From assembly GCA_002855745.1 (NCBI GenBank), contig NDWX01000002.1:62001-126000 (forward strand): 64,000 nucleotides of DNA, read 5' to 3'. The notes below the pieces were generated by a model, which did no database searches, was not told the origin of the DNA, and saw nothing but the letters and a program-made list of their open reading frames with translations. The position numbers and the translations under genes are program-made. The stretch comes from Thermofilum sp. NZ13. GTDB taxonomy: Archaea; Thermoproteota; Thermoprotei; Thermofilales; Thermofilaceae. This document shows, in pieces, positions 1 to 64,000 of this stretch. The stretch's first letter is position 1; every line of letters begins with the position of its first letter.

Positions 1-1065
1 GTCATGGTGGAGCACGAGCCCGAGCTGATCGAGGAGTTCGCTGACAGGCTGGTGGTGATCGATGGCGGAAGGGTGGTGCTGGAGGGTAGCCCGAGCGAGG
101 TCTACGAGCTGGGTGAAGCCGCGAAGCGGCACGCTGCCTACCCCCCTGAGCACGTCGAGCTGGCGGAGAGGCTGAAGGTCAGCCCCCCGCGGCTCGACCA
201 GCTCATAAAGGCGGCGCGAGAAGGAGCGGTGAGCATCCAACCTATCTGCGACTCCGTACCCCCCTTGAGCTATCAGAGAGAGGTCGTGGCCTCAGTCAAG
301 GACGTCTGGTTCTCCTACACGAAGGGTATTGACGTCCTCAGGGGGGTCAGCCTCGAGCTACGCGCGGGCGAGCTAGTCGCCCTCATGGGCCCGAACGGGA
401 GCGGCAAAACTACGCTCTCGAAGATCATCGCAGGCCTCCTGAAGCCCAGGAGAGGAACAGTCATCGTCGACGGGGTTAGCATCGACAAATACACGCGCCT
501 AGAGCTTGCGGCGAAGGTCGCCTACATCTACCAGAACCCGCAGCACCAGATTTTCAACCCAACCGTGTGGGACGAGGTCTCGTTCGGGTGGAGGATCCGG
601 GGCGTGCCCGAAGAGGTCTACTCGGAGAGAGTTCGGGAGGCGTTGGAGCTCTTCGGGCTTAGTGGGCTTGAAGGCGAGCACCCCTTCTTCCTCAGCAAGG
701 GTGAGAAAAGGAGGCTCGCGATAGCCAGCGTATACACACTGGAGCCCAAGCTCCTAATAGTCGACGAGCCGACAACGGGGCAGGACAGGAGGCTCAGCGA
801 GCAGCTGATGGCCACCTTCAAGTCCTTCGCGGAGCGCGGTAAATCTGTTCTCGTAGTGACCCACAACGTGAACCTAGTGCTGAAGTACGCTGACAGGCTC
901 GTAGTTATGGTCTCTGGCAGGGTTGTTGCTGACGGGCACCCAAAGGTGGTGCTGAGCGACGACTCCGTGGTCAGGGAGGCGAGGCTGAGGCAGCCCGCAG
1001 AAATAAGGGTGTGCAAGGAGGCCGGCCTCAGCCCTCTTCCGGGCTACACGCATCGACCTCCATAG
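1..1065 (+). CDS. ECF-type ABC transporter ATPase, 5' end cut by window
   Basis: This is the energising ATPase of an energy-coupling-factor (cobalt/vitamin-type) importer, acting on the cytoplasmic side of the membrane. The window opens inside the gene. The first 35 or so residues carry an H-loop (VEHEPE) and the tail of a first ABC domain. A complete second ABC domain follows, with Walker A GPNGSGKTT near residue 129, Q-loop YIYQNPQHQ, signature LSKGEKRR, Walker B LLIVDEP and H-loop VTHN. The QNPxxQ Q-loop is typical of EcfA/CbiO. The ATG at base 4 is not the real start, because the H-loop belongs to a domain that begins upstream. The substrate is unknown; S and T components are not in the window. 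The 3' end overlaps the convergent neighbour by 38 bp. Confidence 0.9.
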   Translation, partial: VMVEHEPELIEEFADRLVVIDGGRVVLEGSPSEVYELGEAAKRHAAYPPEHVELAERLKVSPPRLDQLIKAAREGAVSIQPICDSVPPLSYQREVVASVKDVWFSYTKGIDVLRGVSLELRAGELVALMGPNGSGKTTLSKIIAGLLKPRRGTVIVDGVSIDKYTRLELAAKVAYIYQNPQHQIFNPTVWDEVSFGWRIRGVPEEVYSERVREALELFGLSGLEGEHPFFLSKGEKRRLAIASVYTLEPKLLIVDEPTTGQDRRLSEQLMATFKSFAERGKSVLVVTHNVNLVLKYADRLVVMVSGRVVADGHPKVVLSDDSVVREARLRQPAEIRVCKEAGLSPLPGYTHRPP

Positions 1066-2062
1066 CTCTCTCTAGCCCCTTCTTTCTCCTCTCGTAAACC
1101 TCTTCAAGCCATCTCTCGTACCAGGAGGCTTTCAGCACAGCCCCCCGCAGCTCCTCCAAGCTCTTCAAGCTCCGCCCGAGGTGCTCTCCTATCCTCCCCC
1201 GCTCGTAGCCAAACCCGTTGAACAGAAGGCACTGCCTCTCGCTCCAGTCCCCCGGCTGGTCCATCCCCGGGAAGTACTCTAGCGCCATAGCCTTGAAGGC
1301 CTCCGGTGTCGTGACACCTGCAATGGTCTTGCCGGCGTCGACCCCGGCGGGACCTATGTCGGGGCCGTAGAGGGGCATGTCGTAGTTGTTCGAAGCCAGC
1401 GCGGCGTAATCCTGGATGGCGAAGAAGAAGGGCGCGACCCCCCTCTTCTCGAGAAACTCACCCACAGCACGCGCCCCCTGCTCGGAGATAAAGCCGTATA
1501 TAACGGCTCTCTCGAGCTGAGCGCCCTGGAACCCTGCCACATCGAGGGTGAGGCTGAGAGCCTGGATGAGCGTTCTCCCGGTTGCAATAGTGTCGGCGAC
1601 TACTAGGGTCTTCTCGCCGCCTGACAGCTCGCTAACCTGAGCGTTTACCACGTGCGGCTGCGCATCTGCGTGCTTCTCCCCCGCACCTCCGGCGTAGGCA
1701 ACCCGGAGGAACTGCTTCTTCAAGTCGAAGCCGAACTCCTGGAGAGCGACGTCCAGCCTGTAGCCCTGCGAGCCTCTTAGAACGTGGACGAAGACGACGG
1801 GAAGAGACCCCTGCTCCAGCTGCTTTAAGTAGCCGGCCACGAGGCGTGCAGGGCTCATGCTGAGAGAGTCCAGCTCCCTGCCGACGATCTCCGGACTGCT
1901 TGCAATGAGGGCCCCTTCACGGGAGTGGACGATGAAGGCCTCACCAGGTACCTCCAGCCGCACTCTTATAACCCCAGCCTCCCTGCTACCGTAAACGGTT
2001 TCTCCCTCGAGCAGGCGAAGGCCAACCTTCTCGGCGAAACCCGCTACGTTTAGCCTCGACAT
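1028..2062 (-). CDS. phosphoribosyltransferase-like protein
   Basis: A protein of 344 residues with a type I PRTase-like core. The segment LVVADTIATGRTL, near residues 153-165, matches the PRPP-binding loop (hydrophobic strand, acidic pair reduced to AD, then TGRT). The family moves phosphoribosyl groups between PRPP and bases or acts as a regulator. The second acidic residue of the usual DD/ED pair is retained, the first is replaced by Ala, so catalysis is not assured. The C-terminal 120 residues have no domain I recognise. A minus-strand TATA-like run (GCTTAAAAAGC, about 2092-2102) lies some 30-40 bp upstream of the ATG. It is convergent with the ABC gene. The exact substrate cannot be read from the sequence. 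Confidence 0.6.
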   Translation of the reverse strand: MSRLNVAGFAEKVGLRLLEGETVYGSREAGVIRVRLEVPGEAFIVHSREGALIASSPEIVGRELDSLSMSPARLVAGYLKQLEQGSLPVVFVHVLRGSQGYRLDVALQEFGFDLKKQFLRVAYAGGAGEKHADAQPHVVNAQVSELSGGEKTLVVADTIATGRTLIQALSLTLDVAGFQGAQLERAVIYGFISEQGARAVGEFLEKRGVAPFFFAIQDYAALASNNYDMPLYGPDIGPAGVDAGKTIAGVTTPEAFKAMALEYFPGMDQPGDWSERQCLLFNGFGYERGRIGEHLGRSLKSLEELRGAVLKASWYERWLEEVYERRKKGLERAMEVDACSPEEG

Positions 2063-2127
2063 GAGCCACGCTCAAAGCCTTTGGAGGAGCTAGCTTTTTA
2101 AGCTTAGCTTTCTTCCCGAGAAAAAGG

Positions 2128-3591
2128 CTACTCCAAAACAATCTTCGCCTTGAAGGCCTGGTCCTCCTCCGACAGCTGGAAGGCGACGATTCCCTTGTAC
2201 GCGCTCAAGTCGATCGTACTCCTCCCCTTGCTGATGCTGATTGTGTCCTCCTCGGCCCCACTCGGCGGGAGGCTGAAGTCGTAGGTGAACACCCTGAGGG
2301 TGTTGTCCTTGCCGCTGCTAAGCAGCAGCTTCGGGGCCCTGTAGCCGTACAGCGGGATCCCTCCCCAAGCCATGTCGAGAACCTGGGAGCCGGAGACGGT
2401 GAAGTAAACGGGAGGATGGTTGCCGAGAAGCGCCTCAGCCCTGAGCGCCAGCACCTCCTTCCAGCCCGCGTCCAGGGGCCCCGCGTCGAGCGCACCGTAG
2501 TTGGCGGTCGTGGAGGATCCAAGGTATATTACACCCCCCGCGTTTTCAATGGAGGTGACTCGCGCACCGAAAGCCCCGACAATTCGCGCAGATGGAGGGG
2601 TGATGTAGACGAGGACGCTTGGGCCGACTATAGTGTTCATGGCGCGCGCCATCTCCCTCTCCTCCTCATTTCTCGGGTAAAGGACGCCGTGCGTGAACGC
2701 GTTGAAAGCCACTAGTACGCCGCCCCCGAACGGCACAGCTGAAGTGCGTAGAGGCCCGTAGCCCGAGAGGCCGAAGTCGAACAGGCGCAGAAACGACATG
2801 CCCTCACCGCTGAGCGGGTTGCCTACGAGTACACCCCCTCTCACGAAGTGGAAGTATTTCCCGTAGGCCGATATAGCTGGCCCACTCATCGTGAAAAAGG
2901 CGGGCCGCGAGTCGACGCTCGCGGCGGAGTAGTCTACGCCGAAGTACTCCCACTTCCCGCTGATCAGGTCCAGGCACTGGACAGCCTCGACCCCTCTTCT
3001 CCAGTCCCGCATGACGTCGAAGCACGCGTAGTCGGATAGGAGAGCCCCCTTGAGGGAGGGGTTCTCGCTTATCTTCTCCGCCCTACCGCCCCTTCTAGGC
3101 AGAGCGTAGACGCCGAGGTTCCTGTGCCCGTCGGCGCGGGAGAGGAGAAGCCTGTCGTTCACGGGGTCGAATATGATGTTGGATACCTCGCCAGCCCACT
3201 CCGACTCGTGCCCAATGCCCTCCTTCCACAGGAGCCTTACGCGGCCCTCGCTCACGCTGTACTCGTGGACGTGGCTGAACTTGTCGTAGAAGTATATGAG
3301 CCCACCCCTGCCGACTCTCCCGGCATACCTAGCTGGCGCGTGAACCCAACCGCCGAAGTAGATCGAGTCGTCAGCCACGTCAACGGCGTTGTACGTGTCA
3401 CCGCCGCTCGTAGGCAGGCTACCCACCTGCTCGAACCTGTAGACCTTCTCGCAATTGTCTCTAATGAAGTGGGCTTCAGCCTCGAAAGCCACCGTGAAGT
3501 ACAGGACTCCCTTGTAGTACTTGAGGCCGAAGACCCCTCCACTGCCCCATTCGGGTCCGTAGCGGGGCGGGAACGTGTGTACGTTTTTCAC
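2128..3591 (-). CDS. DUF2139-like propeller protein
   Basis: A 487-residue protein that begins at a GTG. The many short strands with repeated Gly, Tyr and Asp turns (for example VADDSIYFGGW and NAGGVIYLGSS) give it the look of a beta-propeller. I place it with the archaeal DUF2139 family from memory of its overall character; no function is known for that family. There is no convincing signal peptide (it starts MKNVHTFPP), so it is probably cytoplasmic. The start is supported by a minus-strand TATA-like box, GGATAAAAAG, at about 3611-3622, roughly 25 bp upstream, the spacing of a leaderless archaeal transcript. It is divergent from the MFS gene and may share its control region. Confidence 0.55.
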   Translation of the reverse strand: MKNVHTFPPRYGPEWGSGGVFGLKYYKGVLYFTVAFEAEAHFIRDNCEKVYRFEQVGSLPTSGGDTYNAVDVADDSIYFGGWVHAPARYAGRVGRGGLIYFYDKFSHVHEYSVSEGRVRLLWKEGIGHESEWAGEVSNIIFDPVNDRLLLSRADGHRNLGVYALPRRGGRAEKISENPSLKGALLSDYACFDVMRDWRRGVEAVQCLDLISGKWEYFGVDYSAASVDSRPAFFTMSGPAISAYGKYFHFVRGGVLVGNPLSGEGMSFLRLFDFGLSGYGPLRTSAVPFGGGVLVAFNAFTHGVLYPRNEEEREMARAMNTIVGPSVLVYITPPSARIVGAFGARVTSIENAGGVIYLGSSTTANYGALDAGPLDAGWKEVLALRAEALLGNHPPVYFTVSGSQVLDMAWGGIPLYGYRAPKLLLSSGKDNTLRVFTYDFSLPPSGAEEDTISISKGRSTIDLSAYKGIVAFQLSEEDQAFKAKIVLE

Positions 3592-3727
3592 AAGATTAAG
3601 CTCAGCCCCCTCTTTTTATCCTTAATTACTTACTCACCGCTGTTAAACCGCACCCAAAGCCTCCCAGTAAACAGAACACAGCATCGAAGTAAATTATATT
3701 AGCTTTTCCTGGAATATTTTTAACTGT
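3592..3727. promoter_or_regulatory. divergent promoter region
   Basis: This 136-bp AT-rich gap separates a GTG start on the minus strand from an ATG start on the plus strand. On the minus strand GGATAAAAAG (about 3611-3622) sits some 25 bp from the GTG. On the plus strand AAATTATATTAGC (about 3690-3702) sits about 30 bp from the ATG at 3728. Both spacings fit leaderless archaeal promoters. No further structure was seen. Confidence 0.5.
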
Positions 3728-5002
3728 ATGCAGAGGCGTTACAAGTGGTTCGTGGTGCTGTTCTTCTTCGCCTTTCTCACAGTACACGAGGCAGACCGCT
3801 TCATAATATCGGCGGTCGCCCCTCAGGTCAAGGAAGAGTTCAACGTGACCTACGGGCAGCTAGGCCTGGCGTTCTCGCTCACTGTTCTCGTAGCGGCTGT
3901 GCTGTACCCGGTCTGGGGTTACCTCTACGACAGGTACTCGAGGAAGATTCTCGCCGGCCTCGCCGCGCTAATCTGGGGTTTCACAACAATCTTTAACGCG
4001 CTCAGCAGGACGTTCAGCCAGTTCTTCGCCACGAGGCTTGCAACCGGCATAGACGACGCGGCGCCGCCGGGCATATACAGCCTAGTTGCGGACTACTTCG
4101 AGCCCTACGACAGGGGCAAGGCCATGGGGCTCTTGAACGCGACAGGGCCCCTTGGAGCGATAATAGGCTCGATACTGGCGTTGAGCCTGGTTGGGGCGGG
4201 GATGTCTTGGAGAAGCGCTTTCTTCATAACGGGGCCCATAGGAGTGGTCATCGGGATCCTCACGATACTTCTGGTGAAGGACGTCCCTCGCGGAAGCTCG
4301 GAGCCTGAGCTGGAGGGGTTGCTCGTGGAGGATATCTACAAGGCTAGGCTCTCCGACCTTTCGAAGCTGCTGCGTATCAGGTCGCTGCTCCTCCTATACC
4401 TGCAGGGGTTCTGGGGAGTTTTTCCGTGGAACGCGATAACATTCTGGATAATCACTTACATGGAAGTTGAGAGGGGCTTCACACCGGACTTCGTCATGGT
4501 GGTGATGGTCCTGTGGCTTGTGGCTATGACCGCTGGGAACATAGTCGCCGGCTACCTGGGAGACCGGCTCTTCAGGGTTACGAAGCGGGGAAGAGCGCTC
4601 CTCGGCGCGGTCGTTGTCCTGTTTTCGGCTATCCTGATATACCTGACCATGAACGCCACGGCGACCGAGGAGTTCCTCATATTCGGCTTGCTGACGGCTT
4701 TCGAGATACCTATGGCTGGGCCAAACGTTGTTGCCATGATAACCGACGTAACCGAGCCCGAGCTGAGGGCCAGCGCTACGGGCTACCTCAGGTTCTTCGA
4801 GAACATAGGGAGCGCGGTTTCCCCGGCTCTAACGGGCTTCATGGCGGAAGGGCTCTCGCTGGGGGCAGCTATAACGATCGTGAGCGCGTCGACGTGGCTC
4901 CTGTGCTTCGTCTTCTTCACCCTGCTAGCCATCGTGATACCCAAGGACATAGACAGGCTTCGGAGAATCATAAGGGAGAGGGCCGACCAGCTGAAGAGGT
5001 GA
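3728..5002 (+). CDS. MFS transporter, probable galactoside permease
   Basis: A 424-residue major facilitator with about 12 hydrophobic segments. The loop 2-3 signature appears as GYLYDRYSRK near residue 70, and a second copy as GYLGDRLFR near residue 280, marking the two six-helix halves. It starts at an ATG 30 bp after a TATA-like box. The stop codon lies only a few bases before the start of the GH1 beta-glycosidase gene, so the two are surely co-transcribed. From that pairing I infer that it imports a beta-galactoside or similar disaccharide for intracellular hydrolysis; the substrate is not shown by the sequence itself. Confidence 0.85.
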   Translation: MQRRYKWFVVLFFFAFLTVHEADRFIISAVAPQVKEEFNVTYGQLGLAFSLTVLVAAVLYPVWGYLYDRYSRKILAGLAALIWGFTTIFNALSRTFSQFFATRLATGIDDAAPPGIYSLVADYFEPYDRGKAMGLLNATGPLGAIIGSILALSLVGAGMSWRSAFFITGPIGVVIGILTILLVKDVPRGSSEPELEGLLVEDIYKARLSDLSKLLRIRSLLLLYLQGFWGVFPWNAITFWIITYMEVERGFTPDFVMVVMVLWLVAMTAGNIVAGYLGDRLFRVTKRGRALLGAVVVLFSAILIYLTMNATATEEFLIFGLLTAFEIPMAGPNVVAMITDVTEPELRASATGYLRFFENIGSAVSPALTGFMAEGLSLGAAITIVSASTWLLCFVFFTLLAIVIPKDIDRLRRIIRERADQLKR

Positions 5003-5007
5003 GGCGG

Positions 5008-6570
5008 GTGTTCCCGAAGGGCTTCATGTGGGGTGTCTCGCTCGCGGGCTTCCAGTTCGAGATGGGGAATCCAGCCGGCGAGGCGCTGGACCCAAACACA
5101 GACTGGTTCGCATGGGTGCACGACAGGTCAAACATCGAGAGGGGCATAGTCAGCGGGGACCTACCGGAGAACGGCATAGACTACTGGCACAGGTTCCGGG
5201 AAGACCACGACATCGCTAAATCACTTGCGATGAATGCCTACAGGCTCAACGTCGAGTGGAGCCGCGTGTTCCCGAAGCCCACCTTCAGCGTGGAGGTCGG
5301 GGTAACGCGCGACGACAGGCTCATCAGGGAGGTGGAGATAGACGAAGACGACCTAGCCAGGCTCGACGAGCTCGCTAACAAGAGCACTGTAGAACACTAC
5401 CGGGAGGTTGTAACGGACCTGCGCGAGAAAGGGTTCTACGTGATCATGAACCTCGTACACTTCACGCTCCCCCTGTGGATCCACGACCCCCTCACGGCCA
5501 GGGCAACCAAGCTCAAGAAGGGTCCAACAGGGTACGCCGACCCGAGGTTCCCGGTCGAGTTCGCGAAGTTCGCCGCCTACGCGGCTTGGAAGTTCGGGGA
5601 CCTTATCGACATGTGGTCAACGTTCAACGAGCCCAGCGTTGTGGCGGAGGCCGGCTTCCTCTTCAAGAACGGAAAGTTCCCGCCCGGGCTCTTCAGCCTA
5701 GACGGGTACAAGAGGGCCCTGATTAACATAGCGCAGGCCCACGTGGCCGCCTACAGCCTCATCAGGAAGTTCGACCGGAAGAGAGCATACCCAAGTAGCC
5801 CCGCCGAAGCCTTCGTGGGGATAATACACAACATGATACCCTTCCACCCGCTGCGCACCAACAACAGGCGGGACGCCTTAGCGGCTAGCTTCTCAGACCA
5901 CCTCCACAACCGCTGGGTGCTCAACGCGATTATACGCGGGTGGGTGGACTCGGACATTGACATGAAGCAGGAGCCGAGCGAGGTTTTCGAGTCATACAAG
6001 AACAAAGCCGACTGGATAGGCGTCAACTACTACACGAGGCAGGTCGTAAGGGGGAGGCTCAGCCCCATCGGGTTGCTGGCGGGGCTCCCGGCTTACCCGG
6101 AGATGGTTAAAGGCTACGGCAACGAGTGCGAACCCCGCTCCAAGAGCCTCGCGGGGAGGCCGACGAGCGACTTCGGGTGGGAGGTATACCCTGAGGGGCT
6201 CCCGGAGGTTCTGGACATAGCCTTCGAGTACGGCCGGCCTGTTTTGATCACCGAGAACGGGATAGCGGACCGGGAGGACAGGCTGAGGCCTCACTACGTG
6301 GCGCTACACCTGAAGGTGCTCGAAGCCTACATCGAGCAGAGGAAGCCGGACCTGAGAGGCTACCTGCACTGGGCTTTAACGGACAACTACGAGTGGGCGG
6401 ACGGGTTCAGGATGAGGTTCGGCCTCTACGCCGTGGACCTCGAGACCAAGAGGAGGTTGAAGCGCCCCAGCGCCGACGTGTTGGCTACGATAATAAGGGA
6501 GGGAACGGTGCCCGACGAGTACGTTAGAAAGGCGCTCAGCGCCGTTGAAGGCGTTAAGGTCGCCTTGTAA
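5008..6570 (+). CDS. lacS: GH1 beta-glycosidase (beta-galactosidase type)
   Basis: A 520-residue family GH1 retaining glycosidase, close in pattern to the Sulfolobus LacS enzyme: AGFQFEMG near the N-terminus, DPNTDWFAWVHD, SGDLPENG, NVEWSRVFP, acid/base Glu in STFNEPS and nucleophile Glu in LITENGIA, then YLHWALTDNYEWADGF. It has no signal peptide and should be cytoplasmic. The reading frame stays open far upstream, inside the MFS gene, but similarity begins at FPKGFMWG. I chose GTG 5008 because GAGGTGA lies about six bases before it; GTG 4999, which overlaps the MFS stop, is the alternative. With the neighbouring permease, galT and galK it completes a galactoside route. The end overlaps the convergent gene by 17 bp. 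Confidence 0.95.
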   Translation: MFPKGFMWGVSLAGFQFEMGNPAGEALDPNTDWFAWVHDRSNIERGIVSGDLPENGIDYWHRFREDHDIAKSLAMNAYRLNVEWSRVFPKPTFSVEVGVTRDDRLIREVEIDEDDLARLDELANKSTVEHYREVVTDLREKGFYVIMNLVHFTLPLWIHDPLTARATKLKKGPTGYADPRFPVEFAKFAAYAAWKFGDLIDMWSTFNEPSVVAEAGFLFKNGKFPPGLFSLDGYKRALINIAQAHVAAYSLIRKFDRKRAYPSSPAEAFVGIIHNMIPFHPLRTNNRRDALAASFSDHLHNRWVLNAIIRGWVDSDIDMKQEPSEVFESYKNKADWIGVNYYTRQVVRGRLSPIGLLAGLPAYPEMVKGYGNECEPRSKSLAGRPTSDFGWEVYPEGLPEVLDIAFEYGRPVLITENGIADREDRLRPHYVALHLKVLEAYIEQRKPDLRGYLHWALTDNYEWADGFRMRFGLYAVDLETKRRLKRPSADVLATIIREGTVPDEYVRKALSAVEGVKVAL

Positions 6571-7495
6571 GCCTCACGAAGTTTCTGCCCATTCTTTTCT
6601 CCACCGCCACAAGGCCCATGGACTCCAGCTTCCTGACGTGCCTCCAGACGGTTGTTGTAGGGAGTCCCACCAGGCTTGTAAGCTCAGACTGGAAGAGACC
6701 CCCGCCGCTCTGCTTGAGGAGGTTGAGTATCTGCGCGTCCACCTCCGATAGCCCCTCCTCGGATCCCCTCCTCCTCACGACGAGGAGCACGGCCAGCACC
6801 GCCAGCGCCACGATCGCCGCGGCGGCGTAGAGGAGCACGCTTGGAGCCTGCTGCGCTCCCCCGGCTTGGCCCTGAGTGGACGGCTTTACCTCGGGTGCGC
6901 CCGTGGCTGGAGGCGTGGTCTGGGCTCCGGATGGGGCTTGAGGGCTAGGTGTGGGCGGCTTTATGGCCGGAGGGAGAACGTAGGCCACGACGACGGGTCC
7001 AGGGGGGTATGTGAGGACCACGCTCTGCCCCTCTGCTGTGATGCTCGTCGGCACCACGTACAGCGCCGACAGCGTGGCGTTGGGGGGCAGCTTCACCGTT
7101 GCCGGGAGAGGGGTTGTGAAGTTGATGATCCACCTGCCGGAGATCTTCGAGACGATGGTGGAGGTGTAGTAGTCCACGGTAACTTGGCTGGAGTCCAGCG
7201 CCACGATGGTCATCAAGCCTGCCGTCTCGTTTACGGCGTAGGGCAGAGTGTCTCCCTTCTCGTTACGCACCAGTATCAGCAAACTGGGGTCGGGTAAGCC
7301 GACCAGGCCCAGGTCCACCGAGGCTGAGCCGTTCGTCGGGAAGGTGTAGACAACGTGCGCGGTGCCGTCTGCGAGAACCTCCACTCTGACGAGACCGGAG
7401 GGCTGGCATAAGGCGCTAGAGGCTATGAGCGCCACAACGAGGGCGAACGCGAACAGCGAGGCACGCCTCACGCATCTCTTCACGTCGCGCCACAT
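6554..7495 (-). CDS. membrane-anchored winged-helix protein
   Basis: A 313-residue protein in four parts: a signal peptide or first helix (residues 10-30, ending SSALCQ), an extracellular beta-rich region of about 150 residues, a Pro/Thr-rich linker, one membrane helix (about residues 220-245, followed by RRRG as stop-transfer), and a cytoplasmic winged helix. The winged helix reads LSEVDAQILNLLKQSGGG, then a recognition segment TTTVWRHVRKLESMGL. This outside-sensor, inside-DNA-binding layout is common in archaea, yet its signals are mostly unknown. It sits between the glycosidase and galT, so it may sense extracellular sugar; that is inference. It is only 9 bp downstream of nothing in its own direction except galT, whose end is at 7505, so it may be read from the galT promoter. 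Confidence 0.75.
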   Translation of the reverse strand: MWRDVKRCVRRASLFAFALVVALIASSALCQPSGLVRVEVLADGTAHVVYTFPTNGSASVDLGLVGLPDPSLLILVRNEKGDTLPYAVNETAGLMTIVALDSSQVTVDYYTSTIVSKISGRWIINFTTPLPATVKLPPNATLSALYVVPTSITAEGQSVVLTYPPGPVVVAYVLPPAIKPPTPSPQAPSGAQTTPPATGAPEVKPSTQGQAGGAQQAPSVLLYAAAAIVALAVLAVLLVVRRRGSEEGLSEVDAQILNLLKQSGGGLFQSELTSLVGLPTTTVWRHVRKLESMGLVAVEKRMGRNFVRLTRRP

Positions 7496-7504
7496 ATAAT
7501 AGGT

Positions 7505-8530
7505 TTATTCGCCCGCTTGCCCGGAGCTCACCTCCCCCCTGGGCTTGTAGCCGCTCCTCTTGAGGTTCTCCACGGCTTTGACCGCCGCGCGCCTAAGCTC
7601 CTCCGCCTTCTCCTCGGGCAGGGCGTCGTAGGTGAAAACCCAGCCGCCCCACTCTATCCCCGCGGGGTACTTTAGCTTGTCCGCGCTCCTGTGGACGGGG
7701 TAGAACTCCACGTGCATGTGGAAACCCTCGTAGCCTCTGCAGGGCTTCTGGTGGAAAACCATCATGTAGGGCAGGCTGAAGCCGAACAGGGCGTTGTACG
7801 TTGCTGTTACAACCTTCAGCGCGTCGGCCAGCAGGGCCTTCTCCTCTGGTTCGAGCCCCGTGAGGCTTTCGACGTGCCTCCGCGGGTAGACGTGGACCTC
7901 GTACGGCCACATCGCGAAGAACGGGAGGAACGCGGTGAAGGCGCGGTTCTCGTAGACAAGGCGCGCCCCCTCCTTACGCTCCAGCTCCAGGATGTCGCAG
8001 ATCAGGCATCCACCGCGTTCGGCTCTGTGCTGCCTCATCATCTCGTACTCGCGCTTAACCCTAGGGGGGACGAAGGGCAGAACGTACACCTGGGAGTGCG
8101 GGTGGGTAAGCGAGACGCCGATGACCTCCCCCTTGTTCCTGAAGGGGAGGACGTACTCGATCCTGCTATCCCTGCACTCCTCCTCCGTCAAGCTCGCCAG
8201 GAGCTCGACGTACTTAACGAGGTTGCTGAAGGGCACAGTGTCAAGGTCCCCCGTGTGCTCGGGCGTCTCGACGACGACCTTGGCGGCGCCGTAGGCCTCC
8301 TCCACGCGGTAGAAGCCCACACCCTCGCGCGACTTGCGGGCGTCTCTCTTCAAGGCCGGGTACTTGTTGTCGAGGACGATGACGTCCCACCCGTAACCCG
8401 TCTCCTCAGCCCCGGGGCAAAACGGGCACTTCTCCACTGCGCGCCAGGGCCTCACAGCCCTCCTGCTGGACACTATGACCCAGCACCCCAGCAGGGGGTT
8501 CCACCTGAGCTCGTTGAACCCCTCGGACAC
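7505..8530 (-). CDS. galT: galactose-1-phosphate uridylyltransferase
   Basis: A 341-residue enzyme that swaps UMP between UDP-glucose and galactose-1-phosphate (Leloir pathway, cytoplasm). The catalytic motif is THPHSQVY near residue 185, with the nucleophilic His in HPH. The N-terminal CPFCPG pair fits the structural metal site of the family, and a second CLICD pair lies near residue 176. The later HVYPRRHVESL and MHVEFYP segments carry His residues expected in the HIT-type fold. Length is normal. The start is a GTG at 8530; a minus-strand AT-rich box (CAAATATACG, 8554-8563) about 28 bp upstream supports it as a leaderless start. It is divergent from galK. Confidence 0.93.
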   Translation of the reverse strand: MSEGFNELRWNPLLGCWVIVSSRRAVRPWRAVEKCPFCPGAEETGYGWDVIVLDNKYPALKRDARKSREGVGFYRVEEAYGAAKVVVETPEHTGDLDTVPFSNLVKYVELLASLTEEECRDSRIEYVLPFRNKGEVIGVSLTHPHSQVYVLPFVPPRVKREYEMMRQHRAERGGCLICDILELERKEGARLVYENRAFTAFLPFFAMWPYEVHVYPRRHVESLTGLEPEEKALLADALKVVTATYNALFGFSLPYMMVFHQKPCRGYEGFHMHVEFYPVHRSADKLKYPAGIEWGGWVFTYDALPEEKAEELRRAAVKAVENLKRSGYKPRGEVSSGQAGE

Positions 8531-8564
8531 GAAGGTTTAAGCAGCGCTAATGCGTATATTTGTT
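8531..8564. promoter_or_regulatory. overlapping divergent galT/galK promoters
   Basis: The two gal genes start back to back with almost no gap. A box reading AAATATAC on the minus strand (8554-8563) serves galT, and GGTTTAAGC on the plus strand (8534-8542) could serve galK. The boxes lie inside each other's transcribed start region, so initiation in one direction should interfere with the other, or one factor may control both. Boxes are seen; their use is inferred. Confidence 0.45.
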
Positions 8565-9752
8565 GTGAAACCACAGGAGATGCTGCTCAGCCGCATCCCC
8601 GGAAGCCCCCTCCTCGTGTCCTCGGCTCCAGGACGCGTGGATTTCCTCAACACGCACCAGGACTACAAGGGCTTACCCGTTGTCCCCATAGCTGTGAACC
8701 TCAGGACCTACGTTGCAGTGCTCGAAGAGTCGGAGAACTTCGAGGTTGAAAGCCTGAACCTTCTGGAGGAGGGTCGAGAGCACAGGGACAGTTTCCCGCC
8801 GCGGGCCCCACCCCTGCTACCCGGGAAGTGGTGGGGCAACTACCTCAGAGCGTGCGTCGCGGCGCTAGAGCAGAGGCTTGGCGTCAGGTTAAGCCGGGGC
8901 TTCAGGGCCGTGATCTACAGCGAGGTCCCCGTGGGGTCGGGGCTGTCGAGTAGCGCGGCGTTGGAGGTCGCGTTCCTAAAGGCCGTTGACTCCTTCTTCA
9001 ACCTGGGACTGCCCACAGAGGAGCTGGCTGAAACCGCTTTCTACGCAGAGAACACGGTCGCCGGGATACCCTGCGGCAGGTTGGATCAGTACGCCTCAGC
9101 CTACGGCGGAGCGATACTGCTCTACCCCAGGCCCCCAGTCAGGGTTGAGAGGCTGAGCATCGGTTCACTGGACTTCGTCGTCGTGGACTCCGGGATAAGG
9201 CACAGCGTCGCGGACATCCACCCCAGGAGGCAGGCTGAGCTCAACCAGGCCCTGTCGATTCTACTCTCGCAGCGCGACTTGCCCAGCTCACTCAGATCGA
9301 AGCTGAGACCGGACTTCTCGCAGACTCTGTGGGAGGAGGTGAGCTTCAGCGAGGTGGAGCCTTTCCTCAAACGCCTCCCAGACCACCTCGCGCGGCGGGT
9401 AGCGTTCACGCTGCTCATGCACGAGTCGACGATGCGCGTCATAAGTAGCCTCAAGCGGGGCTCTGCTAGCCTCGACATGCTAGCCAGGGAGGTCAACCTC
9501 CAGCACGAGCTACTGAGAGACTACTACGACGTGAGCCTCCCGGAGCTCGAGAAGATGCGCGAAGCCATGCTGAGCTCAGGGGCCCTTGCCGTCAAGCTGA
9601 GCGGGGCCGGTCTCGGGGGAAGCCTCTTCGCGCTGACAAGGGGGGAGGAGCGCGAGAAAGCCAAGGTCATCGAGGGCGCGGTGAGGGCCGGCGCCAGGAA
9701 GGGTTGGTCGCTGAAGCCAGACGAGGGCGCCAGGGTTGAGAAGGCTAACTGA
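8550..9752 (+). CDS. galK: galactokinase (GHMP family)
   Basis: A GHMP kinase of about 400 residues that phosphorylates galactose at C1. Motif 1 is SAPGRVDFLNTHQDY (residues 26-40), the ATP-loop is VPVGSGLSSSAALE (residues 129-142), and motif 3 is KLSGAGLGGSLF near residue 350. The usual galactokinase signature GEHTDY appears here as NTHQDY, an odd variant, yet the partner galT gene makes galactose the likely substrate. The start is uncertain: ATG 8550 gives the longest form, GTG 8565 would fit a leaderless start 25 bp after GGTTTAAGC, and ATG 8580 is also possible. It overlaps the convergent 3' neighbour by 8 bp. Confidence 0.88.
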   Translation: MRIFVVKPQEMLLSRIPGSPLLVSSAPGRVDFLNTHQDYKGLPVVPIAVNLRTYVAVLEESENFEVESLNLLEEGREHRDSFPPRAPPLLPGKWWGNYLRACVAALEQRLGVRLSRGFRAVIYSEVPVGSGLSSSAALEVAFLKAVDSFFNLGLPTEELAETAFYAENTVAGIPCGRLDQYASAYGGAILLYPRPPVRVERLSIGSLDFVVVDSGIRHSVADIHPRRQAELNQALSILLSQRDLPSSLRSKLRPDFSQTLWEEVSFSEVEPFLKRLPDHLARRVAFTLLMHESTMRVISSLKRGSASLDMLAREVNLQHELLRDYYDVSLPELEKMREAMLSSGALAVKLSGAGLGGSLFALTRGEEREKAKVIEGAVRAGARKGWSLKPDEGARVEKAN

Positions 9753-11715
9753 AGCAGCCGTAAGCTCCAGCGAGGTCGGGGTACCCGCAGCGCGTGAGGG
9801 CGGCGCAAACCGCGTAGTTCAGCTTCCCCTTGAGCTGCTTCTGCCTTATAGCTGCCTCGTACAGCAGCCCGGCAAGCCCGCAATCCTCCCGAGTCAGCTC
9901 CTTGACGACTTCATCCAACTTCTCCCTAGCCGCATCGATGCGGCCTTTGCCTACCATCGCGTCAGCCAGTAGGATGCGGAGGTAGTAGTGATCCTGCTTT
10001 AAGCCCTTACTGGATGCATACTTCATAGCTTCAAGTATGCTTTTCTCCGCCTCATCGTACTGCCCCAGGTTGAGGTAAGCTATGCCCTGAAGCCTGGCGA
10101 TACTGTACTCAGCTTCCTCGTCTAGCGGCTTAATGCCGCTCAAGGTTTTGAGAGCGAGCTCGGGCAGGAGGCGGCTCACCTGGAGCTCCGCGAGCTTTAA
10201 GCTGAGAGCCTCTCTCTCACCCCGGAGCTCCTCTGCCTCTAGCGAAGAGAGAATGCCCACAGCCTTCGAGACGAGCTCCTCAGCGACCGCTAGGCTGCCG
10301 GCGCTCTCCGCGAACCTCGCGAGGACCTCGAGCCTAAAGGCTGTGGCGTCCTTCAGTAGCTTGGACAACGTTCCGGGGCTCAGCACGGCGACAGCCTCTA
10401 GCGCTTGGAAGCTCGCCTCATCAGGGACCATGTCCAGAGCAGTCAGGGCGATGTACCTCGCAGCCCCCTTAGCGCCCATCACGGTGGACCAGGCCGCGTG
10501 GAAGGGGGACTCGGAGGCGAAGACGCTTTCATGTACGTTTGGCGGGCTAAGCGCGATCCTGCGGAAAACCTCCCTGGAAACACCGCTTCTCCAGGAGTAA
10601 AGGGATAAGGCGTCGTACCTTAGTAGCAACCTGTCCACGAAGGCTTCCTCGCTCTCGTCGGGCTCGATAAGAGGGGATGGGAAGCACCGGAAGCCGAGGG
10701 AGGCGGGGATCGCTAGCTTGTCGAGAACCTCCCTTGGAGTGATTTCCCTCAGCTTTGCCTTAGCCTCCTCGATAGAACGGGGTAGCTCGCAGCTCAAGCC
10801 CTTGAGCCTGCACAGAGACACGTAGGCCAGCGCTAGCTCCACGAAAGCAGGCCTACCCATCGACAGCCTGGCGAGCTCGCTCAGGTCCCGGTCTGAAAGC
10901 GAGACGCCATCCCAGGAGGCGAGCCTCCTCGCGACCTCCTCCAGCTCACCAAGCGTGAGCCTGCCCTCGACGTCTACCCGCGTTACACCGCCGCTCCACC
11001 CGGCCGGTACGACCGTGTACCCTCCAGGCGTGAAAACCACCTTCTTACCATGCAGCACGCCCGCGGCATCCAGCTGGCCGGCGTAGAGGGCGAAGCCGTC
11101 TTTCGACAGATCCACGAGGATTTGATACATCAGCGCCAGCTTCCCGGTGCCGGGGGGCCCTGCAAGCTCGACCCCCCTCCCAGCGTGGATGGCTGAGAGG
11201 GCCTCGTTGACGACAGAGTCCACCCCCTTCCCCCTGACCTGCTCCACGAACAGGGGCCAAACGTAGCCCAGCGCCCAGGGCAGGTCGTCGGCTTCCACTG
11301 CTAGGAGAGGGGCAGCGCCACCGCCGTCGAAGACCGCGAGCCCCTTGGAGAGCCTTTCCTTTACCTCGGTAACCACCCTCCTCCAGAGCCTTGCTCTGCC
11401 CTCAGTCAGGACGTTGTTCTCCGCGAAGTAGCTGGAGAGCTCCTCCAGCCTCGCCGCAACATCCCGGTCTATGGACGATAAGCCAAGCCCCCCTAGGAAA
11501 GTTTCCACCATTAGGGAGAGTATGCTTAGGTCCTCGCTGTCGGGACTGCAACGACCCTTAACCTCCGCGAGAACGCGGATCCTCTCCCTAATCCTCTCAG
11601 ACTCCTCCTCGCCTGCCACGCTTGAGATAACTTCCTCGATCTCACTCCAGTGGCTCTGGGCGCAGGAAGCGACGTCGCACAGGCTGAAGTCCCCGCTCCT
11701 GAGCCTGTCCGCCAT
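9745..11715 (-). CDS. P-loop/TPR protein, STAND-like
   Basis: A 656-residue protein with an N-terminal helical part, a P-loop region near residue 190 (LAGPPGTGKLALMYQ), a helical part, and C-terminal tetratricopeptide-type repeats (for example GIAYLNLGQYDEAEKSILEA). The order matches signalling STAND or AAA-plus-TPR proteins, which sense partners through the repeats. The P-loop has Leu where Ser or Thr should follow GK, so magnesium and ATP hydrolysis are doubtful. No clear Walker B was found. I chose ATG 11715 over the TTG at 11733 because a TATA-like TAATTTATG lies at about 11748-11757. Function unknown; it shares no operon with the gal genes. Confidence 0.65.
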   Translation of the reverse strand: MADRLRSGDFSLCDVASCAQSHWSEIEEVISSVAGEEESERIRERIRVLAEVKGRCSPDSEDLSILSLMVETFLGGLGLSSIDRDVAARLEELSSYFAENNVLTEGRARLWRRVVTEVKERLSKGLAVFDGGGAAPLLAVEADDLPWALGYVWPLFVEQVRGKGVDSVVNEALSAIHAGRGVELAGPPGTGKLALMYQILVDLSKDGFALYAGQLDAAGVLHGKKVVFTPGGYTVVPAGWSGGVTRVDVEGRLTLGELEEVARRLASWDGVSLSDRDLSELARLSMGRPAFVELALAYVSLCRLKGLSCELPRSIEEAKAKLREITPREVLDKLAIPASLGFRCFPSPLIEPDESEEAFVDRLLLRYDALSLYSWRSGVSREVFRRIALSPPNVHESVFASESPFHAAWSTVMGAKGAARYIALTALDMVPDEASFQALEAVAVLSPGTLSKLLKDATAFRLEVLARFAESAGSLAVAEELVSKAVGILSSLEAEELRGEREALSLKLAELQVSRLLPELALKTLSGIKPLDEEAEYSIARLQGIAYLNLGQYDEAEKSILEAMKYASSKGLKQDHYYLRILLADAMVGKGRIDAAREKLDEVVKELTREDCGLAGLLYEAAIRQKQLKGKLNYAVCAALTRCGYPDLAGAYGCFS

Positions 11716-11768
11716 GCAGGTGTAATAGCCCAAAGTCCTCAGCCGTAGACATAAATTAGTGAAATTAA

Positions 11769-12812
11769 TTAAGGTTGCTCCGCTCGAAGCTCAGCAGAAC
11801 TGAGGGTCTTCGCGACGCCCCCTTCCCACTTTCCAAGCTCGATAAGCCTGCTGGACAACCTTACGAAGGTGCAGCAGTCGTTCACGCCGTTCTCAACCCA
11901 GGAGCCCGAGTTCGCGAAGATGCGGCTGTTCTCGACTAGAAGCTCCGGGACGTGAGTGTGGCCGAGAATGACCCCGTCAACCCTCCCGATCTCGGGAACG
12001 CTCTCGAGCATGTCTAGGAGCGCGTGTAGCGGCTTGCTGACCGCGATGTTGCTGAGGCTTTTTCCCCGGAGCCTGCTCCTGAAAACCCTGGCTGCGAGGC
12101 CTTGGATGAGGCCGTACCACACTTTATCCTGTAGCTTGCGCCACGAGAGGATTATCATCGGGGAGAGGAGGAAGAAAGCCGCCAAGCCGAGGAGTAGCTC
12201 GCCGCTGAGGCTCGAGACCCCGAAGGTTGCGAGTATAAGTAGGAGGATGAGCGTGGACAGGCCGGCGAAAACCCACTCGAGCGGGCCTGGAAGGTAGAAC
12301 AGGGACTCGGAGAGTACGTATATGTAGCTTTGCAGCTTCCAGAGGCTCTTAACCCTTAAGAACAGGGTGTCCAGCTGGTGCCCGTGCAGGAGGAGGAACC
12401 TCCTGCCGCCGACCTTCAGGATAAAGAAGTCGGGCACCACGTAGAGGTCTCCTCTCCCCCTCCTGCTTTCGAGGCGGAGGTTCGCGATGATCCTGTCGTG
12501 GTTTCCCGCGACGTAAACTATCGTCTTGTCGGCTTTAGCGAGCTCCTTGACCGGGTCGTAGGCGCTCCTAACTATGTCTCCCACGCTGGCGTTCCAGAAC
12601 TCGAAGATGTCTCCCAGTAGCACTACTAGGCTAACCTTCTCGTCGCGGCAGTACTTAGCCAGGAACTCCGCGAAGTCCTCGTACCTCGACAGGCTTCGAC
12701 CGCGAAACCTCAGCCCGAGGTGCGTGTCGGAAACCACCACTGCCTCCTCGCCGTCTTGCAGCTCGACTTCAAGGATGCTTCCGACAGCGCTGTCAACTCT
12801 GCTGACCTTCAT
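11769..12812 (-). CDS. membrane-associated metallophosphoesterase
   Basis: A 347-residue calcineurin-type phosphoesterase. The five motifs are in order: VVSDTHLGLRF (residue 27), LLGDIFEFW, AGNHDRII, LLHGHQLD and LGHTHVPEL. The GDIFEFW segment and the overall plan resemble the LpxH-like UDP-diacylglucosamine pyrophosphatase group, but an archaeon has no lipid A, so the substrate must differ. Two hydrophobic helices (residues 185-235) are inserted between the fourth motif and the last one, which would tether the enzyme to the membrane. It starts at ATG 12812, about 30 bp from the minus-strand box GAAATAAAATTG (12838-12849). No operon partner. Confidence 0.85.
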   Translation of the reverse strand: MKVSRVDSAVGSILEVELQDGEEAVVVSDTHLGLRFRGRSLSRYEDFAEFLAKYCRDEKVSLVVLLGDIFEFWNASVGDIVRSAYDPVKELAKADKTIVYVAGNHDRIIANLRLESRRGRGDLYVVPDFFILKVGGRRFLLLHGHQLDTLFLRVKSLWKLQSYIYVLSESLFYLPGPLEWVFAGLSTLILLLILATFGVSSLSGELLLGLAAFFLLSPMIILSWRKLQDKVWYGLIQGLAARVFRSRLRGKSLSNIAVSKPLHALLDMLESVPEIGRVDGVILGHTHVPELLVENSRIFANSGSWVENGVNDCCTFVRLSSRLIELGKWEGGVAKTLSSAELRAEQP

Positions 12813-12945
12813 GCGCCACCGGCTTCACGGCTAAACGGTGAAATAAAATTGATGTTTTCGTTTTTCCCGAGGCGGAAAGTCCTTTTCTCGTGGGTTACCG
12901 CAGTTTTCCTAATTACCCCCCAGGGCTCATTGCTATTGAGCAAGC

Positions 12946-14046
12946 ATGAAGCAGAAGCTGGTAGCCCTTGGGCTGATAGCGCTGCTCGTGTCGCTGATGG
13001 CAGTATCCCAGGTGCAGGCCTCAGAGGACTCTTCGGTTGAGGCACTGATAGCCAACGCTAAGAGGCTGCGGGGGATTGCTTATGAAAAGTTCTCCTATGT
13101 CGCCTCCGCCATAAACACAACGCTGTACGCGCCGAACATCTCAGAGATCGAGTCACTCCTCTTGGAAGCAGACAGCTACCTGAACACGAGCGTTCAGCTC
13201 TACACCTCCGGGAACATCACCGGGGCCAAGCTCTACGCCATCTACTCGCTTAACACATACGACACCGCTATAGAACTCATCGAGAAGCTTGCCGAGAAGG
13301 CAGGCCTGGAGCTCGAGGTCGAGGCCCCGCAGAACCGGACGGAGGTGAACATGTCCCTCCACTACAACAGGAGCGTGGCCCTAAACAAAACAGCCCTTAC
13401 ACTGCAGCTACAAGTCCTGAAAGCCAGGCTCAGCGGGCTCGAGTCCACGCTATCCAAGCTCAACCAGTCGCAGTACAATCTCACGTACGTGTATGCGCTT
13501 ATAGCTTACGCGAAGGATATCCTCTCCCAAACCGAGGCGCAGCTGAGCAGCGGGAACATCACAGTTGCACAGCTAGCGGCCAACCTGGCTGTGGTCAAGA
13601 AGATACTCGGGCTGATCAACGCGGAACTGAACAGGGTATCGCTTCACGTTACAGTCATCAGAGCGATGAAGCTCGGGCTCCTAAAGAAGAATGAGACGTC
13701 GTTCCTCAACGCATCCCTCCTCAACCACACAGGTCCCAAGCTCAAGGAAATACGCAGCAGAACCAGGACGGGTCTCAACGAGACTGCCGCAGTGCTGAAA
13801 GAGGTTGAAAACGAGGTCAGGAACATGGCTAAGGGCTTGAACGACGCGGTCAAGCAACTGAAGGAGAAGATCAAGGAGAAGCATGGAGCCGAGAAGGAGA
13901 TAAGCGCCCCGCCGACTTTCAAGCCGCCAAAGGAGAAGCCGCTTCCGCCGGGCCTCGAGAAGAAGCTCGGGGAGAACGCCGGAAGTGAAGAGAGCGGTGA
14001 GCAGCAAACCGGGCCAGGCAAGGGCCCGCGAGGTAAAGGCAAGTAA
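12946..14046 (+). CDS. secreted sequon-rich coiled-coil protein
   Basis: A 366-residue exported protein with a clear signal peptide (MKQKLVALGLIALLVSLMAV, cleaved near VQA-SED). The mature part is almost all helix, with heptad-like Leu patterns such as ALNKTALTLQLQVLKARL. It is rich in Asn-x-Ser/Thr sequons (NTT, NIS, NTS, NIT, NRT, NMS, NKT, NLT, NAS, NHT and others), so it is probably heavily N-glycosylated on the cell surface. The tail is basic and Pro/Gly rich, ending GPRGKGK. No membrane anchor is visible. I do not recognise the family. It is followed by T-rich DNA and stands alone. Confidence 0.65.
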   Translation: MKQKLVALGLIALLVSLMAVSQVQASEDSSVEALIANAKRLRGIAYEKFSYVASAINTTLYAPNISEIESLLLEADSYLNTSVQLYTSGNITGAKLYAIYSLNTYDTAIELIEKLAEKAGLELEVEAPQNRTEVNMSLHYNRSVALNKTALTLQLQVLKARLSGLESTLSKLNQSQYNLTYVYALIAYAKDILSQTEAQLSSGNITVAQLAANLAVVKKILGLINAELNRVSLHVTVIRAMKLGLLKKNETSFLNASLLNHTGPKLKEIRSRTRTGLNETAAVLKEVENEVRNMAKGLNDAVKQLKEKIKEKHGAEKEISAPPTFKPPKEKPLPPGLEKKLGENAGSEESGEQQTGPGKGPRGKGK

Positions 14047-14092
14047 AACACTTTTTTTAACTTGAATAAACCCTTCTTTTTTACGATGCATT
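14047..14092 (+). terminator. T-rich terminator and promoter for GH36
   Basis: After the stop codon the DNA runs CTTTTTTTAACTTG and then CTTCTTTTTTAC. Runs of T on the sense strand are archaeal terminators. Within the same stretch TTGAATAAACC (14062-14072) is a TATA-like box about 27 bp before the TTG start of the next gene. Confidence 0.5.
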
Positions 14093-16153
14093 TTGAGCCC
14101 ACAGTTTAAACTCTCGGTCGCCAGGCTCGAGGTCTCTACGGGAGGCGTTCTGAAGGAAGCCACCCCCGCGGAGGCCTACCTTACGGAGCGTGAGCGAGAA
14201 GTAAGGGTTAGAGAGGGGGGTGTTCTCGCCGCCCGTCTCCTCCTTCTCAAAGGTAGCGGCGTTACGACGCCTGAAGGCGTGGCGGCCGTAGCCGACGTGA
14301 AGCTCCCACGTTTCCGCCGCGCCCTGGTCTTCCACCACACGTACGACTCGCCTGGGTACATGGGCGGAACCAACGAGCCTTACGACTACCCGCAAGCCCA
14401 AGAGGTTGGAGAGTTCATGGCTAGCCCGTGGACGTTTCCATGGCACACCGAGAAGCTGAGCGGGATGCCCAGGTCGCTGAAGATAAACCAGCTCATGCTC
14501 GAGGTCGAAGAAGGCTTCGTCTTCGTCCTATGTGTCCCCGCAGACGGGTTTGCACCGTACTTCACTGAGCCGGCGGAGGGAGTGCTGAGGCTCGTCGTGA
14601 CTTCGAGAGCTAGGCGCGAGTGGATGGAAGCCCCTCTCCTAGCGTATGCGCTCTCAGAAGACCCCTACAGCGCTGTAGAGGCGGTGTACAAGGCCGTGGC
14701 TTCACACCTGGGCAGGACGTGCTCCCTCAGGAGCAGTAAGCCCTTCCCGGAACCCCTGCGCTTCTTGGGATGGTGCACCTGGAACGCGTTCTGGCGCGAC
14801 GTGAACCAGGAGAAGCTCGTGGAGGGTGCTCGTGAGATCATGGCGAAGGCGCCTGTGCGGATGGTTCTACTAGACGACGGCTGGATGGAGGAGAAGGACG
14901 GGATGCTCAGGAGCTTCGATGAAGACAGGGAGAAGTTCCCAGACGGTCTCGCTTATGCTGTATCCCGTTTAAGGCAAAGCGGCGCCAGAAGCGTGGGCGT
15001 CTGGTTGACGCTAAACGGCTACTGGAACGGTATACACCCCGAAAGCCACCTTGCCCACTCCTTCAGAGAGGAGCTGGAGGAAGTTGGGTGTTTACTCGTG
15101 CCTAAGCCGGAGTCCTCGTTCCGCTTTTACTCGGAGTGGTTTAGGCTCATCAAATCGAATGGGTTCGACTTCATCAAGGTCGACAACCAGTACGCTGTCT
15201 CCACAGTTTACTCCGAGAAGTACCCCGTCGGCGACGCGTCTCGTATGCTACACGAGGCCATCGAAGCCGCAGCCGCCCTGCACGGGTTGGACGTGCTGAA
15301 CTGCATGTCGCTCAACCCAGAGCACTTCTTCAACTGGTTCAGGTCGAATGTGACGAGAGCGTCTATCGACTACAGCGTGCCCCACAGCTCGTCCAGGTCT
15401 AAGCTGCACCTCTACTTCAACGCCTACAACTCGATCTGGCTCTCCCAGCTCGCGTGGCCCGACTGGGACATGTTCCAGTCCTATGACCCTCTGGCCCTCC
15501 CCCACGCGGTGGCGAGGGCGATCAGCGGCGGGCCTATCTACGTTACAGACGAGCCCGGTAAAACCCGAGCCGAGGTGCTGAAACCCCTCGTGTTTGACAG
15601 CGGGGAGATACCCAGCCTGGACGGCCCCGCTCTGCCGACGCGCGATACTGTCATGCTGGATCCCTACAACGAGAAGGTGGCTCTTAAGCTTGCAAACAGC
15701 ATCACGGTGCCGGGCCTGGGCGTCTACCACCTGCTGGCAGCTTTCAACATATACAAGGGCGACGAGGAGGTTTCATACACATTTAAGCCCAAGGAGCTGG
15801 GGGCTCGGGAAGGAAAGGTTGTTGTCTACGAGTACTTCAGCAACCAAGCGGTGAAGGTGGGCGTCGAGGAAGATGTCGCTGGGAAGCTCGAGCCAGGCGG
15901 CGTGCGTCTCTACGTGATCTCGCCTGTAAGGGACGGTTTAAGCGTCATAGGCACTAGGCAGCTCTACGTGTCTCCCGCAGTGATAGCCCGCGTTGATAGA
16001 GGTGAGGGAGAGCTCACTGTCTACCTAAAGGAGAGAAAGCCTGTTCTGCTTTACCTGGAAGAGAGCCTCGCCGTGGACGGCGCGCAGATAGAGCCAGGTT
16101 TACGGGAAGTGATCCCCCGTAGCGCAGCTCTAAGGATAAGGCTTCGCCGCTAG
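14093..16153 (+). CDS. GH36 alpha-galactosidase / raffinose synthase-like
   Basis: A 686-residue glycoside hydrolase of clan GH-D. The middle holds the TIM barrel: LGWCTWNAFW near residue 225, VLLDDGWMEE, GVWLTLNGYW, FDFIKVDNQY with the nucleophile Asp, then SRASIDYS-type and DWDMFQSYDP segments, where the second Asp acts as acid/base. The pattern is that of the SIP1/raffinose-synthase branch, which in archaea includes true alpha-galactosidases. No signal peptide, so it is cytoplasmic. The start is a TTG, chosen for its spacing from the TATA-like box. Released galactose would enter galK/galT nearby. Its end overlaps the convergent membrane-anchor gene by 24 bp. Confidence 0.85.
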   Translation: MSPQFKLSVARLEVSTGGVLKEATPAEAYLTEREREVRVREGGVLAARLLLLKGSGVTTPEGVAAVADVKLPRFRRALVFHHTYDSPGYMGGTNEPYDYPQAQEVGEFMASPWTFPWHTEKLSGMPRSLKINQLMLEVEEGFVFVLCVPADGFAPYFTEPAEGVLRLVVTSRARREWMEAPLLAYALSEDPYSAVEAVYKAVASHLGRTCSLRSSKPFPEPLRFLGWCTWNAFWRDVNQEKLVEGAREIMAKAPVRMVLLDDGWMEEKDGMLRSFDEDREKFPDGLAYAVSRLRQSGARSVGVWLTLNGYWNGIHPESHLAHSFREELEEVGCLLVPKPESSFRFYSEWFRLIKSNGFDFIKVDNQYAVSTVYSEKYPVGDASRMLHEAIEAAAALHGLDVLNCMSLNPEHFFNWFRSNVTRASIDYSVPHSSSRSKLHLYFNAYNSIWLSQLAWPDWDMFQSYDPLALPHAVARAISGGPIYVTDEPGKTRAEVLKPLVFDSGEIPSLDGPALPTRDTVMLDPYNEKVALKLANSITVPGLGVYHLLAAFNIYKGDEEVSYTFKPKELGAREGKVVVYEYFSNQAVKVGVEEDVAGKLEPGGVRLYVISPVRDGLSVIGTRQLYVSPAVIARVDRGEGELTVYLKERKPVLLYLEESLAVDGAQIEPGLREVIPRSAALRIRLRR

Positions 16154-16489
16154 ATAGAGCGTCAGGAGGAGTGCGTAAGCGAAGAGGAGAATGCCTAGCG
16201 TGGACAGCATTTTCCTCGACTTCCCCTCTGAGACCAGCTTTGCCTCAACCAGAACCATGTGGAGCCCATATAGAGCATGGTACAGCGCAGCGACCAGCAG
16301 CGCAAGTTCAGACGCAACCACGAGCGGGTTTTTGAAGGCCATCAGAACCTCCCCGTACGTGGGAAGACCCTTGTAGGATCCCTGCAGGTGGACTCTCACC
16401 AGGTGAGCTACGACAACAGCTGTGAGGACTGCACCGGTCAAAGCCTGGAGCACCCAGCCGAGGCCACCCTTACGCGAGGACACCGGCAA
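16130..16489 (-). CDS. SdhD-like membrane anchor subunit
   Basis: A 119-residue protein with three membrane helices (about residues 12-32, 53-75 and 92-112). The second helix carries ALYHALYGLHMVLVE, the pattern of the heme-binding, quinone-side anchor of succinate dehydrogenase/fumarate reductase (HalyGlr..). It overlaps the upstream SdhC-like gene by 20 bp and is the last gene of the glpK-glpA operon. It should pass electrons from the iron-sulfur subunit to a quinone. No SdhA gene is near, so the catalytic partner is taken to be GlpA. Residue identities are seen; the complex is inferred. Confidence 0.75.
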   Translation of the reverse strand: MPVSSRKGGLGWVLQALTGAVLTAVVVAHLVRVHLQGSYKGLPTYGEVLMAFKNPLVVASELALLVAALYHALYGLHMVLVEAKLVSEGKSRKMLSTLGILLFAYALLLTLYLAAKPYP

Positions 16490-16865
16490 TCACCCACACA
16501 CCTATAGCTATCAACATGATAGCCGAAATCCAGGCCATCACGAGCAGAGTGCGCCTGTGTTGCAGAAAGTACCCAGCCTCGACAAAGGCCGAGTAGACCC
16601 CCAGGGTCCCGTGAATCACCAGGATGCTCCACAGCAGAGAGTCAGCGAGGAGACCGAGCCTCCCCGAGAACAGGTTTAGCAGAGCGGAGTAAGCCTCCTC
16701 ACCCAGAGCGAGGGTAGATATGTCGACCAGGTGTAGCAGAAGGTACAGCGCCATAATGATACCGGCTAGTCTTCTCGCCGCGAAGGACAAGTGCTCAAGG
16801 CTTCGCCCCTTCAACCTGAACCAGCTCTCCAACACCTCCCTCAATCCCATAGCCTCACCCCTCAA
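16470..16865 (-). CDS. SdhC-like membrane anchor subunit
   Basis: A 131-residue protein with three membrane helices. The first contains FAARRLAGIIMALYLLLHLV, very like the S-x-RxTG...H signature of the cytochrome b556 subunit of succinate dehydrogenase, with His as a likely heme ligand; the second helix has LVIHGTLGVYSAF, a second His. It overlaps the iron-sulfur gene upstream by 11 bp and the SdhD-like gene downstream by 20 bp, so translation is coupled. Together the two anchors would form the membrane part of a quinone-reducing dehydrogenase. Confidence 0.78.
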   Translation of the reverse strand: MRGEAMGLREVLESWFRLKGRSLEHLSFAARRLAGIIMALYLLLHLVDISTLALGEEAYSALLNLFSGRLGLLADSLLWSILVIHGTLGVYSAFVEAGYFLQHRRTLLVMAWISAIMLIAIGVWVIAGVLA

Positions 16866-17520
16866 CCCGTAATTCCCCCTTCAGGAGCCTGCGGCGGAGG
16901 CGCATAATAGATTCACCGGGTTTAAAGCCAACCGGACACCTGACGCTACACTCAAAAGCCGCGTGGCAAGCCCACACCCCAGCCCGAGAGTCCACAACCG
17001 CTGGAACTTTGCCGTCGTCGCTTTTAGAGATCAGGGCGAGCAGCGAGGGGCCAAGGTACTCGGGGAAGGTGTTGGCGATCGGGCAGGCAGAGTAGCATAT
17101 CCCGCACTCGATGCAGTCGTAGAGCTTCTCAAGCTGAACCTCTTGAAGCCCACCGTCGACTATCTCAAGCGTCGAGGGAGTAACGAGCTTGTACTTTCCA
17201 AACATCCTGGACTTGTCTACTGCCAGGTCGCTGATCACCTTGAAACCCCTGAGAGGCTCAAGGACCACTACACCTCCCTTAGCGACTTCCCCTATGCGCG
17301 TGATGCACGCAAGCCTCTCGACCCCGTTAATCACCATACCGCACGCGCCACAGACCCCGTGGTGGCAGGCGTGCTCAAACGCCAGAGTCCTATCCTTCTC
17401 AAGGCTTATCCTCTCAACAACATCCAGTACGCTCTCAGACGGGTCGGCTTCAACGTCGAAGGCGTCGAACCTCGGCTCACCCCCAGCCTTAACCCTCTTG
17501 ATCACAACTCGGAACCTCAT
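16855..17520 (-). CDS. SdhB-like iron-sulfur subunit
   Basis: A 221-residue iron-sulfur protein. The plant-ferredoxin domain has CHHGVCGAC followed 11 residues later by Cys, the C-x4-C-x2-C-x11-C site for [2Fe-2S] (residues 51-71). The C-terminal domain has CIECGICYSACP (near residue 140) and CHAAFECSVRCPVG (near residue 184), the set that binds [4Fe-4S] and [3Fe-4S] in SdhB/FrdB. It lies 6 bp after glpA, whereas the E. coli GlpC partner of GlpA has a quite different two-ferredoxin plus CCG layout. This is therefore an SdhB-type electron wire placed behind a glycerol-3-phosphate dehydrogenase. Confidence 0.88.
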   Translation of the reverse strand: MRFRVVIKRVKAGGEPRFDAFDVEADPSESVLDVVERISLEKDRTLAFEHACHHGVCGACGMVINGVERLACITRIGEVAKGGVVVLEPLRGFKVISDLAVDKSRMFGKYKLVTPSTLEIVDGGLQEVQLEKLYDCIECGICYSACPIANTFPEYLGPSLLALISKSDDGKVPAVVDSRAGVWACHAAFECSVRCPVGFKPGESIMRLRRRLLKGELRVEG

Positions 17521-17526
17521 GGAACC

Positions 17527-18696
17527 TCACCCCTCGAAAAACAGCCAGTAGGGGGCAAGGGGCCTGCTAGCTGTCTGCGACTCCTTCGCTGCGCCCAGCC
17601 TCTCGGCTACAAAGTCGCCCAGCTTCTCTGCCATAAGCCTCGCCGTCGTGAACTTCCCGCCGATTATGCTCACGAAGTTCTCCGCACCGTCCCGGGAGTG
17701 GTCGATCACAGCAAAGCTCCTGCTGACTTCCCTCCCAGTGCTAGCAGCCCCTTCCCCGATGAGAGGCCTCGAAGAGACGTAAACGGCCTTGATCTTCAGC
17801 CTCGAAACAATGGGTGCCAGCTCCGACCCCCTCTTCACCATGAGCTCTACGTGCTCCCTAGGAGGTTTAACAGAGTCCGGGTCCTCCACAACCCAAGAAG
17901 TGGTCCCCACCACGCTCGTCCCCCGGTGGTGGACTATGATGTCGCCGTCGCCCGGCTTGTTCAGCCTGTTGAAGACCATGTTACCAATCCTGCCGTCGAG
18001 GGCGACCATCACTCCGGGGCTGGGCTTGACGGGGACGCGAAGGCCTGCGAGCCGAGCCACCTTGTCAGCCCAAGCCCCCGTTGCGTTGACTACGAAGTCA
18101 GGCTTAACCTCGTACTCCCGAGGGACCGTCTTGTCGAGCACTTTCACGCTGGTAACTCTGCCCCCCTCAACCTTGAAGCCGACCACCTCGTTGAAAGGCT
18201 TTATGACCGCACCGCTGAGCTTGGCCGAGGCTGCAAAGCTGAGGATCACTTTGAGGGGGTCGAAGGTCCCGTCGGGGACCTTCACCGCGGCTTTGAGGTC
18301 CGGGTTAAGGTTTGGCTCAAGCCTGAGAGCCTCCTCCCTCGGGACTTCCTCGACGGGTATCCCGGCTCTCTCGCACTGCTTCAGGAAGAAGTCCTTGTAC
18401 CTTAGGTCATCCTCGGTGACCGCGACGAAGAGGCCGCCGTTCTTCTCGAACAGGAAAGGAGCTATCCTCCTTAAAGTCACGTTCTCGCTGTAGCACTCCC
18501 GGGCAACCTCAGCATCGGCTATGTACCTGCACCCGCTGTGCAGGAGGCCGTGGGTTCTACCGCTAGTGCCTGCGCCAAGCGAGCCTCTCTCAACCAAGGT
18601 GACGCTTAGGCCTCGTGACGCGAGGTCGTAGGCTATAGCTACCCCAGTCACTCCGCCGCCAATAACCAGGACGCTTTTGGTCAAGGGCCTCAACAC
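17527..18696 (-). CDS. glpA: FAD-dependent glycerol-3-phosphate dehydrogenase
   Basis: A 389-residue FAD enzyme of the GlpA/DAO family that oxidises sn-glycerol-3-phosphate to dihydroxyacetone phosphate. The FAD site is VLVIGGGVTGVAIAYDLASR at the N-terminus; LVERGSLGAGTSGRTHGLLH and NATGAWADKVA are family hallmarks; GGKFTTARLMAEKL closes the fold. It lacks the C-terminal BFD-like [2Fe-2S] domain of long GlpA proteins, which makes an outside electron acceptor necessary. The GTG at 18696 has AGGTG close before it; TTG 18684 would be a leaderless option after the box GAAATATATATTTTAG (about 18702-18718). It is followed at once by SdhB/C/D-like genes and preceded by glpK. Confidence 0.88.
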   Translation of the reverse strand: MLRPLTKSVLVIGGGVTGVAIAYDLASRGLSVTLVERGSLGAGTSGRTHGLLHSGCRYIADAEVARECYSENVTLRRIAPFLFEKNGGLFVAVTEDDLRYKDFFLKQCERAGIPVEEVPREEALRLEPNLNPDLKAAVKVPDGTFDPLKVILSFAASAKLSGAVIKPFNEVVGFKVEGGRVTSVKVLDKTVPREYEVKPDFVVNATGAWADKVARLAGLRVPVKPSPGVMVALDGRIGNMVFNRLNKPGDGDIIVHHRGTSVVGTTSWVVEDPDSVKPPREHVELMVKRGSELAPIVSRLKIKAVYVSSRPLIGEGAASTGREVSRSFAVIDHSRDGAENFVSIIGGKFTTARLMAEKLGDFVAERLGAAKESQTASRPLAPYWLFFEG

Positions 18697-18739
18697 CTAT
18701 AGCTAAAATATATATTTCAATTTTTTGTAACAAGATTAT

Positions 18740-20323
18740 TTACGTACCGTAACCGTACGCCCAGGGCACTTCCCTAGCCCAGTTGAGAGCCCTCGCGACG
18801 GCCGCCTTCCAGCCTCTGTAGAGTCTCTCACGCTTCTCAGGATCCATCGCTGGCTTGAAGACCCTTTCCGCTTTCCACGTTTTCCTGATTTCCTCTAAGC
18901 TCCCCCAAACGCCGACGGCGAGACCGGCTAGGAATGCTGCCCCAAGGGAGGTGGTCTCGCGCACCAGCGGCCTGATGACATCCACGCCCAGTATGTCCGC
19001 CTGGAACTGAAGGAGAACGTCGCTCCTCGAAGCCCCACCGTCAGCTTTAAGCGACCTGATCCGGGAGGCGGTGTCCTTCTCCATAGCCTCCACGACGTTG
19101 CGGGTCAGGTATGCTATGCTCTCTATCACCGCGCGTGCAATGTGGCGCCTGGTAGTCCCCCTGGTGATCCCTATGATCAGCCCCCTCGCGTAAGGGTCCC
19201 AGTAGGGGGCCCCGAGACCCGTGAAAGCGGGGACGAAGTACAAACCGCCTGTATCGTCAGCCGACTCGGCTAGCGGATCCACCTCGGGGGAAACCTCTAT
19301 GATCTTCAGGCCGTCGCGGAGCCATTGAATAGCGGCGCCTGTTATGAAAACGCTTCCCTCCAGCGCGTAGACAGCTCTGCCCTGCTCGAGGCTGTAGAAT
19401 ACCGTGCTGAGGAGGTTGTTCTCGGATTTGACCACTCTCTCCCCTGTGTTCATGAGTATGAAGTTACCGGTCCCGTAGGTGCACTTCACCTCCCCCGGCT
19501 CAAAGCCCGCCTGCCCAAACAGGGCTGCCTGCTGGTCCCCGGCGTCGCCGGTAACAGGCACCTTTTGGCCGTTGAAGATGCCGTCCAGCTCGGGACCCGT
19601 GTAGCCATACGCCTCTTTCTCGCTGGAGGGGCGCGGAAGCGGTAAGCTCTCCTCAGGTATGTTCCCCATGAGCTCGAGAAGCTCCGCGTCCCACTCGAGG
19701 CGCCGTATGTTGAAGAGCATCGTTCTAGAGGCGTTCGAGTAGTCTGCCACGTGAGCTCCGCCTCTCCCAGGCGTAAGCGTGTTTGGAGAGCCCTTGGTAA
19801 GGTTCCAGATGATCCAGCTGTCTATCGTTCCGAAGACCGCCTCACCCTTCAGGGCTTTATCCCTGAGCGTGCCCACGTTCTCGAGAAGCCACTGGATCTT
19901 GCTTCCCGAGAAGTAGGGGTCAGGGACAAGGCCCGTCTTCCCGTAGATCACGTCGAAGTAGTTTTCCCTGAGCTTGTCGGTTATGGGGGCTGTTCGACGG
20001 TCTTGCCAAACTATAGCGTTGTAGAGGGGCTGGCCGGTCCTCGGGTCCCACACCACTATAGTCTCGCGCTGGTTTGTTACACCTATAGCAGCGATATCTC
20101 GTGGATCAACTTTAGAGCGGTCGAGGGCCTCCTTCATGCAGACTAGAACCTTCTCCCATATCTCCAAGGGGTTGTGCTCAACCCAACCCGGCCGGGGGTA
20201 TATCTGTGTGTGCTCGCGGTAGGCCCAGCCTCCCGGGACAGGGTTTCCGTTCTCATCGTATAAAGCCACGCGCGTCCCCGTGGTGCCCTGGTCCACGACG
20301 AGAACTATCTTCCTTTGCAGCAT
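18740..20323 (-). CDS. glpK: glycerol kinase
   Basis: A 527-residue FGGY kinase. It has the classic N-terminal phosphate site [18 protein letters not shown], the glycerol-site residues in [10 protein letters not shown], and [30 protein letters not shown] and [16 protein letters not shown], all typical of true glycerol kinases. The frame is open 42 bp further up, but I chose ATG 20323 because similarity starts at [13 protein letters not shown] and a TATA-like box lies 27 bp upstream. It makes glycerol-3-phosphate for the glpA gene 43 bp downstream. Confidence 0.95.
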
Positions 20324-20344
20324 TGTCTTTAAAACTCTTCGGAA

Positions 20345-20358
20345 ACTATTTATTTTTA
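20345..20358 (-). promoter_or_regulatory. glpK TATA-like box
   Basis: On the minus strand ATTAAAAATAAATAG lies about 27 bp before the ATG at 20323, the right spacing for a leaderless archaeal transcript of the glpK operon. The end of a decayed tnpB-like gene lies less than 40 bp further upstream. Confidence 0.55.
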
Positions 20359-20390
20359 ATCTCATCCAGAGTCCTTATATGTAAAAGCTT

Positions 20391-21560
20391 TTACTTCACG
20401 CTCATATACCGGGCGCGCGTTTGTCCGAAGAGAAGCAGCATGGAGGCCGAGCGCTTCGCCAGCCTTTCGGCGAGCTCCTCGACCTCGGCTTCCTCTATGA
20501 ACAGCTTTAATACATGAAGCGCCGGCACGCTGTCGCGCTCGAACTCCACGCCGCACTCCCTGCACTTCATCACCCTCGTCCTCCCCCTCTTTCTGACCTC
20601 CTCCAGCTTGCCTCCGCAGAGCGGGCACCTCTTCGAGGGCAGAGTCCTCTCGATTACTGGAATGCCGTGGAATCCGAGGGCGTTCTCCAGCCTCCTCGCG
20701 AAGCTGCGCAGAGTCCTCTGAAGGCCGCTGTTCCTCAGAGACTCGTCGAATGGCACATCGATGAACACTATAGCATTCTTTCCTCGGAGCTCCTTGGCCA
20801 CCTCTGCGACAGCGCTCAGCAATGCGGCCCTGCGGCGCCTGTAGGCCTTCTTTATCGCGCAGCGAGAAGTAGCCCATGCGCCGGGGCTCTTGGACTTAGC
20901 CGCGGCTCGCTGCAGCTCCTTGATTTTACTTCAGTTCACCTCAGGCACCTTGAACCTGCGGACCCTGAAGCCGCCGCTCCGCAAGTCGTAGGCGAAGAGG
21001 TAGAATCCATGGCTGCTGTTCACGCCCACGACCGCGATTGCGTCAAGGCTCTCGAGTAGCTCCTCCACGCTCAAGCTGTGGGAGCAGTGGAGCACGACGC
21101 TCACCTGCCCATCGCTCTTCACGACAACGTACCTCGTCATCTCCCCTCCGGATTCCCTGCAAGCATCCTCCTGCCTCCCCAGCCACTCCGCTCCGCGCTC
21201 GGGCAGAGGGATCCTGTAGGTTCTCCTGTAGAGCCTGATTATCAGCTCGGCACCCTGCACGTTCGCCCCTGTGCGCCTCAGCATCCACGAAAGTAGCGGG
21301 AAACGCAGGTAACTCCTCCTCTTCGACGCAGTGCTCGGTTGCACCATTTTGTCGAACGCGTCCCTGTAAGCCCACGGCACAGCCTTCCACGCGCCTTCGA
21401 GCTCCTTGCTGTCCAGGCCAAGCAGCCTCTGCCAGAACCTCAGCGAAGCTTCCGGCTGGTACACCCGCTCAATGAACTCCCTGAGCTCTTTGGGCAGCTC
21501 AGCCCTGAACCTCAGCACCCTGAAGCCCTCAACTACCCTGCTATCACGGGGGTCAGCCAC
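20391..21560 (-). pseudogene. decayed TnpB-like gene, RuvC-I Asp lost and in-frame stop
   Basis: Remnant of an IS605/IS607-type TnpB (RNA-guided nuclease) gene. Two halves lie in the same frame: 21560 to 20931 ends at a TGA (20933-20931), and the frame then continues SKIKELQRAAAKSK into the RuvC-II region (IDVPFDESLRNSGLQRTLR), a zinc ribbon (CPLCGG and CRECG) and RuvC-III (ERDSVPALHVLKL). In the RuvC-I motif the intact relative at 23.9 kb has VAVDMNSSHG, whereas this copy has VGVNSSHG: the two residues that include the catalytic Asp are gone, a clean 6-bp loss. So the protein was nuclease-dead before or besides the stop. Start taken as GTG 21560. No tnpA partner. It lies beside the glpK promoter. 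Confidence 0.8.
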
Positions 21561-21584
21561 ACCACTCCCCCGCCCGCTCCGCTC

Positions 21585-21690
21585 TCTTTTCCCCGAGAGT
21601 GCAGGCGCCACCATGCGGCGCCAGTTTTCTCGGGGGAAGCACCCTAGCCCGCGCCCCCCTGGCCGGCTCACCCTTCACCGGCCACCCTTT
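21585..21690. repeat. structured repeat, two hairpins, copy 1
   Basis: A stretch with a long stem-loop: outer arms CCCCGAGA (21591-21598) and TCTCGGGG (21628-21635), inner arms GGCGCC (21604-21609 and 21617-21622). Next to it is a second hairpin, GGCCGG (21661-21666) with CCGGCC (21678-21683). A close copy with the same stems lies at 57569-57664 in the opposite direction. It lies directly upstream of the decayed tnpB-like gene, so it may be the left end of that element. Confidence 0.75.
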
Positions 21691-21714
21691 GCGGCCGCGG
21701 GCCTCATTCTTCCC

Positions 21715-21830
21715 TGAGCGGAGGGGTTAATATGTGCTCCGATGTTGACGCTGAAAGTATAACATCGTTACATTCTGTTGAAGTTTGGTTGCTTTTTTCA
21801 GGGCTTACGGCTACGTGCGCAGAGCGAGGA
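21715..21830 (+). repeat. accessory repeat block, copy 1
   Basis: This block, with landmarks GGGGTTAATATGTGCTCCGA, GAAAGTATAACATCGTTACA and CAGGGCTTACGGCTA, has a near copy on the other strand at 57425-57540. It forms part of an inverted pair of about 0.75 kb. No coding frame is evident. Confidence 0.7.
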
Positions 21831-21839
21831 TATGCAGCT

Positions 21840-21975
21840 TGTGCCGAAGGTCTTGCTGAGCGGCTTAGGCTGCCTCAGGCGCCACAACATCCTTGTGAGG
21901 CCTGTCAGCTCGAGCCACCTCGCGACGCCCCCTCCCAGGCCTCTCCGCCGACCTTGACCCTCACAGCTACGGGCG
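21840..21975 (-). pseudogene. winged-helix regulator remnant, copy A
   Basis: Read on the minus strand it encodes VARWLELTGLTRMLWRLR and then PKPLSKTFGTS, after a frameshift near the start (the first codons give VKVGGEAWEG). The same protein is recognisable at 59349-59623 and 57105-57318. The C-terminal wing is missing here, replaced by the repeat block to its left. It is the divergent partner of the RHH remnant to its right. Confidence 0.6.
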
Positions 21976-21980
21976 GGGAT

Positions 21981-21993
21981 GGGGGTTATAAAC
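21981..21993 (+). promoter_or_regulatory. TATA-like box of module A
   Basis: GGGGGTTATAAACGCTCACA is matched by GGGGGGTTATAAGCGTTCAC at 59635, and by shorter matches at 57070 (minus) and 60113. Its conservation in four places in front of the 105-bp repeat suggests a working promoter in the repeat unit. Confidence 0.45.
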
Positions 21994-22074
21994 GCTCACA
22001 TAAGCTTGCTAGGTCTGCGAGGTTAGGGGCCGTGGACGTGACGGACTACCGCGTCGTACTCGGGAAGGCTTAGC

Positions 22075-22203
22075 GCTCGAAGATTGCCTGCGCCCGCGCC
22101 ACGCCGGTTGAGAAGGAGGGGCTGAGGGAGAGGGACCTCGGAGAGGGGCCTGAGCCTCTCAGTGTACCTGTGCTTCAAGATCCTGGGGCTGAAAACAGTT
22201 AAG
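22075..22203 (+). pseudogene. ribbon-helix-helix gene remnant
   Basis: A degraded copy of the 41-residue gene at 59691. The first part reads RSKIACARATPVEKEGLRER, where the intact copy has ICIRLTPAEKKRLRKE. A frameshift follows, and in the next frame SERGLSLSVYLCFKILGLK is readable. No intact frame or clear start. Confidence 0.6.
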
Positions 22204-22281
22204 CCTTTTCTCTCCTTTCTTTGTTTTCCCCACCCTATCTGACCTCATGTCTGCTGTGTCGTGGCGAACCTGGAGCACGGG

Positions 22282-22386
22282 GACGTTGCTCGAACACCCT
22301 CACACAACCTCCCTCTAATCCGCTGGAAGCGGGGGAAACCGTAGGTCGAGCACGGGAGGAAACCAGGGAAAAGCTAAAAAGCACAA
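22282..22386 (+). repeat. 105-bp dispersed repeat, copy A
   Basis: One of four copies of a repeat whose landmarks are GTTGCTCGAACACCCTC near the left end, GGAAGCGGGGGAAA in the middle, GTCGAGCACGGGAGG, and AGGGAAAAGCTAAAAAG at the right end. This copy points at the HAD gene that starts 60 bp further on. See 56921, 59907 and 60165 for the others. Confidence 0.8.
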
Positions 22387-22446
22387 TTACGCCCCCTCTA
22401 AAGCTAAAGTAATTTAAACGCGCGCCCCTTTGGTAGCTGAACCCAC

Positions 22447-23193
22447 ATGCAGGACTTGAAGCAGCTAGTGGAGCGGGTGAGGGTCTTCTCATTCGATATC
22501 GACGGCACTATCGTAGACAGCTACAGCTACATGCGCGACGTCATCGAGATTCTGCTGCTTTACATAGGGGTGCCGGCAAGCATGCTTCAACCCGTGGCCG
22601 ACGAAGCCGTGGAGGAGTGGCTCGGCCGCGAAAAGAGCGGCACCATGGACTACTCGAAAATGCTCGACATCCTCTTGGAAGCCGCGGCGAAGAGAGGCCT
22701 GAAGCTGAGCCCGGACCCGAGGGAGTTCACCGAGCTACTGCTCGAGGCCCGGGTGAAGGCGTCGCAGACCCTGCCTTGCGCGATTAGGCTGCTGCGCGAG
22801 CTCAAAAGCAGGGGAAAGGTTGTGGTGTCTGTGTCGGGCGGGGACGGCGTGCCCGGCATGAAGAGGAGGAGGATGGATCTAGGCGAGCTCTCGAAGTTTT
22901 TCGACGAGATAATCGTAGTGCCCGAGGACGCTCCCTCGAGAGTTGATGCCCTAGCTAGCCTAGCCTCAAAGTACGGCGCCTCCTTCGAGGAGGTGGCCCA
23001 CGTCGACGACCGCGTCGAGCACGCCAACAGCGTGGCCCAGGCCGGGTTCCAGTCCATACTGGTCAAAACGGGGATGCTGAACCCCGAGCAAAGCATAGAC
23101 AGTAGAGTCGTGGTTATCGAGAACCTGTGCCAGCTGTACGAAGCTGTGGCGGGAGAGGAAGCGGCGAAGAGCGCTAAGCGCGGTAGAGGTTAA
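22447..23193 (+). CDS. HAD-superfamily hydrolase
   Basis: A 248-residue haloacid-dehalogenase-type phosphatase. Motif I is FSFDIDGTIVDS at residue 15, motif II VVSVSGGDG with Ser, motif III the Lys in MKRRRMDL, and motif IV HVDDRVEHA with two Asp. The helical cap between motifs I and II fits the C1 class seen in phosphoglycolate phosphatase-like enzymes. The substrate is not clear. ATG 22447 follows the 105-bp repeat and an AT-rich stretch (AATTTAAACG, 22411-22420) that could be its TATA box, about 30 bp upstream. Its end overlaps the decayed SDR gene by 20 bp. Confidence 0.85.
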   Translation: MQDLKQLVERVRVFSFDIDGTIVDSYSYMRDVIEILLLYIGVPASMLQPVADEAVEEWLGREKSGTMDYSKMLDILLEAAAKRGLKLSPDPREFTELLLEARVKASQTLPCAIRLLRELKSRGKVVVSVSGGDGVPGMKRRRMDLGELSKFFDEIIVVPEDAPSRVDALASLASKYGASFEEVAHVDDRVEHANSVAQAGFQSILVKTGMLNPEQSIDSRVVVIENLCQLYEAVAGEEAAKSAKRGRG

Positions 23194-23647
23194 GGGGCGA
23201 GAATACCTGCAGGAAGCCCAGCAGGCTGGGTACGAACACTTCCCTGCAACCTTTCTCCACGCACGCGACGACTTTCTTGGCCACGGTCTCCGGCCTAACG
23301 GCGAAGCGTGGCGTCCGGGCCCCCGCCCTCTCGAAGAACTCAGTTGCTGTTGCACCAGGGTACACTCTCACAACTCGAACCCCCCTGCTCTTAAGCTCCC
23401 TATCGAGGGCGGCAGAGAGTACGTGCAACGCCGCCTTGGAGGCGGTGTAAGTCGCGAGCTTCGGTGTCAGCGCGAAAGCGGCCGGAGTCACGATGTTCAC
23501 AACCACAGAGCCTGGCTGTAGCAGCTCCTTTAAAGCAATTACGAGCTGAGCGGGCCTCACCGCCGGGTTTATAAGTGTGCCTCCTTCAGGGCCTGCTCGG
23601 GTGCTGTCTCCACGGAGGGCGCAGGCAAGCCTCAGCGAGACCGTCAC
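23174..23647 (-). pseudogene. truncated short-chain dehydrogenase
   Basis: The C-terminal half of an SDR oxidoreductase: GSVVVNIVTPAAFALTPK, the catalytic YTASKAALHVLS (Tyr-x3-Lys), and RVYPGATATEFFERAG. The N-terminal Rossmann glycine motif (TGxxxGIG) and the first 90 or so residues are absent; the first 30 residues of the frame look like unrelated DNA. It lies just outside the left end of the intact TnpB-like gene, so loss of the front half was probably caused by mobile-element activity. Not expected to be active. Confidence 0.75.
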
Positions 23648-23770
23648 ACCGGCTGGGTGCGACGCTTTTTCAGTGAGCCGTAGTCCAGTAGCCTCAGGCG
23701 GTCCTCCAGCTTAGCTGGTCTGAGCCGGCATAGATACTTCCCTGTTTGTTGCGTTTTCAGTTTCGGCGTT
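23644..23770 (-). other. coding-like remnant left of tnpB
   Basis: On the minus strand a short open frame without a start gives GKYLCRLRPAKLEDRLRLLD and then YGSLKKRRTQPV before a TGA that overlaps the first codon of the SDR fragment. The residue mix looks like a real protein tail (basic, helical) but I do not recognise it. It may be the end of a lost mobile-element protein. Confidence 0.3.
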
Positions 23771-23870
23771 TATTTTCGGCGCAGGGATATAAGGCCGCGT
23801 AGCGCAGTGTAATGTGGGGCTGAAGCGCAGGAAGGGCCCGGGGCCGCAACAGCTCCCTGGAGGTGGGAGC

Positions 23871-25421
23871 GTGAGCTGGGAGGGCAGGGGAAAAAGCGAG
23901 AAGCTCGTCGACGCCTACAGAGTCTGGGAGGTCAAGACCAACAGGGAAAAGAGGCAAAGACTGCAACGGCTGTACGTGAGGCTGTCCAGCGCAGTTAAGC
24001 AGGCCTGCAAGGAGCTCAGGAAGGGGCACGGCGACGCGTTCAGGAGGGAGCCGGAGAGGTTCAGCGAGGAGCTGGCTGGGGAGGCTTCGAAGATAGCGGG
24101 GCTGCCGAAGGGCCTCTTCTGGTACGCTATAGAGTGGCGGGGCATGGTCGCGGAGGCGAGAAGGAAGTCGAAGAGGCGTAGCGGGTTCACTCCGCCTCCG
24201 GTGCCGCTACTGGTCAAGGTGGTAGGCAACGGCGAGACACTTCACGGCGCAACCAACGCCCTTGCGGTGCTCGACACCTCGAGAAACGAGCTGCGCGTTC
24301 CCAGCGCTAGCATTGCGATAAGGCTGAAGCCTTCATTGACTAGAGCCGTGCTCGAGGACGTCGATAGGTTCAGCGACATTAAGCTGACGCTGCAGCTCAC
24401 CGCAAAGGGGAGGCTGAGGCTGGTGGCTCACCGCAAGGTGAAGCAGGTGCGGTGGGGCGGCGACGTCAAATTAGCCATCGTAGCGGTGGACATGAACTCG
24501 AGCCACGGGCTCTACCTGATGGCCTTCGCCTTCGACAGCGAAGCCAAGCTGGTGTCGCAGAGAGTCTTCAAGCCACCGAACACGGCACTGCTGAGGCTCC
24601 TCGCTGCCCTGATGACCAGCTACTCCAAAGTTAAGTGCTGGGATGAAGCCGTCAAGAGGTTCAAGGAAGAGAGAGGCTTCGAAGAGCTGCGGAGAGCGGG
24701 CTACGCTGTGAAGGAGGCGCTGAGAATCGCGGAGAGGCTGAGAGCGAAGCTCAACCTGACCCCTGAGAGAGCAGAGCGCATCGCGAGGCAGGCCCTCAGA
24801 AAAGTAAAGAAGGTGAACGAGGACTGGGTTAGGGCAACCCTAAAGGAGCTGAGGACGCTGGTCAGGAAGCTGCGGGACCAAGGCTACACCGTCGTATTTG
24901 TAGCGGACGTGCCCCGGGCCGAGTCCCTCAGGGGCTCACAGCTGCAGAGGACGCTGCTCAGAGTGGCGGAGAGGCTTGAGAACATGGCCTGGTACGAGGG
25001 CGCCAAGTGGTTCGAGCCGGAGAACAACGTCTCGGGCAGGCGGTGCCCCATCTGCGGGAGAGAGGGGGTGGAGGTTCAGAGAAGGTACTACCGATGCCCG
25101 AAGTGCAACGTAGCCTACGGCAGGGACTGGACCGCGACGTTCAACGCCTCCAAGCTCTACCTGAAGGCGTGCAGAGCAGAGAAGCACCTCGAAGCGCTAC
25201 AGAGCTGGCTTCAGAGCCACAAGACAGCCCTAACGCCTGCAGGCCCCGGCCCCAGTTCCCCCGGCTCCCCGAGCAGGGGCGGTCCGGGGGTGCCGCGCGC
25301 GGCGCGAGGAGGGGATGTGCCCGCGGCGACGCGGGCAGAAGGCCGCCTAGCACGGCGGCCACCCCGCAAGGGGCGACCCATGACCCTAGGGGGCCCTCGG
25401 ATCAGTGAAGGGGGCAGATGA
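23871..25421 (+). CDS. tnpB: TnpB-like RNA-guided nuclease, apparently intact
   Basis: A 516-residue TnpB-type protein (IS605/IS607 OrfB family). RuvC-I is IVAVDMNSSHGLYLMAF near residue 205 with the catalytic Asp; RuvC-II region is FVADVPRAESLRGSQLQRTL; a zinc ribbon is RRCPICGREG with CPKC; RuvC-III is YGRDWTATFNASKL with Asp. Start GTG 23871 is preceded by GGAGGTG (23859-23865), which lies in the loop of a small hairpin GCTCCC/GGGAGC (23852-23870); a TATA-like GATATAAG lies at 23785-23792. The last 60 residues are a Gly/Pro/Arg-rich readthrough of the GC-rich element end. No tnpA is present, so it cannot move alone by the usual route. Confidence 0.85.
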   Translation: MSWEGRGKSEKLVDAYRVWEVKTNREKRQRLQRLYVRLSSAVKQACKELRKGHGDAFRREPERFSEELAGEASKIAGLPKGLFWYAIEWRGMVAEARRKSKRRSGFTPPPVPLLVKVVGNGETLHGATNALAVLDTSRNELRVPSASIAIRLKPSLTRAVLEDVDRFSDIKLTLQLTAKGRLRLVAHRKVKQVRWGGDVKLAIVAVDMNSSHGLYLMAFAFDSEAKLVSQRVFKPPNTALLRLLAALMTSYSKVKCWDEAVKRFKEERGFEELRRAGYAVKEALRIAERLRAKLNLTPERAERIARQALRKVKKVNEDWVRATLKELRTLVRKLRDQGYTVVFVADVPRAESLRGSQLQRTLLRVAERLENMAWYEGAKWFEPENNVSGRRCPICGREGVEVQRRYYRCPKCNVAYGRDWTATFNASKLYLKACRAEKHLEALQSWLQSHKTALTPAGPGPSSPGSPSRGGPGVPRAARGGDVPAATRAEGRLARRPPRKGRPMTLGGPRISEGGR

Positions 25422-25425
25422 GGCC
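25235..25425 (+). ncRNA. candidate omega RNA / element right end
   Basis: A very GC-rich, hairpin-filled stretch overlaps the 3' end of the tnpB-like frame, where the guide (omega) RNA of TnpB elements is normally encoded. Visible stems include GGCCGCC/GGCGGCC around 25343-25363, CCCGCG/CGCGGG around 25320-25338, and CCCCGCAAGGGG at about 25365. A shorter, similar end (GGGCGATG..., then CCCCGTGGGGCGACCCC) lies at about 57806-57834 without a tnpB gene. The position and the stems are seen; the RNA itself is inferred. Confidence 0.5.
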
Positions 25426-25958
25426 AGGCGCGGTCGCCCAGGCAGCCTGAACTCTATTCGCTCGTAGCCAAAGACTTTTTCGCCTTCATCTAGGCGAGCT
25501 ACTAGAACGTTGGGGGCAATGATCGCAACGTCCCCAGACATCTGGGCACTGAGCACCCGTGACCCAGGAGGGAAGTACCAGTAAGCAGTGATCGGGTACT
25601 CTGCCACCTCGTCCTCGTAAAGGTTCTCGTAGTAGTTCACGCCGTCCCGCGGAGACCCCCTAAAGAATATGAAATACGTGACGAAAACCTCCTCAGGGCT
25701 GTCCTTGAACCCTATATCCACGGCCTTGACCGCCGGCTTAACCCTCCTCCCGTTTAGTATGACCTCTTCGGCATCAAGGTACATCTGCATAGCGGAGGCA
25801 AGCCTTTCTAGCTCTCTTTCAAGCTCCTCCTCGTTGTCCGCGATCCTCGCATACTCTCCTTCACTGTCAAAGTACTCGAAAACCACTGTCTGGTAGACCT
25901 CAAGGTTTCTCGTCACCACGAAGAAGCCTAAGGCGCTGAGAGTCTCAACCCTCGACAT
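25386..25958 (-). CDS. conserved-looking hypothetical protein
   Basis: A 190-residue soluble protein that I do not recognise. It has an N-terminal alpha/beta part (FFVVTRNLEVYQTVVFEYFD), an acidic helix (EEELERELERLASAMQMY), then a beta-rich part (VKAVDIGFKDSPEEVFVTYF, VLSAQMSGDVAIIAPNVLVA). The last 17 or so residues (after FRLPGRP) are read from the GC-rich end of the TnpB element, with which the gene overlaps by 36 bp, so the natural C-terminus may have been replaced. Start ATG 25958. Confidence 0.55.
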   Translation of the reverse strand: MSRVETLSALGFFVVTRNLEVYQTVVFEYFDSEGEYARIADNEEELERELERLASAMQMYLDAEEVILNGRRVKPAVKAVDIGFKDSPEEVFVTYFIFFRGSPRDGVNYYENLYEDEVAEYPITAYWYFPPGSRVLSAQMSGDVAIIAPNVLVARLDEGEKVFGYERIEFRLPGRPRLASSAPFTDPRAP

Positions 25959-26046
25959 TCAGGTGACTCCTCTTCTCTTGACCTTTAACCTTTTCGGGGC
26001 GCGAAAAGCAAATAACTCTACTTTCGGAAAACAGAATCGTTGATTG

Positions 26047-27219
26047 ATGATTAAAACCGCCGTGGTTCTTGCTGGCGGCAAGGGGGTTCGCCTTAGGCCT
26101 CTGACCCTTACGACCCCAAAACCCCTGCTTCCAGTGGGCAACAAGCCAATCTTGGACCATATTCTGGGGCTACTTGTCTCCAAGGGTTTCGAGAAGATCA
26201 TCGTTGCGGTTAACTACCTGGGCCATAAGATTCTCTCACACCTATTTGAAAAGTACCTGGACTCGGGGATCGAGATCCTCGCCCCAAGAATATCCCCCGA
26301 GGACACAGCTGACGCTGTGAGAAAGCTTTCTCCGTTTATAGACGAAGACTTCATCGTCACAATGGGGGACGTCATCACCAACATGGATCTCCGCGGCTTC
26401 GCCGACTTCCACGAGAGAAAGAACGCTCTGGCAAGCATCGCTCTGATCGAGGTTTCCTCGGTCAGGGACTTCGGCGCTGTGTTATTGGACAGCAACGGAA
26501 GAGCTATACACTTCGTCGAGAAGCCCCTCCCCTACGAATGGTATACCGCTACAGTAGCTTATGCAACCAGCCGGCGCAGGTTCATGCAACCGTACGCGAA
26601 CTTAGCGAATAGCGGTTTTTACGCCTTCAAGCTCGAAATACTGGATATCCTTCGGGATAACCCCCACTTGATGGACTTCGGTCGCCACGTGTTCCCGTGG
26701 TTGCTCGAAAACGGTTTAGAGGTTCTGGGTTGGAGCGCCGAGGGGGCCTACTGGATCGACGTGGGTCGACCGGATACGTATCTAACGGCAAACGCGGATC
26801 TGCTCGAGGGCTTAGCATACCCTCTCGCTCCATATGGCCGAAACGAGGGCGGTATCTGGCTGGGAGAGAACACAGTTATAAGCGAGAGCAGTGTAGTCAA
26901 CCCTCCTGTGGCAATCGGAGACGGGGTTAGAGTGCGGGAGAATGCGGTTATAGGTCCATATGCAGTTATAGGTAACTTTGTCGATGTTGGTAAATATTCA
27001 CGGGTGTATAAGAGCGTAGTAATGGACACGTGCACGTTGGAGGATCAAACGATAATTATGAATAGCGTTTTGGCGAAAAACATTTTAGTCAGAAAGGGGG
27101 CTAGCGTCAAGGACTCAGTTGTCGGTGAAAGCAGTGTGATTGAGGAGGGGCTTGCCGTGGGACCTGGTAGCGTGTTGGCTCCAAAATCGCTATTTGCGGG
27201 TAAGGTGGGTGCGAAATGA
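26047..27219 (+). CDS. sugar-1-phosphate nucleotidyltransferase
   Basis: A 390-residue enzyme that joins an NTP and a sugar-1-phosphate to make an NDP-sugar. The N-terminal Rossmann-like domain has VVLAGGKGVRLRPLTLTTPK, with LLPVGNKPILDHIL, and the metal-site Asp in TMGDVITNM. The C-terminal 130 residues are a left-handed beta-helix (repeats such as VAIGDGVRVRENAVIG and AVIGNFVDVGKYS). The best guess is GTP:mannose-1-phosphate or UTP/dTTP:glucose-1-phosphate transfer. The frame allows a TTG at 26044, but ATG 26047 is the natural start. The stop overlaps the start of the PMM-like gene (ATGA), so the two work together; in many organisms the two domains are fused. Confidence 0.85.
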   Translation: MIKTAVVLAGGKGVRLRPLTLTTPKPLLPVGNKPILDHILGLLVSKGFEKIIVAVNYLGHKILSHLFEKYLDSGIEILAPRISPEDTADAVRKLSPFIDEDFIVTMGDVITNMDLRGFADFHERKNALASIALIEVSSVRDFGAVLLDSNGRAIHFVEKPLPYEWYTATVAYATSRRRFMQPYANLANSGFYAFKLEILDILRDNPHLMDFGRHVFPWLLENGLEVLGWSAEGAYWIDVGRPDTYLTANADLLEGLAYPLAPYGRNEGGIWLGENTVISESSVVNPPVAIGDGVRVRENAVIGPYAVIGNFVDVGKYSRVYKSVVMDTCTLEDQTIIMNSVLAKNILVRKGASVKDSVVGESSVIEEGLAVGPGSVLAPKSLFAGKVGAK

Positions 27220-28574
27220 GGAGGAGCCCTCTCCCCTACTACAATAACAAGATCTACGGCGTTGCGAACTCGCAGTTCACACCTGAGAATGCAGCTGAGC
27301 TCGGCGCAGTTTTAGGCACCCTAGTTGGCGAGGGAGCGTTAGTCACCGCTGCTCGAGACTACTACCCTCCCTCAAGGATGCTTAAAAGAGCGTTCACCGC
27401 TGGCCTCATGTCCACCGGCGCCTCAGTCATAGACTTTCACTCAGCAACCCTACCAGAGGTTTCATTCGCTGTTAAGAGGTTTGGGGCCAAGGCTGGAGTA
27501 CATTTCTCCGTGACGCCGTTCGGCGATAATGGTATCCAGCTCAGGGTCCTCGACGCGGCAGGCGTAGAGATCTCTTCCGAGAGGCTCGAGGACATCCTCT
27601 CAATGCTCGAGTCACACCACGCTATCAGAGCAATTCCCACGAGGATAGGTTGGGTGACCTATGCGGAGTACATACACGACGTTTACGTCTCCTCGGCAAG
27701 CGGCTTTGTGGACAGCTCACCGATCTCTGCGAAGGAACCCCTAGTGCTCGTCGACATGAACTTCGGCCCAGCCAACGAGGTGCTCCCAAACCTGCTAAGC
27801 GCGATAGGAGCGAAGTTCATAGCTGTCAACTCTAGCAGGCCTCCACACAACGTTATCCCGCGGCAACTCCCATCCTTGAGGTCTCTGAGGACTCTCGGCG
27901 AGCTCTGCCGCGCTACCGGTGCCACATTCGCCGTCGCGCTATCAAGCGATGCATCCCACGCGTACTTCGTCGACGATAAAGGCAGGTTTATCGACCCAGA
28001 CCGGTTTTTGGCGCTACTAGCTCTAATGCTACCGCAAGGCTCGAGGTTAGCTATTACGGACTCAGCCTCACACATAGTCGACTCGATTTCCGAGAAGAAC
28101 AAGCTCACGCTCATCAGGGTTAAGGGTATTGCGGGAGACATAGCGAGAGGAGTTAGGCGCCTCCGCGTGAACCTCGGCGCAACAGACTCCGGTGAAGTGA
28201 TATTCCCCCAGTTCTCCCTAGCACCCGACGGGGTCCTTCTCACCGCGAAGCTACTCGAGATGCTGTCCACCGAGGAGATCCGGCTGTCGACGGCGGTAGA
28301 CGCGATCCCCGAGCCCCCATACTACACGCTGGAGCTGGACGCTGAGGCATCGGTCGGCTTAAAGGTGCTTGATGCTCTTTTCCTTGAGCAAACTGAGGTC
28401 GCGGTGGCCCCGGGGGCGATAAAGTACAGGGTGGGTGACATCTGGGTTAAAGTCTCCCTAGACGCGGACAAGTCGAAGATCTACGTGGGCGCGGAGACCG
28501 TTAGCAGGTCGTCAACGGAGATCGTGAAGAGGGAGTTCGATAGGATTCGGGAGCTCGCCGAGAGCTTGGGGTAG
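27216..28574 (+). CDS. phosphomannomutase-like protein with lost active site
   Basis: A 452-residue member of the alpha-D-phosphohexomutase family by length, order and flanking motifs (KIYGVAN at the start instead of GIRG). The catalytic phosphoserine loop, normally TASHNP, reads HFSVTPFGDNGIQL; the Ser is shifted and the His-Asn pair is missing. The metal loop, normally DGDGDR, reads LSSDASHAYFVDDKG, and the sugar loop GEESGH reads ATDSGEVIF. So it is most likely inactive and may regulate or bind the nucleotidyltransferase encoded by the overlapping upstream gene, as in fused bacterial and cyanobacterial proteins. Confidence 0.75.
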   Translation: MRRSPLPYYNNKIYGVANSQFTPENAAELGAVLGTLVGEGALVTAARDYYPPSRMLKRAFTAGLMSTGASVIDFHSATLPEVSFAVKRFGAKAGVHFSVTPFGDNGIQLRVLDAAGVEISSERLEDILSMLESHHAIRAIPTRIGWVTYAEYIHDVYVSSASGFVDSSPISAKEPLVLVDMNFGPANEVLPNLLSAIGAKFIAVNSSRPPHNVIPRQLPSLRSLRTLGELCRATGATFAVALSSDASHAYFVDDKGRFIDPDRFLALLALMLPQGSRLAITDSASHIVDSISEKNKLTLIRVKGIAGDIARGVRRLRVNLGATDSGEVIFPQFSLAPDGVLLTAKLLEMLSTEEIRLSTAVDAIPEPPYYTLELDAEASVGLKVLDALFLEQTEVAVAPGAIKYRVGDIWVKVSLDADKSKIYVGAETVSRSSTEIVKREFDRIRELAESLG

Positions 28575-28584
28575 ACGTCTCGGA

Positions 28585-29442
28585 ATGCTGTACCCCAACG
28601 AGCAGCGGGCCCGTGAGGTTGGAGTCTCTCTCAGCGACCGCCATTTGGTTGAAACCTTTGTAAAAGTTGACCCACAGTTTAACAGCGTTAAGTCTATTCT
28701 GGGGAAGATGGGGTTCCACGAGGGCGCCCTCTACGTGGTTGGTGTCTCCCTAGTCAGCTACATGCTCAGCTTGAGGGGAGAGGTGCACTGGTCTCTCGCC
28801 GCCGAGCTATCCTCCAAGCCATACCACCAATCCTTGAAGAGATTTGTTCAGGAGAGCCCCTCCCTGGCGAGGCTTAGGGAACAGAGGCTGAGGCGTCTTG
28901 AGATCTACCTTTCGCGCGTTGCTCCAATTCTGAGGAGGGAGCTCGACGAGGACGTCGTAGATCTCACGAAGGTTTTAAAGGTGCTTGAAAGCCAGCTAAG
29001 CACTTCCCCTGGAAGCAAGACTGTAGCCTTCGCCACTAAGATGCTCATGTACGCACTGATAGCTGAGGGGAAGAAATTCTCTGGAGGCGAGGGAGTTCCC
29101 ATACCAGTGGACTACCGTGTGTCGCTGGTCACTTTAACTTCGGGAATGCTGGAGGGATGGGTGTGCGGCGATGACATCAGGAAACTTGCGCACGATGTCC
29201 GTGCTAGGTGGAGAAGCACTGTAGTCAAGCTTTGGGAGGCTGCTTCGCGTGCTGCAGGAACACCGCCTATCTTACTAGACAGCGTTGCGTGGGTCTGCGG
29301 GCTATGCATTGATGAGAATGTCGAAAAACCCTCCGGAATAGGCGAATGCATAACCAGCAGTTTCAGGCTTGACCCGCCGCTCGTGGGAAAGCTCGAGGTT
29401 CTCTGGAGCAACTTGATTAGATGCAGTCATGCAAGCCCGTAG
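28585..29442 (+). CDS. AGOG 8-oxoguanine DNA glycosylase/lyase
   Basis: A 285-residue helix-hairpin-helix base-excision enzyme of the archaeal AGOG family, which removes 8-oxoguanine and nicks the strand. The catalytic Lys is in KTVAFATKMLMYAL and the Asp in IPVDYRVSLVTLTSG. The C-terminal LLDSVAWVCG segment is also characteristic. The length is normal for the family plus a small extension. ATG 28585 lies 10 bp after the PMM-like gene, so it may be read with it. The end overlaps the convergent GTPase gene by 16 bp. Confidence 0.85.
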   Translation: MLYPNEQRAREVGVSLSDRHLVETFVKVDPQFNSVKSILGKMGFHEGALYVVGVSLVSYMLSLRGEVHWSLAAELSSKPYHQSLKRFVQESPSLARLREQRLRRLEIYLSRVAPILRRELDEDVVDLTKVLKVLESQLSTSPGSKTVAFATKMLMYALIAEGKKFSGGEGVPIPVDYRVSLVTLTSGMLEGWVCGDDIRKLAHDVRARWRSTVVKLWEAASRAAGTPPILLDSVAWVCGLCIDENVEKPSGIGECITSSFRLDPPLVGKLEVLWSNLIRCSHASP

Positions 29443-30200
29443 TCTTCCGGCTCAAGGTAAAAGGTGTTGCGTCCCGTTTGCCAGTCCCGTATGACCACCT
29501 TCGCGGCCTCCTCGACAAGAGGCGCGCCACCCTTCCCTAGAAAACCCCTACGCCTAGCTAGCTTCTCTAAAAAAGTCAGCGGGTCACCCTCCCACTCTAC
29601 CTCGTACAGTTCCTTGAGTAGGCCGGGATTCTTCTTCGCCACGAGCTCGAGAAAGCGTGTAGCGATCGGAACGGGGTCGTCAAGTGCTTCCGGTCGGAGA
29701 GCACTGATCAGGGCTAGCTCGCCGGGTTGCCTGGGTATAACCCCTGGAGTGTCAAGAACCCTAAGCCACTTTGCAGCTCTAACTCTAGTCACGTGCCTGG
29801 TGAAACCAGGTATAGGGGATGTGCCAACGCTGTGAGAGCCCTTCAAGTAGTTGATGATTGTCGACTTGCCAACGTTCGGTATTCCGACTACGGCTACGAT
29901 AACAGGTCTCTTGTTTGTGGATTCCTTTAGGGCTCTCCAAAGGTAGCGTGTCCCGAGCCTCTTTGCCGCACTTATGAATATGGTCTTCCTCTCGCGGCGA
30001 AGGATCCTAGCCCACTTCTCGAGAACAGCCTTCGGGACAAGGTCGGCCTTGTTCACTACTATTATGAGTGGTTTCCCAAGCCTATCGGTGAGCCTTTCCA
30101 CCTCTGAGCTCCTCGTACTCCAAGGATCCCTAGCATCCACAACCTCGACGACGACGTCGGCTCGCCTGATGACTCCTCTGACTTTCTGCCACTCACTCAT
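29427..30200 (-). CDS. circularly permuted GTPase (YlqF/MJ1464 type)
   Basis: A 257-residue GTPase whose motifs are in permuted order: G4 NKADLVPK near residue 50, G5-like FISAAKR, then G1 GIPNVGKSTIIN near residue 107, G2 Thr in PGFTRHV and G3 DTPGVI. This order marks the YlqF/RbgA/MJ1464 group, which acts in late assembly of the large ribosomal subunit. The C-terminal domain is short and helical. Start ATG 30200. Single gene; both neighbours seem unrelated. Confidence 0.9.
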   Translation of the reverse strand: MSEWQKVRGVIRRADVVVEVVDARDPWSTRSSEVERLTDRLGKPLIIVVNKADLVPKAVLEKWARILRRERKTIFISAAKRLGTRYLWRALKESTNKRPVIVAVVGIPNVGKSTIINYLKGSHSVGTSPIPGFTRHVTRVRAAKWLRVLDTPGVIPRQPGELALISALRPEALDDPVPIATRFLELVAKKNPGLLKELYEVEWEGDPLTFLEKLARRRGFLGKGGAPLVEEAAKVVIRDWQTGRNTFYLEPEDYGLA

Positions 30201-30228
30201 AAAAGTTAAGAAAAAGAGTGTAAGAAAT

Positions 30229-31242
30229 TTAAATCATTTTCACTTTCTCGAGAGGTCTCACGTGGATGACGTCTTTGTTTACGAGTGCAGGCGGCATCTC
30301 ACCCTTAAGCACGGAGATCAGGTTTCTAGCGGCAAGCTCCGCCATTCTCTGGCGAGCCTCGATTGTTGCACTAGCTATGTGCGGGGCTAAGACAACGTTG
30401 TCAAACTTCGTCAGCGGATGGTCAGGAGGCAGTGGCTCTTGCTCAAATACATCGAGCGCGGCACCTGCTATCCAGCCTTCTCTAAGGGCTTTGACCAACG
30501 CGTTTGTGTCGACCACCGGCCCTCTAGCGGTGTTGATTAAGTAGGCGGTCTTCTTCATCCTGCGCAACCTTTCCTCATTGATCAAGTGATATGTATCCTT
30601 GGTCAGAGGCACGTGTATAGAGACGATATCCGAGACGCTGAGCAGCGTGTCCAAGTCCACGTACTCCATGTTCAAAACGCTCTCCACGTCCCACCTTCTC
30701 TCCACGTCGTAGTAGACGAGCTTCACGTCGAAGCTCGATAGCCTCTTCGCTGTAGCAACACCTATCCTGCCTAGCCCAACGAGACCCACGGTCTTCCCTT
30801 TGAGCTCAGGCCCTGTGAGGAAGTATGGGTTCCATGGCTTGTCCCACTGGCCTGAGCGGATCACCTTGTCAGCCTCTACTATGCGCCTCGTAACTGCCAG
30901 GATAAGCCCCACGGTGAACTCCGCTACAGCATCTGTTAGGACTCCGGGGGTGTGAGTGACGTATATCCCCCTTTTAGTCGCCTCGGCTATGTCTATGTGG
31001 TCGAAGCCGACGCTGTAAGTACTTATCACTTTGAGGTTCGGCGCAGCGTCCATTACCTCGGCGTCGATCTTGTCTGTCAGAAGACATAGCAGGGCATCCT
31101 TGTCGCGAACCTTCTCGATGAGCTCCTGCCTTGAGGGAGGCCACTCTTTCGAGTTGTGAACTTCGACGTCGCAGCATTCTTTGAGCATCGAGAGCCCGGG
31201 CTCGGGTATTATTCGAGTCACGTAAACTTTAGGCTTTGCCAT
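30229..31242 (-). CDS. D-2-hydroxyacid dehydrogenase (glyoxylate reductase-like)
   Basis: A 337-residue NAD(P)-dependent enzyme that reduces 2-keto acids to D-2-hydroxy acids. The Rossmann motif is VGLVGLGRIGVATAKRL near residue 155; the catalytic Arg is in NTARGPVVDT, the Glu in VFEQEPLP and the His in VVLAPHIASAT. The sequence follows archaeal glyoxylate reductases closely. It lies 50 bp after the creatininase-family gene in the inositol-like cluster and is probably in the same transcript, where it could reduce a keto acid formed in that route; the true substrate is unknown. Confidence 0.88.
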   Translation of the reverse strand: MAKPKVYVTRIIPEPGLSMLKECCDVEVHNSKEWPPSRQELIEKVRDKDALLCLLTDKIDAEVMDAAPNLKVISTYSVGFDHIDIAEATKRGIYVTHTPGVLTDAVAEFTVGLILAVTRRIVEADKVIRSGQWDKPWNPYFLTGPELKGKTVGLVGLGRIGVATAKRLSSFDVKLVYYDVERRWDVESVLNMEYVDLDTLLSVSDIVSIHVPLTKDTYHLINEERLRRMKKTAYLINTARGPVVDTNALVKALREGWIAGAALDVFEQEPLPPDHPLTKFDNVVLAPHIASATIEARQRMAELAARNLISVLKGEMPPALVNKDVIHVRPLEKVKMI

Positions 31243-31292
31243 CAGTTAAATCAAAAAAACGTAAATATATAAATTTTACCCCAAAAATACAG

Positions 31293-32216
31293 CTAGTACT
31301 TGAAGTCGCCTGGGTTCGGCCAAACCTGGGGGACCACGCCCGGCGGGTAGGTCTTGTGTAGCCACTCGACGAACTCCACTATGCGCTGGATCGCCGTTTC
31401 GACAACGACCTCCCCCTTCTCGCGGCTCGCCTTGCTCGGGTACCCCACGCTACCCTTCGGGTAGTGGTGTATCTCCATGTACGCACTGATGTCGTACCAC
31501 CCGAAGGGCCTGCCGTACACATTGCCGGCTTTGTCAGCCCACTTATCTGGGATAACACCGACCATCTTCTCGGCATCCGACTCTTTGAGCTTACTCGGAT
31601 CTATCAGCTTGGGGGCAACGTACCAGAGCACGCTGGCCTCGAGCTCGTCTGCGTGGATGAACGGTGTTTCCAGGATTACGCCTGGTTTTAACTCTGTCCC
31701 CTGCTTTAGGATATCCCTAACCCAGGCCCACCAGCTTGTTACGAGAATGAGTGCCTTAACTCCCTCCTCGATAATGGCCTTGTCCTTGACTATGGGGAGC
31801 ACGTACTCCTGGCCGTGGCTGTTGAACAGGATGATCTTCTTGAAGCCTGCATTGCTCAGCCACTTGACCACGCTTGTAACGTAATCGATGTATGCTTCCT
31901 TTTTAACCGGGATCGTCCCGGGCATCCCGTAGTGGTGGCTTGGGTGGCTACCATAGAAGATCGGTGGAGCGACAGTTACACCCGTCTCAAACGCCACCCT
32001 CTCCGCGATGTACGTCCCTATCAGGGTGTCTTCACCCGTTGCTTGTGCTAGTCCGTGCGACTCGACCGATCCGCAGGGCACGAACACTATGTCGTTCTTC
32101 TTCACCCTCTCCAGTAGTTCAGCCATCGTCATCTGATCGAGGTAAATTTTCTCACCAAACTTGTTGTACACGGGGCGCGCGAAACGAGACTCGTACTCGA
32201 CCATTTCAACCACCAT
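31293..32216 (-). CDS. creatininase-family hydrolase, IolN-like
   Basis: A 307-residue metal hydrolase of the creatininase fold. The metal-site motifs are PCGSVESHGLAQATGED, YGSHPSHHYGMPGT and LFNSHGQEYVLP, with a later Glu in HADELEASV. The family splits cyclic amides or, in the Thermotoga route, acts on an oxidised inositol. Its neighbour upstream is an IolM-like dehydrogenase (25 bp gap) and the divergent gene is IolO-like, the same trio as Thermotoga TM0412-TM0413-TM0416 as I remember it. On that basis I call it IolN-like. Start ATG 32216; an internal ATG lies four codons in. Confidence 0.75.
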   Translation of the reverse strand: MVVEMVEYESRFARPVYNKFGEKIYLDQMTMAELLERVKKNDIVFVPCGSVESHGLAQATGEDTLIGTYIAERVAFETGVTVAPPIFYGSHPSHHYGMPGTIPVKKEAYIDYVTSVVKWLSNAGFKKIILFNSHGQEYVLPIVKDKAIIEEGVKALILVTSWWAWVRDILKQGTELKPGVILETPFIHADELEASVLWYVAPKLIDPSKLKESDAEKMVGVIPDKWADKAGNVYGRPFGWYDISAYMEIHHYPKGSVGYPSKASREKGEVVVETAIQRIVEFVEWLHKTYPPGVVPQVWPNPGDFKY

Positions 32217-32241
32217 TATATGACTGCGTCATATTAAACCT

Positions 32242-33447
32242 TTATGGCTTCAACGTGATTTTTCCGTCTATCCTCTGGTGCGCCCGCTCGAAAGCCTTGT
32301 GAACCTCGTCGAGCTTGAACCTCGAAGTTATGATCTGCGTCATATCAATTCTGCCCGCGGCCATCAGTCGGATCACGTTTCCAAAGTTTCTGAAACCTGA
32401 GTGGCCCTGGCTTCCGAATAGCTGGCCTCTCCTGACCTGGAAAACCTCGATGTATATTGGAACCTCCTTAGGAGCCCTCCCGATCCACGTTATCTTCCCA
32501 TCTATGGCTATGCTCCTCTGAATCTGCGGAAGGGTGTGCTGAGGAGAGCCTGCCGCCTCCACGTGGAAGTCGGCTCCCTGGCCGTCTGTAACTTCGAGTA
32601 TTTTCTCCCAAGGCTGCACACCGTTCTTTTCCAAGTCAACTGGGTTAAACACGTAGTCGGCTCCCACTTTTTTGGCTAGTTCCCGCCTGACAGGACTGAC
32701 CTCGAAGGAGATTATCTTGCCGGCACCAGCAGCCTTCGCGAGGGCAATGGCTGCGAGGCCTATTGGTCCAGCCCCCCAGACGACGACGTAGCTCCCAGGC
32801 TTAAAGCCTCCAGCTCTAGTAAACATAGCGTGGTAGGCGACCGAGGTGGGCTCGACCAGGCTCCCGGCCTCGAAGGCCTTGTCTTCGCTGCCGTATCTCT
32901 CCAGAAGCGAGTTTATTTTCCACGCATACTTGGCTTTCACGACCACGTAGTCGGCCATTGCGCCATCATGGGTAAAGCCCAGTTCTCCGAACTCGAGGTC
33001 GGCAGGATCGTTCAGCCTAACACAATGGTTGAAGTCTATACCCCTGCAGGCGTCGCACTCCCCGCACCAGAACATCTCCTCGCTCGTGACCATGTCACCC
33101 GGCTTCAAGCCCCTCACATTGGCGCCGACCTTCTCGACGATTCCGCTGAACTCGTGGCCTATCACGACGGGAAACTTCGTGAGGCCGGGGTAGATTATGT
33201 ACCCTTCTTCATCTGTCTCGAGGAAGTGTATGTCGCTACCGCATATTCCGACGGCTTTCACCCTGATAAGTATCTCATCCGGCTTAGGCTCAGGAACCGG
33301 GTAGTCTGTTCTAAGGACGAGCTTCGGATTCTTCCACACTTTGTTGCCTTCCCGAACCTTGTGCGTGCGAAGCTCGTCAGGGGTGATCTTGTACCCAGGC
33401 CTTGGGGAAAAATCGGCGTAAACGAGCGCAGCTCTCATCGTTGTCAT
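32242..33447 (-). CDS. zinc-dependent dehydrogenase, IolM-like
   Basis: A 401-residue medium-chain zinc dehydrogenase. The catalytic zinc site is VGICGSDIHF with GHEFSG, the structural zinc site has Cys in WCGECDACRG, and the NAD site is VVWGAGPIGLAAIALAKAAG. Several stretches match Thermotoga TM0412 (IolM) as I recall it, notably TDEEGYIIYPGLTKFPV, AGSLVEPTSVAYHA and FQVRRGQLFGSQGHSG. IolM oxidises 2-keto-myo-inositol. The frame is open to 33495, but ATG 33447 has GGTGA eight bases before it and a TATA-like TTTATATGC at 33507-33515 puts transcription start below 33495. Confidence 0.85.
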   Translation of the reverse strand: MTTMRAALVYADFSPRPGYKITPDELRTHKVREGNKVWKNPKLVLRTDYPVPEPKPDEILIRVKAVGICGSDIHFLETDEEGYIIYPGLTKFPVVIGHEFSGIVEKVGANVRGLKPGDMVTSEEMFWCGECDACRGIDFNHCVRLNDPADLEFGELGFTHDGAMADYVVVKAKYAWKINSLLERYGSEDKAFEAGSLVEPTSVAYHAMFTRAGGFKPGSYVVVWGAGPIGLAAIALAKAAGAGKIISFEVSPVRRELAKKVGADYVFNPVDLEKNGVQPWEKILEVTDGQGADFHVEAAGSPQHTLPQIQRSIAIDGKITWIGRAPKEVPIYIEVFQVRRGQLFGSQGHSGFRNFGNVIRLMAAGRIDMTQIITSRFKLDEVHKAFERAHQRIDGKITLKP

Positions 33448-33596
33448 ACCCTTTTTCACCGTGATCCCTCTGCCACTATCACTTCTTATAAGCAATCTGA
33501 GAAATGCATATAAATCGAGGCCTTGCCCATCAAAAAAGAGCGTTAATTCGACAAGAAGTTTAATAACGCGTCATCGTTAGAAGTTCTGCGGTACTT
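33448..33596. promoter_or_regulatory. divergent promoters of the inositol-like cluster
   Basis: On the minus strand TTTATATGC (33507-33515) serves the dehydrogenase operon; on the plus strand GTTTAATAAC (33558-33567) serves the epimerase gene at 33597. A single regulator could bind between them. No palindrome was clear enough to name as an operator. Confidence 0.45.
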
Positions 33597-34421
33597 GTGT
33601 TCAAGATCTCGATCGCTTATACCCCCCAGAGGGCGAAGTTCGAGGCAGTTGCCACAGGAACACCTGAGGCTGTTATCCCCCTTTTGGCCGAGCTGGGCTA
33701 CGATGGTGTCGAGCTATCTTTACTGGACCCATCCGACCTCCCCGGCCTAGTCGCCTTGGCCCGTGACCATGGCCTCGAAGTGCCTGCAGTTGGTACGGGG
33801 CTTAACTACCTTCACTTGGGTTTAGACCTCACAAGCCCGGATGAGAATGTAAGGAAGAGGGCCCGCGAGAGACTCCTCGAGTTCGTAGAAAACGCCGGCA
33901 GATCCGAGGTCGCGGGGGTTATAGTTGGCCTAATTAGGGGGCGGGGTGACGGCTACAGCAAGACCAGCGAAGCCCTCAAGGTGCTGGAGGAGCAGCTGAG
34001 AGTGATTTGTAGAGGCGCCTTGGACTACGGGGTGAAGATTCTCTTGGAGCCACTTAACAGGTATGAGAGCATGCTACTCAACACTGTCGCGGAAGCTCTA
34101 GAATTCATCTCGCGTCTTGATTGCGAGAAAGCCTACCTCCTCCTCGATACCTTCCACATGAACATTGAGGAGCCTGTGATCGAAGACTCGATACGGATGG
34201 CTGGAGGGAGGATAGGCCATTTTCACATAGCAGACAGTAACAGGTACGCTCCAGGAATGGGCCACCTGGATTTCTCCTCAATACTCAGCGCGCTGCACGA
34301 TACGGGTTACAGGGGATTTATCTCGGCTGAGGTCATTGTCAAGCCCGATTTTGAGACCGTGGCTAAGCTGACCCTGAGCACACTCAAAATAGCAATGTCA
34401 GGGTTAACTCGCGAAGGATAA
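33597..34421 (+). CDS. TIM-barrel sugar epimerase, IolO-like
   Basis: A 274-residue xylose-isomerase-like TIM barrel. Metal ligands fit ILLEPLNRYE (Glu), LLLDTFHMNIEE (Asp, His), HFHIADSNRYAPGMGHLDF (His, Asp) and ISAEVI (Glu). The whole middle, in particular DTFHMNIEE and HIADSNR.APG.GH.DF, matches Thermotoga TM0416 (IolO), which turns 5-keto-L-gluconate into D-tagaturonate. The start is a GTG about 33 bp after a TATA-like box. It is divergent from the IolM/IolN-like operon and is followed by an unrelated hydrolase gene. Confidence 0.85.
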   Translation: MFKISIAYTPQRAKFEAVATGTPEAVIPLLAELGYDGVELSLLDPSDLPGLVALARDHGLEVPAVGTGLNYLHLGLDLTSPDENVRKRARERLLEFVENAGRSEVAGVIVGLIRGRGDGYSKTSEALKVLEEQLRVICRGALDYGVKILLEPLNRYESMLLNTVAEALEFISRLDCEKAYLLLDTFHMNIEEPVIEDSIRMAGGRIGHFHIADSNRYAPGMGHLDFSSILSALHDTGYRGFISAEVIVKPDFETVAKLTLSTLKIAMSGLTREG

Positions 34422-34464
34422 CGATATTTAAGTATTTGTGAGTGTAGGGAATGCTTGCGGAGAT

Positions 34465-35226
34465 ATGTCCAAGGAAGGAGTGAAGCTTTATTTTCTCGGG
34501 ACAGCTGGTAGCACTTTCACGGGAGATAACTTCCCCCCTTGCATCTTCATTGAAGGTTATCTCCTTGACTGCCCCGCTCAGTGCCCTCAAGCGCTTGTAA
34601 AATACAACCTTTTAGACCCCCTTCACACAGTTCTGCTGACGCACCTGCACATGGACCACTCGCTCGGCTTATACGACTTGGCGTGGCACTTAGGCACGGT
34701 ACTTTCGCAGAAGAGGCTGAGGCTCTACCTCCCAGCAGGGGGGAAAGGGAATATCGTGAAAGCTTTCGAGATACTAGGTGGTAATCTAGCTGAGAAGCTG
34801 CTGGAGTTCTTCGAGGTTGAAGAGGTCAATCAGGGTCAAGTAAGTAGCAACCTCAGGGTTGTTAGAGCCCGGCACTCCGTGCCCGCTGTGGGCTACAGGC
34901 TGACCCTCGGCAGGGTGTCTGTCTGTTATACTGGAGACACTGCTCCATCAGAAGAGATCGCTGAGGCCTTTAAAGGCTGCGACGTCCTCATACACGACTC
35001 CACTTACCCTCCCGGCAGGGAGGAGCAGGCTGTCCTGGACGGCCACTCCACACCGCTTCAGGCCGCTGAGGTCGCTGAGCGCGTTGGCGCGAGGGTTCTC
35101 GTGCTGATTCACCTTCCTTACGCTCGCTTCGGGAGAGGTGTGAGAGAAATCTACCTTAAGGCCGCGAAGGAGATATTCCCAAACGTGATAGCCCCTGAGC
35201 CCGGCGAAGTGCTTGAGTTAAGGTGA
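34465..35226 (+). CDS. MBL-fold hydrolase, RNase Z-like
   Basis: A 253-residue metallo-beta-lactamase-fold protein with the metal set LLTHLHMDHSLGL near residue 67, the His in ARHSVPAVGY, the Asp in CYTGDTAPS and the final His in VLIHLPYAR; the AHDST-like motif reads LIHDSTYPPG. The pattern is that of RNase Z and its relatives, but the flexible exosite arm of tRNase Z is absent, so the role in tRNA 3' processing is only possible. The frame is open from GTG 34438; ATG 34465 is preferred because ATATTTAAG (34425-34433) would start RNA at about 34455. Confidence 0.75.
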   Translation: MSKEGVKLYFLGTAGSTFTGDNFPPCIFIEGYLLDCPAQCPQALVKYNLLDPLHTVLLTHLHMDHSLGLYDLAWHLGTVLSQKRLRLYLPAGGKGNIVKAFEILGGNLAEKLLEFFEVEEVNQGQVSSNLRVVRARHSVPAVGYRLTLGRVSVCYTGDTAPSEEIAEAFKGCDVLIHDSTYPPGREEQAVLDGHSTPLQAAEVAERVGARVLVLIHLPYARFGRGVREIYLKAAKEIFPNVIAPEPGEVLELR

Positions 35227-35232
35227 TGCAAA

Positions 35233-35676
35233 GTGGAAGTTGAGATACGCGCTGTGAGGCCTGAAGACCTCTTCTACATCATTGAGATGGAGGAGAGGAT
35301 CTTCGGCGCGGACGCTTTCAGCTTTAACTACCTTTTCTACCTCTACGAAAATTGCAGGGAGTTCTTCCTCATAGCCGACTACAAAGGCGTGCTTGTGGGG
35401 TACGTCGTCTCGTGCAGGGAGTCGGAGGAGCTCCACGTTCACAGCATAGCTGTCGCCGAGTGGTTTAGAGGTAAGGGCGTTGGAAGAAGGCTTATGGAGG
35501 AGACACTGAGGCTTGCAAGGCTACGTGGCTTGAAAAGGGTGAGGCTGGAGGTGAAGACCGAGAACACAGTAGCTATATCCCTTTACGAGAAGCTGGGCTT
35601 CGAGCGAAAAGCGTACTTGAAAAGCTACTACGCGGATGGAAGTGACGCTTACGTCTATGTATTAAATCTTCAGTAG
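35233..35676 (+). CDS. rimI: GNAT N-acetyltransferase, RimI type
   Basis: A 147-residue acetyltransferase. Motif A for acetyl-CoA is VAEWFRGKGVGRRLMEET near residues 75-92, and the C-terminal LEVKTENTVAISLYEKLGF is typical of RimI/Ard1. In archaea this group acetylates protein N-termini. The GTG start has AGGTGAT five bases before it, inside the end of the MBL gene, so the two are translationally linked. The end overlaps proS by 7 bp (convergent). Confidence 0.88.
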   Translation: MEVEIRAVRPEDLFYIIEMEERIFGADAFSFNYLFYLYENCREFFLIADYKGVLVGYVVSCRESEELHVHSIAVAEWFRGKGVGRRLMEETLRLARLRGLKRVRLEVKTENTVAISLYEKLGFERKAYLKSYYADGSDAYVYVLNLQ

Positions 35677-37118
35677 CTCTTAGCCACATAGACCACCTGC
35701 CTGGCTGGCCTCCCGCACCACGCGCACTTTCCGTAGTCGCCTTCCTGGAAATCGATCTCCGTACCTCTAACTTTTCCGCCGTCCGTGCTCTCCTTCAAGT
35801 CCATAGCGCACTCCTCTCTCCCGCAGAAAGGCATTTTGACGATGTAGCCGGACCGCAGCGCGGTTGTAACCTCTTCGCGTGTTTTAGCCTCTTTGATTCG
35901 TGAGCGGAAGAACTCATCGGCCCTTCTCTTTAGGTTTTCAAGTATCTCGACTTCAAGTCTCTGTACTGTCGGTATAAGGTCGTCCTCGGGAACGCGGAGG
36001 CGCTCCCCAGTGTCCCTCCTGAACAGCGTGAGCGTCCTGCTCTCGACCTCTCTCCGCCCGATCTCTATCCTCACAGGCACGCCCTTAAGCTCCCAGTCAT
36101 TGAACTTCCACCCAGGGGTGTACTCTTCGCGGTCGTCAACGCGGACGCGGTAGCCTTTCCCCGATAGCCTTTCCGCGACCTCCCGAGCCTTGGCAAGAAC
36201 GAGCTCTCTATCGTTCTCCCGGTAGTAGATGGGTATGATGACTACCTGGATCGGAGCTACGGAGAAGGGAAGCATAAGCCCCTTGTCGTCGCCGTGCACG
36301 GCTATTAAAGCCGCCGCGATTCGCCACACCCCGGGGCCGTAGCAGGTCTGCCAGACGTACTTTCTCTGACCGTCCTTGTCGAGGAAAGTGACGTTGAAGG
36401 CTTTCGCGAATCTCTGCCCGAGGTCATGCGTGGAAGAGATCTGGAGCACTCTCCCGTCGGGAAGCAGCGTGTCTGCGGCGTACGTGTCTTCTGCCCCCGC
36501 GAACTTGTCCCATGGTGGTCGCCTCAGGAAAAGGAAGGGTATTCCCAGCTTCTCCCAGATGACCTTCCGCGAGTTCTCCATATCTTCGCGAACCTGCCTC
36601 AGGGCTTCCTCGTGAGTTGCGAAGGCGTCGTGTGCCTCTATCCAAAGGAACTCCCTGCCGCGGATAAGTGGACGCGTGTTGCTCTCGTTCCTGTAAACGC
36701 TGACGCTTTGGTAAAGCTTGAGCGGAAGGTCCCTGTAGCTTTCGATCCAGTAGGAGTACATGTAGTAGAACGCTGTCTCGGAGGTGGGCCTCAGAGCCAG
36801 CCTTCTTTCAAGTTTCTCATCGCCCGCCTCTGTTACCCAGAACACCTCTGGCTTGAAGCCCTCCACATGCTCCTTCTCCTTCTCAAAGTTCTCCTCGGGT
36901 ATGACTAGCGGGAAAAGGACCGGCTCGTGGCCCGTCTTCTCCAGCTCTTCCTCGAAGAACCTGTAGATAGCCTTGATTATTCGCATGAGCCAGGGCCTGT
37001 GAACAATGAAGCCCTGTACGTTGTACCTGAGATCCACTAAGCCCGCTTTCACCAGCACCTGCGAGTACCACTCAGAGAAGTCTTCGCTTTTCTTCACTGT
37101 GATACCTAGTGTTGACAT
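35670..37118 (-). CDS. proS: prolyl-tRNA synthetase (archaeal/eukaryotic type)
   Basis: A 482-residue class II synthetase that charges tRNA-Pro. Motif 2 is VYRNESNTRPLIRGREFLWI near residue 143 and motif 3 GDDKGLMLPFSVAPIQVV near residue 270; proline-site residues occur in LRPTSETAFYYMYS. The C-terminal zinc-type domain of the short (ProS type 3) form is present, with CGREECAMD and CAWCGRPA and the closing Tyr (VAKSY). The length is normal. ATG 37118; CTTTAATACC on the minus strand some 25 bp upstream could be its TATA box. Confidence 0.96.
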   Translation of the reverse strand: MSTLGITVKKSEDFSEWYSQVLVKAGLVDLRYNVQGFIVHRPWLMRIIKAIYRFFEEELEKTGHEPVLFPLVIPEENFEKEKEHVEGFKPEVFWVTEAGDEKLERRLALRPTSETAFYYMYSYWIESYRDLPLKLYQSVSVYRNESNTRPLIRGREFLWIEAHDAFATHEEALRQVREDMENSRKVIWEKLGIPFLFLRRPPWDKFAGAEDTYAADTLLPDGRVLQISSTHDLGQRFAKAFNVTFLDKDGQRKYVWQTCYGPGVWRIAAALIAVHGDDKGLMLPFSVAPIQVVIIPIYYRENDRELVLAKAREVAERLSGKGYRVRVDDREEYTPGWKFNDWELKGVPVRIEIGRREVESRTLTLFRRDTGERLRVPEDDLIPTVQRLEVEILENLKRRADEFFRSRIKEAKTREEVTTALRSGYIVKMPFCGREECAMDLKESTDGGKVRGTEIDFQEGDYGKCAWCGRPARQVVYVAKSY

Positions 37119-37164
37119 GCCAGCTCATCACGGTATTAAAGGGAAAAATACTTTTCGCGCTTAG

Positions 37165-37260
37165 AGCCCCGGCCGGGGTTTGAACCCGGGACCCCCGCCT
37201 CTCTGCACCCGAGGGCTAGGTTTACCAGAGCGGTGCTCTACCTAGCTGAGCTACCGGGGC
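37165..37260 (-). tRNA. tRNA-Thr(GGT) with 22-nt intron
   Basis: Folding the minus strand gives a 7-bp acceptor stem GCCCCGG/CCGGGGC, a D arm GCTC/GAGC, an anticodon stem CCGCT/GGCGG, a variable loop of 5, and a T arm CCGGG-TTCAAAC-CCCGG. The anticodon loop is CTGGTA plus A38, anticodon GGT (Thr), with a 22-nt intron between positions 37 and 38, the canonical archaeal site. Discriminator base T73 agrees with archaeal threonine tRNA. Without the intron the RNA has 74 bases. CCA is not encoded. Confidence 0.92.
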
Positions 37261-37334
37261 TCAGATCTCTCTTTTTTGTGGGCGTACCTACTTATCTCCT
37301 TTACGCGCTGTGCGGAAGCCGTTTGAGGCCCCGC

Positions 37335-37355
37335 GGAGGCGGGAACTGCGCCTCC
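37335..37355. other. GC-rich hairpin between tRNA-Thr and mvk
   Basis: GGAGGCG (37335-37341), a 7-base loop, then CGCCTCC (37349-37355): a perfect 7-bp stem with further C/G on both sides. It lies in a 122-bp gap between two minus-strand genes. It may terminate the mevalonate kinase side, or be part of a small RNA. No other evidence. Confidence 0.3.
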
Positions 37356-37382
37356 CGGCTCTACTTGTCTGATGGTGGTTTA

Positions 37383-38348
37383 TCAACTTTTCGCTTCAAC
37401 CACGACTCCTCTTTCAGAGACTCCACTCACGAACACTCTCGGACTGGCTCTCTCCAGCTCCTGAACAACCGCTGCTTCCTCACCTCTCTTGCAAAGTGCC
37501 ACGATAAAGCCTCCCCCACCCGCCCCGGTCAGCTTCGCTCCGAGAGCTCCAGCCCTTCGAGCGCTGTATACGAGGTTCTCTAACTCAAGAGTCGATACCC
37601 CTATTGCTGAGAGCAACCCGTGGTTTACGTTCATTAGGGAGCCTACCGCCTCCCAGTCTCCCCGCTCCATGAGCTTGGCCGCCTCAACCGCGAGTCTCCC
37701 GGCAGCGTAGTAAAGCGGTTCGAACACGCTCGGGAAAGCTGCCTTGAGGGTCAGCACTCGTTTCACAAGCTCTCCCGTGTTCCTGGGCTTGCCGGTATCG
37801 GCTAGCACAAGAACAAGGTCGCTGAAATCCACGTCCAGCTTTACGAAGCCCTCGCTCTTCCTGTAGGCTATCGCACCGCCGAAGGTGGCGACCGTGTTGT
37901 CTATACCGCTGGGCTTCCCGTGAACAATTTTCTCGGATTCGAGAGCCAGCTTGGAGATCTCATCGAGGGATAGCTCGAGGCCCAGAGCGCCTGCAGTGGC
38001 GGCAACAGTGGCTACCGCAACGGCCGCCGACGACCCCATCCCCGCGCCTGGAGGTATCTCTGAGTCGACTTCAATGTTCACGCCTCGAGTCACCCCGGCC
38101 TTATTCATGGCTAGGTAGGCAGCGTAGGCAACGGGGTACAGCGGGTCTTTTTCTTCAGCAGGAGGGATAGAGTATTCCCCTGTGGCTTTCAGGTTCCTGC
38201 TTGACACCCTTATCACGCTGTCTCCGGTAAGCTCGGCTCTCACGCGGGCCCTTAGCGAGATAGCTACAGCCACTGCGGGCTGGTCCTCCACCACGAAATG
38301 CTCGCCGAAAAGGATGACCTTCCCGGGCGCAGAAGCCAGAGCTCTCAC
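37383..38348 (-). CDS. mvk: mevalonate kinase
   Basis: A 321-residue GHMP kinase of isoprenoid lipid synthesis. Motif 1 is SAPGKVILFGEHFVVEDQPA, the ATP loop IPPGAGMGSSAAVAVAT near residue 95, the substrate-site Asp/Ser in HGKPSGIDNTVATFGG and motif 3 KLTGAGGGGFIVAL. HGKPSGIDN is specific to mevalonate kinase rather than the phosphomevalonate enzymes. ATG 38348. It stands alone here, with tRNA-Thr upstream on the map and trpB2 on the other side. Confidence 0.94.
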   Translation of the reverse strand: MRALASAPGKVILFGEHFVVEDQPAVAVAISLRARVRAELTGDSVIRVSSRNLKATGEYSIPPAEEKDPLYPVAYAAYLAMNKAGVTRGVNIEVDSEIPPGAGMGSSAAVAVATVAATAGALGLELSLDEISKLALESEKIVHGKPSGIDNTVATFGGAIAYRKSEGFVKLDVDFSDLVLVLADTGKPRNTGELVKRVLTLKAAFPSVFEPLYYAAGRLAVEAAKLMERGDWEAVGSLMNVNHGLLSAIGVSTLELENLVYSARRAGALGAKLTGAGGGGFIVALCKRGEEAAVVQELERASPRVFVSGVSERGVVVEAKS

Positions 38349-38458
38349 GGGAAGCTATTAGCGAAGACGGCTAATAAAAACATCGCCACGGCTCTCCTCC
38401 CCCTAGCAACGAGGCCTAGTTTACTCCTTCACTCTTATCTACACTACGTTGAGGCCCG

Positions 38459-39838
38459 TTAGGCGAGGTGGAGCTGTTCGAGGCGCCTTTTCAGCCTCTC
38501 AATGGACTCGTTGACCTTCTCCTTGGGATACTCGTATGCGGGTAGCTTTCCCTCGAAATACTCTGAGTAGGCCGCTAAGTCCAGCAGGCCATGGCCGCTC
38601 AGGTTAAACAGTATGACTCTCTCCTCGTTCTTCCTGCGAGCTTCTAGCGCTAGGTCTATGGCAGCTCTTATGGCGTGAGCGCTCTCAGGTGCGGGGACTA
38701 TGCCTTCGGTCCGCGCAAACATCACAGCAGCGTCGAACACGGATACTTGGTCGTAGGCCGTGCTTTCGAAAAGCCCGTGTTTCTTGAGGAGGCTGAGGGT
38801 AGGGGCAGCGCCGTGGTACCTTAGTCCTCCGGCGTGGATTGGAGGAGGCACGTAGTCGTGGCCCAGCGTGTACATTTTCAGGAGGGGGGTTAGCCCCGCG
38901 GTGTCCCCGAAGTCGTACATGTACTCTCCCTTTGTGAGAGACGGCGCCGCTGTAGGCTCGACTGCTATGAACCTGACGTCCTTCGGGGCTTTCTTGTCGC
39001 GCACAAGCATGTAGAAGGGGTAAGCTAAGCCCGCGAAGTTGCTCCCCCCTCCCACGCACCCTACGACGAAGTCGGGAAAGTCGTCGGCCTGCTTCATCTG
39101 CTCGATGGCTTCGAGCCCGATCACAGTCTGGTGCATGAGGACATGGTTCAATACGCTTCCGAGACTGTACTTGGTGTTTTCGTGCGTCAAGGCATCCTCT
39201 ATGGCCTCGCTTATCGCTATCCCCAGCGAGCCAGGATGGGAAGGCTCTCTTTCAAGTATCTCTCTGCCAAACCTAGTCCTGTTGCTGGGGCTCGGCACAA
39301 CCTCAGCCCCCCAGGTCCGCATCAGAACCGCGCGGTAAGGCTTCTGCTCGTAGCTCGCCCTGACCATGTACACCGTTAGCTTGAGGCCGAAGAGGTTTGT
39401 AGCGAAGGCGAGCGCGCTCCCCCACTGCCCAGCACCTGTTTCCGTGGTGAGCCTCTCGACACCTTCCCTCGCATTGTAGAATGCCTGCGCCACTGCCGTG
39501 TTGGGCTTGTGGCTTCCCGGAGGACTTACTCCTTCGTATTTGAAGTAGATCCTTGCGGGCGTTTTGAGAGCCTTCTCAAGGCGAGTAGCCCTCACTAAGG
39601 GAGTGGGCCTCCAGATCAGGTAAACTTCGCGAACTTCCTCCGGTATCGGCACGAACCTCTCCGTTGAAACCTCTTGCCTCACGATCTCTTTCGGGAAAAT
39701 AGCTTCAAGCTCCTCCGGCTTAACGGGTTCACCCGTTGCCGGGCTGCGGGGCGGAGGAAGAGGCTCAGGAAGATCGGGCAGGATGTTGTACCACGCGCGC
39801 GGCAACAGGTTTTCATCAATAGTGTACTTTTTTGTCAT
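38459..39838 (-). CDS. trpB2: tryptophan synthase beta chain, TrpB2 type
   Basis: A 459-residue PLP enzyme that joins indole and serine. The PLP Lys is in [18 protein letters not shown]; the phosphate-binding Gly loop is [26 protein letters not shown] is a further hallmark. The length and the N-terminal part ([16 protein letters not shown]) mark the TrpB2 branch, which lacks the features needed to bind TrpA tightly. No trpA is near. A TATA-like GTATAAAC lies about 26 bp upstream of the ATG, with two direct repeats between. A divergent ACT-domain regulator faces it. Confidence 0.94.
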
Positions 39839-39842
39839 TTTT

Positions 39843-39884
39843 TGTTCACAGGTTCACATGTTTATACTTCTTGGTATAAAAATG
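39843..39884. promoter_or_regulatory. trpB2 promoter with tandem GTTCACA
   Basis: Two direct repeats GTTCACA (39844-39850 and 39852-39858) lie exactly between the trpB2 TATA-like box (39859-39868, minus strand) and the ATG at 39838, so a protein bound there would block initiation. On the plus strand GGTATAAAAATG (39873-39884) is a TATA-like box for the regulator gene at 39938. Confidence 0.5.
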
Positions 39885-39937
39885 TTTCGCTTCAGGAGAG
39901 AGGTAACTAATAAAGGTAGGTTAGCGGGGTTCTAGAT

Positions 39938-40453
39938 GTGGGTAGCAGTCTGCTCGGTAGATTCGAGGAAGCCGTGAAGGGCCACGAGAAGAAGCTGGAG
40001 GTGCTTAAGGTCCTGCTCAAGTACGGGTTAAGCGTGCGCGACGGCATGATCTACATAGGGGAAAGGATAAAAGTCCCGTACAAATCCGTAGCTCAGGAGG
40101 CTGGGGTAGATAGGAGGACTGTCCTCGAGGCTGTGCGGCTTATACTCAGCGACGAGTTCCTCAGGGAGTTTTTCTCCGGGCTCAGACCAGCTGGTCCATC
40201 GCTGGTTAACGTCGCCAAGCTGCTTGGCTACAGGTGTCTGATCGTTGAAACGCACGAGGACAGGCCCGGCATACTCGCTTGGGTTGCCTCGGCCTTAGCG
40301 GAGAAGGGGATTAACATTTTGCAGGTGGTGGCTGAGGATCCTACCCTCTACGAGGAGCCGAAACTCTACGTGATTGTATCCTCAGGTGTACCCGGCGAAG
40401 TAATCGATAAGATACTCCAACACTCGGCTATAAAGCGCGTTTCGATAAGCTAG
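39938..40453 (+). CDS. HTH-ACT regulator, probable amino-acid sensor
   Basis: A 171-residue protein with an N-terminal helix-turn-helix (VPYKSVAQEAGVDRRTVLEA, about residues 48-67) and a C-terminal ACT domain (LIVETHEDRPGILAWVASAL, near residue 100, then INILQVVAED). ACT domains bind amino acids. Since the gene is divergent from trpB2 and the trpB2 promoter carries tandem repeats, I infer that it controls trpB2 in response to tryptophan or another amino acid. The start is a GTG with weak ribosome-site support. The end overlaps the DHH gene by 26 bp. Confidence 0.75.
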   Translation: MGSSLLGRFEEAVKGHEKKLEVLKVLLKYGLSVRDGMIYIGERIKVPYKSVAQEAGVDRRTVLEAVRLILSDEFLREFFSGLRPAGPSLVNVAKLLGYRCLIVETHEDRPGILAWVASALAEKGINILQVVAEDPTLYEEPKLYVIVSSGVPGEVIDKILQHSAIKRVSIS

Positions 40454-41468
40454 CCTCAAGCTCACTGATGATCCTGTCTAGGACTTTGTCGGCTAACCCT
40501 GCTGGCAAGCGGATAGACGCGGCATGCGGGTGGCCCCCGCCAGACCCACCCCACTCTCTAGCAACTTTCGCGAACACCTCGAGGAGGTCTACGCTCGCCT
40601 CTTCAGGAGCCCTCCCGGTTATCACGACGGAGTCTGAGCCGATCCTGAACATCAGCAGCACGATCTTGCCCTCCACCTTTGCCTGGTGCGAGGCTATTCT
40701 GCCCGCGAAACCGTATACGCGTGTCTCGCGCAGGTCTATCACGCGCAGTAGGGGCGAGTCGTACACTACTCGATTCGTTGCCTCCTCGTAGAGCCTCCGG
40801 GCTTTTTCTTCCGCGGCCTCAAACCTCTCCACGGCCTCCTCTGGTACAAGAACGCGCTTTTTTACCCAGTACCCTATTAAGAGGCGCTTGAAATCCTCGT
40901 CTTGAGGCTCGAGGGCTAAAGAGCCTGACAGCACTTCTACTGCGGAGGCGAGTTCCGCGTCATCAGGAGCTGCCGGAGCATCAGAGATCTCCGCCAGTCG
41001 CACCAGCTTCTCGTAGAAAACAGGGTCCTCTGTCTCGTTGACCATTTCCCTGAGGAGCGTGGCCGTAGCGGGTGCCTGCTCGGCCGTAACCTTTACCCCT
41101 ATTGCTTCAAGATCGGCTCTCTTGGATATCGTCGAGGGATGGTGGTCAACCCACACGACTTCAAGCCGCTTTGAGAGCTCTGACAGCACCTGCGATACCG
41201 TGATCCAGTGTTCAACGTCTACGGCTATGTCAAGGATGTACAGTTTCTGCAGGGCCTGAAGGTCAACTCGGCTCAGCGTAAGGTGCAGGGAGAAGGGCTG
41301 AGAGAAGTAGACCCTGTACTTAAGATGTGGGTTAATGTGCATGAGGTGGGCTACCACAATAGCGGCTGACGCCAGGCCATCGAGATCCCCATGCGTAATT
41401 ATAGCCGTGAAAGCCTTGGAGCTAAGCATTACACCATCGACTCTTGGCATCCGCGTTGTTTTAAGCAT
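40428..41468 (-). CDS. DHH-family phosphoesterase
   Basis: A 346-residue DHH/DHHA1 protein. Metal sites are THGDLDGLASAAIV near residue 25 (in place of DHDG), the Asp in YILDIAVDV, VWVDHHPSTIS, and the C-terminal DHHA1 motif GGGHPHAASIRL. The family includes nanoRNases and the archaeal RecJ-like/NrnA group that degrade short oligonucleotides or cyclic dinucleotides. The first 13 or so residues may not be translated; ATG codons lie at residues 1, 7 and 14. Stands between two convergent and unrelated genes. Confidence 0.85.
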   Translation of the reverse strand: MLKTTRMPRVDGVMLSSKAFTAIITHGDLDGLASAAIVVAHLMHINPHLKYRVYFSQPFSLHLTLSRVDLQALQKLYILDIAVDVEHWITVSQVLSELSKRLEVVWVDHHPSTISKRADLEAIGVKVTAEQAPATATLLREMVNETEDPVFYEKLVRLAEISDAPAAPDDAELASAVEVLSGSLALEPQDEDFKRLLIGYWVKKRVLVPEEAVERFEAAEEKARRLYEEATNRVVYDSPLLRVIDLRETRVYGFAGRIASHQAKVEGKIVLLMFRIGSDSVVITGRAPEEASVDLLEVFAKVAREWGGSGGGHPHAASIRLPAGLADKVLDRIISELEASLSKRAL

Positions 41469-41560
41469 TACCTACTGGCCCACTCACCCGCTTGGGACGG
41501 TTGCTTGGCTTCATGAATATACAGATAAACTGGAGACGCCGTTGGCAAGTAGGTGGGAGA

Positions 41561-42148
41561 TTACTTCAGGGCGCCTCGTTCACGCAGTTTGAGCGCGCAC
41601 TCTCTGATAAAGACCTTGATTTTAGCTTCCGGGATCTTAAGCTCGCTCGAGACCTCCTGCAAAGTGCGGCCTAACGCTAGCTTAGCCAGCACCGCGCGCT
41701 GTTCTCGTGTTTCAGCCAGCCCGTGTGCCAGTGCGAGGCGCGCCACTAGAGAATAATCGGTAGCGCTTAGGGTCTCGAGCTCCTCCGCTTTTATGGGAGA
41801 CGAGTACCTCGTGATGTTGTCGAGCGAGATTATGGTCACCCAGTCGTCGTCGGTCAAGTCGGGATATATCTCCCGTAAAGCATCCAGTAGATCCCTCTTG
41901 CTACCGAAACCGTCTTTCTTTGCGTCCTCGTCGGTAAGCTCGGATACGCGTGTGAACCTCAAGGATTTGACTTGGGCCTCGCCGTATATCCGGCCGTTGC
42001 TCTCGAGGAAGACTTCTTGATGAAGTGGCTGGACTATGCCCTTTCTGATCGTCGTTGTCTTCTCCCCGGAGAGAAGCCTCTGTAGGTAGCTCAGCCTGAA
42101 GCTCAGCACTTTCCCCAACTTTCTCACAGTCCTTTGACTGGCCACCAC
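41561..42148 (-). CDS. ASCH-domain RNA-binding protein with C-terminal helices
   Basis: A 195-residue protein. Residues 10-115 form an ASCH (ASC-1 homology) domain: LSFRLSYLQRLLSGEKTTTI with RKG, then ARV-type strand YGEAQVKSLRFTRVSELTDE. The domain is thought to bind RNA. The C-terminal 75 residues are helical with a sigma4-like helix-turn-helix feel (VLAKLALGRTLQEVSSELKI, then AKIKVFIRECALKLRE). This pairing suggests a regulator of RNA or transcription. It lies 35 bp downstream of the Orc1/Cdc6 gene on the same strand and may share its transcript. Confidence 0.65.
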   Translation of the reverse strand: MVASQRTVRKLGKVLSFRLSYLQRLLSGEKTTTIRKGIVQPLHQEVFLESNGRIYGEAQVKSLRFTRVSELTDEDAKKDGFGSKRDLLDALREIYPDLTDDDWVTIISLDNITRYSSPIKAEELETLSATDYSLVARLALAHGLAETREQRAVLAKLALGRTLQEVSSELKIPEAKIKVFIRECALKLRERGALK

Positions 42149-42183
42149 GCAAACAACCTTCCTACGAGCTTTAAGTTCTTTGC

Positions 42184-43335
42184 TTAGCCGATTCTTCTTC
42201 CGAGCAGCCGGCCCGCGAGCAACGAAGGATCCGAGTAGGCTGGGAAGACCGTTGGGTATATCTTCAGGGGGCCGCGGAACTGGACGTAGCCCTCGTCGCT
42301 TAAGCGCTGCAGGGCCTCATCCTGCTCGCGCTGTGAGAGAGGCTTTATGCCGAGGCTTTCGCATATCAGCGCGACGTGCTTCTGTACATCCCTCAGGGTT
42401 ACGAAGTTCTGGTTCAGCTGGCGCGACGCGAAGAGCAAAGCCAAGAGCACTATTTTCTCGGCCGTCCCAAGCTGCTCGATGCTCTGAGAGAACAAAAACT
42501 TTTCGCGCATGCTCTGGGCAACGGCTTTGTTAACGTGCTCTAGGGAGATTGCCTCAGCGCCCTCGGACTCGGCGATCTGCCCGGCCAGCAGTAGGAGGTC
42601 CAGCGCCCGCCTGACGTCCGACTCAAACATCGCCTCAGTGACTTCTGCCAGGTACTCTGCAACAGCCTCGGGTAGGACGCCAGGAGCGCACGCTTCACCG
42701 GCGCGAAAAAGTATGATATCCACGAGTTGGTCGCGCGTGTACGCAGGGTATTTGACCGCAAGGGCCCCCAGGGAGGATTGTTCTTCAGGGGCCAGGTGGT
42801 AGGCCCACCCTTCCTCTCGCGAGATGAAGATTATACCGCTCACGTTCTCGACGCCAAACTCTGGTAGACGTGCAAGGTTGTAGACTATACGACCCCCGTG
42901 CAGAGAGCGGTATCCGGTAAGCTGGTCTGCCTCGTCTATTGTTATCACGTATATGCGGTCCGAGTACCTTTGTAGGTGTAAGATGAATTTCTCGAAAACC
43001 TCGCCAGCACTAAGGCTCCGCGAAACCTTACCCCCCACCCTTGATAGTAGCTGGGAATAGACGAGCCACGGAGACGGGTCGGAGAGAGCTCTGAGGTTCA
43101 AGTACACGTGGGTCAGCCTAGGCGACATGGAGCCTAGTAAGCGTAGAAGGAGGTGGGTCGACGTTGTCTTCCCAGTCCCCTTAGGGCCGACGAGCTGCAC
43201 CACCTTGAAGTACGGTGACTCGGACTGAATATCCCGGAAAAACGAGTGGAGCATGGAGAGCTGGGCCTCCCGGTGCGGCATCCTCGCAGGTATGTGCTGT
43301 CTAGAGAGAGCCCTGGGGTTGACGAAGATGGGCAT
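42184..43335 (-). CDS. cdc6: Orc1/Cdc6 replication initiator
   Basis: A 383-residue AAA+ initiator that marks origins and loads MCM. Walker A is LVGPKGTGKTTSTHLLLRLL near residue 50, Walker B YVITIDEADQL near residue 132, sensor 1 GIIFISREE, and sensor 2-type FESDVRRALDLLLLA. The C-terminal winged helix occupies about residues 290-375. The usual N-terminal part that begins with a conserved xPxRxxQ reads IPARMPHREAQLSML. Crenarchaeal origins often lie next to such genes, so the 470-bp gap upstream is a candidate. Confidence 0.92.
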   Translation of the reverse strand: MPIFVNPRALSRQHIPARMPHREAQLSMLHSFFRDIQSESPYFKVVQLVGPKGTGKTTSTHLLLRLLGSMSPRLTHVYLNLRALSDPSPWLVYSQLLSRVGGKVSRSLSAGEVFEKFILHLQRYSDRIYVITIDEADQLTGYRSLHGGRIVYNLARLPEFGVENVSGIIFISREEGWAYHLAPEEQSSLGALAVKYPAYTRDQLVDIILFRAGEACAPGVLPEAVAEYLAEVTEAMFESDVRRALDLLLLAGQIAESEGAEAISLEHVNKAVAQSMREKFLFSQSIEQLGTAEKIVLLALLFASRQLNQNFVTLRDVQKHVALICESLGIKPLSQREQDEALQRLSDEGYVQFRGPLKIYPTVFPAYSDPSLLAGRLLGRRIG

Positions 43336-43806
43336 TTTACCTTCACTATAAACCTTCGTTTAGCATTAATAAGGTTGCAGTGAATATGAAAACTTTGAAA
43401 GTGGTCTCAAACTCAGTGTGATTTCCTTTCTTTCGACGCAGGCGCCAGGGTAAAAGGAAAGGAGATCAGATCGTCGCGAGGCTGTCATCTACCCCTCCAT
43501 GCAACTGGGACGGCGTCATCATCGCGAGGAGAAATGTTAACCGGTTATATAAACTCTAGCACAGTGCTCGAAGTGCGGGGTGCGAGGGACCCTAAAATGT
43601 GCCAGTCACAAGCATAGTAGATGTGAAAGAGGAGGTAAAGTTTAGCGCCCAAGCGCACATGGGTTCAGAAAAAGTTATCGACCCTCGCGAGAGAGCTAGA
43701 GCCGAGAGCTGATCCTGCGCAAAATAGAAAACATGGCATGACAGCTACAGGAGAAGGACGGCAAGCAGCCGCCCAACTGCGGCACTACCAGTATTTAAGG
43801 TGATCG
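43336..43806. other. gene-free gap upstream of cdc6, origin candidate
   Basis: A 471-bp stretch without a convincing gene. It holds AT-rich DNA near cdc6 and two TATA-like boxes (TTATATAAAC at 43546-43555, GTATTTAAGG at 43790-43799). I saw no clear ORB repeats. A short open frame from about 43560 to 43640 reads QCSKCGVRGTLKCASH, like the zinc ribbon of a TnpB protein, and may be a mobile-element scrap. The origin role is a guess from position only. Confidence 0.3.
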
Positions 43807-45018
43807 GTGTTGCTCAGGGATATTGCTAAGTGGTGGAGTAGGCTACCAGTTGCAGCAAAGAGGTATATAGTGTTCCAGGCTCTTACTGTACCAGTGCTCT
43901 TCGCGTGGATATTAGTGCCTTACCTCATGCTAGCAACTGGTTTAAGTGTAGCCGAAGCGGGTATCGTGTTGACGGCTGCCTCAGCTATAGCAACTGTAGT
44001 GAACGCCATCGTTGGCAGGGTTCTTGATAGAGCCGAGCCAGTAGTATTCATAGCAGTTATATCCCTTGTTGAGGGTGTAGCGTACTTTATCTACATGTAC
44101 GGGTTCTTGGCAAACATACTACTATTAATTGTTGTGGCAGCTGTTGTTGAGAGGCTGGCGAAAGGCTTCTATCCCGTATTTAAGGTCTACGAGTACGATG
44201 TCTACCCGGAGGAGTTTAGGGAGAAGGCTTTCGCCCTCCACAACCTGATCCCATATCTGGCACAGCTCGCGACGTACCCCTTGATAGGGTATGTGCTTGC
44301 AGTCTTGTCGGACAGCCTGTATGCTCAGATAACCTCTCTGGGTATGTTTGCCCTCGCGTCTACGGCGTTAGGGTTTCTCGCTCTCGCATGGCTTCCGAGA
44401 ATCGGTGTGAGAAGGATAGAAGTCTCTCAACTGCTACTTAGGAGGATGCCGGAAGCATTTATAAAAATGAGTCTAGCGATAATGGTCTTCGGTGTAGCTT
44501 TCGAACTCTGTCAGCCCCTAGTGGTGGCCAACCTCTTCATAGAAATAGCCGGAAACCCCCTTCTAGGTCTCGCCTACTACGAGACCTTTGCGGCGCTACC
44601 AGCCGTAATAGTCTCACCGTTAATACTACGTATTAATAGAAGGTACGGGGTGCTGTTGCTTGTATCGGGTATGGGCCTTATAGCCCTAGCAGATCTCCTA
44701 CTCGGCTTCTCCTACAAGGTTGAAATAGCCCTTCTAGCGGCTATGGCGGCCTCCGCCGGCTACGCGCTCGTGGACCCCTTCTTCATGGACGTATTATTCT
44801 CCACGATACCAAAGGAGTATAGGGGGTCACTGCTAGGCTCTCTCGCGGCTGTAAGGGGGCTTATAGGGATAGCAATGCCAGCTATAGCGGGATTTATAGC
44901 CGAGATAAACACCCACTTACCCTTCATACTAGCAGCCATTATAGTTACATTCACTGCGGGCTTAACACTGAGTGCTGCAAAACCATATTATAGATCTTTC
45001 AGCATTGCAGAATATTGA
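43807..45018 (+). CDS. MFS transporter, AT-richer than neighbours
   Basis: A 403-residue membrane protein with about 12 helices and major-facilitator features: GRVLDRAEPV as the loop 2-3 motif and an internal repeat of the plan in the second half. The charge pattern RRYGVLLLVSG begins the second half motif. Codon use differs from the flanking genes (many ATA, TTA, CTA and GTA codons), which suggests recent transfer. The start GTG 43807 has GGTGAT just before it and a TATA-like box only 10-15 bp up, so a later start cannot be ruled out. Substrate unknown. Confidence 0.75.
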   Translation: MLLRDIAKWWSRLPVAAKRYIVFQALTVPVLFAWILVPYLMLATGLSVAEAGIVLTAASAIATVVNAIVGRVLDRAEPVVFIAVISLVEGVAYFIYMYGFLANILLLIVVAAVVERLAKGFYPVFKVYEYDVYPEEFREKAFALHNLIPYLAQLATYPLIGYVLAVLSDSLYAQITSLGMFALASTALGFLALAWLPRIGVRRIEVSQLLLRRMPEAFIKMSLAIMVFGVAFELCQPLVVANLFIEIAGNPLLGLAYYETFAALPAVIVSPLILRINRRYGVLLLVSGMGLIALADLLLGFSYKVEIALLAAMAASAGYALVDPFFMDVLFSTIPKEYRGSLLGSLAAVRGLIGIAMPAIAGFIAEINTHLPFILAAIIVTFTAGLTLSAAKPYYRSFSIAEY

Positions 45019-45047
45019 GCTAGCCAAGCCCTAACAGGTGCCTTCTA

Positions 45048-45382
45048 TCAACTATCTTTGTGAATTAGCTCCTTAGCTTTTATGTGACCATAAAATGTGC
45101 TAGACTCAAGTCTTCCCGAAAAGCATATTCTCTTCGAGATCTCAGCTAGCGCGAGGAACTTTGCTGGGCGGAAGCCGCCCTCGCCCATCACTTTTCTCTC
45201 GTGGTAGATTAACTCCTCTCCCTTCCATAGCCTTAGGATCCCATTCTCGCGGATTGACAGAAAAGTGCATATCCAGACAAGGCAACCGCCCGCTATGAGT
45301 AAGCCGTGATCACCTGCTAGAGGGTTCTCAGACAGGTAAAGAGGGGTGTGCTGGACACGGCCCTAGAGGATGAAAAACCCAT
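45048..45382 (-). pseudogene. hypothetical gene, frameshifted or start-less
   Basis: The minus strand carries a 104-codon frame (45362-45048) with strongly protein-like content, such as AGDHGLLIAGGCLVWICTF, LWKGEELIYHERKVMGEGGF and RPAKFLALAEISKRI, yet it has no ATG, GTG or TTG near its front and follows a TAG. An ATG at 45382 opens a different frame (MGFSSSRAVSS) with a TATA-like GGTAAATATG just before it; one base lost or gained in the C-run near 45340 would join the two. I do not recognise the protein. It is either a recent pseudogene or uses an unusual start. Confidence 0.5.
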
Positions 45383-45411
45383 ATTTACCAGCTGGGTGTC
45401 TTGGTGAAAGT

Positions 45412-45693
45412 ATGAATGGAAAGTTCATGGTTGTAGCGGCTATCTCCGCCATAGCGATAGTTCTTTACTGGTCCCCGTTGCCTATAAACGTTGGCGAGTA
45501 TATTATTGGCGGTTACCCGTGGCTCGCGCCCGAGGAGTCGAGGCCGGCAATGATGCTCCTAGGCGCTCTCCTCGCAGCGATCTTCCTAGGCCTCACGGCT
45601 TTCATGTGGTTTGTAACGAAAAAGCTTGAGGAGATGCAGGACGAGGAGTATGCGGACGTGGGAGGGGGCTCCTCCCCCGGGTCTGAGTGGTAG
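45412..45693 (+). CDS. small two-helix membrane protein
   Basis: A 93-residue protein with two membrane helices (about residues 5-22 and 45-68), a short loop LPINVGEYIIGGYPWLAPEE between them, and an acidic, Gly/Ser-rich tail. The frame is open from 45370, but ATG 45412 has GGTGA five bases upstream and begins directly with a helix. I do not recognise the family. Its stop codon lies 5 bp before the ATG of the DUF354 gene, so the two are one operon. Confidence 0.6.
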   Translation: MNGKFMVVAAISAIAIVLYWSPLPINVGEYIIGGYPWLAPEESRPAMMLLGALLAAIFLGLTAFMWFVTKKLEEMQDEEYADVGGGSSPGSEW

Positions 45694-45698
45694 TTATC

Positions 45699-46748
45699 AT
45701 GAAGATCTGGGTCGAGGCCTTAACCCCTAAGCAGGTTCTCCTGTTTTCATACCTTCAGAGAGAGCTGAGCGGTGCAGAGGTTTTCCTAACAACGCGGGAC
45801 TACGACTTAAACGCCGCACTAGCATCGAGGCTGTGGAGTAAGTACTACATTGTGGGGCGCTATGGTGGCAGCACACCTCTTGCTAAGCTATATGAAAGCG
45901 CAAGCCGACAGAGGGCTCTCGCCAGGATAGTGTCGCACGAGAGGCCGGACGTGCACGTAACGTTCGTTTCGCCAGACTCAACTAGGGTGGCGTTCGCCCT
46001 CGGAATAAAAGCCATAACGTCCAGCGACTCCCCTCACTCGGACGCCGTCTCCAGGCTCGCGATCCCTCTCTCAAATAAGTTGGTCGTCCCGGAATTCCTC
46101 GCCAAGAGCTTCGAAGGATACAAAGCCCTCGTAGAGGTAGTCACGTTCAAAGGGCTTTTCGAGCTCGCGTGGCTACTCCGAGAGCAACCGGATCCAAAGG
46201 TGCCTTTAGAGCTCGGCCTTGAACCCTTCAACTACGTTGTCGTGCGCCCCGGCGAGCACAAAGCCTACTACTACCCCGACCCCGGTAGGGCTTTAACTAC
46301 CCCGCTGGCAGTATGCAAGTATGTACTCGAGCATACGGACCTTGATGTCGTGGTGTACCCTCGCTACCCTGACCAGGCGAGCTTATTCAGAAGGGCGTTA
46401 CGCCGGTGGGAAAACAGAGTAAAGATCCTCGAGAGGCCTGCTCATTTCGTAAGCCTCGAGTTTTATGCAAGGCTGGTCGTCAGCGGTGGGGGCACGATGG
46501 CTACTGAGGCGGCGCTAATGGGGACACCTGCGCTTTCAACATACCCCGGTGAGCTTGAAGTACACGAGTACATAAAAAGCAGAGGGTTCCCAATATTCAG
46601 AACCCCTCTCAACTCTAGGATCCTAAACTTTATACTCTCAAGAGGAGGGTCTGAGGCCGAGAGGAGAGCTTATCTGGAGAAAGCTCGATCAACCATGGAA
46701 GACCCCGTGAAAGTCTACGCTCGTGAGATACTAGAAACTGTGCGCTAG
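45699..46748 (+). CDS. DUF354 protein, glycosyltransferase-B-like fold
   Basis: A 349-residue archaeal DUF354 protein. It has the two-domain outline of UDP-GlcNAc 2-epimerase and GT-B transferases: an N-terminal MKIWVEALTPKQVLLFSYLQ, a domain switch near residue 170, and a C-terminal LVVSGGGTMATEAALMGTPA loop, which in the related enzymes holds the nucleotide. The catalytic role is not established for the family. ATG 45699 is preferred; GTG 45687 overlaps the upstream stop. In archaea the gene often lies near sugar genes, here near ribosomal and export genes. Confidence 0.75.
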   Translation: MKIWVEALTPKQVLLFSYLQRELSGAEVFLTTRDYDLNAALASRLWSKYYIVGRYGGSTPLAKLYESASRQRALARIVSHERPDVHVTFVSPDSTRVAFALGIKAITSSDSPHSDAVSRLAIPLSNKLVVPEFLAKSFEGYKALVEVVTFKGLFELAWLLREQPDPKVPLELGLEPFNYVVVRPGEHKAYYYPDPGRALTTPLAVCKYVLEHTDLDVVVYPRYPDQASLFRRALRRWENRVKILERPAHFVSLEFYARLVVSGGGTMATEAALMGTPALSTYPGELEVHEYIKSRGFPIFRTPLNSRILNFILSRGGSEAERRAYLEKARSTMEDPVKVYAREILETVR

Positions 46749-46826
46749 TGCTCGCCAGCTCATCCCTGGCCTCAGACGAAAGCTTTAAGTACTGTGTTTG
46801 TAAAAGCAAGATTCGCGGTGGAACGA

Positions 46827-47156
46827 ATGGAGTATGTATACGCGAGTCTGATCCTCTACCACGCAGGCCGGGAGATCACGGAAGAGAGTGTCAGAAGGAT
46901 CCTAGAGGCTGCAGGCGTGCAGGTTGACGAAGTGAGGTTGAAGGCGCTCGTAGCCTCCCTCAAGGAGGTCAACATAGAAGAGGCCATTAAGACAGCTGCT
47001 ATGCCTGTAGTGGCTGCTCCAGCCACGACCGCCGCCGCTACAGCCCCAGCTCCAAGCGCAGAGGGAAAGAAGGAGGAAGAGAAGAAGGAGGAGAAGAAGG
47101 AGGAGGCCCCAGAGGAGAGCATTGAAGAAGGCCTATCAGGTCTCTTCGGCTTTTAG
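46827..47156 (+). CDS. rpl12: ribosomal protein P1 (L12p)
   Basis: A 109-residue stalk protein of the large ribosomal subunit that recruits translation factors. The N-terminal helical dimer domain MEYVYASLILYHAGREI is followed by an Ala/Pro hinge (VVAAPATTAAATAPAPS), a charged EKKEEEKKEEKKEEA run, and the conserved tail GLSGLFGF that contacts elongation factors. Similarity starts at MEYVYA, so ATG 46827 is the start, not the frame opening at 46794. The usual L1-L10 partners are not next to it here. Confidence 0.96.
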   Translation: MEYVYASLILYHAGREITEESVRRILEAAGVQVDEVRLKALVASLKEVNIEEAIKTAAMPVVAAPATTAAATAPAPSAEGKKEEEKKEEKKEEAPEESIEEGLSGLFGF

Positions 47157-47851
47157 TGAAGGGAGCATTTTTGCCGGGTATCTTACCCTTCGCTGACCTA
47201 CTTCGAGAGCTTTTTGTGGTTTTAACTCTCGCCGTTGCAGGTTACACTGACTACAGGAAAAGGGAGGTTGACGACAAGGTCTGGGTCGTCGGTTCCTTAG
47301 CCACAGCTCCCCTCCTCGCAGCCACCCTGGCATCCCTAAGGCTGGACTTATACTTGGTTTCTCTCACGCTAGCCGCTTCCCTGGCGCTCTTCGTGTGGAA
47401 GTTTAAGCTCATGGGAGAGGCTGATGCCATCGCCCTGGCCTTCGTGGGATTGGCAGAGCCCCCTTCCGCCACGAGCATTTTAACGCTCATCCCGCTGGCA
47501 ACGATAGTTACGCTAGCGGGGTTAGCTTCACTACTCTATGCTCTCTACAATGTTGCTCTGAACATTGCGAAAAAGCCCCGTTTTGATGGAGAAACCTCGC
47601 TTTTGAGGAGGCTGGTGATGCTGGCGACTATGCGCTACGTAAACCTTGAGGAGTACCGCCGGAGAAGTTACATGTACGCACCGGTTCAGGGCCTGGAGGC
47701 ATCCTCGCTCATCCGTGTACCCGAGGGGGAGGCTCCGCCCCTGAGCGAGGAATTCTGGGCGGTTGTAGGGCTCCCCTACGTAACCCTACTTGCGGTAGGC
47801 TATCTTCTCTACCTAGCTTTAAAGCATGGCTCCGCGCTTCTGAGTGTTTAA
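47156..47851 (+). CDS. A24-type prepilin peptidase-like protein
   Basis: A 231-residue polytopic membrane protein. The first catalytic Asp is in AGYTDYRKREVDD near residue 36 and the second in LMGEADAIALAFVG near residue 92, the GxxD form of the GxGD motif. The order and spacing fit archaeal type IV prepilin peptidases (FlaK/PibD family), which trim pilin and archaellin precursors in the membrane. A large cytoplasmic loop follows the fourth helix. The start codon lies on the last base of rpl12, so it is co-transcribed with a ribosomal gene. No pilin genes in the window. Confidence 0.78.
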   Translation: MKGAFLPGILPFADLLRELFVVLTLAVAGYTDYRKREVDDKVWVVGSLATAPLLAATLASLRLDLYLVSLTLAASLALFVWKFKLMGEADAIALAFVGLAEPPSATSILTLIPLATIVTLAGLASLLYALYNVALNIAKKPRFDGETSLLRRLVMLATMRYVNLEEYRRRSYMYAPVQGLEASSLIRVPEGEAPPLSEEFWAVVGLPYVTLLAVGYLLYLALKHGSALLSV

Positions 47852-48719
47852 GGCAACACGTATAATTACCACGAGCCGCTATTTCCGCAACGTGTACGCT
47901 TTCGAGGAGGCTGCAGTGAACTTTGCGGCGGGGATAGCACTCGGCATCCCACTGGGCTTGGTCGCGTATAAGCTGAAGTACCTCGATAAAAGGGCAACTG
48001 CAGTCAGCATACTGTTATCAGGGCTATACTTCACGGGCGGGGTTGGCCTCTACCTGCCGTCTCTAGCGTTCTTCTTCTCTTCCTCGCTAGCCACGCGCCT
48101 CGCCTATGCTTCGAAAAAGAGTAAAGGAGCGGCGGAGAGAGAGGAAGGTAGGTCGGCGAGCCAGGTAATCGGCGCTGGCCTCGTTGCGGCGGTTCTGACA
48201 GCTATGTACGGCATCCTCGCAGACCACCGAGATAAGCTGCTGGTGCCCACCCTGGCTGTGCTTGCATCCTCCAACGCCGACACGTGGGCGGCGGAGGTGG
48301 GTGCACTCTACCGCGGGAAGCCGAGGCTGATCACGAGACCCGGCATCGAGGTGGAGCCGGGGACCTCGGGTGGCGTGACGCCTCTCGGCGCTCTTGGGGC
48401 GGTTTCCGGCTCAGCAGTGGTGGGGCTTGTGGCGCTGTTAGAGAGCGCATTGGGGATTCTGCCCTTGAGCGCCGCGCTTATACCGCAGATTGTTTTGCTG
48501 GGCTGGCTCGGGGAGGTCTTCGACAGCGTAATAGGTGCTACTTTACAAGTTAAGTACTACTGTCCCCGGTGCCGGACTCTGACGGATAAGCCTGTGCACC
48601 TTTGCGGCGAGAAAACAGTAAGAGTCGGTGGGCTGTCGTGGGTAACGAACGAGATCACGAATCTGCTGGCAACCGGGATCGTCGCGTTGCTTGGATTAGT
48701 CCTACAAACTTTATTATAG
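47844..48719 (+). CDS. DUF92 membrane protein (VTE6-like)
   Basis: A 291-residue membrane protein with about seven helices. The motifs ASSNADTWAAEVGALY and GTSGGVTPLGALGAVSG are diagnostic of the DUF92/TIGR00297 family. The plant member VTE6 is a phytyl-phosphate kinase, so a role in isoprenoid phosphate salvage is possible. A cytoplasmic Cys pair CPRCRTLTDKPVHLCG resembles a small zinc loop. The GTG start overlaps the prepilin peptidase stop by 8 bp. Confidence 0.8.
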   Translation: MFKATRIITTSRYFRNVYAFEEAAVNFAAGIALGIPLGLVAYKLKYLDKRATAVSILLSGLYFTGGVGLYLPSLAFFFSSSLATRLAYASKKSKGAAEREEGRSASQVIGAGLVAAVLTAMYGILADHRDKLLVPTLAVLASSNADTWAAEVGALYRGKPRLITRPGIEVEPGTSGGVTPLGALGAVSGSAVVGLVALLESALGILPLSAALIPQIVLLGWLGEVFDSVIGATLQVKYYCPRCRTLTDKPVHLCGEKTVRVGGLSWVTNEITNLLATGIVALLGLVLQTLL

Positions 48720-48742
48720 CCTTTTGAGGAGATCATACGGCG

Positions 48743-49966
48743 ATGACGCGCGCTCGCCTAGCACTTTCAGTCCTGGCGGTTATTCTCCTCACGCTTCCGT
48801 GCCTCAGCGCCCAGCCTGCAAGCGTGGTGGTAGTCGAGGTTTACGGGAACATCGATGAGGGTAAAGTGTATCTCCTGAGAAAGGCGGCCTACCGAGCCGA
48901 GGGCGGAGCGCTGCTGGTCGTGATCAACAGCTATGGCGGCTACCTCAAGTCAATGGACGAAATGATCTCCATTGTTAAAGGCTGCAACTGCAGGGTTATA
49001 GCATGGGTGCCTCCGGGCGCTAAAGCAGTCTCCGCGGCGACCGGAGTCGCGTTGGCCGCAGGCAAGCTGTACCTGGGTGAGGGAGCTGTAATAGGGGCGT
49101 GTAAACCCGTCCCGGCCGACGAGAAGGTAGAGTCCTACATGGTTTCTAGGATTAAGAGCCTGCTAGAGGAGAAGGGCGTAGCCGGATCGGCAGATATTGC
49201 TGAGAAACTCGTACTGGAAAGCAAGGCTCTCACGACCAACGAGGCTGTAGCGGCAGGTATAGCTAATGGTGTAGCCAACCTGTTAACAGAGGTTCTGAGG
49301 CTCGAGGGGCTAGAGCACGCTGCTCTCGAGTACGTTGGTGGAGACGTCGTTAGCGACGCCCTCTCGCTCGTAATGGATCCCGGGGTCGCTATCCTCTTCA
49401 TGATACTCGGTGCGCTTCTTATAGCTCTCGAGTTCCACGTCACGGGATTCCAGGGGTGGGGTGTGCTGGGGGCCGTACTGGTGCTCCTAGCCCTTTACAC
49501 TTTCGGCGTCGTTGGAGTGAACCTACTGGTATTCGTCTTAGCGGTCACGGGTACGGCCCTCATACTGGTAGAGCTCCTTAAACCGGGAGTACAGCTTTTC
49601 GGTATTAGCGGCGCCGCTCTTGTAATGCTCGCCTTGCTCATTGAGTACTACGCACAGCCCTACGTAGCACCCACTGCCTCGACGATAGCAATTGTTGCAA
49701 TCCTCGGTGCCTCCATTGCTTTCGTCGGATTCATAATACTCAAGGCCTCTGAGGCATTAAGGATGAAAACCCTAAGTGTGGAGGAGAGGCTTCTCGGTAA
49801 AGTTGGAGTCGCTAAAACGGAGATTAAACCCGGTAAAAGGGGGGTCGTGCTCGTGGAGAGCGAGGAATGGACCGCTGAGAGCGAGGAAGAGATACACGCC
49901 GGTGAGAAAGTTACCGTTGTAGGTCTCGAGGGGCTGGTAGTAAAAGTTCGGCGCGTGAAAAATTAA
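48743..49966 (+). CDS. NfeD-family membrane serine protease
   Basis: A 407-residue ClpP-class membrane protease. Signal peptide (residues 1-24, ending LSAQ), a protease domain with oxyanion loop NSYGGYLKS and nucleophile Ser in PGAKAVSAATGVALAAG near residue 97, four membrane helices (about 205-345), and a C-terminal OB-fold (VEERLLGKVGVAKTEIKPGK). Archaeal relatives such as the PH1510 protease cleave the C-terminus of the stomatin encoded next door; the same stomatin gene lies 35 bp downstream here. The catalytic Lys is likely in the LVLESKALTTNEAV helix. Confidence 0.88.
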   Translation: MTRARLALSVLAVILLTLPCLSAQPASVVVVEVYGNIDEGKVYLLRKAAYRAEGGALLVVINSYGGYLKSMDEMISIVKGCNCRVIAWVPPGAKAVSAATGVALAAGKLYLGEGAVIGACKPVPADEKVESYMVSRIKSLLEEKGVAGSADIAEKLVLESKALTTNEAVAAGIANGVANLLTEVLRLEGLEHAALEYVGGDVVSDALSLVMDPGVAILFMILGALLIALEFHVTGFQGWGVLGAVLVLLALYTFGVVGVNLLVFVLAVTGTALILVELLKPGVQLFGISGAALVMLALLIEYYAQPYVAPTASTIAIVAILGASIAFVGFIILKASEALRMKTLSVEERLLGKVGVAKTEIKPGKRGVVLVESEEWTAESEEEIHAGEKVTVVGLEGLVVKVRRVKN

Positions 49967-50001
49967 TAGGAAACCCCGCGGTGTAAATCAACGATTTAGA
50001 G

Positions 50002-50877
50002 ATGGATCCCGTAACCCTGTTCCTAATATTCATAGCGCTTCTCGTCTTCGCCAGCGTGATAGCTAGCAGCGTAAGAGTCGTCCCGGAGTACCAGCGGATC
50101 GTCGTGTTGAGGCTCGGGCGCGTGGTGAAGGTGGCGGGGCCTGGGATAGTGATCTTGATACCCTTCATCGACAAGGGAGTAGTTGTAGACCTCAGAGAGC
50201 AGTACATTGAGGTCACTAAGCAGACGTGTATAACAAAGGATAACGCTCCGGTCGACATAGACTTCCTGATATACTTCCGGGTTATCGACCCTAAGAAGAG
50301 TGTAGTGGAAGTCTCGGATTTCAGGGGCGCGGCCATTGGAATTGCGACGACAACCCTCAGAGCTGTGGTGGGAGATATAGACCTTGACCAGGTGCTCGCT
50401 AAGCGCGAGTACATCAACGAGGTCCTCAGGGAGAAGCTCGACGAGGTAACGGCAAGGTGGGGTGTTAAGGTCACTGCGGTGGAGATTAGGGAGATCATTC
50501 CACCCCGAGAAGTCCAGGAGGCTATGATCAAGCAGATGAGCGCAGAGAGGAACAGGCGGGCGATGGTGACGGAGGCGGAGGGCAAGCGGGAGGCCGCGGT
50601 GAGGGTGGCCCAGGGCGAGAAGGAGGCGCTGATACTCAAGGCCGAGGGTGAAAAGCAGGCCGCAATACTGAGAGCCGAGGGCCAAGCTCTCGCCCTCAGG
50701 TATGTGGACGAGGAGGCTAGGAAGCTGGATCCGAAGACCATGTTGCTCCAGTACCTGACGGCTCTGCAGTCTATAGCCTCATCGCCGTCCACCAAAATAG
50801 TTCTACCCATGGAGCTCTTCAGGCTTCTAAGCCCACTTAAAGAGTTTGTAGATGAGTACTTGCAAAAGAAAGAGTAG
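50002..50877 (+). CDS. stomatin/SPFH (Band 7) protein
   Basis: A 291-residue SPFH protein: one N-terminal membrane helix (residues 5-25), the Band 7 domain from VVPEYQRIVVLRLGRVVKVA, with GPGIVILIPFIDKG, and a long coiled coil rich in Glu, Lys and Ala (EAEGKREAAVRVAQGEKEAL, near residue 195). It forms ring-like membrane assemblies. It follows the NfeD protease gene, its likely processing enzyme, in the standard order. The C-terminus (LLSPLKEFVDEYLQKKE) is short. Confidence 0.93.
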   Translation: MDPVTLFLIFIALLVFASVIASSVRVVPEYQRIVVLRLGRVVKVAGPGIVILIPFIDKGVVVDLREQYIEVTKQTCITKDNAPVDIDFLIYFRVIDPKKSVVEVSDFRGAAIGIATTTLRAVVGDIDLDQVLAKREYINEVLREKLDEVTARWGVKVTAVEIREIIPPREVQEAMIKQMSAERNRRAMVTEAEGKREAAVRVAQGEKEALILKAEGEKQAAILRAEGQALALRYVDEEARKLDPKTMLLQYLTALQSIASSPSTKIVLPMELFRLLSPLKEFVDEYLQKKE

Positions 50878-50885
50878 AAAATATC

Positions 50886-51569
50886 TTATTCTTCTTTTAC
50901 TACTTCACCCAGAACGCTACCTTCTACACTAGCTTTACCGCGCATCCTCACCATTTTCGCGTTGATAACGCCCCGAACAACCACGTCCTCGAGGATTACT
51001 TCCTGAGCGTTGATCTCACTAACCTCTAGTACGCGTGTAGTTTTACGTAACCTGAGCAGGTTGAGTAAAGACAGCTCACGCCTGGTTCCACCTTTAACCT
51101 CGACTAAGCCAGCCTTGATCACCCTAGCCCTCGACTCATCGGAGAGTCTTAGGCTCACTTCATCCCCCGTAATGTCGTCCTGGACGTTGAAAGACCCGTT
51201 GATTCGCACACGTTTACCCGCTACTCCTAGCGCTTTGAGCGCACCTGCGACTTTCACTTCTTCCGCGTCAATCCTCCCTTCAACCCTAACAGCACCAGCT
51301 ACGTGGAATAAAACCGATTTCACGTTGCCTCGGACTATTACGGCACCAGCGAACTTCACCTCCCGAGCTGCTATACCCCCGTTGAAGGCGGCAGACCCCG
51401 ATGCTTTCACGGTGTCTGCTTCGATGTCTCCCTCTACTCTGCCTGCACCGCTTATAGCGACTTCCCTATAATAGCCTCCGCTAGCCACACCAGCGCCTCT
51501 CACTCTCAGCCGCTTTCCACCTCTCTTGGATCTAAGCTCAGCCTCGTAGAGATCTAGCAAGTCGCTCAT
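50886..51569 (-). CDS. bactofilin-like beta-helix protein
   Basis: A 227-residue protein built from short repeated strands at about 15-20-residue spacing (for example AISGAGRVEGDIEADTVKAS, FAGAVIVRGNV, VAGAVRVEGRIDAEEVKVAG, VVRGVINAKMVRMRGKASVE). This is the beta-helix pattern of bactofilins and related polymer-forming cytoskeletal proteins. The first 20 residues are polar, as in bactofilin tails that touch the membrane. It is the last gene of a four-gene operon with an ArsR regulator, a two-helix membrane protein and a 44-residue protein, so it may form a polymer on the membrane under regulated expression. Confidence 0.65.
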   Translation of the reverse strand: MSDLLDLYEAELRSKRGGKRLRVRGAGVASGGYYREVAISGAGRVEGDIEADTVKASGSAAFNGGIAAREVKFAGAVIVRGNVKSVLFHVAGAVRVEGRIDAEEVKVAGALKALGVAGKRVRINGSFNVQDDITGDEVSLRLSDESRARVIKAGLVEVKGGTRRELSLLNLLRLRKTTRVLEVSEINAQEVILEDVVVRGVINAKMVRMRGKASVEGSVLGEVVKEE

Positions 51570-51704
51570 CTAAGTAACACCCGCCTGCTTGAAAATCGTC
51601 TTTATCTCCTCCAAGAGGGACCTGATCTCCTTGAGCCTCTTCAGGAGCATTTCTTCCACTTCCTCGTCGCTAACCTCCGCATACTTGAGCTTCTCTGCAC
51701 TCAA
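51570..51704 (-). CDS. 44-residue coiled-coil protein
   Basis: A small gene missed by length filters. It starts at a TTG that overlaps the stop of the upstream membrane-protein gene (TTGA) and stops directly next to the ATG of the bactofilin-like gene, with no spacer. The product is helical and highly charged (EEVEEMLLKRLKEIRSLLEE), with a heptad pattern that fits a coiled coil. It could pair with the coiled tail of the membrane protein. Tight fit between both neighbours is the main evidence that it is real. Confidence 0.6.
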   Translation of the reverse strand: MSAEKLKYAEVSDEEVEEMLLKRLKEIRSLLEEIKTIFKQAGVT

Positions 51705-52084
51705 ACCCCCATCCCCTCCTTCAGAATGTCTCTTATCTCCTCCAACTCTTTTTTAATCGCGTCCAGCTCTTCTAGCATAGCCCTCTGTCTAGCACGGTAG
51801 ACGGTCAGCTTCTCCTCCATCTCTCTGAGCCTAATAGCGTAAGACGTTTCACTGCGCTCCTCGCTCTCCGCGAAGGGTAGAACTACTGTGAAAACTAAGG
51901 CGAAAAATCCCAGCGCCGCGCCCGCAATAACGCTCACAACAGCAATGACGCCTCCAAAGATCGGGTCCAGAGATTTAGCCGACACCCCCTCCACTATCTT
52001 GAGCGGCACGTAGAAGCCAAGCAGGGCGGCGAGTAGCAGGGATAATATCATTGCTAAGGCACTGCTAGCCTTCAAGCTCCTCAC
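51701..52084 (-). CDS. two-helix membrane protein with coiled tail
   Basis: A 127-residue protein with two membrane helices (residues 8-30 and 45-70) joined by a short loop, then a cytoplasmic coiled coil (RLREMEEKLTVYRARQRAML, residues 84-120). The GTG start overlaps the ArsR gene by 20 bp. I do not recognise the family. By its place between a regulator and a bactofilin-like gene it may anchor the polymer in the membrane. Confidence 0.6.
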   Translation of the reverse strand: MRSLKASSALAMILSLLLAALLGFYVPLKIVEGVSAKSLDPIFGGVIAVVSVIAGAALGFFALVFTVVLPFAESEERSETSYAIRLREMEEKLTVYRARQRAMLEELDAIKKELEEIRDILKEGMGV

Positions 52085-52367
52085 CTATCTTCTTCAGAGA
52101 ATCAGGCGAGACCTCAATCCTGAAGTCGGTGAGCTTGTACACTTTCTTCGGGCGAGGGCCGGGGACGACCTCCCCTTTGATCAAGCCCGCTCTCTCGAGC
52201 GCAGTGACGTGCAGGTGAGTCAGGGGGTAGGAGAGACCAAGAACCTTCGAGAGCTCGTACGCGTGTCTAGGCTTCACAGCTATTAGCGCTAGCATCTTGA
52301 GGCGGATAGGGTTCGCTAGCACATGCAACACCTCTGTAAGCTCTTCAATTCGCTTTTTACCTTCCAT
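52065..52367 (-). CDS. ArsR-type winged-helix regulator
   Basis: A 100-residue DNA-binding protein: VLHVLANPIRLKMLALI (first helix of the ArsR fold), AYELSKVLGLSYPLTHLHVT as helix-turn-helix, and a wing with VVPGPRPKKVYKL. No Cys pair, so it is not a metal sensor of the classic type. It is the first gene of the operon that ends with the bactofilin-like gene, hence likely autoregulatory. ATG 52367; a TATA-like box lies about 30 bp upstream. Confidence 0.85.
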   Translation of the reverse strand: MEGKKRIEELTEVLHVLANPIRLKMLALIAVKPRHAYELSKVLGLSYPLTHLHVTALERAGLIKGEVVPGPRPKKVYKLTDFRIEVSPDSLKKIGEELEG

Positions 52368-52384
52368 GCCATCAATTCTCCATA

Positions 52385-52424
52385 ACCTGCATCTTACATA
52401 TAAGCTTTACTTTACATAACCGGA
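52385..52424 (-). promoter_or_regulatory. promoter of the arsR-bactofilin operon
   Basis: On the minus strand TAAAGCTTATATGTAAG (about 52390-52408) supplies a TATA-like box some 30 bp before the ATG. The segment TTACATA recurs as TTTACATAA 17 bp away, so a dimeric ArsR protein could bind across the box. It lies partly in the end of the aldolase gene. Confidence 0.4.
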
Positions 52425-53215
52425 TCCTCCCTTAACCCTAGTTCCTCCATAACCTTGCTGGCCGATGCACCTCTGTGGATTACGTTCATAAGCGCTTTCA
52501 CGACAAGCCCAGGAGAGCTATGCTGGAATATATTCCTCCCAATGGCGGCTCCGGCGGCGCCGGCCCTAACCGCGTCCTCCACTCTCCTCAAAACCTCAAG
52601 GAGGGGCGCCTTCGACGCGCCCAGAACAACGACGGGGACTGGGGTTTTGCGGACGACCTCGGAGAAGTTTTCAGTGTAGATTGTTTTGACTATGTCGGCT
52701 CCCAGCTCGGCCGCGATCCTCGCGCCGTAGGCTACGACGTCGCTGTCCACGCTAGGGAAGCCCGGCTGCTTAGGCACGACCTCAGCCATAACAGGTACTC
52801 CGAGCAACTCGGCCTGCTCGACTACGCTTGCCAGCTTCTCCCATAGGGCCGACTCGTTACGGGAGCCTGGATACACCATGACGCTCACGGCGTCAGCCCC
52901 AAGCCTTACCGCGCGTTCCACGCTTGAGATGAGCCTGTCGTCGGTCTCGTCGAGGCTCCTGACTGTTCCTGTGCCATCGATCCTGGCCACGATGAAGGTG
53001 CCAGGAAGCATCTCCCAGTACTTCTCTATCAGCGCGGGGGTCATCATAACCGCGTCCGGCGAGCCCTCAGGAACCATCCTAAGCGTTGCCCGCATGTCCT
53101 CAATTCCTTTTATGGGCCCGTGCCTCCTCCCGTGGTCCAGTGCAACAATAAGGGCTTTGCCGTCTCTGAAGAGCCTCGCTAGCCTCAGCCTTTTCCCGGA
53201 GCTCAAGGCTCCCAC
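52412..53215 (-). CDS. class I DhnA-type aldolase
   Basis: A 267-residue TIM-barrel aldolase of the archaeal FbaB/DhnA/LsrF family: [15 protein letters not shown] near residue 22, [23 protein letters not shown] with the Schiff-base Lys, [10 protein letters not shown] and the phosphate loop [14 protein letters not shown]. The group includes fructose-bisphosphate aldolase, ADH synthase and sugar-phosphate lyases. It overlaps the cyclophilin-like gene by 13 bp and follows a sugar epimerase, so a role in sugar or sugar-acid breakdown is more likely than aromatic amino-acid synthesis. Confidence 0.85.
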
Positions 53216-53586
53216 TCGACTCTCACTTTCTCGCCGCTCTTCACAGCCTTCAGGCGGTCCGGATCGCCCACAACCCTCCCAAATACGTTGACTGGACTTG
53301 CAGGCCTGATCTCACCCGGCTTACTCACGGGAGTTGGCCCGAAGAAGAGGCAAATAGCGTTTCCAGGAGGCCAGTAGGCAACGTCGCCTCTCTCGACGAC
53401 CTCCGAGCCTACCTCCTGGCCCACCCTAACGGGCGTGGAGAAGTAGATTTCCTGCCCCCAAAGGTTAACCCTGCTCTCGAAGGGCGCAGCCTTGATGATA
53501 GCCTCTGCGGTCTTGGGGTTCCGCCCGGTCAGCTCCACCTCAACTACCCCTATGCTTTCGGGGAAGATTATCTTTAGCTTACTCAC
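53203..53586 (-). CDS. cyclophilin-like (DUF369/TM1367-type) protein
   Basis: A 127-residue beta-barrel protein of the cyclophilin-like fold seen in TM1367 and archaeal DUF369 members: [20 protein letters not shown], then [20 protein letters not shown] with [10 protein letters not shown]. The residues for proline isomerase activity are not evident. I chose GTG 53586 because the longer frame begins inside the upstream gene and similarity starts at KLKIIFPES; the GTG overlaps the upstream stop by 8 bp. It links the epimerase and aldolase genes, so translation of the three is coupled. Its job is not known. Confidence 0.7.
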
Positions 53587-54511
53587 GCTCCACCACCCGA
53601 GCAAAAGCCGTGTAGAGCACACCTTTCGCGGCCTCGACCACCTCCCTCCAGTGCTGACCCTCCTCGGGTTTAACCTCGAAGCCGACGGCTCCGCTGTACC
53701 CGATTTCAGCGAGAATCCTCAACAGCTCTTCAACGTCTTCGACCCCGTTGACAGCCCCCGGCCTGTAGAAGCCTGGATGCCAGTCGACCATCCTACCGTC
53801 GGGTAGCTTCTTAGCACACCCGATGTGGATGTGAGAGAGGTAGTCTTTCGCGCGGACGAGGGCGGCCGGCTTCTCGTTCAGCATGGGCGCGTGGCTGAGG
53901 TCCCACAGTAGCCCGATGTTGCTGTACTCCTGCCTGACTTCTCGGACAACTTCAACCGCTTCATCTATAGGTCCTATCAGCTGCCTCTTATCCCACTCTC
54001 TGTCGAACGTCTCCAGGATTAGGCTTACGCCGAGCCTCGAGCCGAGGCTAGCAAGTTCCTTAAGGCTTTTGACGAGCGAGTCCTTTGCCGCTTCTCGGTT
54101 TTCGGGGCCGGGGTCAGCCCCGCTCGAGAAGCCTACCTTCTTTACCCCCCTTGCGGCCGCGATCTCTATTGCTTGCGAGAGAGCCTCGACAGCCTTCCTT
54201 CTCTCGTCCTCATTAACAGATGAGGGGTTCAGGCCTTGAGCTGTAGTCATCGGCTGAAGCCCCACAGCGATGTCCACTCCACTGCTTTGGAGAATTGGCG
54301 CTATGGTTTTCCAAGCCTCGTCGCTCATGAGGTTAACCTCTATAACATCGAAGAAGGGGTCTTTGGCTAGAACCGTTATTGTTTCGATAGCCGCCTGAAC
54401 GTCGCTTTTCACTAGAGGGGGGTTCGCCATGAATGCGACGATGCTGACCTTCCACGGGAAGGGGACCAAGTGGGCGTTCTTCCCCTTCTTAACCGAAACG
54501 GCAAGCATCAA
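53579..54511 (-). CDS. xylose-isomerase-like sugar epimerase
   Basis: A 310-residue TIM-barrel protein of the sugar phosphate isomerase/epimerase group. Likely metal ligands are the Glu in [13 protein letters not shown], the Asp and His in [11 protein letters not shown], the His in [11 protein letters not shown] and the Glu in [11 protein letters not shown]. It is first in a run of three overlapping genes with a cyclophilin-like protein and a DhnA aldolase. Together these could isomerise and cleave a sugar or sugar acid; the substrate is unknown. ATG 54511. Confidence 0.78.
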
Positions 54512-54559
54512 GCTGAAAGCTGTGAATAGAGTTAAAAGCTTTGCTAAGTAACAGCTCTT

Positions 54560-55435
54560 GTGCTAGAAATCGTTCTAAGTATTTACACGCCCATAGTGAT
54601 CGGGGTTTTACTCGGAGCCGGCCTGAACCCTGGGGAAAGGGAGCTCTACTTCTTTTCGAAGGTGGTCCTTTACGCCTTCCTGCCAGCGCTCCTGTTCACA
54701 TCCACGTACAGCCGTGTCTTCCAGGCGACAGATCTGCGACCGTTCGCCCTCACCGCTCTAAGCGCTCTGAGCGTCGTTTTAACGTTCTTGCTAACGAGGG
54801 CTCTGAAAGAGAGGGCCGAAGTCGTCTTAACGTCAATGTACGCAAACGCGGGATACTTACCTGTAGGAATCGCCCAGTCCTTGTGGGGCACAGAGGGCGT
54901 TGCGAGTGTGGGCTTCTACATTTTCGGTAACAACTCCGTCTCTAACGCCTTAGCCCCCACGCTCTCGAGCCGGATCAGCTCCCCGTACTCTCTGGCGAGA
55001 AGAATCCTGTCCTTCCCGCCAATCGCCGCCGTGATGCTGGGACTGGTGCTAGGGGCAGTAAGGGTAACTTTGCCCAGCCTCGTTATACAGCTTCTGAAGC
55101 CGTTCTCCGATGCCGCTGCGACAATAGCCCTGGTCCAGTTAGGGGTTGAGTTCGGCGTTAAGCCTGCGCTTGACCCAGAGGGGTTAAAGTCCTACGCGTA
55201 CAGGCTCGCCGTAGTAGTTCCCCTCACACTTCTGTTCGTCAAGACGGGTATCCTCGAGGGCGTGGATAGGGGCGTGGCTGTCCTAGAGAGCGTTATGCCA
55301 AGCGCCGCGTCCTGCGTACCTATTTCACGGGAACTTGGCTTGGACGCTAGACGGGTAGCGCGCATAGTTGTGACGTCTACGCTTGTAAGCACCGTTGCTG
55401 TTCTACCTCCGCTACTCGTCTTCGTTCCGCTGTAG
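54560..55435 (+). CDS. AEC-family permease
   Basis: A 291-residue membrane protein with about ten helices, of the auxin-efflux-carrier family. Landmarks are IYTPIVIGVLLGAGL at the start, the broken helix region YANAGYLPVGIAQSLWG, and SVMPSAASCVPISRELGL near the end, a family hallmark. Members export or import organic acids. It starts at a GTG about 48 bp from the divergent epimerase gene, which suggests it may carry a substrate or product of that cluster. Confidence 0.82.
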   Translation: MLEIVLSIYTPIVIGVLLGAGLNPGERELYFFSKVVLYAFLPALLFTSTYSRVFQATDLRPFALTALSALSVVLTFLLTRALKERAEVVLTSMYANAGYLPVGIAQSLWGTEGVASVGFYIFGNNSVSNALAPTLSSRISSPYSLARRILSFPPIAAVMLGLVLGAVRVTLPSLVIQLLKPFSDAAATIALVQLGVEFGVKPALDPEGLKSYAYRLAVVVPLTLLFVKTGILEGVDRGVAVLESVMPSAASCVPISRELGLDARRVARIVVTSTLVSTVAVLPPLLVFVPL

Positions 55436-55484
55436 CCTCGATACGTTTAGTTTATTTGTATCCTCGGCTTCGCGCAATCGGAGT

Positions 55485-55982
55485 ATGATCAGGTCGATCG
55501 TAGCATTGATCGTCTCAATCCTGCTCCTATCGGCAGCGATGGTGACCTCGCTGGGGAGGCAGGGAGGTCAAAGCGAGGGGGCGAGTGGAGCGACTTCGAT
55601 CAGAACTCTTTCCTCTAACGCAACAACGGTACCTTCCCAGCCGTCAGGCAACATCACAAGACACACGCAAGCGACTGCGGGCACGGTCTCGATGCTCCTC
55701 GCATCGTTAGTTCTGGCTCTCGGCACACTCTACGTTGTCGCATCAGCACTGAGGGTTAGATTTGCGCACGGCTTCCTTGAGAGAGAAGCATCGAAGGTCA
55801 AGCTCTCAAAAGCGACCTCGTCAGCAAGCCTGTTTTTCGCGCTGCTTTCCGCTGCGCTCGCCGCAGTTAGCGTCAATCCTCCGCTGCTCGTCTTCTCGTC
55901 AGTGCTGGCCGCGGTATCAGCGCACTTGTACATAAAGGGCAAGAGAGCAGAAAAAGCGCTAGTGAGGCTCCTCGCTTCCTAG
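55485..55982 (+). CDS. three-helix membrane protein, unknown
   Basis: A 165-residue protein. A first helix (residues 3-20) acts as signal anchor, followed by a Ser/Thr/Asn-rich external loop (residues 25-60, with sequons NAT and NIT), a second helix (62-85), a basic loop and two more hydrophobic segments (about 108-145). The frame is open from 55395, but ATG 55485 begins with the helix and lies 30 bp from TTTATTTGTATCC (55451-55463). I do not recognise it. The end overlaps the asparaginase gene by 24 bp. Confidence 0.6.
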   Translation: MIRSIVALIVSILLLSAAMVTSLGRQGGQSEGASGATSIRTLSSNATTVPSQPSGNITRHTQATAGTVSMLLASLVLALGTLYVVASALRVRFAHGFLEREASKVKLSKATSSASLFFALLSAALAAVSVNPPLLVFSSVLAAVSAHLYIKGKRAEKALVRLLAS

Positions 55983-56906
55983 CAACGCTACCCGGGGCTC
56001 TCCACCCTTAAACGTGTAACCTCTCAGGAAAACCTCGCAGTTGGAGTGAATCCCGATGTTCCCAGCCGCGTCGAGGGCTATCAACCCGATGGTGTTTTCC
56101 TCGGAAAACAGCCTCGTGACCTCGTGCACCACGTCACGAACAGCCTGCTCAACGCTTACGCCGGACTTCACCTTAAAGGCCACTCTCGCCGCTGCAAGGT
56201 ACCTGGCGATGAGCTCCCCGATACCGGTAGCAGAGACCGCCACCACACCGTTCTCGGCGTAGACGCCTGCTCCGGGGAGGGGTGTGTCGCCCACACGTCC
56301 CGGAAGCTTCAACCACAGCCCGCCAGTGCTGGTGGCAGCCGCCAGGTTTCCATCCCTGTCTAAGGCAACTGCTCCGACAGTGTCTGGTAGAAAGAGCCTG
56401 GCGATCTCAAAGTTCCTCTTCCACAAATCATAGCCGAGACTCCTCGCCTTTTCGAGAAGCTCCCGATACCTCTCGAGGAGCCTTGGCGGAGGGGGCGGGG
56501 TACGCTCGAAGCCCAAGGCCTCCGCCAGCTTATCGGCCCCATAGCCCACGAGAAAGACGTGGTCTGTTCTCTCCATGACTTTGCGCGCCAGCGACACGGC
56601 ATTCCAGGTGTACTTTAGCGAGGCTACGGCTCCGAAGCTTAGGTCTCTCCCGAACATCACGCTTGCATCCAGCGCCTGCTCTCCCAGAAGGTTAAGTGAT
56701 GCTCCTTTTCCCGCGTTGAAGACGCCGGAGCCTTCCATGCTCTTCACCGCCGCTTCAACCGCATCCAAAGCGTTTCCCGAGGACAGCGCACTCATGCCAT
56801 CATAGAGGGCCGAGCGCAGTGCCTCCTCGATCGCTACCCGCTCCTCCAAAATAGAGGGTCTGAACCTCCCCGCACCACCGTGAATTACGAGCACTTCTCG
56901 TAGCAC
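55959..56906 (-). CDS. Ntn-type asparaginase / isoaspartyl peptidase
   Basis: A 315-residue plant-type asparaginase (Ntn hydrolase) that cleaves itself and then splits asparagine or isoaspartyl peptides. VIHGGAGRF opens the fold; the nucleophilic Thr is in PDTVGAVALDRDGNLAAATS near residue 175; GRVGDTPLPGAGVYAEN and VSATGIGELI shape the active site. ATG 56906 lies 15 bp after the right end of a 105-bp repeat, whose CTAAAAAGTACC could be the promoter. In hyperthermophiles the enzyme helps remove damaged isoaspartyl residues. Confidence 0.92.
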   Translation of the reverse strand: MLREVLVIHGGAGRFRPSILEERVAIEEALRSALYDGMSALSSGNALDAVEAAVKSMEGSGVFNAGKGASLNLLGEQALDASVMFGRDLSFGAVASLKYTWNAVSLARKVMERTDHVFLVGYGADKLAEALGFERTPPPPPRLLERYRELLEKARSLGYDLWKRNFEIARLFLPDTVGAVALDRDGNLAAATSTGGLWLKLPGRVGDTPLPGAGVYAENGVVAVSATGIGELIARYLAAARVAFKVKSGVSVEQAVRDVVHEVTRLFSEENTIGLIALDAAGNIGIHSNCEVFLRGYTFKGGEPRVALLGSEEPH

Positions 56907-56920
56907 AGCTTAGGTGTAGT

Positions 56921-57029
56921 ACTGGTACTTTTTAGTTTTTCCCATGTTTACTCCCGTGTTCGACATGCGTCTTCCCTCGCTTCCAATGGTTTGGAGAAGG
57001 GGTTGTGGGAGGGTGCTTGAGCAACACCT
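56921..57029 (-). repeat. 105-bp dispersed repeat, copy D
   Basis: Minus-strand copy with GTTGCTCAAGCACCCTCC at the left, GGAAGCGAGGGAAGACGC in the middle, GTCGAACACGGGAG, and GGGAAAAACTAAAAAGTACC at the right, 15 bp before the asparaginase ATG. About 45 bp upstream of its left end is the box TTTATAGG (57072-57079). It shares the short form of copy C, without a ribbon-helix-helix gene. Confidence 0.8.
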
Positions 57030-57104
57030 GCACACCTCTACGGCTCTTATCAGCCACAGCACGCGTGAACGCCTATAAACCCCCTCATGCGCTCAGCCTT
57101 GATT

Positions 57105-57318
57105 GTCGAGGTCAGCGCTGAGGTCTGGGAAGCGTGGCGGGGTGGCTCGAGCTGACCGGCCTCGCAAAGACTTTGTGGCGCCTCAGGTAGCCGAAGCCCC
57201 TCAGCAAGGCCTTCGCCACGAGGAACACCAGGCACATCCTTCGGATTTGGAGAGGCTATGCTCAGCAGGCCTCGTGAAGGAGGCTGTGGTTGGCAACATC
57301 CTCGTGCTGCTCGGCTAA
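57105..57318 (+). pseudogene. winged-helix regulator remnant, copy D
   Basis: Read on the plus strand it begins VEVSAEVWEAW, shifts frame, continues RWLELTGLAKTLWRLR, hits a TAG, goes on PKPLSKAFATRNTRH, and after another shift ends CSAGLVKEAVVGNILVLLG. Two frameshifts and one stop make it a clear pseudogene of the gene at 59349-59623. Confidence 0.7.
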
Positions 57319-57424
57319 ACGGCGAGGAATTGATGTGCGGCGATGCTGCCTTGAGGCGCATCAGGCGCGGAGCCTCAGCTGCTTCCCGTGCAACATAACC
57401 GTCGCTATGTGCGAGCATGTCCTC

Positions 57425-57540
57425 GCCTTCCTCATATAGCCGTAAGCCCTGGAGAAGCAGTCAGCCTTCAACAACCGGTGTAACGATGTTATACTTTCAG
57501 GGTAATCATCGGAGCAAATATTAACCCCCTGTGCTAGAAT
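57425..57540 (-). repeat. accessory repeat block, copy 2
   Basis: The minus strand matches 21715-21830: GGGGGTTAATATTTGCTCCG, GAAAGTATAACATCGTTACA, and CAGGGCTTACGGCTA in the same order and spacing. It is the second arm of the inverted pair. No gene seen. Confidence 0.7.
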
Positions 57541-57567
57541 GTAGCTAAGGCTCGTAGCAATAAGAAT

Positions 57568-57670
57568 TGGCCGGTGAAGGGGTGAGCCGGCTAGTGGAGG
57601 CGCGGGCTACAGGGTGCTTCCCTGAGAAAACTGGCGCCGCACGGGGGCGCCTGCACTCTCGGGGAAAAGA
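57568..57670 (+). repeat. structured repeat, two hairpins, copy 2
   Basis: The plus strand repeats the hairpins of 21585-21690: GGCCGG (57569-57574) with CCGGCT, outer arms CCCTGAGA (57620-57627) and TCTCGGGG (57657-57664), inner arms GGCGCC (57633-57638 and 57646-57651). One C-to-T change in the outer arm still pairs as U-G, while loop bases differ more, so the fold has been kept. Confidence 0.75.
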
Positions 57671-57714
57671 AAGTGGGGCGAGAGGGGGCAAAACAGCTCG
57701 AATCAGGCAGGCCG

Positions 57715-57840
57715 AGGCCCCGGCCCGCGGTTGGCCGCTGCGGTGCGCGGTGGCCACCGGCTGCTCCTCCCCGGAAGCCCCCGAGAGAGGCAGGCCCGAA
57801 GAGGGCGATGCGACACCCCCGTGGGGCGACCCCGAGGCTG
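57715..57840 (+). ncRNA. candidate orphan omega-RNA-like end
   Basis: A GC-rich stretch that resembles the 3' end of the TnpB element at 25235-25425: GGCCCCGGCC near its start, GAGGGCGATG, then CCCCGTGGGGCGACCCC. It lies only about 50 bp from the left-end hairpins at 57568-57670, so the whole looks like a TnpB element of under 300 bp that has lost its gene. RNA expression is inferred only. Confidence 0.4.
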
Positions 57841-57957
57841 AGCAAGGATGACGACGACTTCAAGGGGGGCCAGCAGGGGCAGAAAAGGAGGAGCTTAGGC
57901 ACGGCTTTCATGGAAATATTTTTTACCACCCTTGCTGAGCTAAGCTTTGGTGCGCAA

Positions 57958-58299
57958 ATGTACCCGGTTGGAGGCTACCCAGTGATCCCACTTCAGTTCA
58001 ACATAGGTCCCACCGAGATACTCCTCCTCATCGTAATCGCGCTAATCCTCTTTGGGCCGAAGAAGCTCCCCGAGCTCGCAAAGGCCGCCGGTGAGGCTGT
58101 CAGGATATTCCGAGAGGAGAGCCAGAAGATAACCTCTTCGGTCGAAGAGGCGACATCCCCTAAACCCCAAACAACCTCCCTCTCAGATGAGGAGCTTAGA
58201 AAGCTCGCCGAGAAGCTTGGCGTGGAATCCGAGGGCAAATCCAAGGAAGAGCTCGTTGAAGAAGTGATCAAGAAGGCTAAGGAGAAAGGCCTCATATAG
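57958..58299 (+). CDS. tatA: TatA/TatB-type translocase protein
   Basis: A 113-residue subunit of the twin-arginine export pore. It has the family core: NIGPTEILLLIVIALILFGP, KKLPELAKAAGEAVRIFREE, that is, short helix, FGPKKLPE hinge and amphipathic helix. A charged tail follows, ending with an SAP-like helix-turn (LRKLAEKLGVESEGKSKEEL). The frame extends upstream into the repeat DNA and is not coding there. ATG 57958 is about 35 bp after AAATATTTTTTACC (57914-57927); ATG 57910 is the other choice. No tatC in the window. Confidence 0.88.
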   Translation: MYPVGGYPVIPLQFNIGPTEILLLIVIALILFGPKKLPELAKAAGEAVRIFREESQKITSSVEEATSPKPQTTSLSDEELRKLAEKLGVESEGKSKEELVEEVIKKAKEKGLI

Positions 58300-58365
58300 C
58301 CGTTCAACAGCATTTTAAGCAATACATACATTTTGCTGCAAGCTTTCTCTTCTTCCTAGAGGTTC

Positions 58366-59334
58366 ATGGAAGTCCTGCTTAAAAAGAGGCCGAAGAAGTA
58401 CCTGCTCGACTACTTGGCTCAGTCCAGCCAGAAAGTGAGTGAAGAGATCTCCAGAGTGGAGCGGCTCTACGAGGAATTGCTGAGGAAAGGCGAGTCGAAC
58501 GCCTTCTTGAAGGCCCTCGTAGAGAAAATAGCATCCGAGCTCACGATCCCCGACCCTCCCCTCCCGCCCGAGTCCGAGGCTCTGCCTCAGAGGCTCGAGG
58601 AGTACGAGAGGGGTCTCAGGTCTCTTGAGGAGGCGCTTAAACAGACACTAAGCTTCCTTGAGAGAGTTGAGAAAGTGCTACCGGAGGCAGACAAGGCTGT
58701 CGAAAGAGTTGAGAACTACGTGAAGCTCGTAAGCCCGCTCAACCCAACGATGGCCTCCGAAGCCGCCAAAGCGGCAGCGAGGGTGAGGAGGGTTCAAGAG
58801 CTGCTACTGAAAGAGCCTAAAATGTCTACTCTGGCAGACCTCGAGAGGGGGCTGGAAGAGCTCGATAGAGTCGAGAGAGCTCTGAGAGCCGAGTACGAGA
58901 AGGCTCTCGGTTTCATACTCAGAGATCTGCAGGCGACACGAGAGGTGGCCAGGAGGGCTGTTGCCGCCGCGGTTCTCCAGGAGAAGAGCGTCCTAGAAAG
59001 GGAGGTCGAAAAGCTTAACAGGCTGGAGCAAGAGCTCGTGGAGCTCAAGGTGAACCCACAGCCGCTTGACACGCAGAAGTTCTACGCGGAGCTTAGAAGG
59101 ATTAAGAGCGCTGCGGAGGAAGTCCTGAACAAGAACCTCGCACCTAGCGAAGCTAAGGTTCTCGAGTCTGTGCTGTGGCTGGCCTCCTCGAGCGACAGTA
59201 AAGTCTTCGAGTTCTCGGACTTCGTCGAGCTCGTAGCCAGGAGAGGAGAGGTCGGCACAAGTGAGGCGCTGTCCGCCTTGTATAGGCTGTCGAAAAACGG
59301 CGCAGTGAAGGTGGTTGTGCGGGTCCTCGCGTAG
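58366..59334 (+). CDS. coiled-coil protein with C-terminal winged helix
   Basis: A 322-residue soluble protein. Residues 20-260 are mostly coiled coil (for example EEISRVERLYEELLRKGE and VLEREVEKLNRLEQELVELK). The last 65 residues look like a winged helix (VLESVLWLASSSDSKVFEFS, ALSALYRLSKNGAVKVVV). The layout is like chromosome- or membrane-linked archaeal proteins of unknown role. It follows tatA by 66 bp on the same strand and may share its transcript. I do not recognise the family. Confidence 0.6.
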   Translation: MEVLLKKRPKKYLLDYLAQSSQKVSEEISRVERLYEELLRKGESNAFLKALVEKIASELTIPDPPLPPESEALPQRLEEYERGLRSLEEALKQTLSFLERVEKVLPEADKAVERVENYVKLVSPLNPTMASEAAKAAARVRRVQELLLKEPKMSTLADLERGLEELDRVERALRAEYEKALGFILRDLQATREVARRAVAAAVLQEKSVLEREVEKLNRLEQELVELKVNPQPLDTQKFYAELRRIKSAAEEVLNKNLAPSEAKVLESVLWLASSSDSKVFEFSDFVELVARRGEVGTSEALSALYRLSKNGAVKVVVRVLA

Positions 59335-59348
59335 TGGCTCTGCCTAAG

Positions 59349-59623
59349 CTAGAGCTTGAACACGACGTTCTCAGTCGAAGCCAGCAGGCCGCAGGCCCGC
59401 TCCGTCAGGTAGACGTAGCGCGTGTTGCCCACTACTGCCTCCCTCACGAGGCCGGCTGAGCGGAGCTCTCCAGCGCAGCGGCGGTGTGCCTCGAGTTCCT
59501 CGCGGCGAAGGCCCTGCTGAGCGGCCTAGGCTCGCGCAGGCGCCACAGCGCTTTCGTGAGGCCGGTCAGCTCCAGCCACCTCGCAACGCTCTCCCACACC
59601 TCCCCGCTAACCTCGACCATCAT
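59349..59623 (-). pseudogene. winged-helix regulator, best copy, one frameshift
   Basis: The most complete copy of a small regulator of about 90 residues. From ATG 59623 it reads VEVSGEVWESVARWLELTGL, then RPLSRAFAARNSRHTAAAL; one frameshift near 59480, then LRSAGLVREAVVGNTRYVYL and TERACGLLASTENVVFKL. The second half is a clear helix-turn-helix plus wing. The total length of 275 bp is not a multiple of three, which confirms the shift. Divergent from the RHH gene at 59691. Confidence 0.7.
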
Positions 59624-59690
59624 GGCTAAGCGCTAGGGGGGTTATAAGCGTTCACATAAGCTGTGCTCGTCGAGGCTATGTCAATGCATA

Positions 59691-59816
59691 GTGCTCGAGC
59701 GCTCAGAGACTATCTGCATCCGCTTGACGCCAGCCGAGAAGAAGAGGCTGAGGAAGGAGGCCTCGGAGAGGGGCCTGAGCCTCTCAGACTACCTGCGGCT
59801 CAAGCTCCTAGGCTGA
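59691..59816 (+). CDS. small ribbon-helix-helix protein
   Basis: A 41-residue protein, too short for usual gene finders. It starts at a GTG and reads MLERSETICIRLTPAEKKRL, followed by RKEASERGLSLSDYLRLKLL: a beta strand (TICIRLT) and two helices, the ribbon-helix-helix pattern of CopG/VapB-type repressors and antitoxins. A TATA-like GTTATAAG lies at 59641-59648. It is the only intact copy; 22075-22203 is a broken one. No toxin gene is near, but the divergent winged-helix gene is a fixed companion. Confidence 0.6.
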   Translation: MLERSETICIRLTPAEKKRLRKEASERGLSLSDYLRLKLLG

Positions 59817-59823
59817 AAACTTA

Positions 59824-59856
59824 AAGTCTTTTTTCCCTATTTTTCTGTTTTTCCCA
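59824..59856 (+). terminator. T-rich terminator after RHH gene
   Basis: GTCTTTTTTCCC, then TATTTTTCTGTTTTTCCC: three T runs on the sense strand right after the ribbon-helix-helix stop. A similar C/T-rich run follows the broken copy at about 22204-22232. Confidence 0.5.
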
Positions 59857-59906
59857 CCTTACCTGACCATCACGCATACTGTGATATTACTAGCCCAGAC
59901 CGCGGA

Positions 59907-60010
59907 GACGTTGCTCGAACACCCTCCCGCAACCCCTCTCCAGCGCGATGGAAGCGAGGGAAGACGCGGGTCGAACACGGGAGAAAACAAGGGAAAAACT
60001 AAAAACGCCA
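59907..60010 (+). repeat. 105-bp dispersed repeat, copy B
   Basis: Copy with GTTGCTCGAACACCCTCCC, GGAAGCGAGGGAAGACGCGG, GTCGAACACGGGAG and GGGAAAAACTAAAAACGCC in order. It lies 90 bp after the ribbon-helix-helix gene, as copy A does, and about 155 bp before copy C. Confidence 0.8.
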
Positions 60011-60164
60011 TTGTTACGTCCTGGGAACAATGTCCTAACAAACACGGAGTAGATGGGCCTGCGGGGCTAAATAAGGGTGCGGTCTTGCCCCCTCTCGAGG
60101 GTTCCGGGGGAGCGTTATAATTCTTCATATATGCTGTGACCGCTAAGCGTAGAGAGGGCGCATG
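60011..60164 (+). other. spacer between repeat copies B and C
   Basis: About 150 bp with no gene. It holds the box GCGTTATAATTC (60112-60123), which by comparison with the other loci is the promoter part of copy C. Otherwise nothing recognisable. Confidence 0.4.
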
Positions 60165-60268
60165 GATGCTGCTCGAACACCCTCCACAACATCTTCTCCA
60201 ACCCTCAGGAGTTAGAGAAAGCATAAGTCGAGCACAGAAGAAAACGAGTGAAAGACTAAAAAGTACCA
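60165..60268 (+). repeat. 105-bp dispersed repeat, copy C
   Basis: Most diverged copy: GCTGCTCGAACACCCTCC, then a hairpin TTCTCCAAC/GTTAGAGAA around 60192-60219, GTCGAGCACAGAAG, and GAAAGACTAAAAAGTACC at the right end, 27 bp before the TTG start of rnhB. Confidence 0.75.
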
Positions 60269-60294
60269 TCGATTACGTATCTAGGAGTTGAGCT

Positions 60295-60936
60295 TTGAGC
60301 GTGGTTGCAGGTATCGACGAAGCAGGTAGAGGGCCTCTTATAGGGCCGATGGTTGTTGCAATCGCGTGTGCCGACTCTGTTAAGCTTAAGTGGCTGGAGG
60401 CTTTGGGCGTTAAAGACTCGAAGCTCGTTTCCCCGGGACGCCGGGAGAAGATACGGAGAGCTTTAGACAGCATCCTAGAATACTCCGCTTTGCGCGTTGT
60501 CCCTCCGGACGAGATAGACAGGGCTGTGCAGAGGGTAGGGTTCGCGAGCTTAAACGAGCTGGAGCTTAGGGTTATGGCTGAGCTAGTGCTCGAGGCAAGG
60601 AAAAGGGTTCCCGTCGAGAAAGTGTACGTGGACTCCCCTGACCCGGTACCGGAGAGGTTTGGCAGGAGGCTGTCTGAGCTGATAGGCGGGGGAGTGGAGG
60701 TTGTAGCCGAGAACCACGCAGACAGGAAGCACATTATAGTTTCAGCGGCTTCGATCATCGCGAAGACTGAGCGCGAGAGAATAGTGAGCGAGCTCAAGAA
60801 GATCTACGGCGACTTCGGTTCAGGGTACCCATCGGATCCAAAGACCCGCAGGTTCGTCGCCATGTGGATTGAGAGAAAGGGGGCACTACCTCCAATAGTC
60901 CGCAGGTCCTGGAGCACTCTGAAAAACCTTAAGTAG
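60295..60936 (+). CDS. rnhB: ribonuclease HII
   Basis: A 213-residue enzyme that cuts RNA in RNA-DNA hybrids. [17 protein letters not shown] at the N-terminus holds the Asp-Glu pair of the DEDD site; a further Asp lies in [10 protein letters not shown] and the last in the region after [30 protein letters not shown] is a family hallmark. The start is a TTG with GGAG eight bases before it; GTG 60301 is possible. The 105-bp repeat copy C ends just upstream and may supply the promoter. Confidence 0.94.
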
Positions 60937-60967
60937 TATCCCTTGGGGAACAAGAAGGGGGTTACCT

Positions 60968-61573
60968 ATGAGCCAAAGAGGCTTTTACGCGCACCCCACA
61001 GCGGTAGTAGAGGAAGGCGCGGAGGTGGGGGAGGGGACGCGCATATGGCACTTCGCGCACGTTAGATCCGGTGCGCGCATTGGGAGAAACTGCAACATAG
61101 GAAAGGACGTTTATATTGATGCTGGTGCCGTGGTGGGGGACCGGGTGAAAATACAGAACGGCGTGTCCGTCTACCGCGGCGTGGTCATCGAGGATGACGT
61201 CTTCGTGGGACCGTATGCGGTGTTCACAAACGACAAGTACCCTCGAGCATTCTCCACCGACTGGGAAGTCGTTCCCACGGTCGTGAAGAGGGGGGCAAGC
61301 ATAGGGGCCAACGCTACGATCGTGTGCGGAGTCACTATAGGTGAGTACGCTATGGTCGCCGCCGGGAGCGTTGTAACGAAAGACGTCCCACCCCACGGCC
61401 TCGTCGCGGGGAACCCAGCCCGCCTCATAGGCTTCGTGTGCTACTGTGGGAGGCCGCTTAAAGAGAAGGTTGGTGAGACTAGTGAGAGCATTACCTTCAG
61501 GTGCTCCCACTGCGGTCGAGAAGTCGCTATAAAGAAGGAGCACCTCAAAACCGCTGAAAAATCCATCGGTTAA
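60968..61573 (+). CDS. hexapeptide acyltransferase with zinc-ribbon tail
   Basis: A 201-residue left-handed beta-helix acetyltransferase. The hexapeptide ladder runs from [19 protein letters not shown] to [39 protein letters not shown] is the usual end. The plan matches WbpD-type acetyltransferases for 3-amino sugars, with [18 protein letters not shown] and FTNDKYPRA. The last 50 residues hold a CYCGRP pair and a CSHCGRE pair, a zinc ribbon not usual for the family. It lies 31 bp after rnhB on the same strand. Confidence 0.82.
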
Positions 61574-61655
61574 AGCTTATTACCGATAAAGGTACCATTG
61601 AATAAAAGCGCATAGTAACTACTCTTTATCTCATAGCGGACGCGATATACGCACG

Positions 61656-63263
61656 ATGCAGAAAGAGTACATTCTAACCGTAGACGTCGGCACCACCACC
61701 GTTAAATCAGCCCTGTTCCACGTAACCGGCAAGCTTCTCGCACTAGAGGGGCAGGAGTACCCGACATACTTCCCGCGTCCCGGGTGGGCGGAGCAAGATC
61801 CGGATGACTGGTGGAACACTGCAGTGCAGGTAGTTCGAGGCGTCCTCAAGAAGTCGAGGGTGGATCCTGGGAGTATTCTAGGTGTGTGCGCAAGCAGCCA
61901 GCGGGAGACCATGGCTTTCCTAGATGAGAGTGGGCGTAGCCTAGGGCGCGTTCCAATTTGGATGGACAGGAGGAGCGCGCCGCAAGCCGAGAAAATAAAG
62001 GAGAGAATCAGCCCAGAGGAAATATACAGGAAAACGGGTCTAGTCGTCGACGCAACGTTCACCGCAACGAAGCTCTTGTGGTTCAAGGAAAATCAGCCCG
62101 AGCTTCTTAAAAGGGCTAAGGTGGGCCTGCAGCCTAAAGACTACATCATTTACAGATTTACCGGGGTAACCGTCACAGATCACACTGTAGCGTCGCGAAC
62201 TATGCTTTTCAACATACACTCCCAGCGCTGGGATGACGAGCTGATAAGAGACCTCGGGCTCGGCGAGTACGCTGACCTCCTCCCGGAGTCGCTACCCAGC
62301 TGGGAAGTCGCCGGCGAAGTCACACCCGAAGCTGCCTCCTTGACCGGCTTGAGAGCAGGCACGCCGGTGCTGGCCGGGACGGGGGACAGGACCGCTGAGA
62401 TCCTCGGGGCGGGTATCCTTGACCCAAGCAGAGTGGAGGAGTCTACGGGCACTGGTTCGACTACGGCAACCCTGCTCAGGGAGCCGCGCCTAGATCCAAA
62501 GATGAGGTTCTCTGTGGGGGTTGGGCCTATACCTGGCACGTGGGCCCTAGAAGCGGGTATGTCGACTGCTGGGGCTATACTGAGGTGGTTCCGGGACAAC
62601 CTCGCTGAGGGCGTTAACCTGCTGGCTAGCTCAACCAAGCGCAGAGCCTACGAGTACCTAGATATGGAGGCCGAGTACGTTCCACCCGGATCCAACGGCT
62701 TAATAGTCCTACCGTTTTTCTCCGGTGCTCGGAGTCCGCGTTGGAACCCCTACGCTAGGGGCGTCATCTTCGGGTTAACGGTGTTCCACACGAGGGCCCA
62801 CATCTTCAGAGCCATGATGGAGGGGGTCGCCTACGAGTTGAGGAAGATCCTAGAGGTTCTGAGAGAGCTCGAGATAAAGCCGTCGGAGCTCGTGCTGATG
62901 GGCGGGGGTGCGAAGTCGCCCACGTGGGCTCGGATTAAGTCGAACGTCACAGGCCTGGAGGTGGTTTTGCCGGAGCTACTGGACGCCGCTCTCGGCGGCG
63001 ACGCCATGCTGGTGGCGGTTGCTAGCGGGGCCGTCGGTAGCTACGGAGAGGCGGCGAAGTTGTTCTTCAAGGAGAGAGTGAGGATAAAGCCCGAGGCGGG
63101 CGCTGTGGAGATTTACAACCGCTACTACTCTCTCTACGAGAGGCTCGCCGAGGCCCTCAACGATTATTTTAAGGAAGTCTCGCAGTTGGCCGAAGTACCG
63201 GTGGTCACCCCACCGTGGGACATCGAGAAGCTCGTCCACCTGTTGCTAAAGCTCGAGTCATAA
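61656..63263 (+). CDS. FGGY-family sugar kinase
   Basis: A 535-residue carbohydrate kinase. The phosphate-1 loop is LTVDVGTTTVKSALF, the adenosine region is LMGGGAKSPTWARIKSNVTG, and phosphate 2 is STGTGSTTATLL. It differs from the glpK product: GDRTAEILGAGI replaces the glycerol-kinase GDQQAALFG. It resembles xylulokinases and related FGGY kinases more, so the substrate is probably a pentulose or similar polyol. ATG 61656. The end overlaps the winged-helix gene by 6 bp. Confidence 0.82.
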   Translation: MQKEYILTVDVGTTTVKSALFHVTGKLLALEGQEYPTYFPRPGWAEQDPDDWWNTAVQVVRGVLKKSRVDPGSILGVCASSQRETMAFLDESGRSLGRVPIWMDRRSAPQAEKIKERISPEEIYRKTGLVVDATFTATKLLWFKENQPELLKRAKVGLQPKDYIIYRFTGVTVTDHTVASRTMLFNIHSQRWDDELIRDLGLGEYADLLPESLPSWEVAGEVTPEAASLTGLRAGTPVLAGTGDRTAEILGAGILDPSRVEESTGTGSTTATLLREPRLDPKMRFSVGVGPIPGTWALEAGMSTAGAILRWFRDNLAEGVNLLASSTKRRAYEYLDMEAEYVPPGSNGLIVLPFFSGARSPRWNPYARGVIFGLTVFHTRAHIFRAMMEGVAYELRKILEVLRELEIKPSELVLMGGGAKSPTWARIKSNVTGLEVVLPELLDAALGGDAMLVAVASGAVGSYGEAAKLFFKERVRIKPEAGAVEIYNRYYSLYERLAEALNDYFKEVSQLAEVPVVTPPWDIEKLVHLLLKLES

Positions 63264-63521
63264 CTTACCCACGTACTCTTTGAGCCAGACAACAACCCTC
63301 TCGTAGCTTTCCCTACCCTTCTGCGTCAGCTCTACGTATTCCCCGTCATCCCCTTCAACAACGCGCAGAAGCCCCTTTTCCTCCAGCCAGCCGAGGTATC
63401 TGGTAAAAGCCGGGTAGTTGAGCCTGCTCGCCATCTGGAGGTGGGTCTTCTTCATCCTACCCTCACTGTAGAGCGCGTCGAGTATACGGGCGATCACTAT
63501 GAGATCGACTCGCATTATCAA
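63258..63521 (-). CDS. small winged-helix protein, Sso10a-like
   Basis: An 87-residue DNA-binding protein: ILDALYSEGRMKKTHLQMAS as the first helices, NYPAFTRYLGWLEEKGLL as recognition helix and turn, VEGDDGEYVELTQKG as wing, and a final helix SYERVVVWLKEYVGK that probably dimerises. The pattern fits the Sso10a family of small crenarchaeal DNA-binding proteins. ATG at 63521 or 63515. Convergent with the sugar kinase gene. Confidence 0.78.
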   Translation of the reverse strand: MIMRVDLIVIARILDALYSEGRMKKTHLQMASRLNYPAFTRYLGWLEEKGLLRVVEGDDGEYVELTQKGRESYERVVVWLKEYVGKL

Positions 63522-63557
63522 CTAAAAGAGAGGAGAAGCAAGAGAAGATAAATATTT

Positions 63558-64000
63558 TCATTGACTTCTCGAGTTCCCAACAATCATCTTCAGCTCCTCG
63601 ATAGCGGAGGGGTCTTCGATGGTGGTGACATCACCCAGATTCTGCTCCCCCTTCACGATCGCCTTTATGACCCTCCTCATTATTTTACCGCTCCTGGTTT
63701 TAGGGAGCTTTCGCACGAAGAAGATGTTAGCGGGTTTTGCTATAGGCCCTATGGTCTCTGAGACGAGGTTCATTAGCTCCTCTTCGAGCTTAACGCTCGG
63801 CGTAAACCCCTCCCGCAGTACCACGAACGCTACCGGGACTTCTCCCTTAATAGGGTCAGGCTTCCCGACTACAGCGGCCTCAGCCACGGCCGGGTGCAAG
63901 ACTAGAGCGCTCTCCAGCTCCATCGTCCCTATCCTGTGCGCTGCAACCTTCAGAACCTCGTCTGCCCTGCCGAGAATCCAGAAGTACCCGTCTTCGTCTC
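63558..64000 (-). CDS. acs: acetyl-CoA synthetase, C-terminal part, cut by window
   Basis: The frame runs to the window edge and beyond. It shows the end of an AMP-forming acyl-CoA synthetase: [20 protein letters not shown] (hinge with the switch residue), [20 protein letters not shown] and the catalytic Lys in [14 protein letters not shown]. The whole C-terminal domain of about 145 residues is present. The ATG at 63923 is internal. The motif set is that of acetyl-CoA synthetase; a propionate or similar acid cannot be ruled out. Confidence 0.9.

Follow-up and report, generated by a model that had tools for sequence, protein, structure and literature searches.

A Thermotoga-type inositol gene trio in Thermofilum and a proposed aldol-cleavage lower pathway in Thermoproteota

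Within the window (the whole 64,000-nucleotide stretch of DNA that was analysed), positions 30229-34421 carry four genes and one divergent intergenic region. All four genes were found where an earlier note, made from the letters alone, had placed them:

30229..31242, minus strand: 2-hydroxyacid dehydrogenase (2HADH), glyoxylate/hydroxypyruvate reductase family
31293..32216, minus strand: IolN-like creatininase-family hydrolase (3-dehydro-scyllo-inosose hydrolase)
32242..33438, minus strand: IolM, zinc-dependent scyllo-inosose 3-dehydrogenase, ATG start
33439..33596, no strand: divergent intergenic region containing a TATA-like stretch (ATATAAA), with partial conservation across the genus
33597..34421, plus strand: IolO-like 5-keto-L-gluconate epimerase

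The 2HADH, IolN and IolM genes share the minus strand and are separated by 25 and 50 bases, so they were treated as one likely operon, to which the 2HADH belongs as the earlier note had said. The iolO gene is divergent from iolM, with 158 bases between them. An operator search of this gap by alignment of seven species, which is weak evidence, gave no convincing shared site except the TATA-like box. No IolR was seen adjoining the trio; the MBL-fold and RimI genes downstream of IolO were rejected as pathway members and assigned to housekeeping. The host is a heat-loving archaeon of the Thermofilaceae.

IolM scored 529.9 bits with the curated NCBIfam model NF041097 (cut-off 450). Its best PDB match was 3ip1 (E 2.6e-102), which we take to be T. 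maritima TM0412, and in the tree TM0412 nests among archaeal IolM homologs. IolN has the creatininase fold (PF02633) and passed NF041098 marginally (248.3 bits, cut-off 245); its identity to the archaeal IolNs with the top scores on this Thermotoga model is only about 41%. A weaker IolN-like group (36-38% identity, loci L070-L075) was regarded as a different paralog and left out. IolO stayed below the NF041099 cut-off (263.7 bits against 300), and was assigned from its best PDB match, TM0416 (2zvr, E 1.4e-51), from the tree and from conserved residues. TM0416 falls inside the archaeal IolO clade, the base of which is weakly supported; the sisters are three other archaeal proteins on a long branch. 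The two segments that the earlier note ascribed to TM0416 fared differently: DTFHMNIEE is identical in TM0416, whereas HIADSNR reads HVADSNR there. Residues E151, D184, H210 and E245 of IolO are conserved in at least 93% of 28 sequences and are read as the metal ligands of the fold. The IolM/IolN/IolO trio recurs at about 25 loci in archaeal genomes, and the grouping is therefore not due to chance. Taken together, the two cut-offs passed by IolM and IolN and the clade that IolO shares with TM0416 bear out the Thermotoga-type trio; the trees did not place its members with other substrate groups, and T. maritima TM0412 and TM0416 both nest among archaeal proteins.

IolG, the first enzyme, is absent from the window, as had been noted; a putative IolG gene lies at another locus (contig C13). 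The C13 protein shares 62-63% identity with IolGs whose genes cluster with the trio elsewhere and scored 340 bits with TIGR04380 (cut-off 355); an ortholog (63% identity) that is clustered with the trio at locus L060 passed the same model with 372. The two other GFO/IDH/MocA genes, on contigs C29 and C11, were rejected as IolG (at most 31-33% identity, against 62% for C13). A UxaE-family tagaturonate epimerase of a divergent subgroup was found on contig C33 (PF16257, 94.8 bits, cut-off 27.1). It scored 431 bits to the solved "isomerase" PDB 9kcs, and among 14 control genomes the family was found in T. maritima only. The earlier note would have given up its reading if the genome held no downstream uronate enzyme; this gene supplies one. 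The conversion of inositol to tagaturonate by the Thermotoga route is well supported as a prediction from sequence families and gene context.

The reading in the earlier note was borne out in part: IolM, IolN, IolO, UxaE and a putative IolG are in place, but UxuA (PF03786) and a UxaB/UxuB reductase of the mannitol-dehydrogenase family (PF08125) are both absent from the genome, which is 98.9% complete. The dehydratase searches covered UxuA and MR_MLE. Two MR_MLE proteins were rejected as mannonate/altronate dehydratases, as they scored best as o-succinylbenzoate synthase (over the cut-off) and Ala-Glu epimerase. The conserved neighbours of the trio include neither a reductase nor a dehydratase.

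Other genes were found to accompany the trio or UxaE in related genomes. Four of them lie in the window and are assigned to a lower module (52412-54511 and, probably, 61656-63263):

52412..53215, minus strand: DhnA/DeoC-type class I aldolase (PF01791 E 9e-35; TIGR01949 223 bits, below the cut-off of 299)
53203..53622, minus strand: cyclophilin-like protein in the same cluster as DhnA and cl15 (PF04126 E 6e-47)
53579..54511, minus strand: cl15, TIM-barrel sugar isomerase/epimerase (PF01261 E 4e-30)
61656..63263, plus strand: FGGY kinase, XylB/GlpK-like, lower-module candidate (TIGR01312 339 bits, below the cut-off of 380)

An ortholog of DhnA (55% identity) lies in one cluster with IolO/2HADH/IolM/IolN in genome G242 (locus L051), and cyclophilin-like PF04126 homologs lie beside the trio at loci L051, L042, L060 and L063. 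The FGGY kinase possibly acts on dihydroxyacetone or a ketose. In G242 (L051) an FGGY kinase with 55% identity to it adjoins both cl15 and the trio; in G206 (L193) one with 44% identity is next to p722. In cl15, E167, D204, H229 and E279 are invariant, and its score with the hydroxypyruvate isomerase model TIGR03234 was 49.7 (cut-off 353); it is proposed, from context and broad family, only to work like a tartronate semialdehyde/hydroxypyruvate isomerase. A fold model of cl15 (pLDDT 86.5) had D-psicose/tagatose epimerases and TM0416 as its nearest PDB folds; the fold search places the protein among the ketose epimerases and leaves the substrate undecided.

The protein p722 (contig C3) has about 720 residues and is related to transaldolase and fructose-6-phosphate aldolase (PF00923), with which it shares the TNP motif, nearly invariant in p722, and the region of the Schiff-base lysine: K354 is invariant in 21/21 sequences and aligns to the IKIP lysine of transaldolase 3r5e. 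The match is weak and confined to part of the protein (PDB E 1.7e-4; Pfam E 4e-11, covering only positions 18-152 of 285); PF00923 members have roughly 220-380 residues against about 720 in p722, where the match is restricted to about 170-180. No solved structure of a relative was found over the full length of p722. The 2HADH passed the glyoxylate reductase model NF009714 (485 bits, cut-off 455) with glyoxylate reductase 2dbq as best PDB match (E 2.9e-113). It adjoins IolN and IolM throughout the genus, and UxaE, p722 and cl15 in other families. From this context and its broad family it is proposed as a hydroxypyruvate reductase giving D-glycerate; a different lower module would account for its addition to the operon.

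Distribution was assessed in 398 genomes of the phylum Thermoproteota, where IolN was present in 34/398 genomes from 16 families. IolN, UxaE, p722 and cl15 co-occur pairwise (Fisher p <= 1e-19 for each pair across the 398 genomes; p <= 2e-7 at family level), with all four together in 13 families, and p722 accompanies UxaE in 34/37 genomes. Nine genomes have p722 and cl15 without IolN or UxaE, so these two proteins may also serve other sugars. The genes are clustered as IolG-IolM-IolN-IolO-p722-UxaE-2HADH-Cyp-cl15 in G241, cl15-IolO-IolN-IolG-UxaE-IolM-p722-2HADH-Cyp in G339, UxaE-cl15-p722-2HADH in G298, DhnA-cl15-2HADH..p722-FGGY in G206 and UxaE-cl15-p722-glycerate 2-kinase in G161 (beta-glucuronidase and 2HADH nearby). 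Family f19 likewise has a glycerate kinase no more than a few genes away from p722; in Pyrodictiaceae an ABC transporter accompanies the trio, and the top-scoring family for its binding protein is that of rhizopine (an inositol amine).

The explanation that we consider probable as a whole is a scattered cyclitol/uronate pathway, encoded for the most part in the window, with a Thermotoga upper half and an aldol-cleavage lower half. Inositol would be converted to a 2-keto compound by IolG and oxidised further by IolM; IolN hydrolysis would give 5-keto-L-gluconate, which IolO would convert to D-tagaturonate and the UxaE-like enzyme to D-fructuronate. For the lower half, the steps are deduced from gene neighbourhoods and the chemistry of the families: p722 would cleave fructuronate to dihydroxyacetone and tartronate semialdehyde, replacing reduction and dehydration to KDG; cl15 would convert tartronate semialdehyde to hydroxypyruvate; 2HADH would reduce this to D-glycerate; and a glycerate 2-kinase, seen in the relatives' clusters, would yield 2-phosphoglycerate for glycolysis. 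The FGGY kinase would phosphorylate dihydroxyacetone, and the DhnA aldolase may act in a parallel branch with phosphorylated intermediates.

A phosphorylated ketose might instead be the intermediate of the lower half. With the same upper half, FGGY would phosphorylate fructuronate or tagaturonate next to the keto group and DhnA would release DHAP and tartronate semialdehyde, with p722 otherwise employed. An analogous cleavage of phosphorylated ketoses operates in rhamnose and fucose breakdown, DhnA-type aldolases commonly handle DHAP, and DhnA, cl15 and FGGY lie together in G206 and, with IolO/2HADH/IolM/IolN, in one cluster in G242. We nevertheless judge this unlikely: at the loci examined beyond the window's class (G241, G298, G314, G161), UxaE/cl15/p722/2HADH cluster with neither DhnA nor FGGY present, and it is p722 that constantly accompanies UxaE.

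The chances are poorer still that the lower half is that of Thermotoga (reduction to altronate/mannonate, dehydration to KDG and cleavage) with enzymes from other families, such as UxaA-type (PF08666/PF04295) or IlvD-type dehydratases. T. maritima is known to process the uronates in this way, with UxaE joining both branches (PMC6353982, PMC3750489), but the missing UxuA and mannitol-dehydrogenase family, the other activities indicated for the MR_MLE enzymes and the lack of a conserved reductase or dehydratase beside the trio all speak against it. A comparably small probability was given to recruitment of IolM/IolN/IolO for another cyclitol or for sugar acids (for example rhizopine-like amines, quinate-like compounds, L-gluconate/L-galactonate). 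The divergence of the window's IolN, the scores of IolO and IolG under their curated cut-offs, the rhizopine-type transporter in Pyrodictiaceae and the use of 5-keto-L-gluconate epimerases in L-glucose catabolism too (PMC12632266) favour such a substrate; IolM is strongly above its cut-off, however, the genes for all four steps specific to inositol are found together and in clusters, and an IolN-type ring hydrolase would be pointless for L-gluconate breakdown.

The missing reductase and dehydratase, and the conserved set of p722, TIM-barrel isomerase, 2HADH and glycerate kinase, point to a lower pathway new to the literature searched; this narrow search turned up no publication describing an aldolase for fructuronate or tagaturonate. 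More tentatively, with the odds slightly against it, the set may constitute an undescribed archaeal inositol/hexuronate route of many Thermoproteota families, with fructuronate cleavage by p722, the TIM-barrel isomerase, hydroxypyruvate reductase and glycerate 2-kinase. If true, this would be a new way of breaking down inositol and sugar acids, and would assign function to four uncharacterised protein groups. Described Thermofilum members depend on material from other archaea, either their polar lipids or their culture broth (PMC4673724, PMC6965361); that inositol from these is used is speculation, which the requirement makes a testable physiological question.

In the literature examined, inositol catabolism is reported from bacteria and, by another route, from fungi. 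The Thermotoga-type upper half, widespread here in Thermoproteota, has so far been described only in the bacterium Thermotoga; T. maritima IolM and IolO branch within archaeal diversity, which fits exchange between domains. The T. maritima pathway is encoded by TM0411-TM0416 with IolG, IolM, IolN and IolO (Rodionova et al., 2013, as given in PMC3750489; TM0415, PMC5931981). The archaeon has the same four upper enzymes by family, with IolG as a putative member, and a UxaE-family epimerase, but its genes are scattered over at least four contigs, its IolN, IolO and UxaE are divergent, and in place of UxuB/UxuA it has p722, the TIM-barrel isomerase, 2HADH, the FGGY kinase and the DhnA aldolase. 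The classical iol pathway of Bacillus and Salmonella (IolG, E, D, B, C, J) has the IolG start in common, whereas no gene adjoining the trio belongs to IolE/D/B/C/J; a 2022 survey of 1,511 archaeal genomes, concerned with the classical gene cluster, found that route so far in bacteria only (PMC9430895). The 2HADH resembles the glyoxylate/hydroxypyruvate reductases GyaR and GRHPR in its NF009714 and 2dbq matches, and differs in being genetically tied to inositol/uronate genes. With the bacterial hexuronate isomerase pathway (UxaC/UxaB/UxaA, UxuB/UxuA, KdgK/KdgA; PMC6353982) the proposed route shares tagaturonate and fructuronate, and with Thermotoga it shares UxaE; the bacterial pathway proceeds by reduction, dehydration and KDPG cleavage, whereas the predicted aldol cleavage here would give dihydroxyacetone and tartronate semialdehyde.

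Four proteins are encoded at 30229-34421 of the window, with NCBIfam scores as follows:

30229-31242, minus strand: 2-hydroxyacid dehydrogenase (2HADH), glyoxylate reductase model, 485 (cut-off 455)
31293-32216, minus strand: IolN, equivalog, 248.3 (cut-off 245)
32242-33438, minus strand: IolM, equivalog, 529.9 (cut-off 450)
33597-34421, plus strand: IolO, equivalog, 263.7 (below the cut-off of 300)

The minus-strand genes are ordered IolM, IolN, 2HADH with intergenic gaps of 25 and 50 bases, and 158 bases separate IolM from the divergently transcribed IolO. The PDB match of IolM was 3ip1 (E 2.6e-102), which we take to be TM0412 of T. maritima. The Thermotoga-type inositol trio proposed in the earlier note was upheld: IolM and IolN exceeded their cut-offs, and IolO fell short, yet its PDB match was TM0416 (E 1.4e-51). 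Downstream of IolO, on the plus strand, lie genes for an RNase Z-like metallo-beta-lactamase-fold protein (34438-35226) and a RimI-type acetyltransferase (35233-35676), with gaps of 16 and 6 bases; because this order is preserved in the genus, IolO and these housekeeping genes may share a transcript.

Contigs sharing the gene order of the window came from Thermofilum and Thermofilaceae. An IolN like that of the trio was present in 34 of 398 genomes of the phylum Thermoproteota (a count that leaves out a group at 36-38% identity). Among 40 loci around such genes, IolM, IolN and IolO recurred in varied orders, as a set that archaea share repeatedly. In the IolO tree, TM0416 and archaeal IolO formed one group with moderate support at its base (89/84), TM0416 being adjoined by three long-branch archaeal paralogs. 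In the IolM tree, the protein of archaeal genome G241 was the partner of TM0412, inside the clade of archaeal IolM (98/95). Over 22 loci, the pairwise distances of the trio proteins correlated (r 0.67-0.76), as expected under joint inheritance and likewise under species relatedness.

Two IolN types were seen in genome G194 (L041:835-1752 and L044:8247-9167): the higher-scoring one (332 bits) adjoins IolG, and the Thermofilum-type one (71% to the window) adjoins an ABC transporter. A third IolN-like group, at 36-38% identity (loci L070, L071, L073 and L074), lies in another conserved cluster with proteins of ~608, ~131 and ~314 aa and probably represents another hydrolase pathway. A gene of the luciferase-like (F420/flavin-type) monooxygenase family adjoins IolG/IolM/IolN/IolO in three archaea (L067:2995-4053, L069:4558-5580 and L072).

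IolG, the first enzyme, which the earlier note did not find in the window, has a candidate elsewhere in the NZ13 assembly (1.88 Mb, 33 contigs, 98.9% complete). One of the three GFO/IDH/MocA genes of this genome, on contig C13 (L076:9538-10560), is 62-63% identical to the trio-adjacent IolG of genomes G339 and G347 and scores 340, below the cut-off of 355 for IolG, which the G339 ortholog passes (372). The candidate is isolated, with recombination genes on one side and a helicase on the other.

The downstream uronate enzymes to which the earlier note tied the pathway were recovered in part. A single UxaE-family gene lies on contig C33, amid unrelated genes; its subgroup is a divergent one (95 bits, against 390-577 for the Thermotoga-type UxaE of other archaea), and it matches the solved 'isomerase' 9kcs (431 bits). 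UxaE adjoins the trio in G339, G381, G349 and G241. Neither UxuA nor the UxaB/UxuB mannitol-dehydrogenase family was found by family search of the NZ13 genome, and the two enolase-superfamily candidates resemble o-succinylbenzoate synthase and Ala-Glu epimerase. By all of these tests, which extend to UxuA, UxaB/UxuB and the enolase superfamily but not to UxaA- or IlvD-type dehydratases, the standard lower half is therefore absent. The UxaE-like gene of genome G161 (L196:4515-5967) is split in two frames with an internal TGA; either a pseudogene or a fault in the G161 genome could account for this.

Comparison of neighbourhoods gave four more conserved genes, encoding 2HADH, p722 (~720 aa), cl15 (a ~309-aa TIM-barrel isomerase) and a small cyclophilin-like protein, all of which the NZ13 genome has. 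2HADH is therefore a module member: the earlier note called it an addition to the operon, where it is indeed present, but not by accident. The other three genes are located as follows:

53203-54511 of the window: cl15 and the cyclophilin-like gene, alongside a DhnA aldolase (52412-53215)
Contig C3 of the NZ13 genome: p722

Near p722 on C3 (L145:11793-14095), PTS EIIA and an ascorbate-type PTS IIC (437 bits, cut-off 380) were observed; archaea of this kind rarely carry a phosphotransferase system. Other p722 clusters contain neither IolN nor UxaE. At L187-L189 (genomes G006, G084 and G055), p722 is clustered with an IolO-like TIM barrel, glycerate 2-kinase and URO-D/methyltransferase-like genes, and the missing IolN and UxaE suggest another sugar acid or a methylated sugar as substrate. 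In three Thermofilaceae whose genomes lack IolN and UxaE (L186, L190 and L191; G183, G236 and G275), p722 is clustered with a DhnA aldolase and an IolO-like paralog, and in two of the three also with a GH53 galactanase-like gene.

Among the 398 genomes, p722 was present in 52, cl15 in 48, UxaE in 37 and IolN in 34. UxaE occurred jointly with p722 in 34, with cl15 in 31 and with IolN in 25, where 3-5 were expected, and all six pairs gave a Fisher p of 1e-19 or less. Species are non-independent in these statistics; when counted by family, which lessens this effect without removing it, all four were present in 13 of about 66 families (a lower bound, the highest family number observed), with p 2e-7 or less for all pairs.

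By sequence comparison, p722 is a distant transaldolase/FSA relative: it matched PF00923 (E 4e-11), its profile matched transaldolase 3r5e (E 1.7e-4) in an alignment that includes the Schiff-base lysine, K354 was invariant in 21 sequences and a TNP motif was present in at least 90%. Dihydroxyacetone is transferred by transaldolases or released by FSA, and the substrates of these enzymes have the fructose configuration. Cleavage of fructuronate by p722 would yield dihydroxyacetone and tartronate semialdehyde; the bond that is cleaved has this configuration in fructuronate, and the association of UxaE with p722 would thereby be explained. The ketose epimerase/hydroxypyruvate isomerase fold has four metal ligands, all retained in cl15, and this protein could convert tartronate semialdehyde to hydroxypyruvate, while 2HADH, from its family activity, would reduce this to D-glycerate. 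The scheme predicted a glycerate kinase, and a glycerate 2-kinase (DUF4147 and MOFRL) was afterwards found 36 bases from p722 in G161; a second glycerate kinase lies close to p722 in family f19. A beta-glucuronidase adjoins the lower module in G161 and G314, so hexuronates fit as its input.

Every lower-half reaction is a prediction, as are the roles of the FGGY kinase and DhnA, for which a phosphorylated route is a live alternative. In G242, a genome from the order of NZ13, the genes for DhnA, the cyclophilin-like protein, cl15 and an FGGY kinase directly adjoin IolO, 2HADH, IolM and IolN, and the window carries a 55% homolog of this kinase (61656-63263). The window encodes another FGGY kinase at 18740-20365 (minus strand), which is a true GlpK, or glycerol kinase (669 bits, cut-off 590), and could phosphorylate dihydroxyacetone as well.

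Inositol is the putative substrate of the pathway, and its source is likewise presumptive. In Pyrodictiaceae and an Aeropyrum-labelled genome, a ribose/inositol-type ABC transporter lies with the trio, IolG and UxaE; the rhizopine type gave the top score for its binding protein (178 bits, cut-off 420), rhizopines being inositol amines. MalK-type transporters neighbour these genes elsewhere. In the NZ13 genome no transporter is linked to the pathway, although a MalK-like ATPase follows p722. In one study, inositol did not support growth of T. maritima itself (PMC3750489); possession of the genes is therefore no guarantee of growth.

No fructuronate or tagaturonate aldolase was found in the literature searched, subscription papers being largely outside it. 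For the upper half, the pathway itself is known and the domain in which it occurs is new; when 1,511 archaeal genomes were surveyed, the classical inositol pathway was judged to be restricted to bacteria (PMC9430895). The predicted archaeal lower half matches none of the pathways in a review of hexuronate metabolism (PMC6353982).
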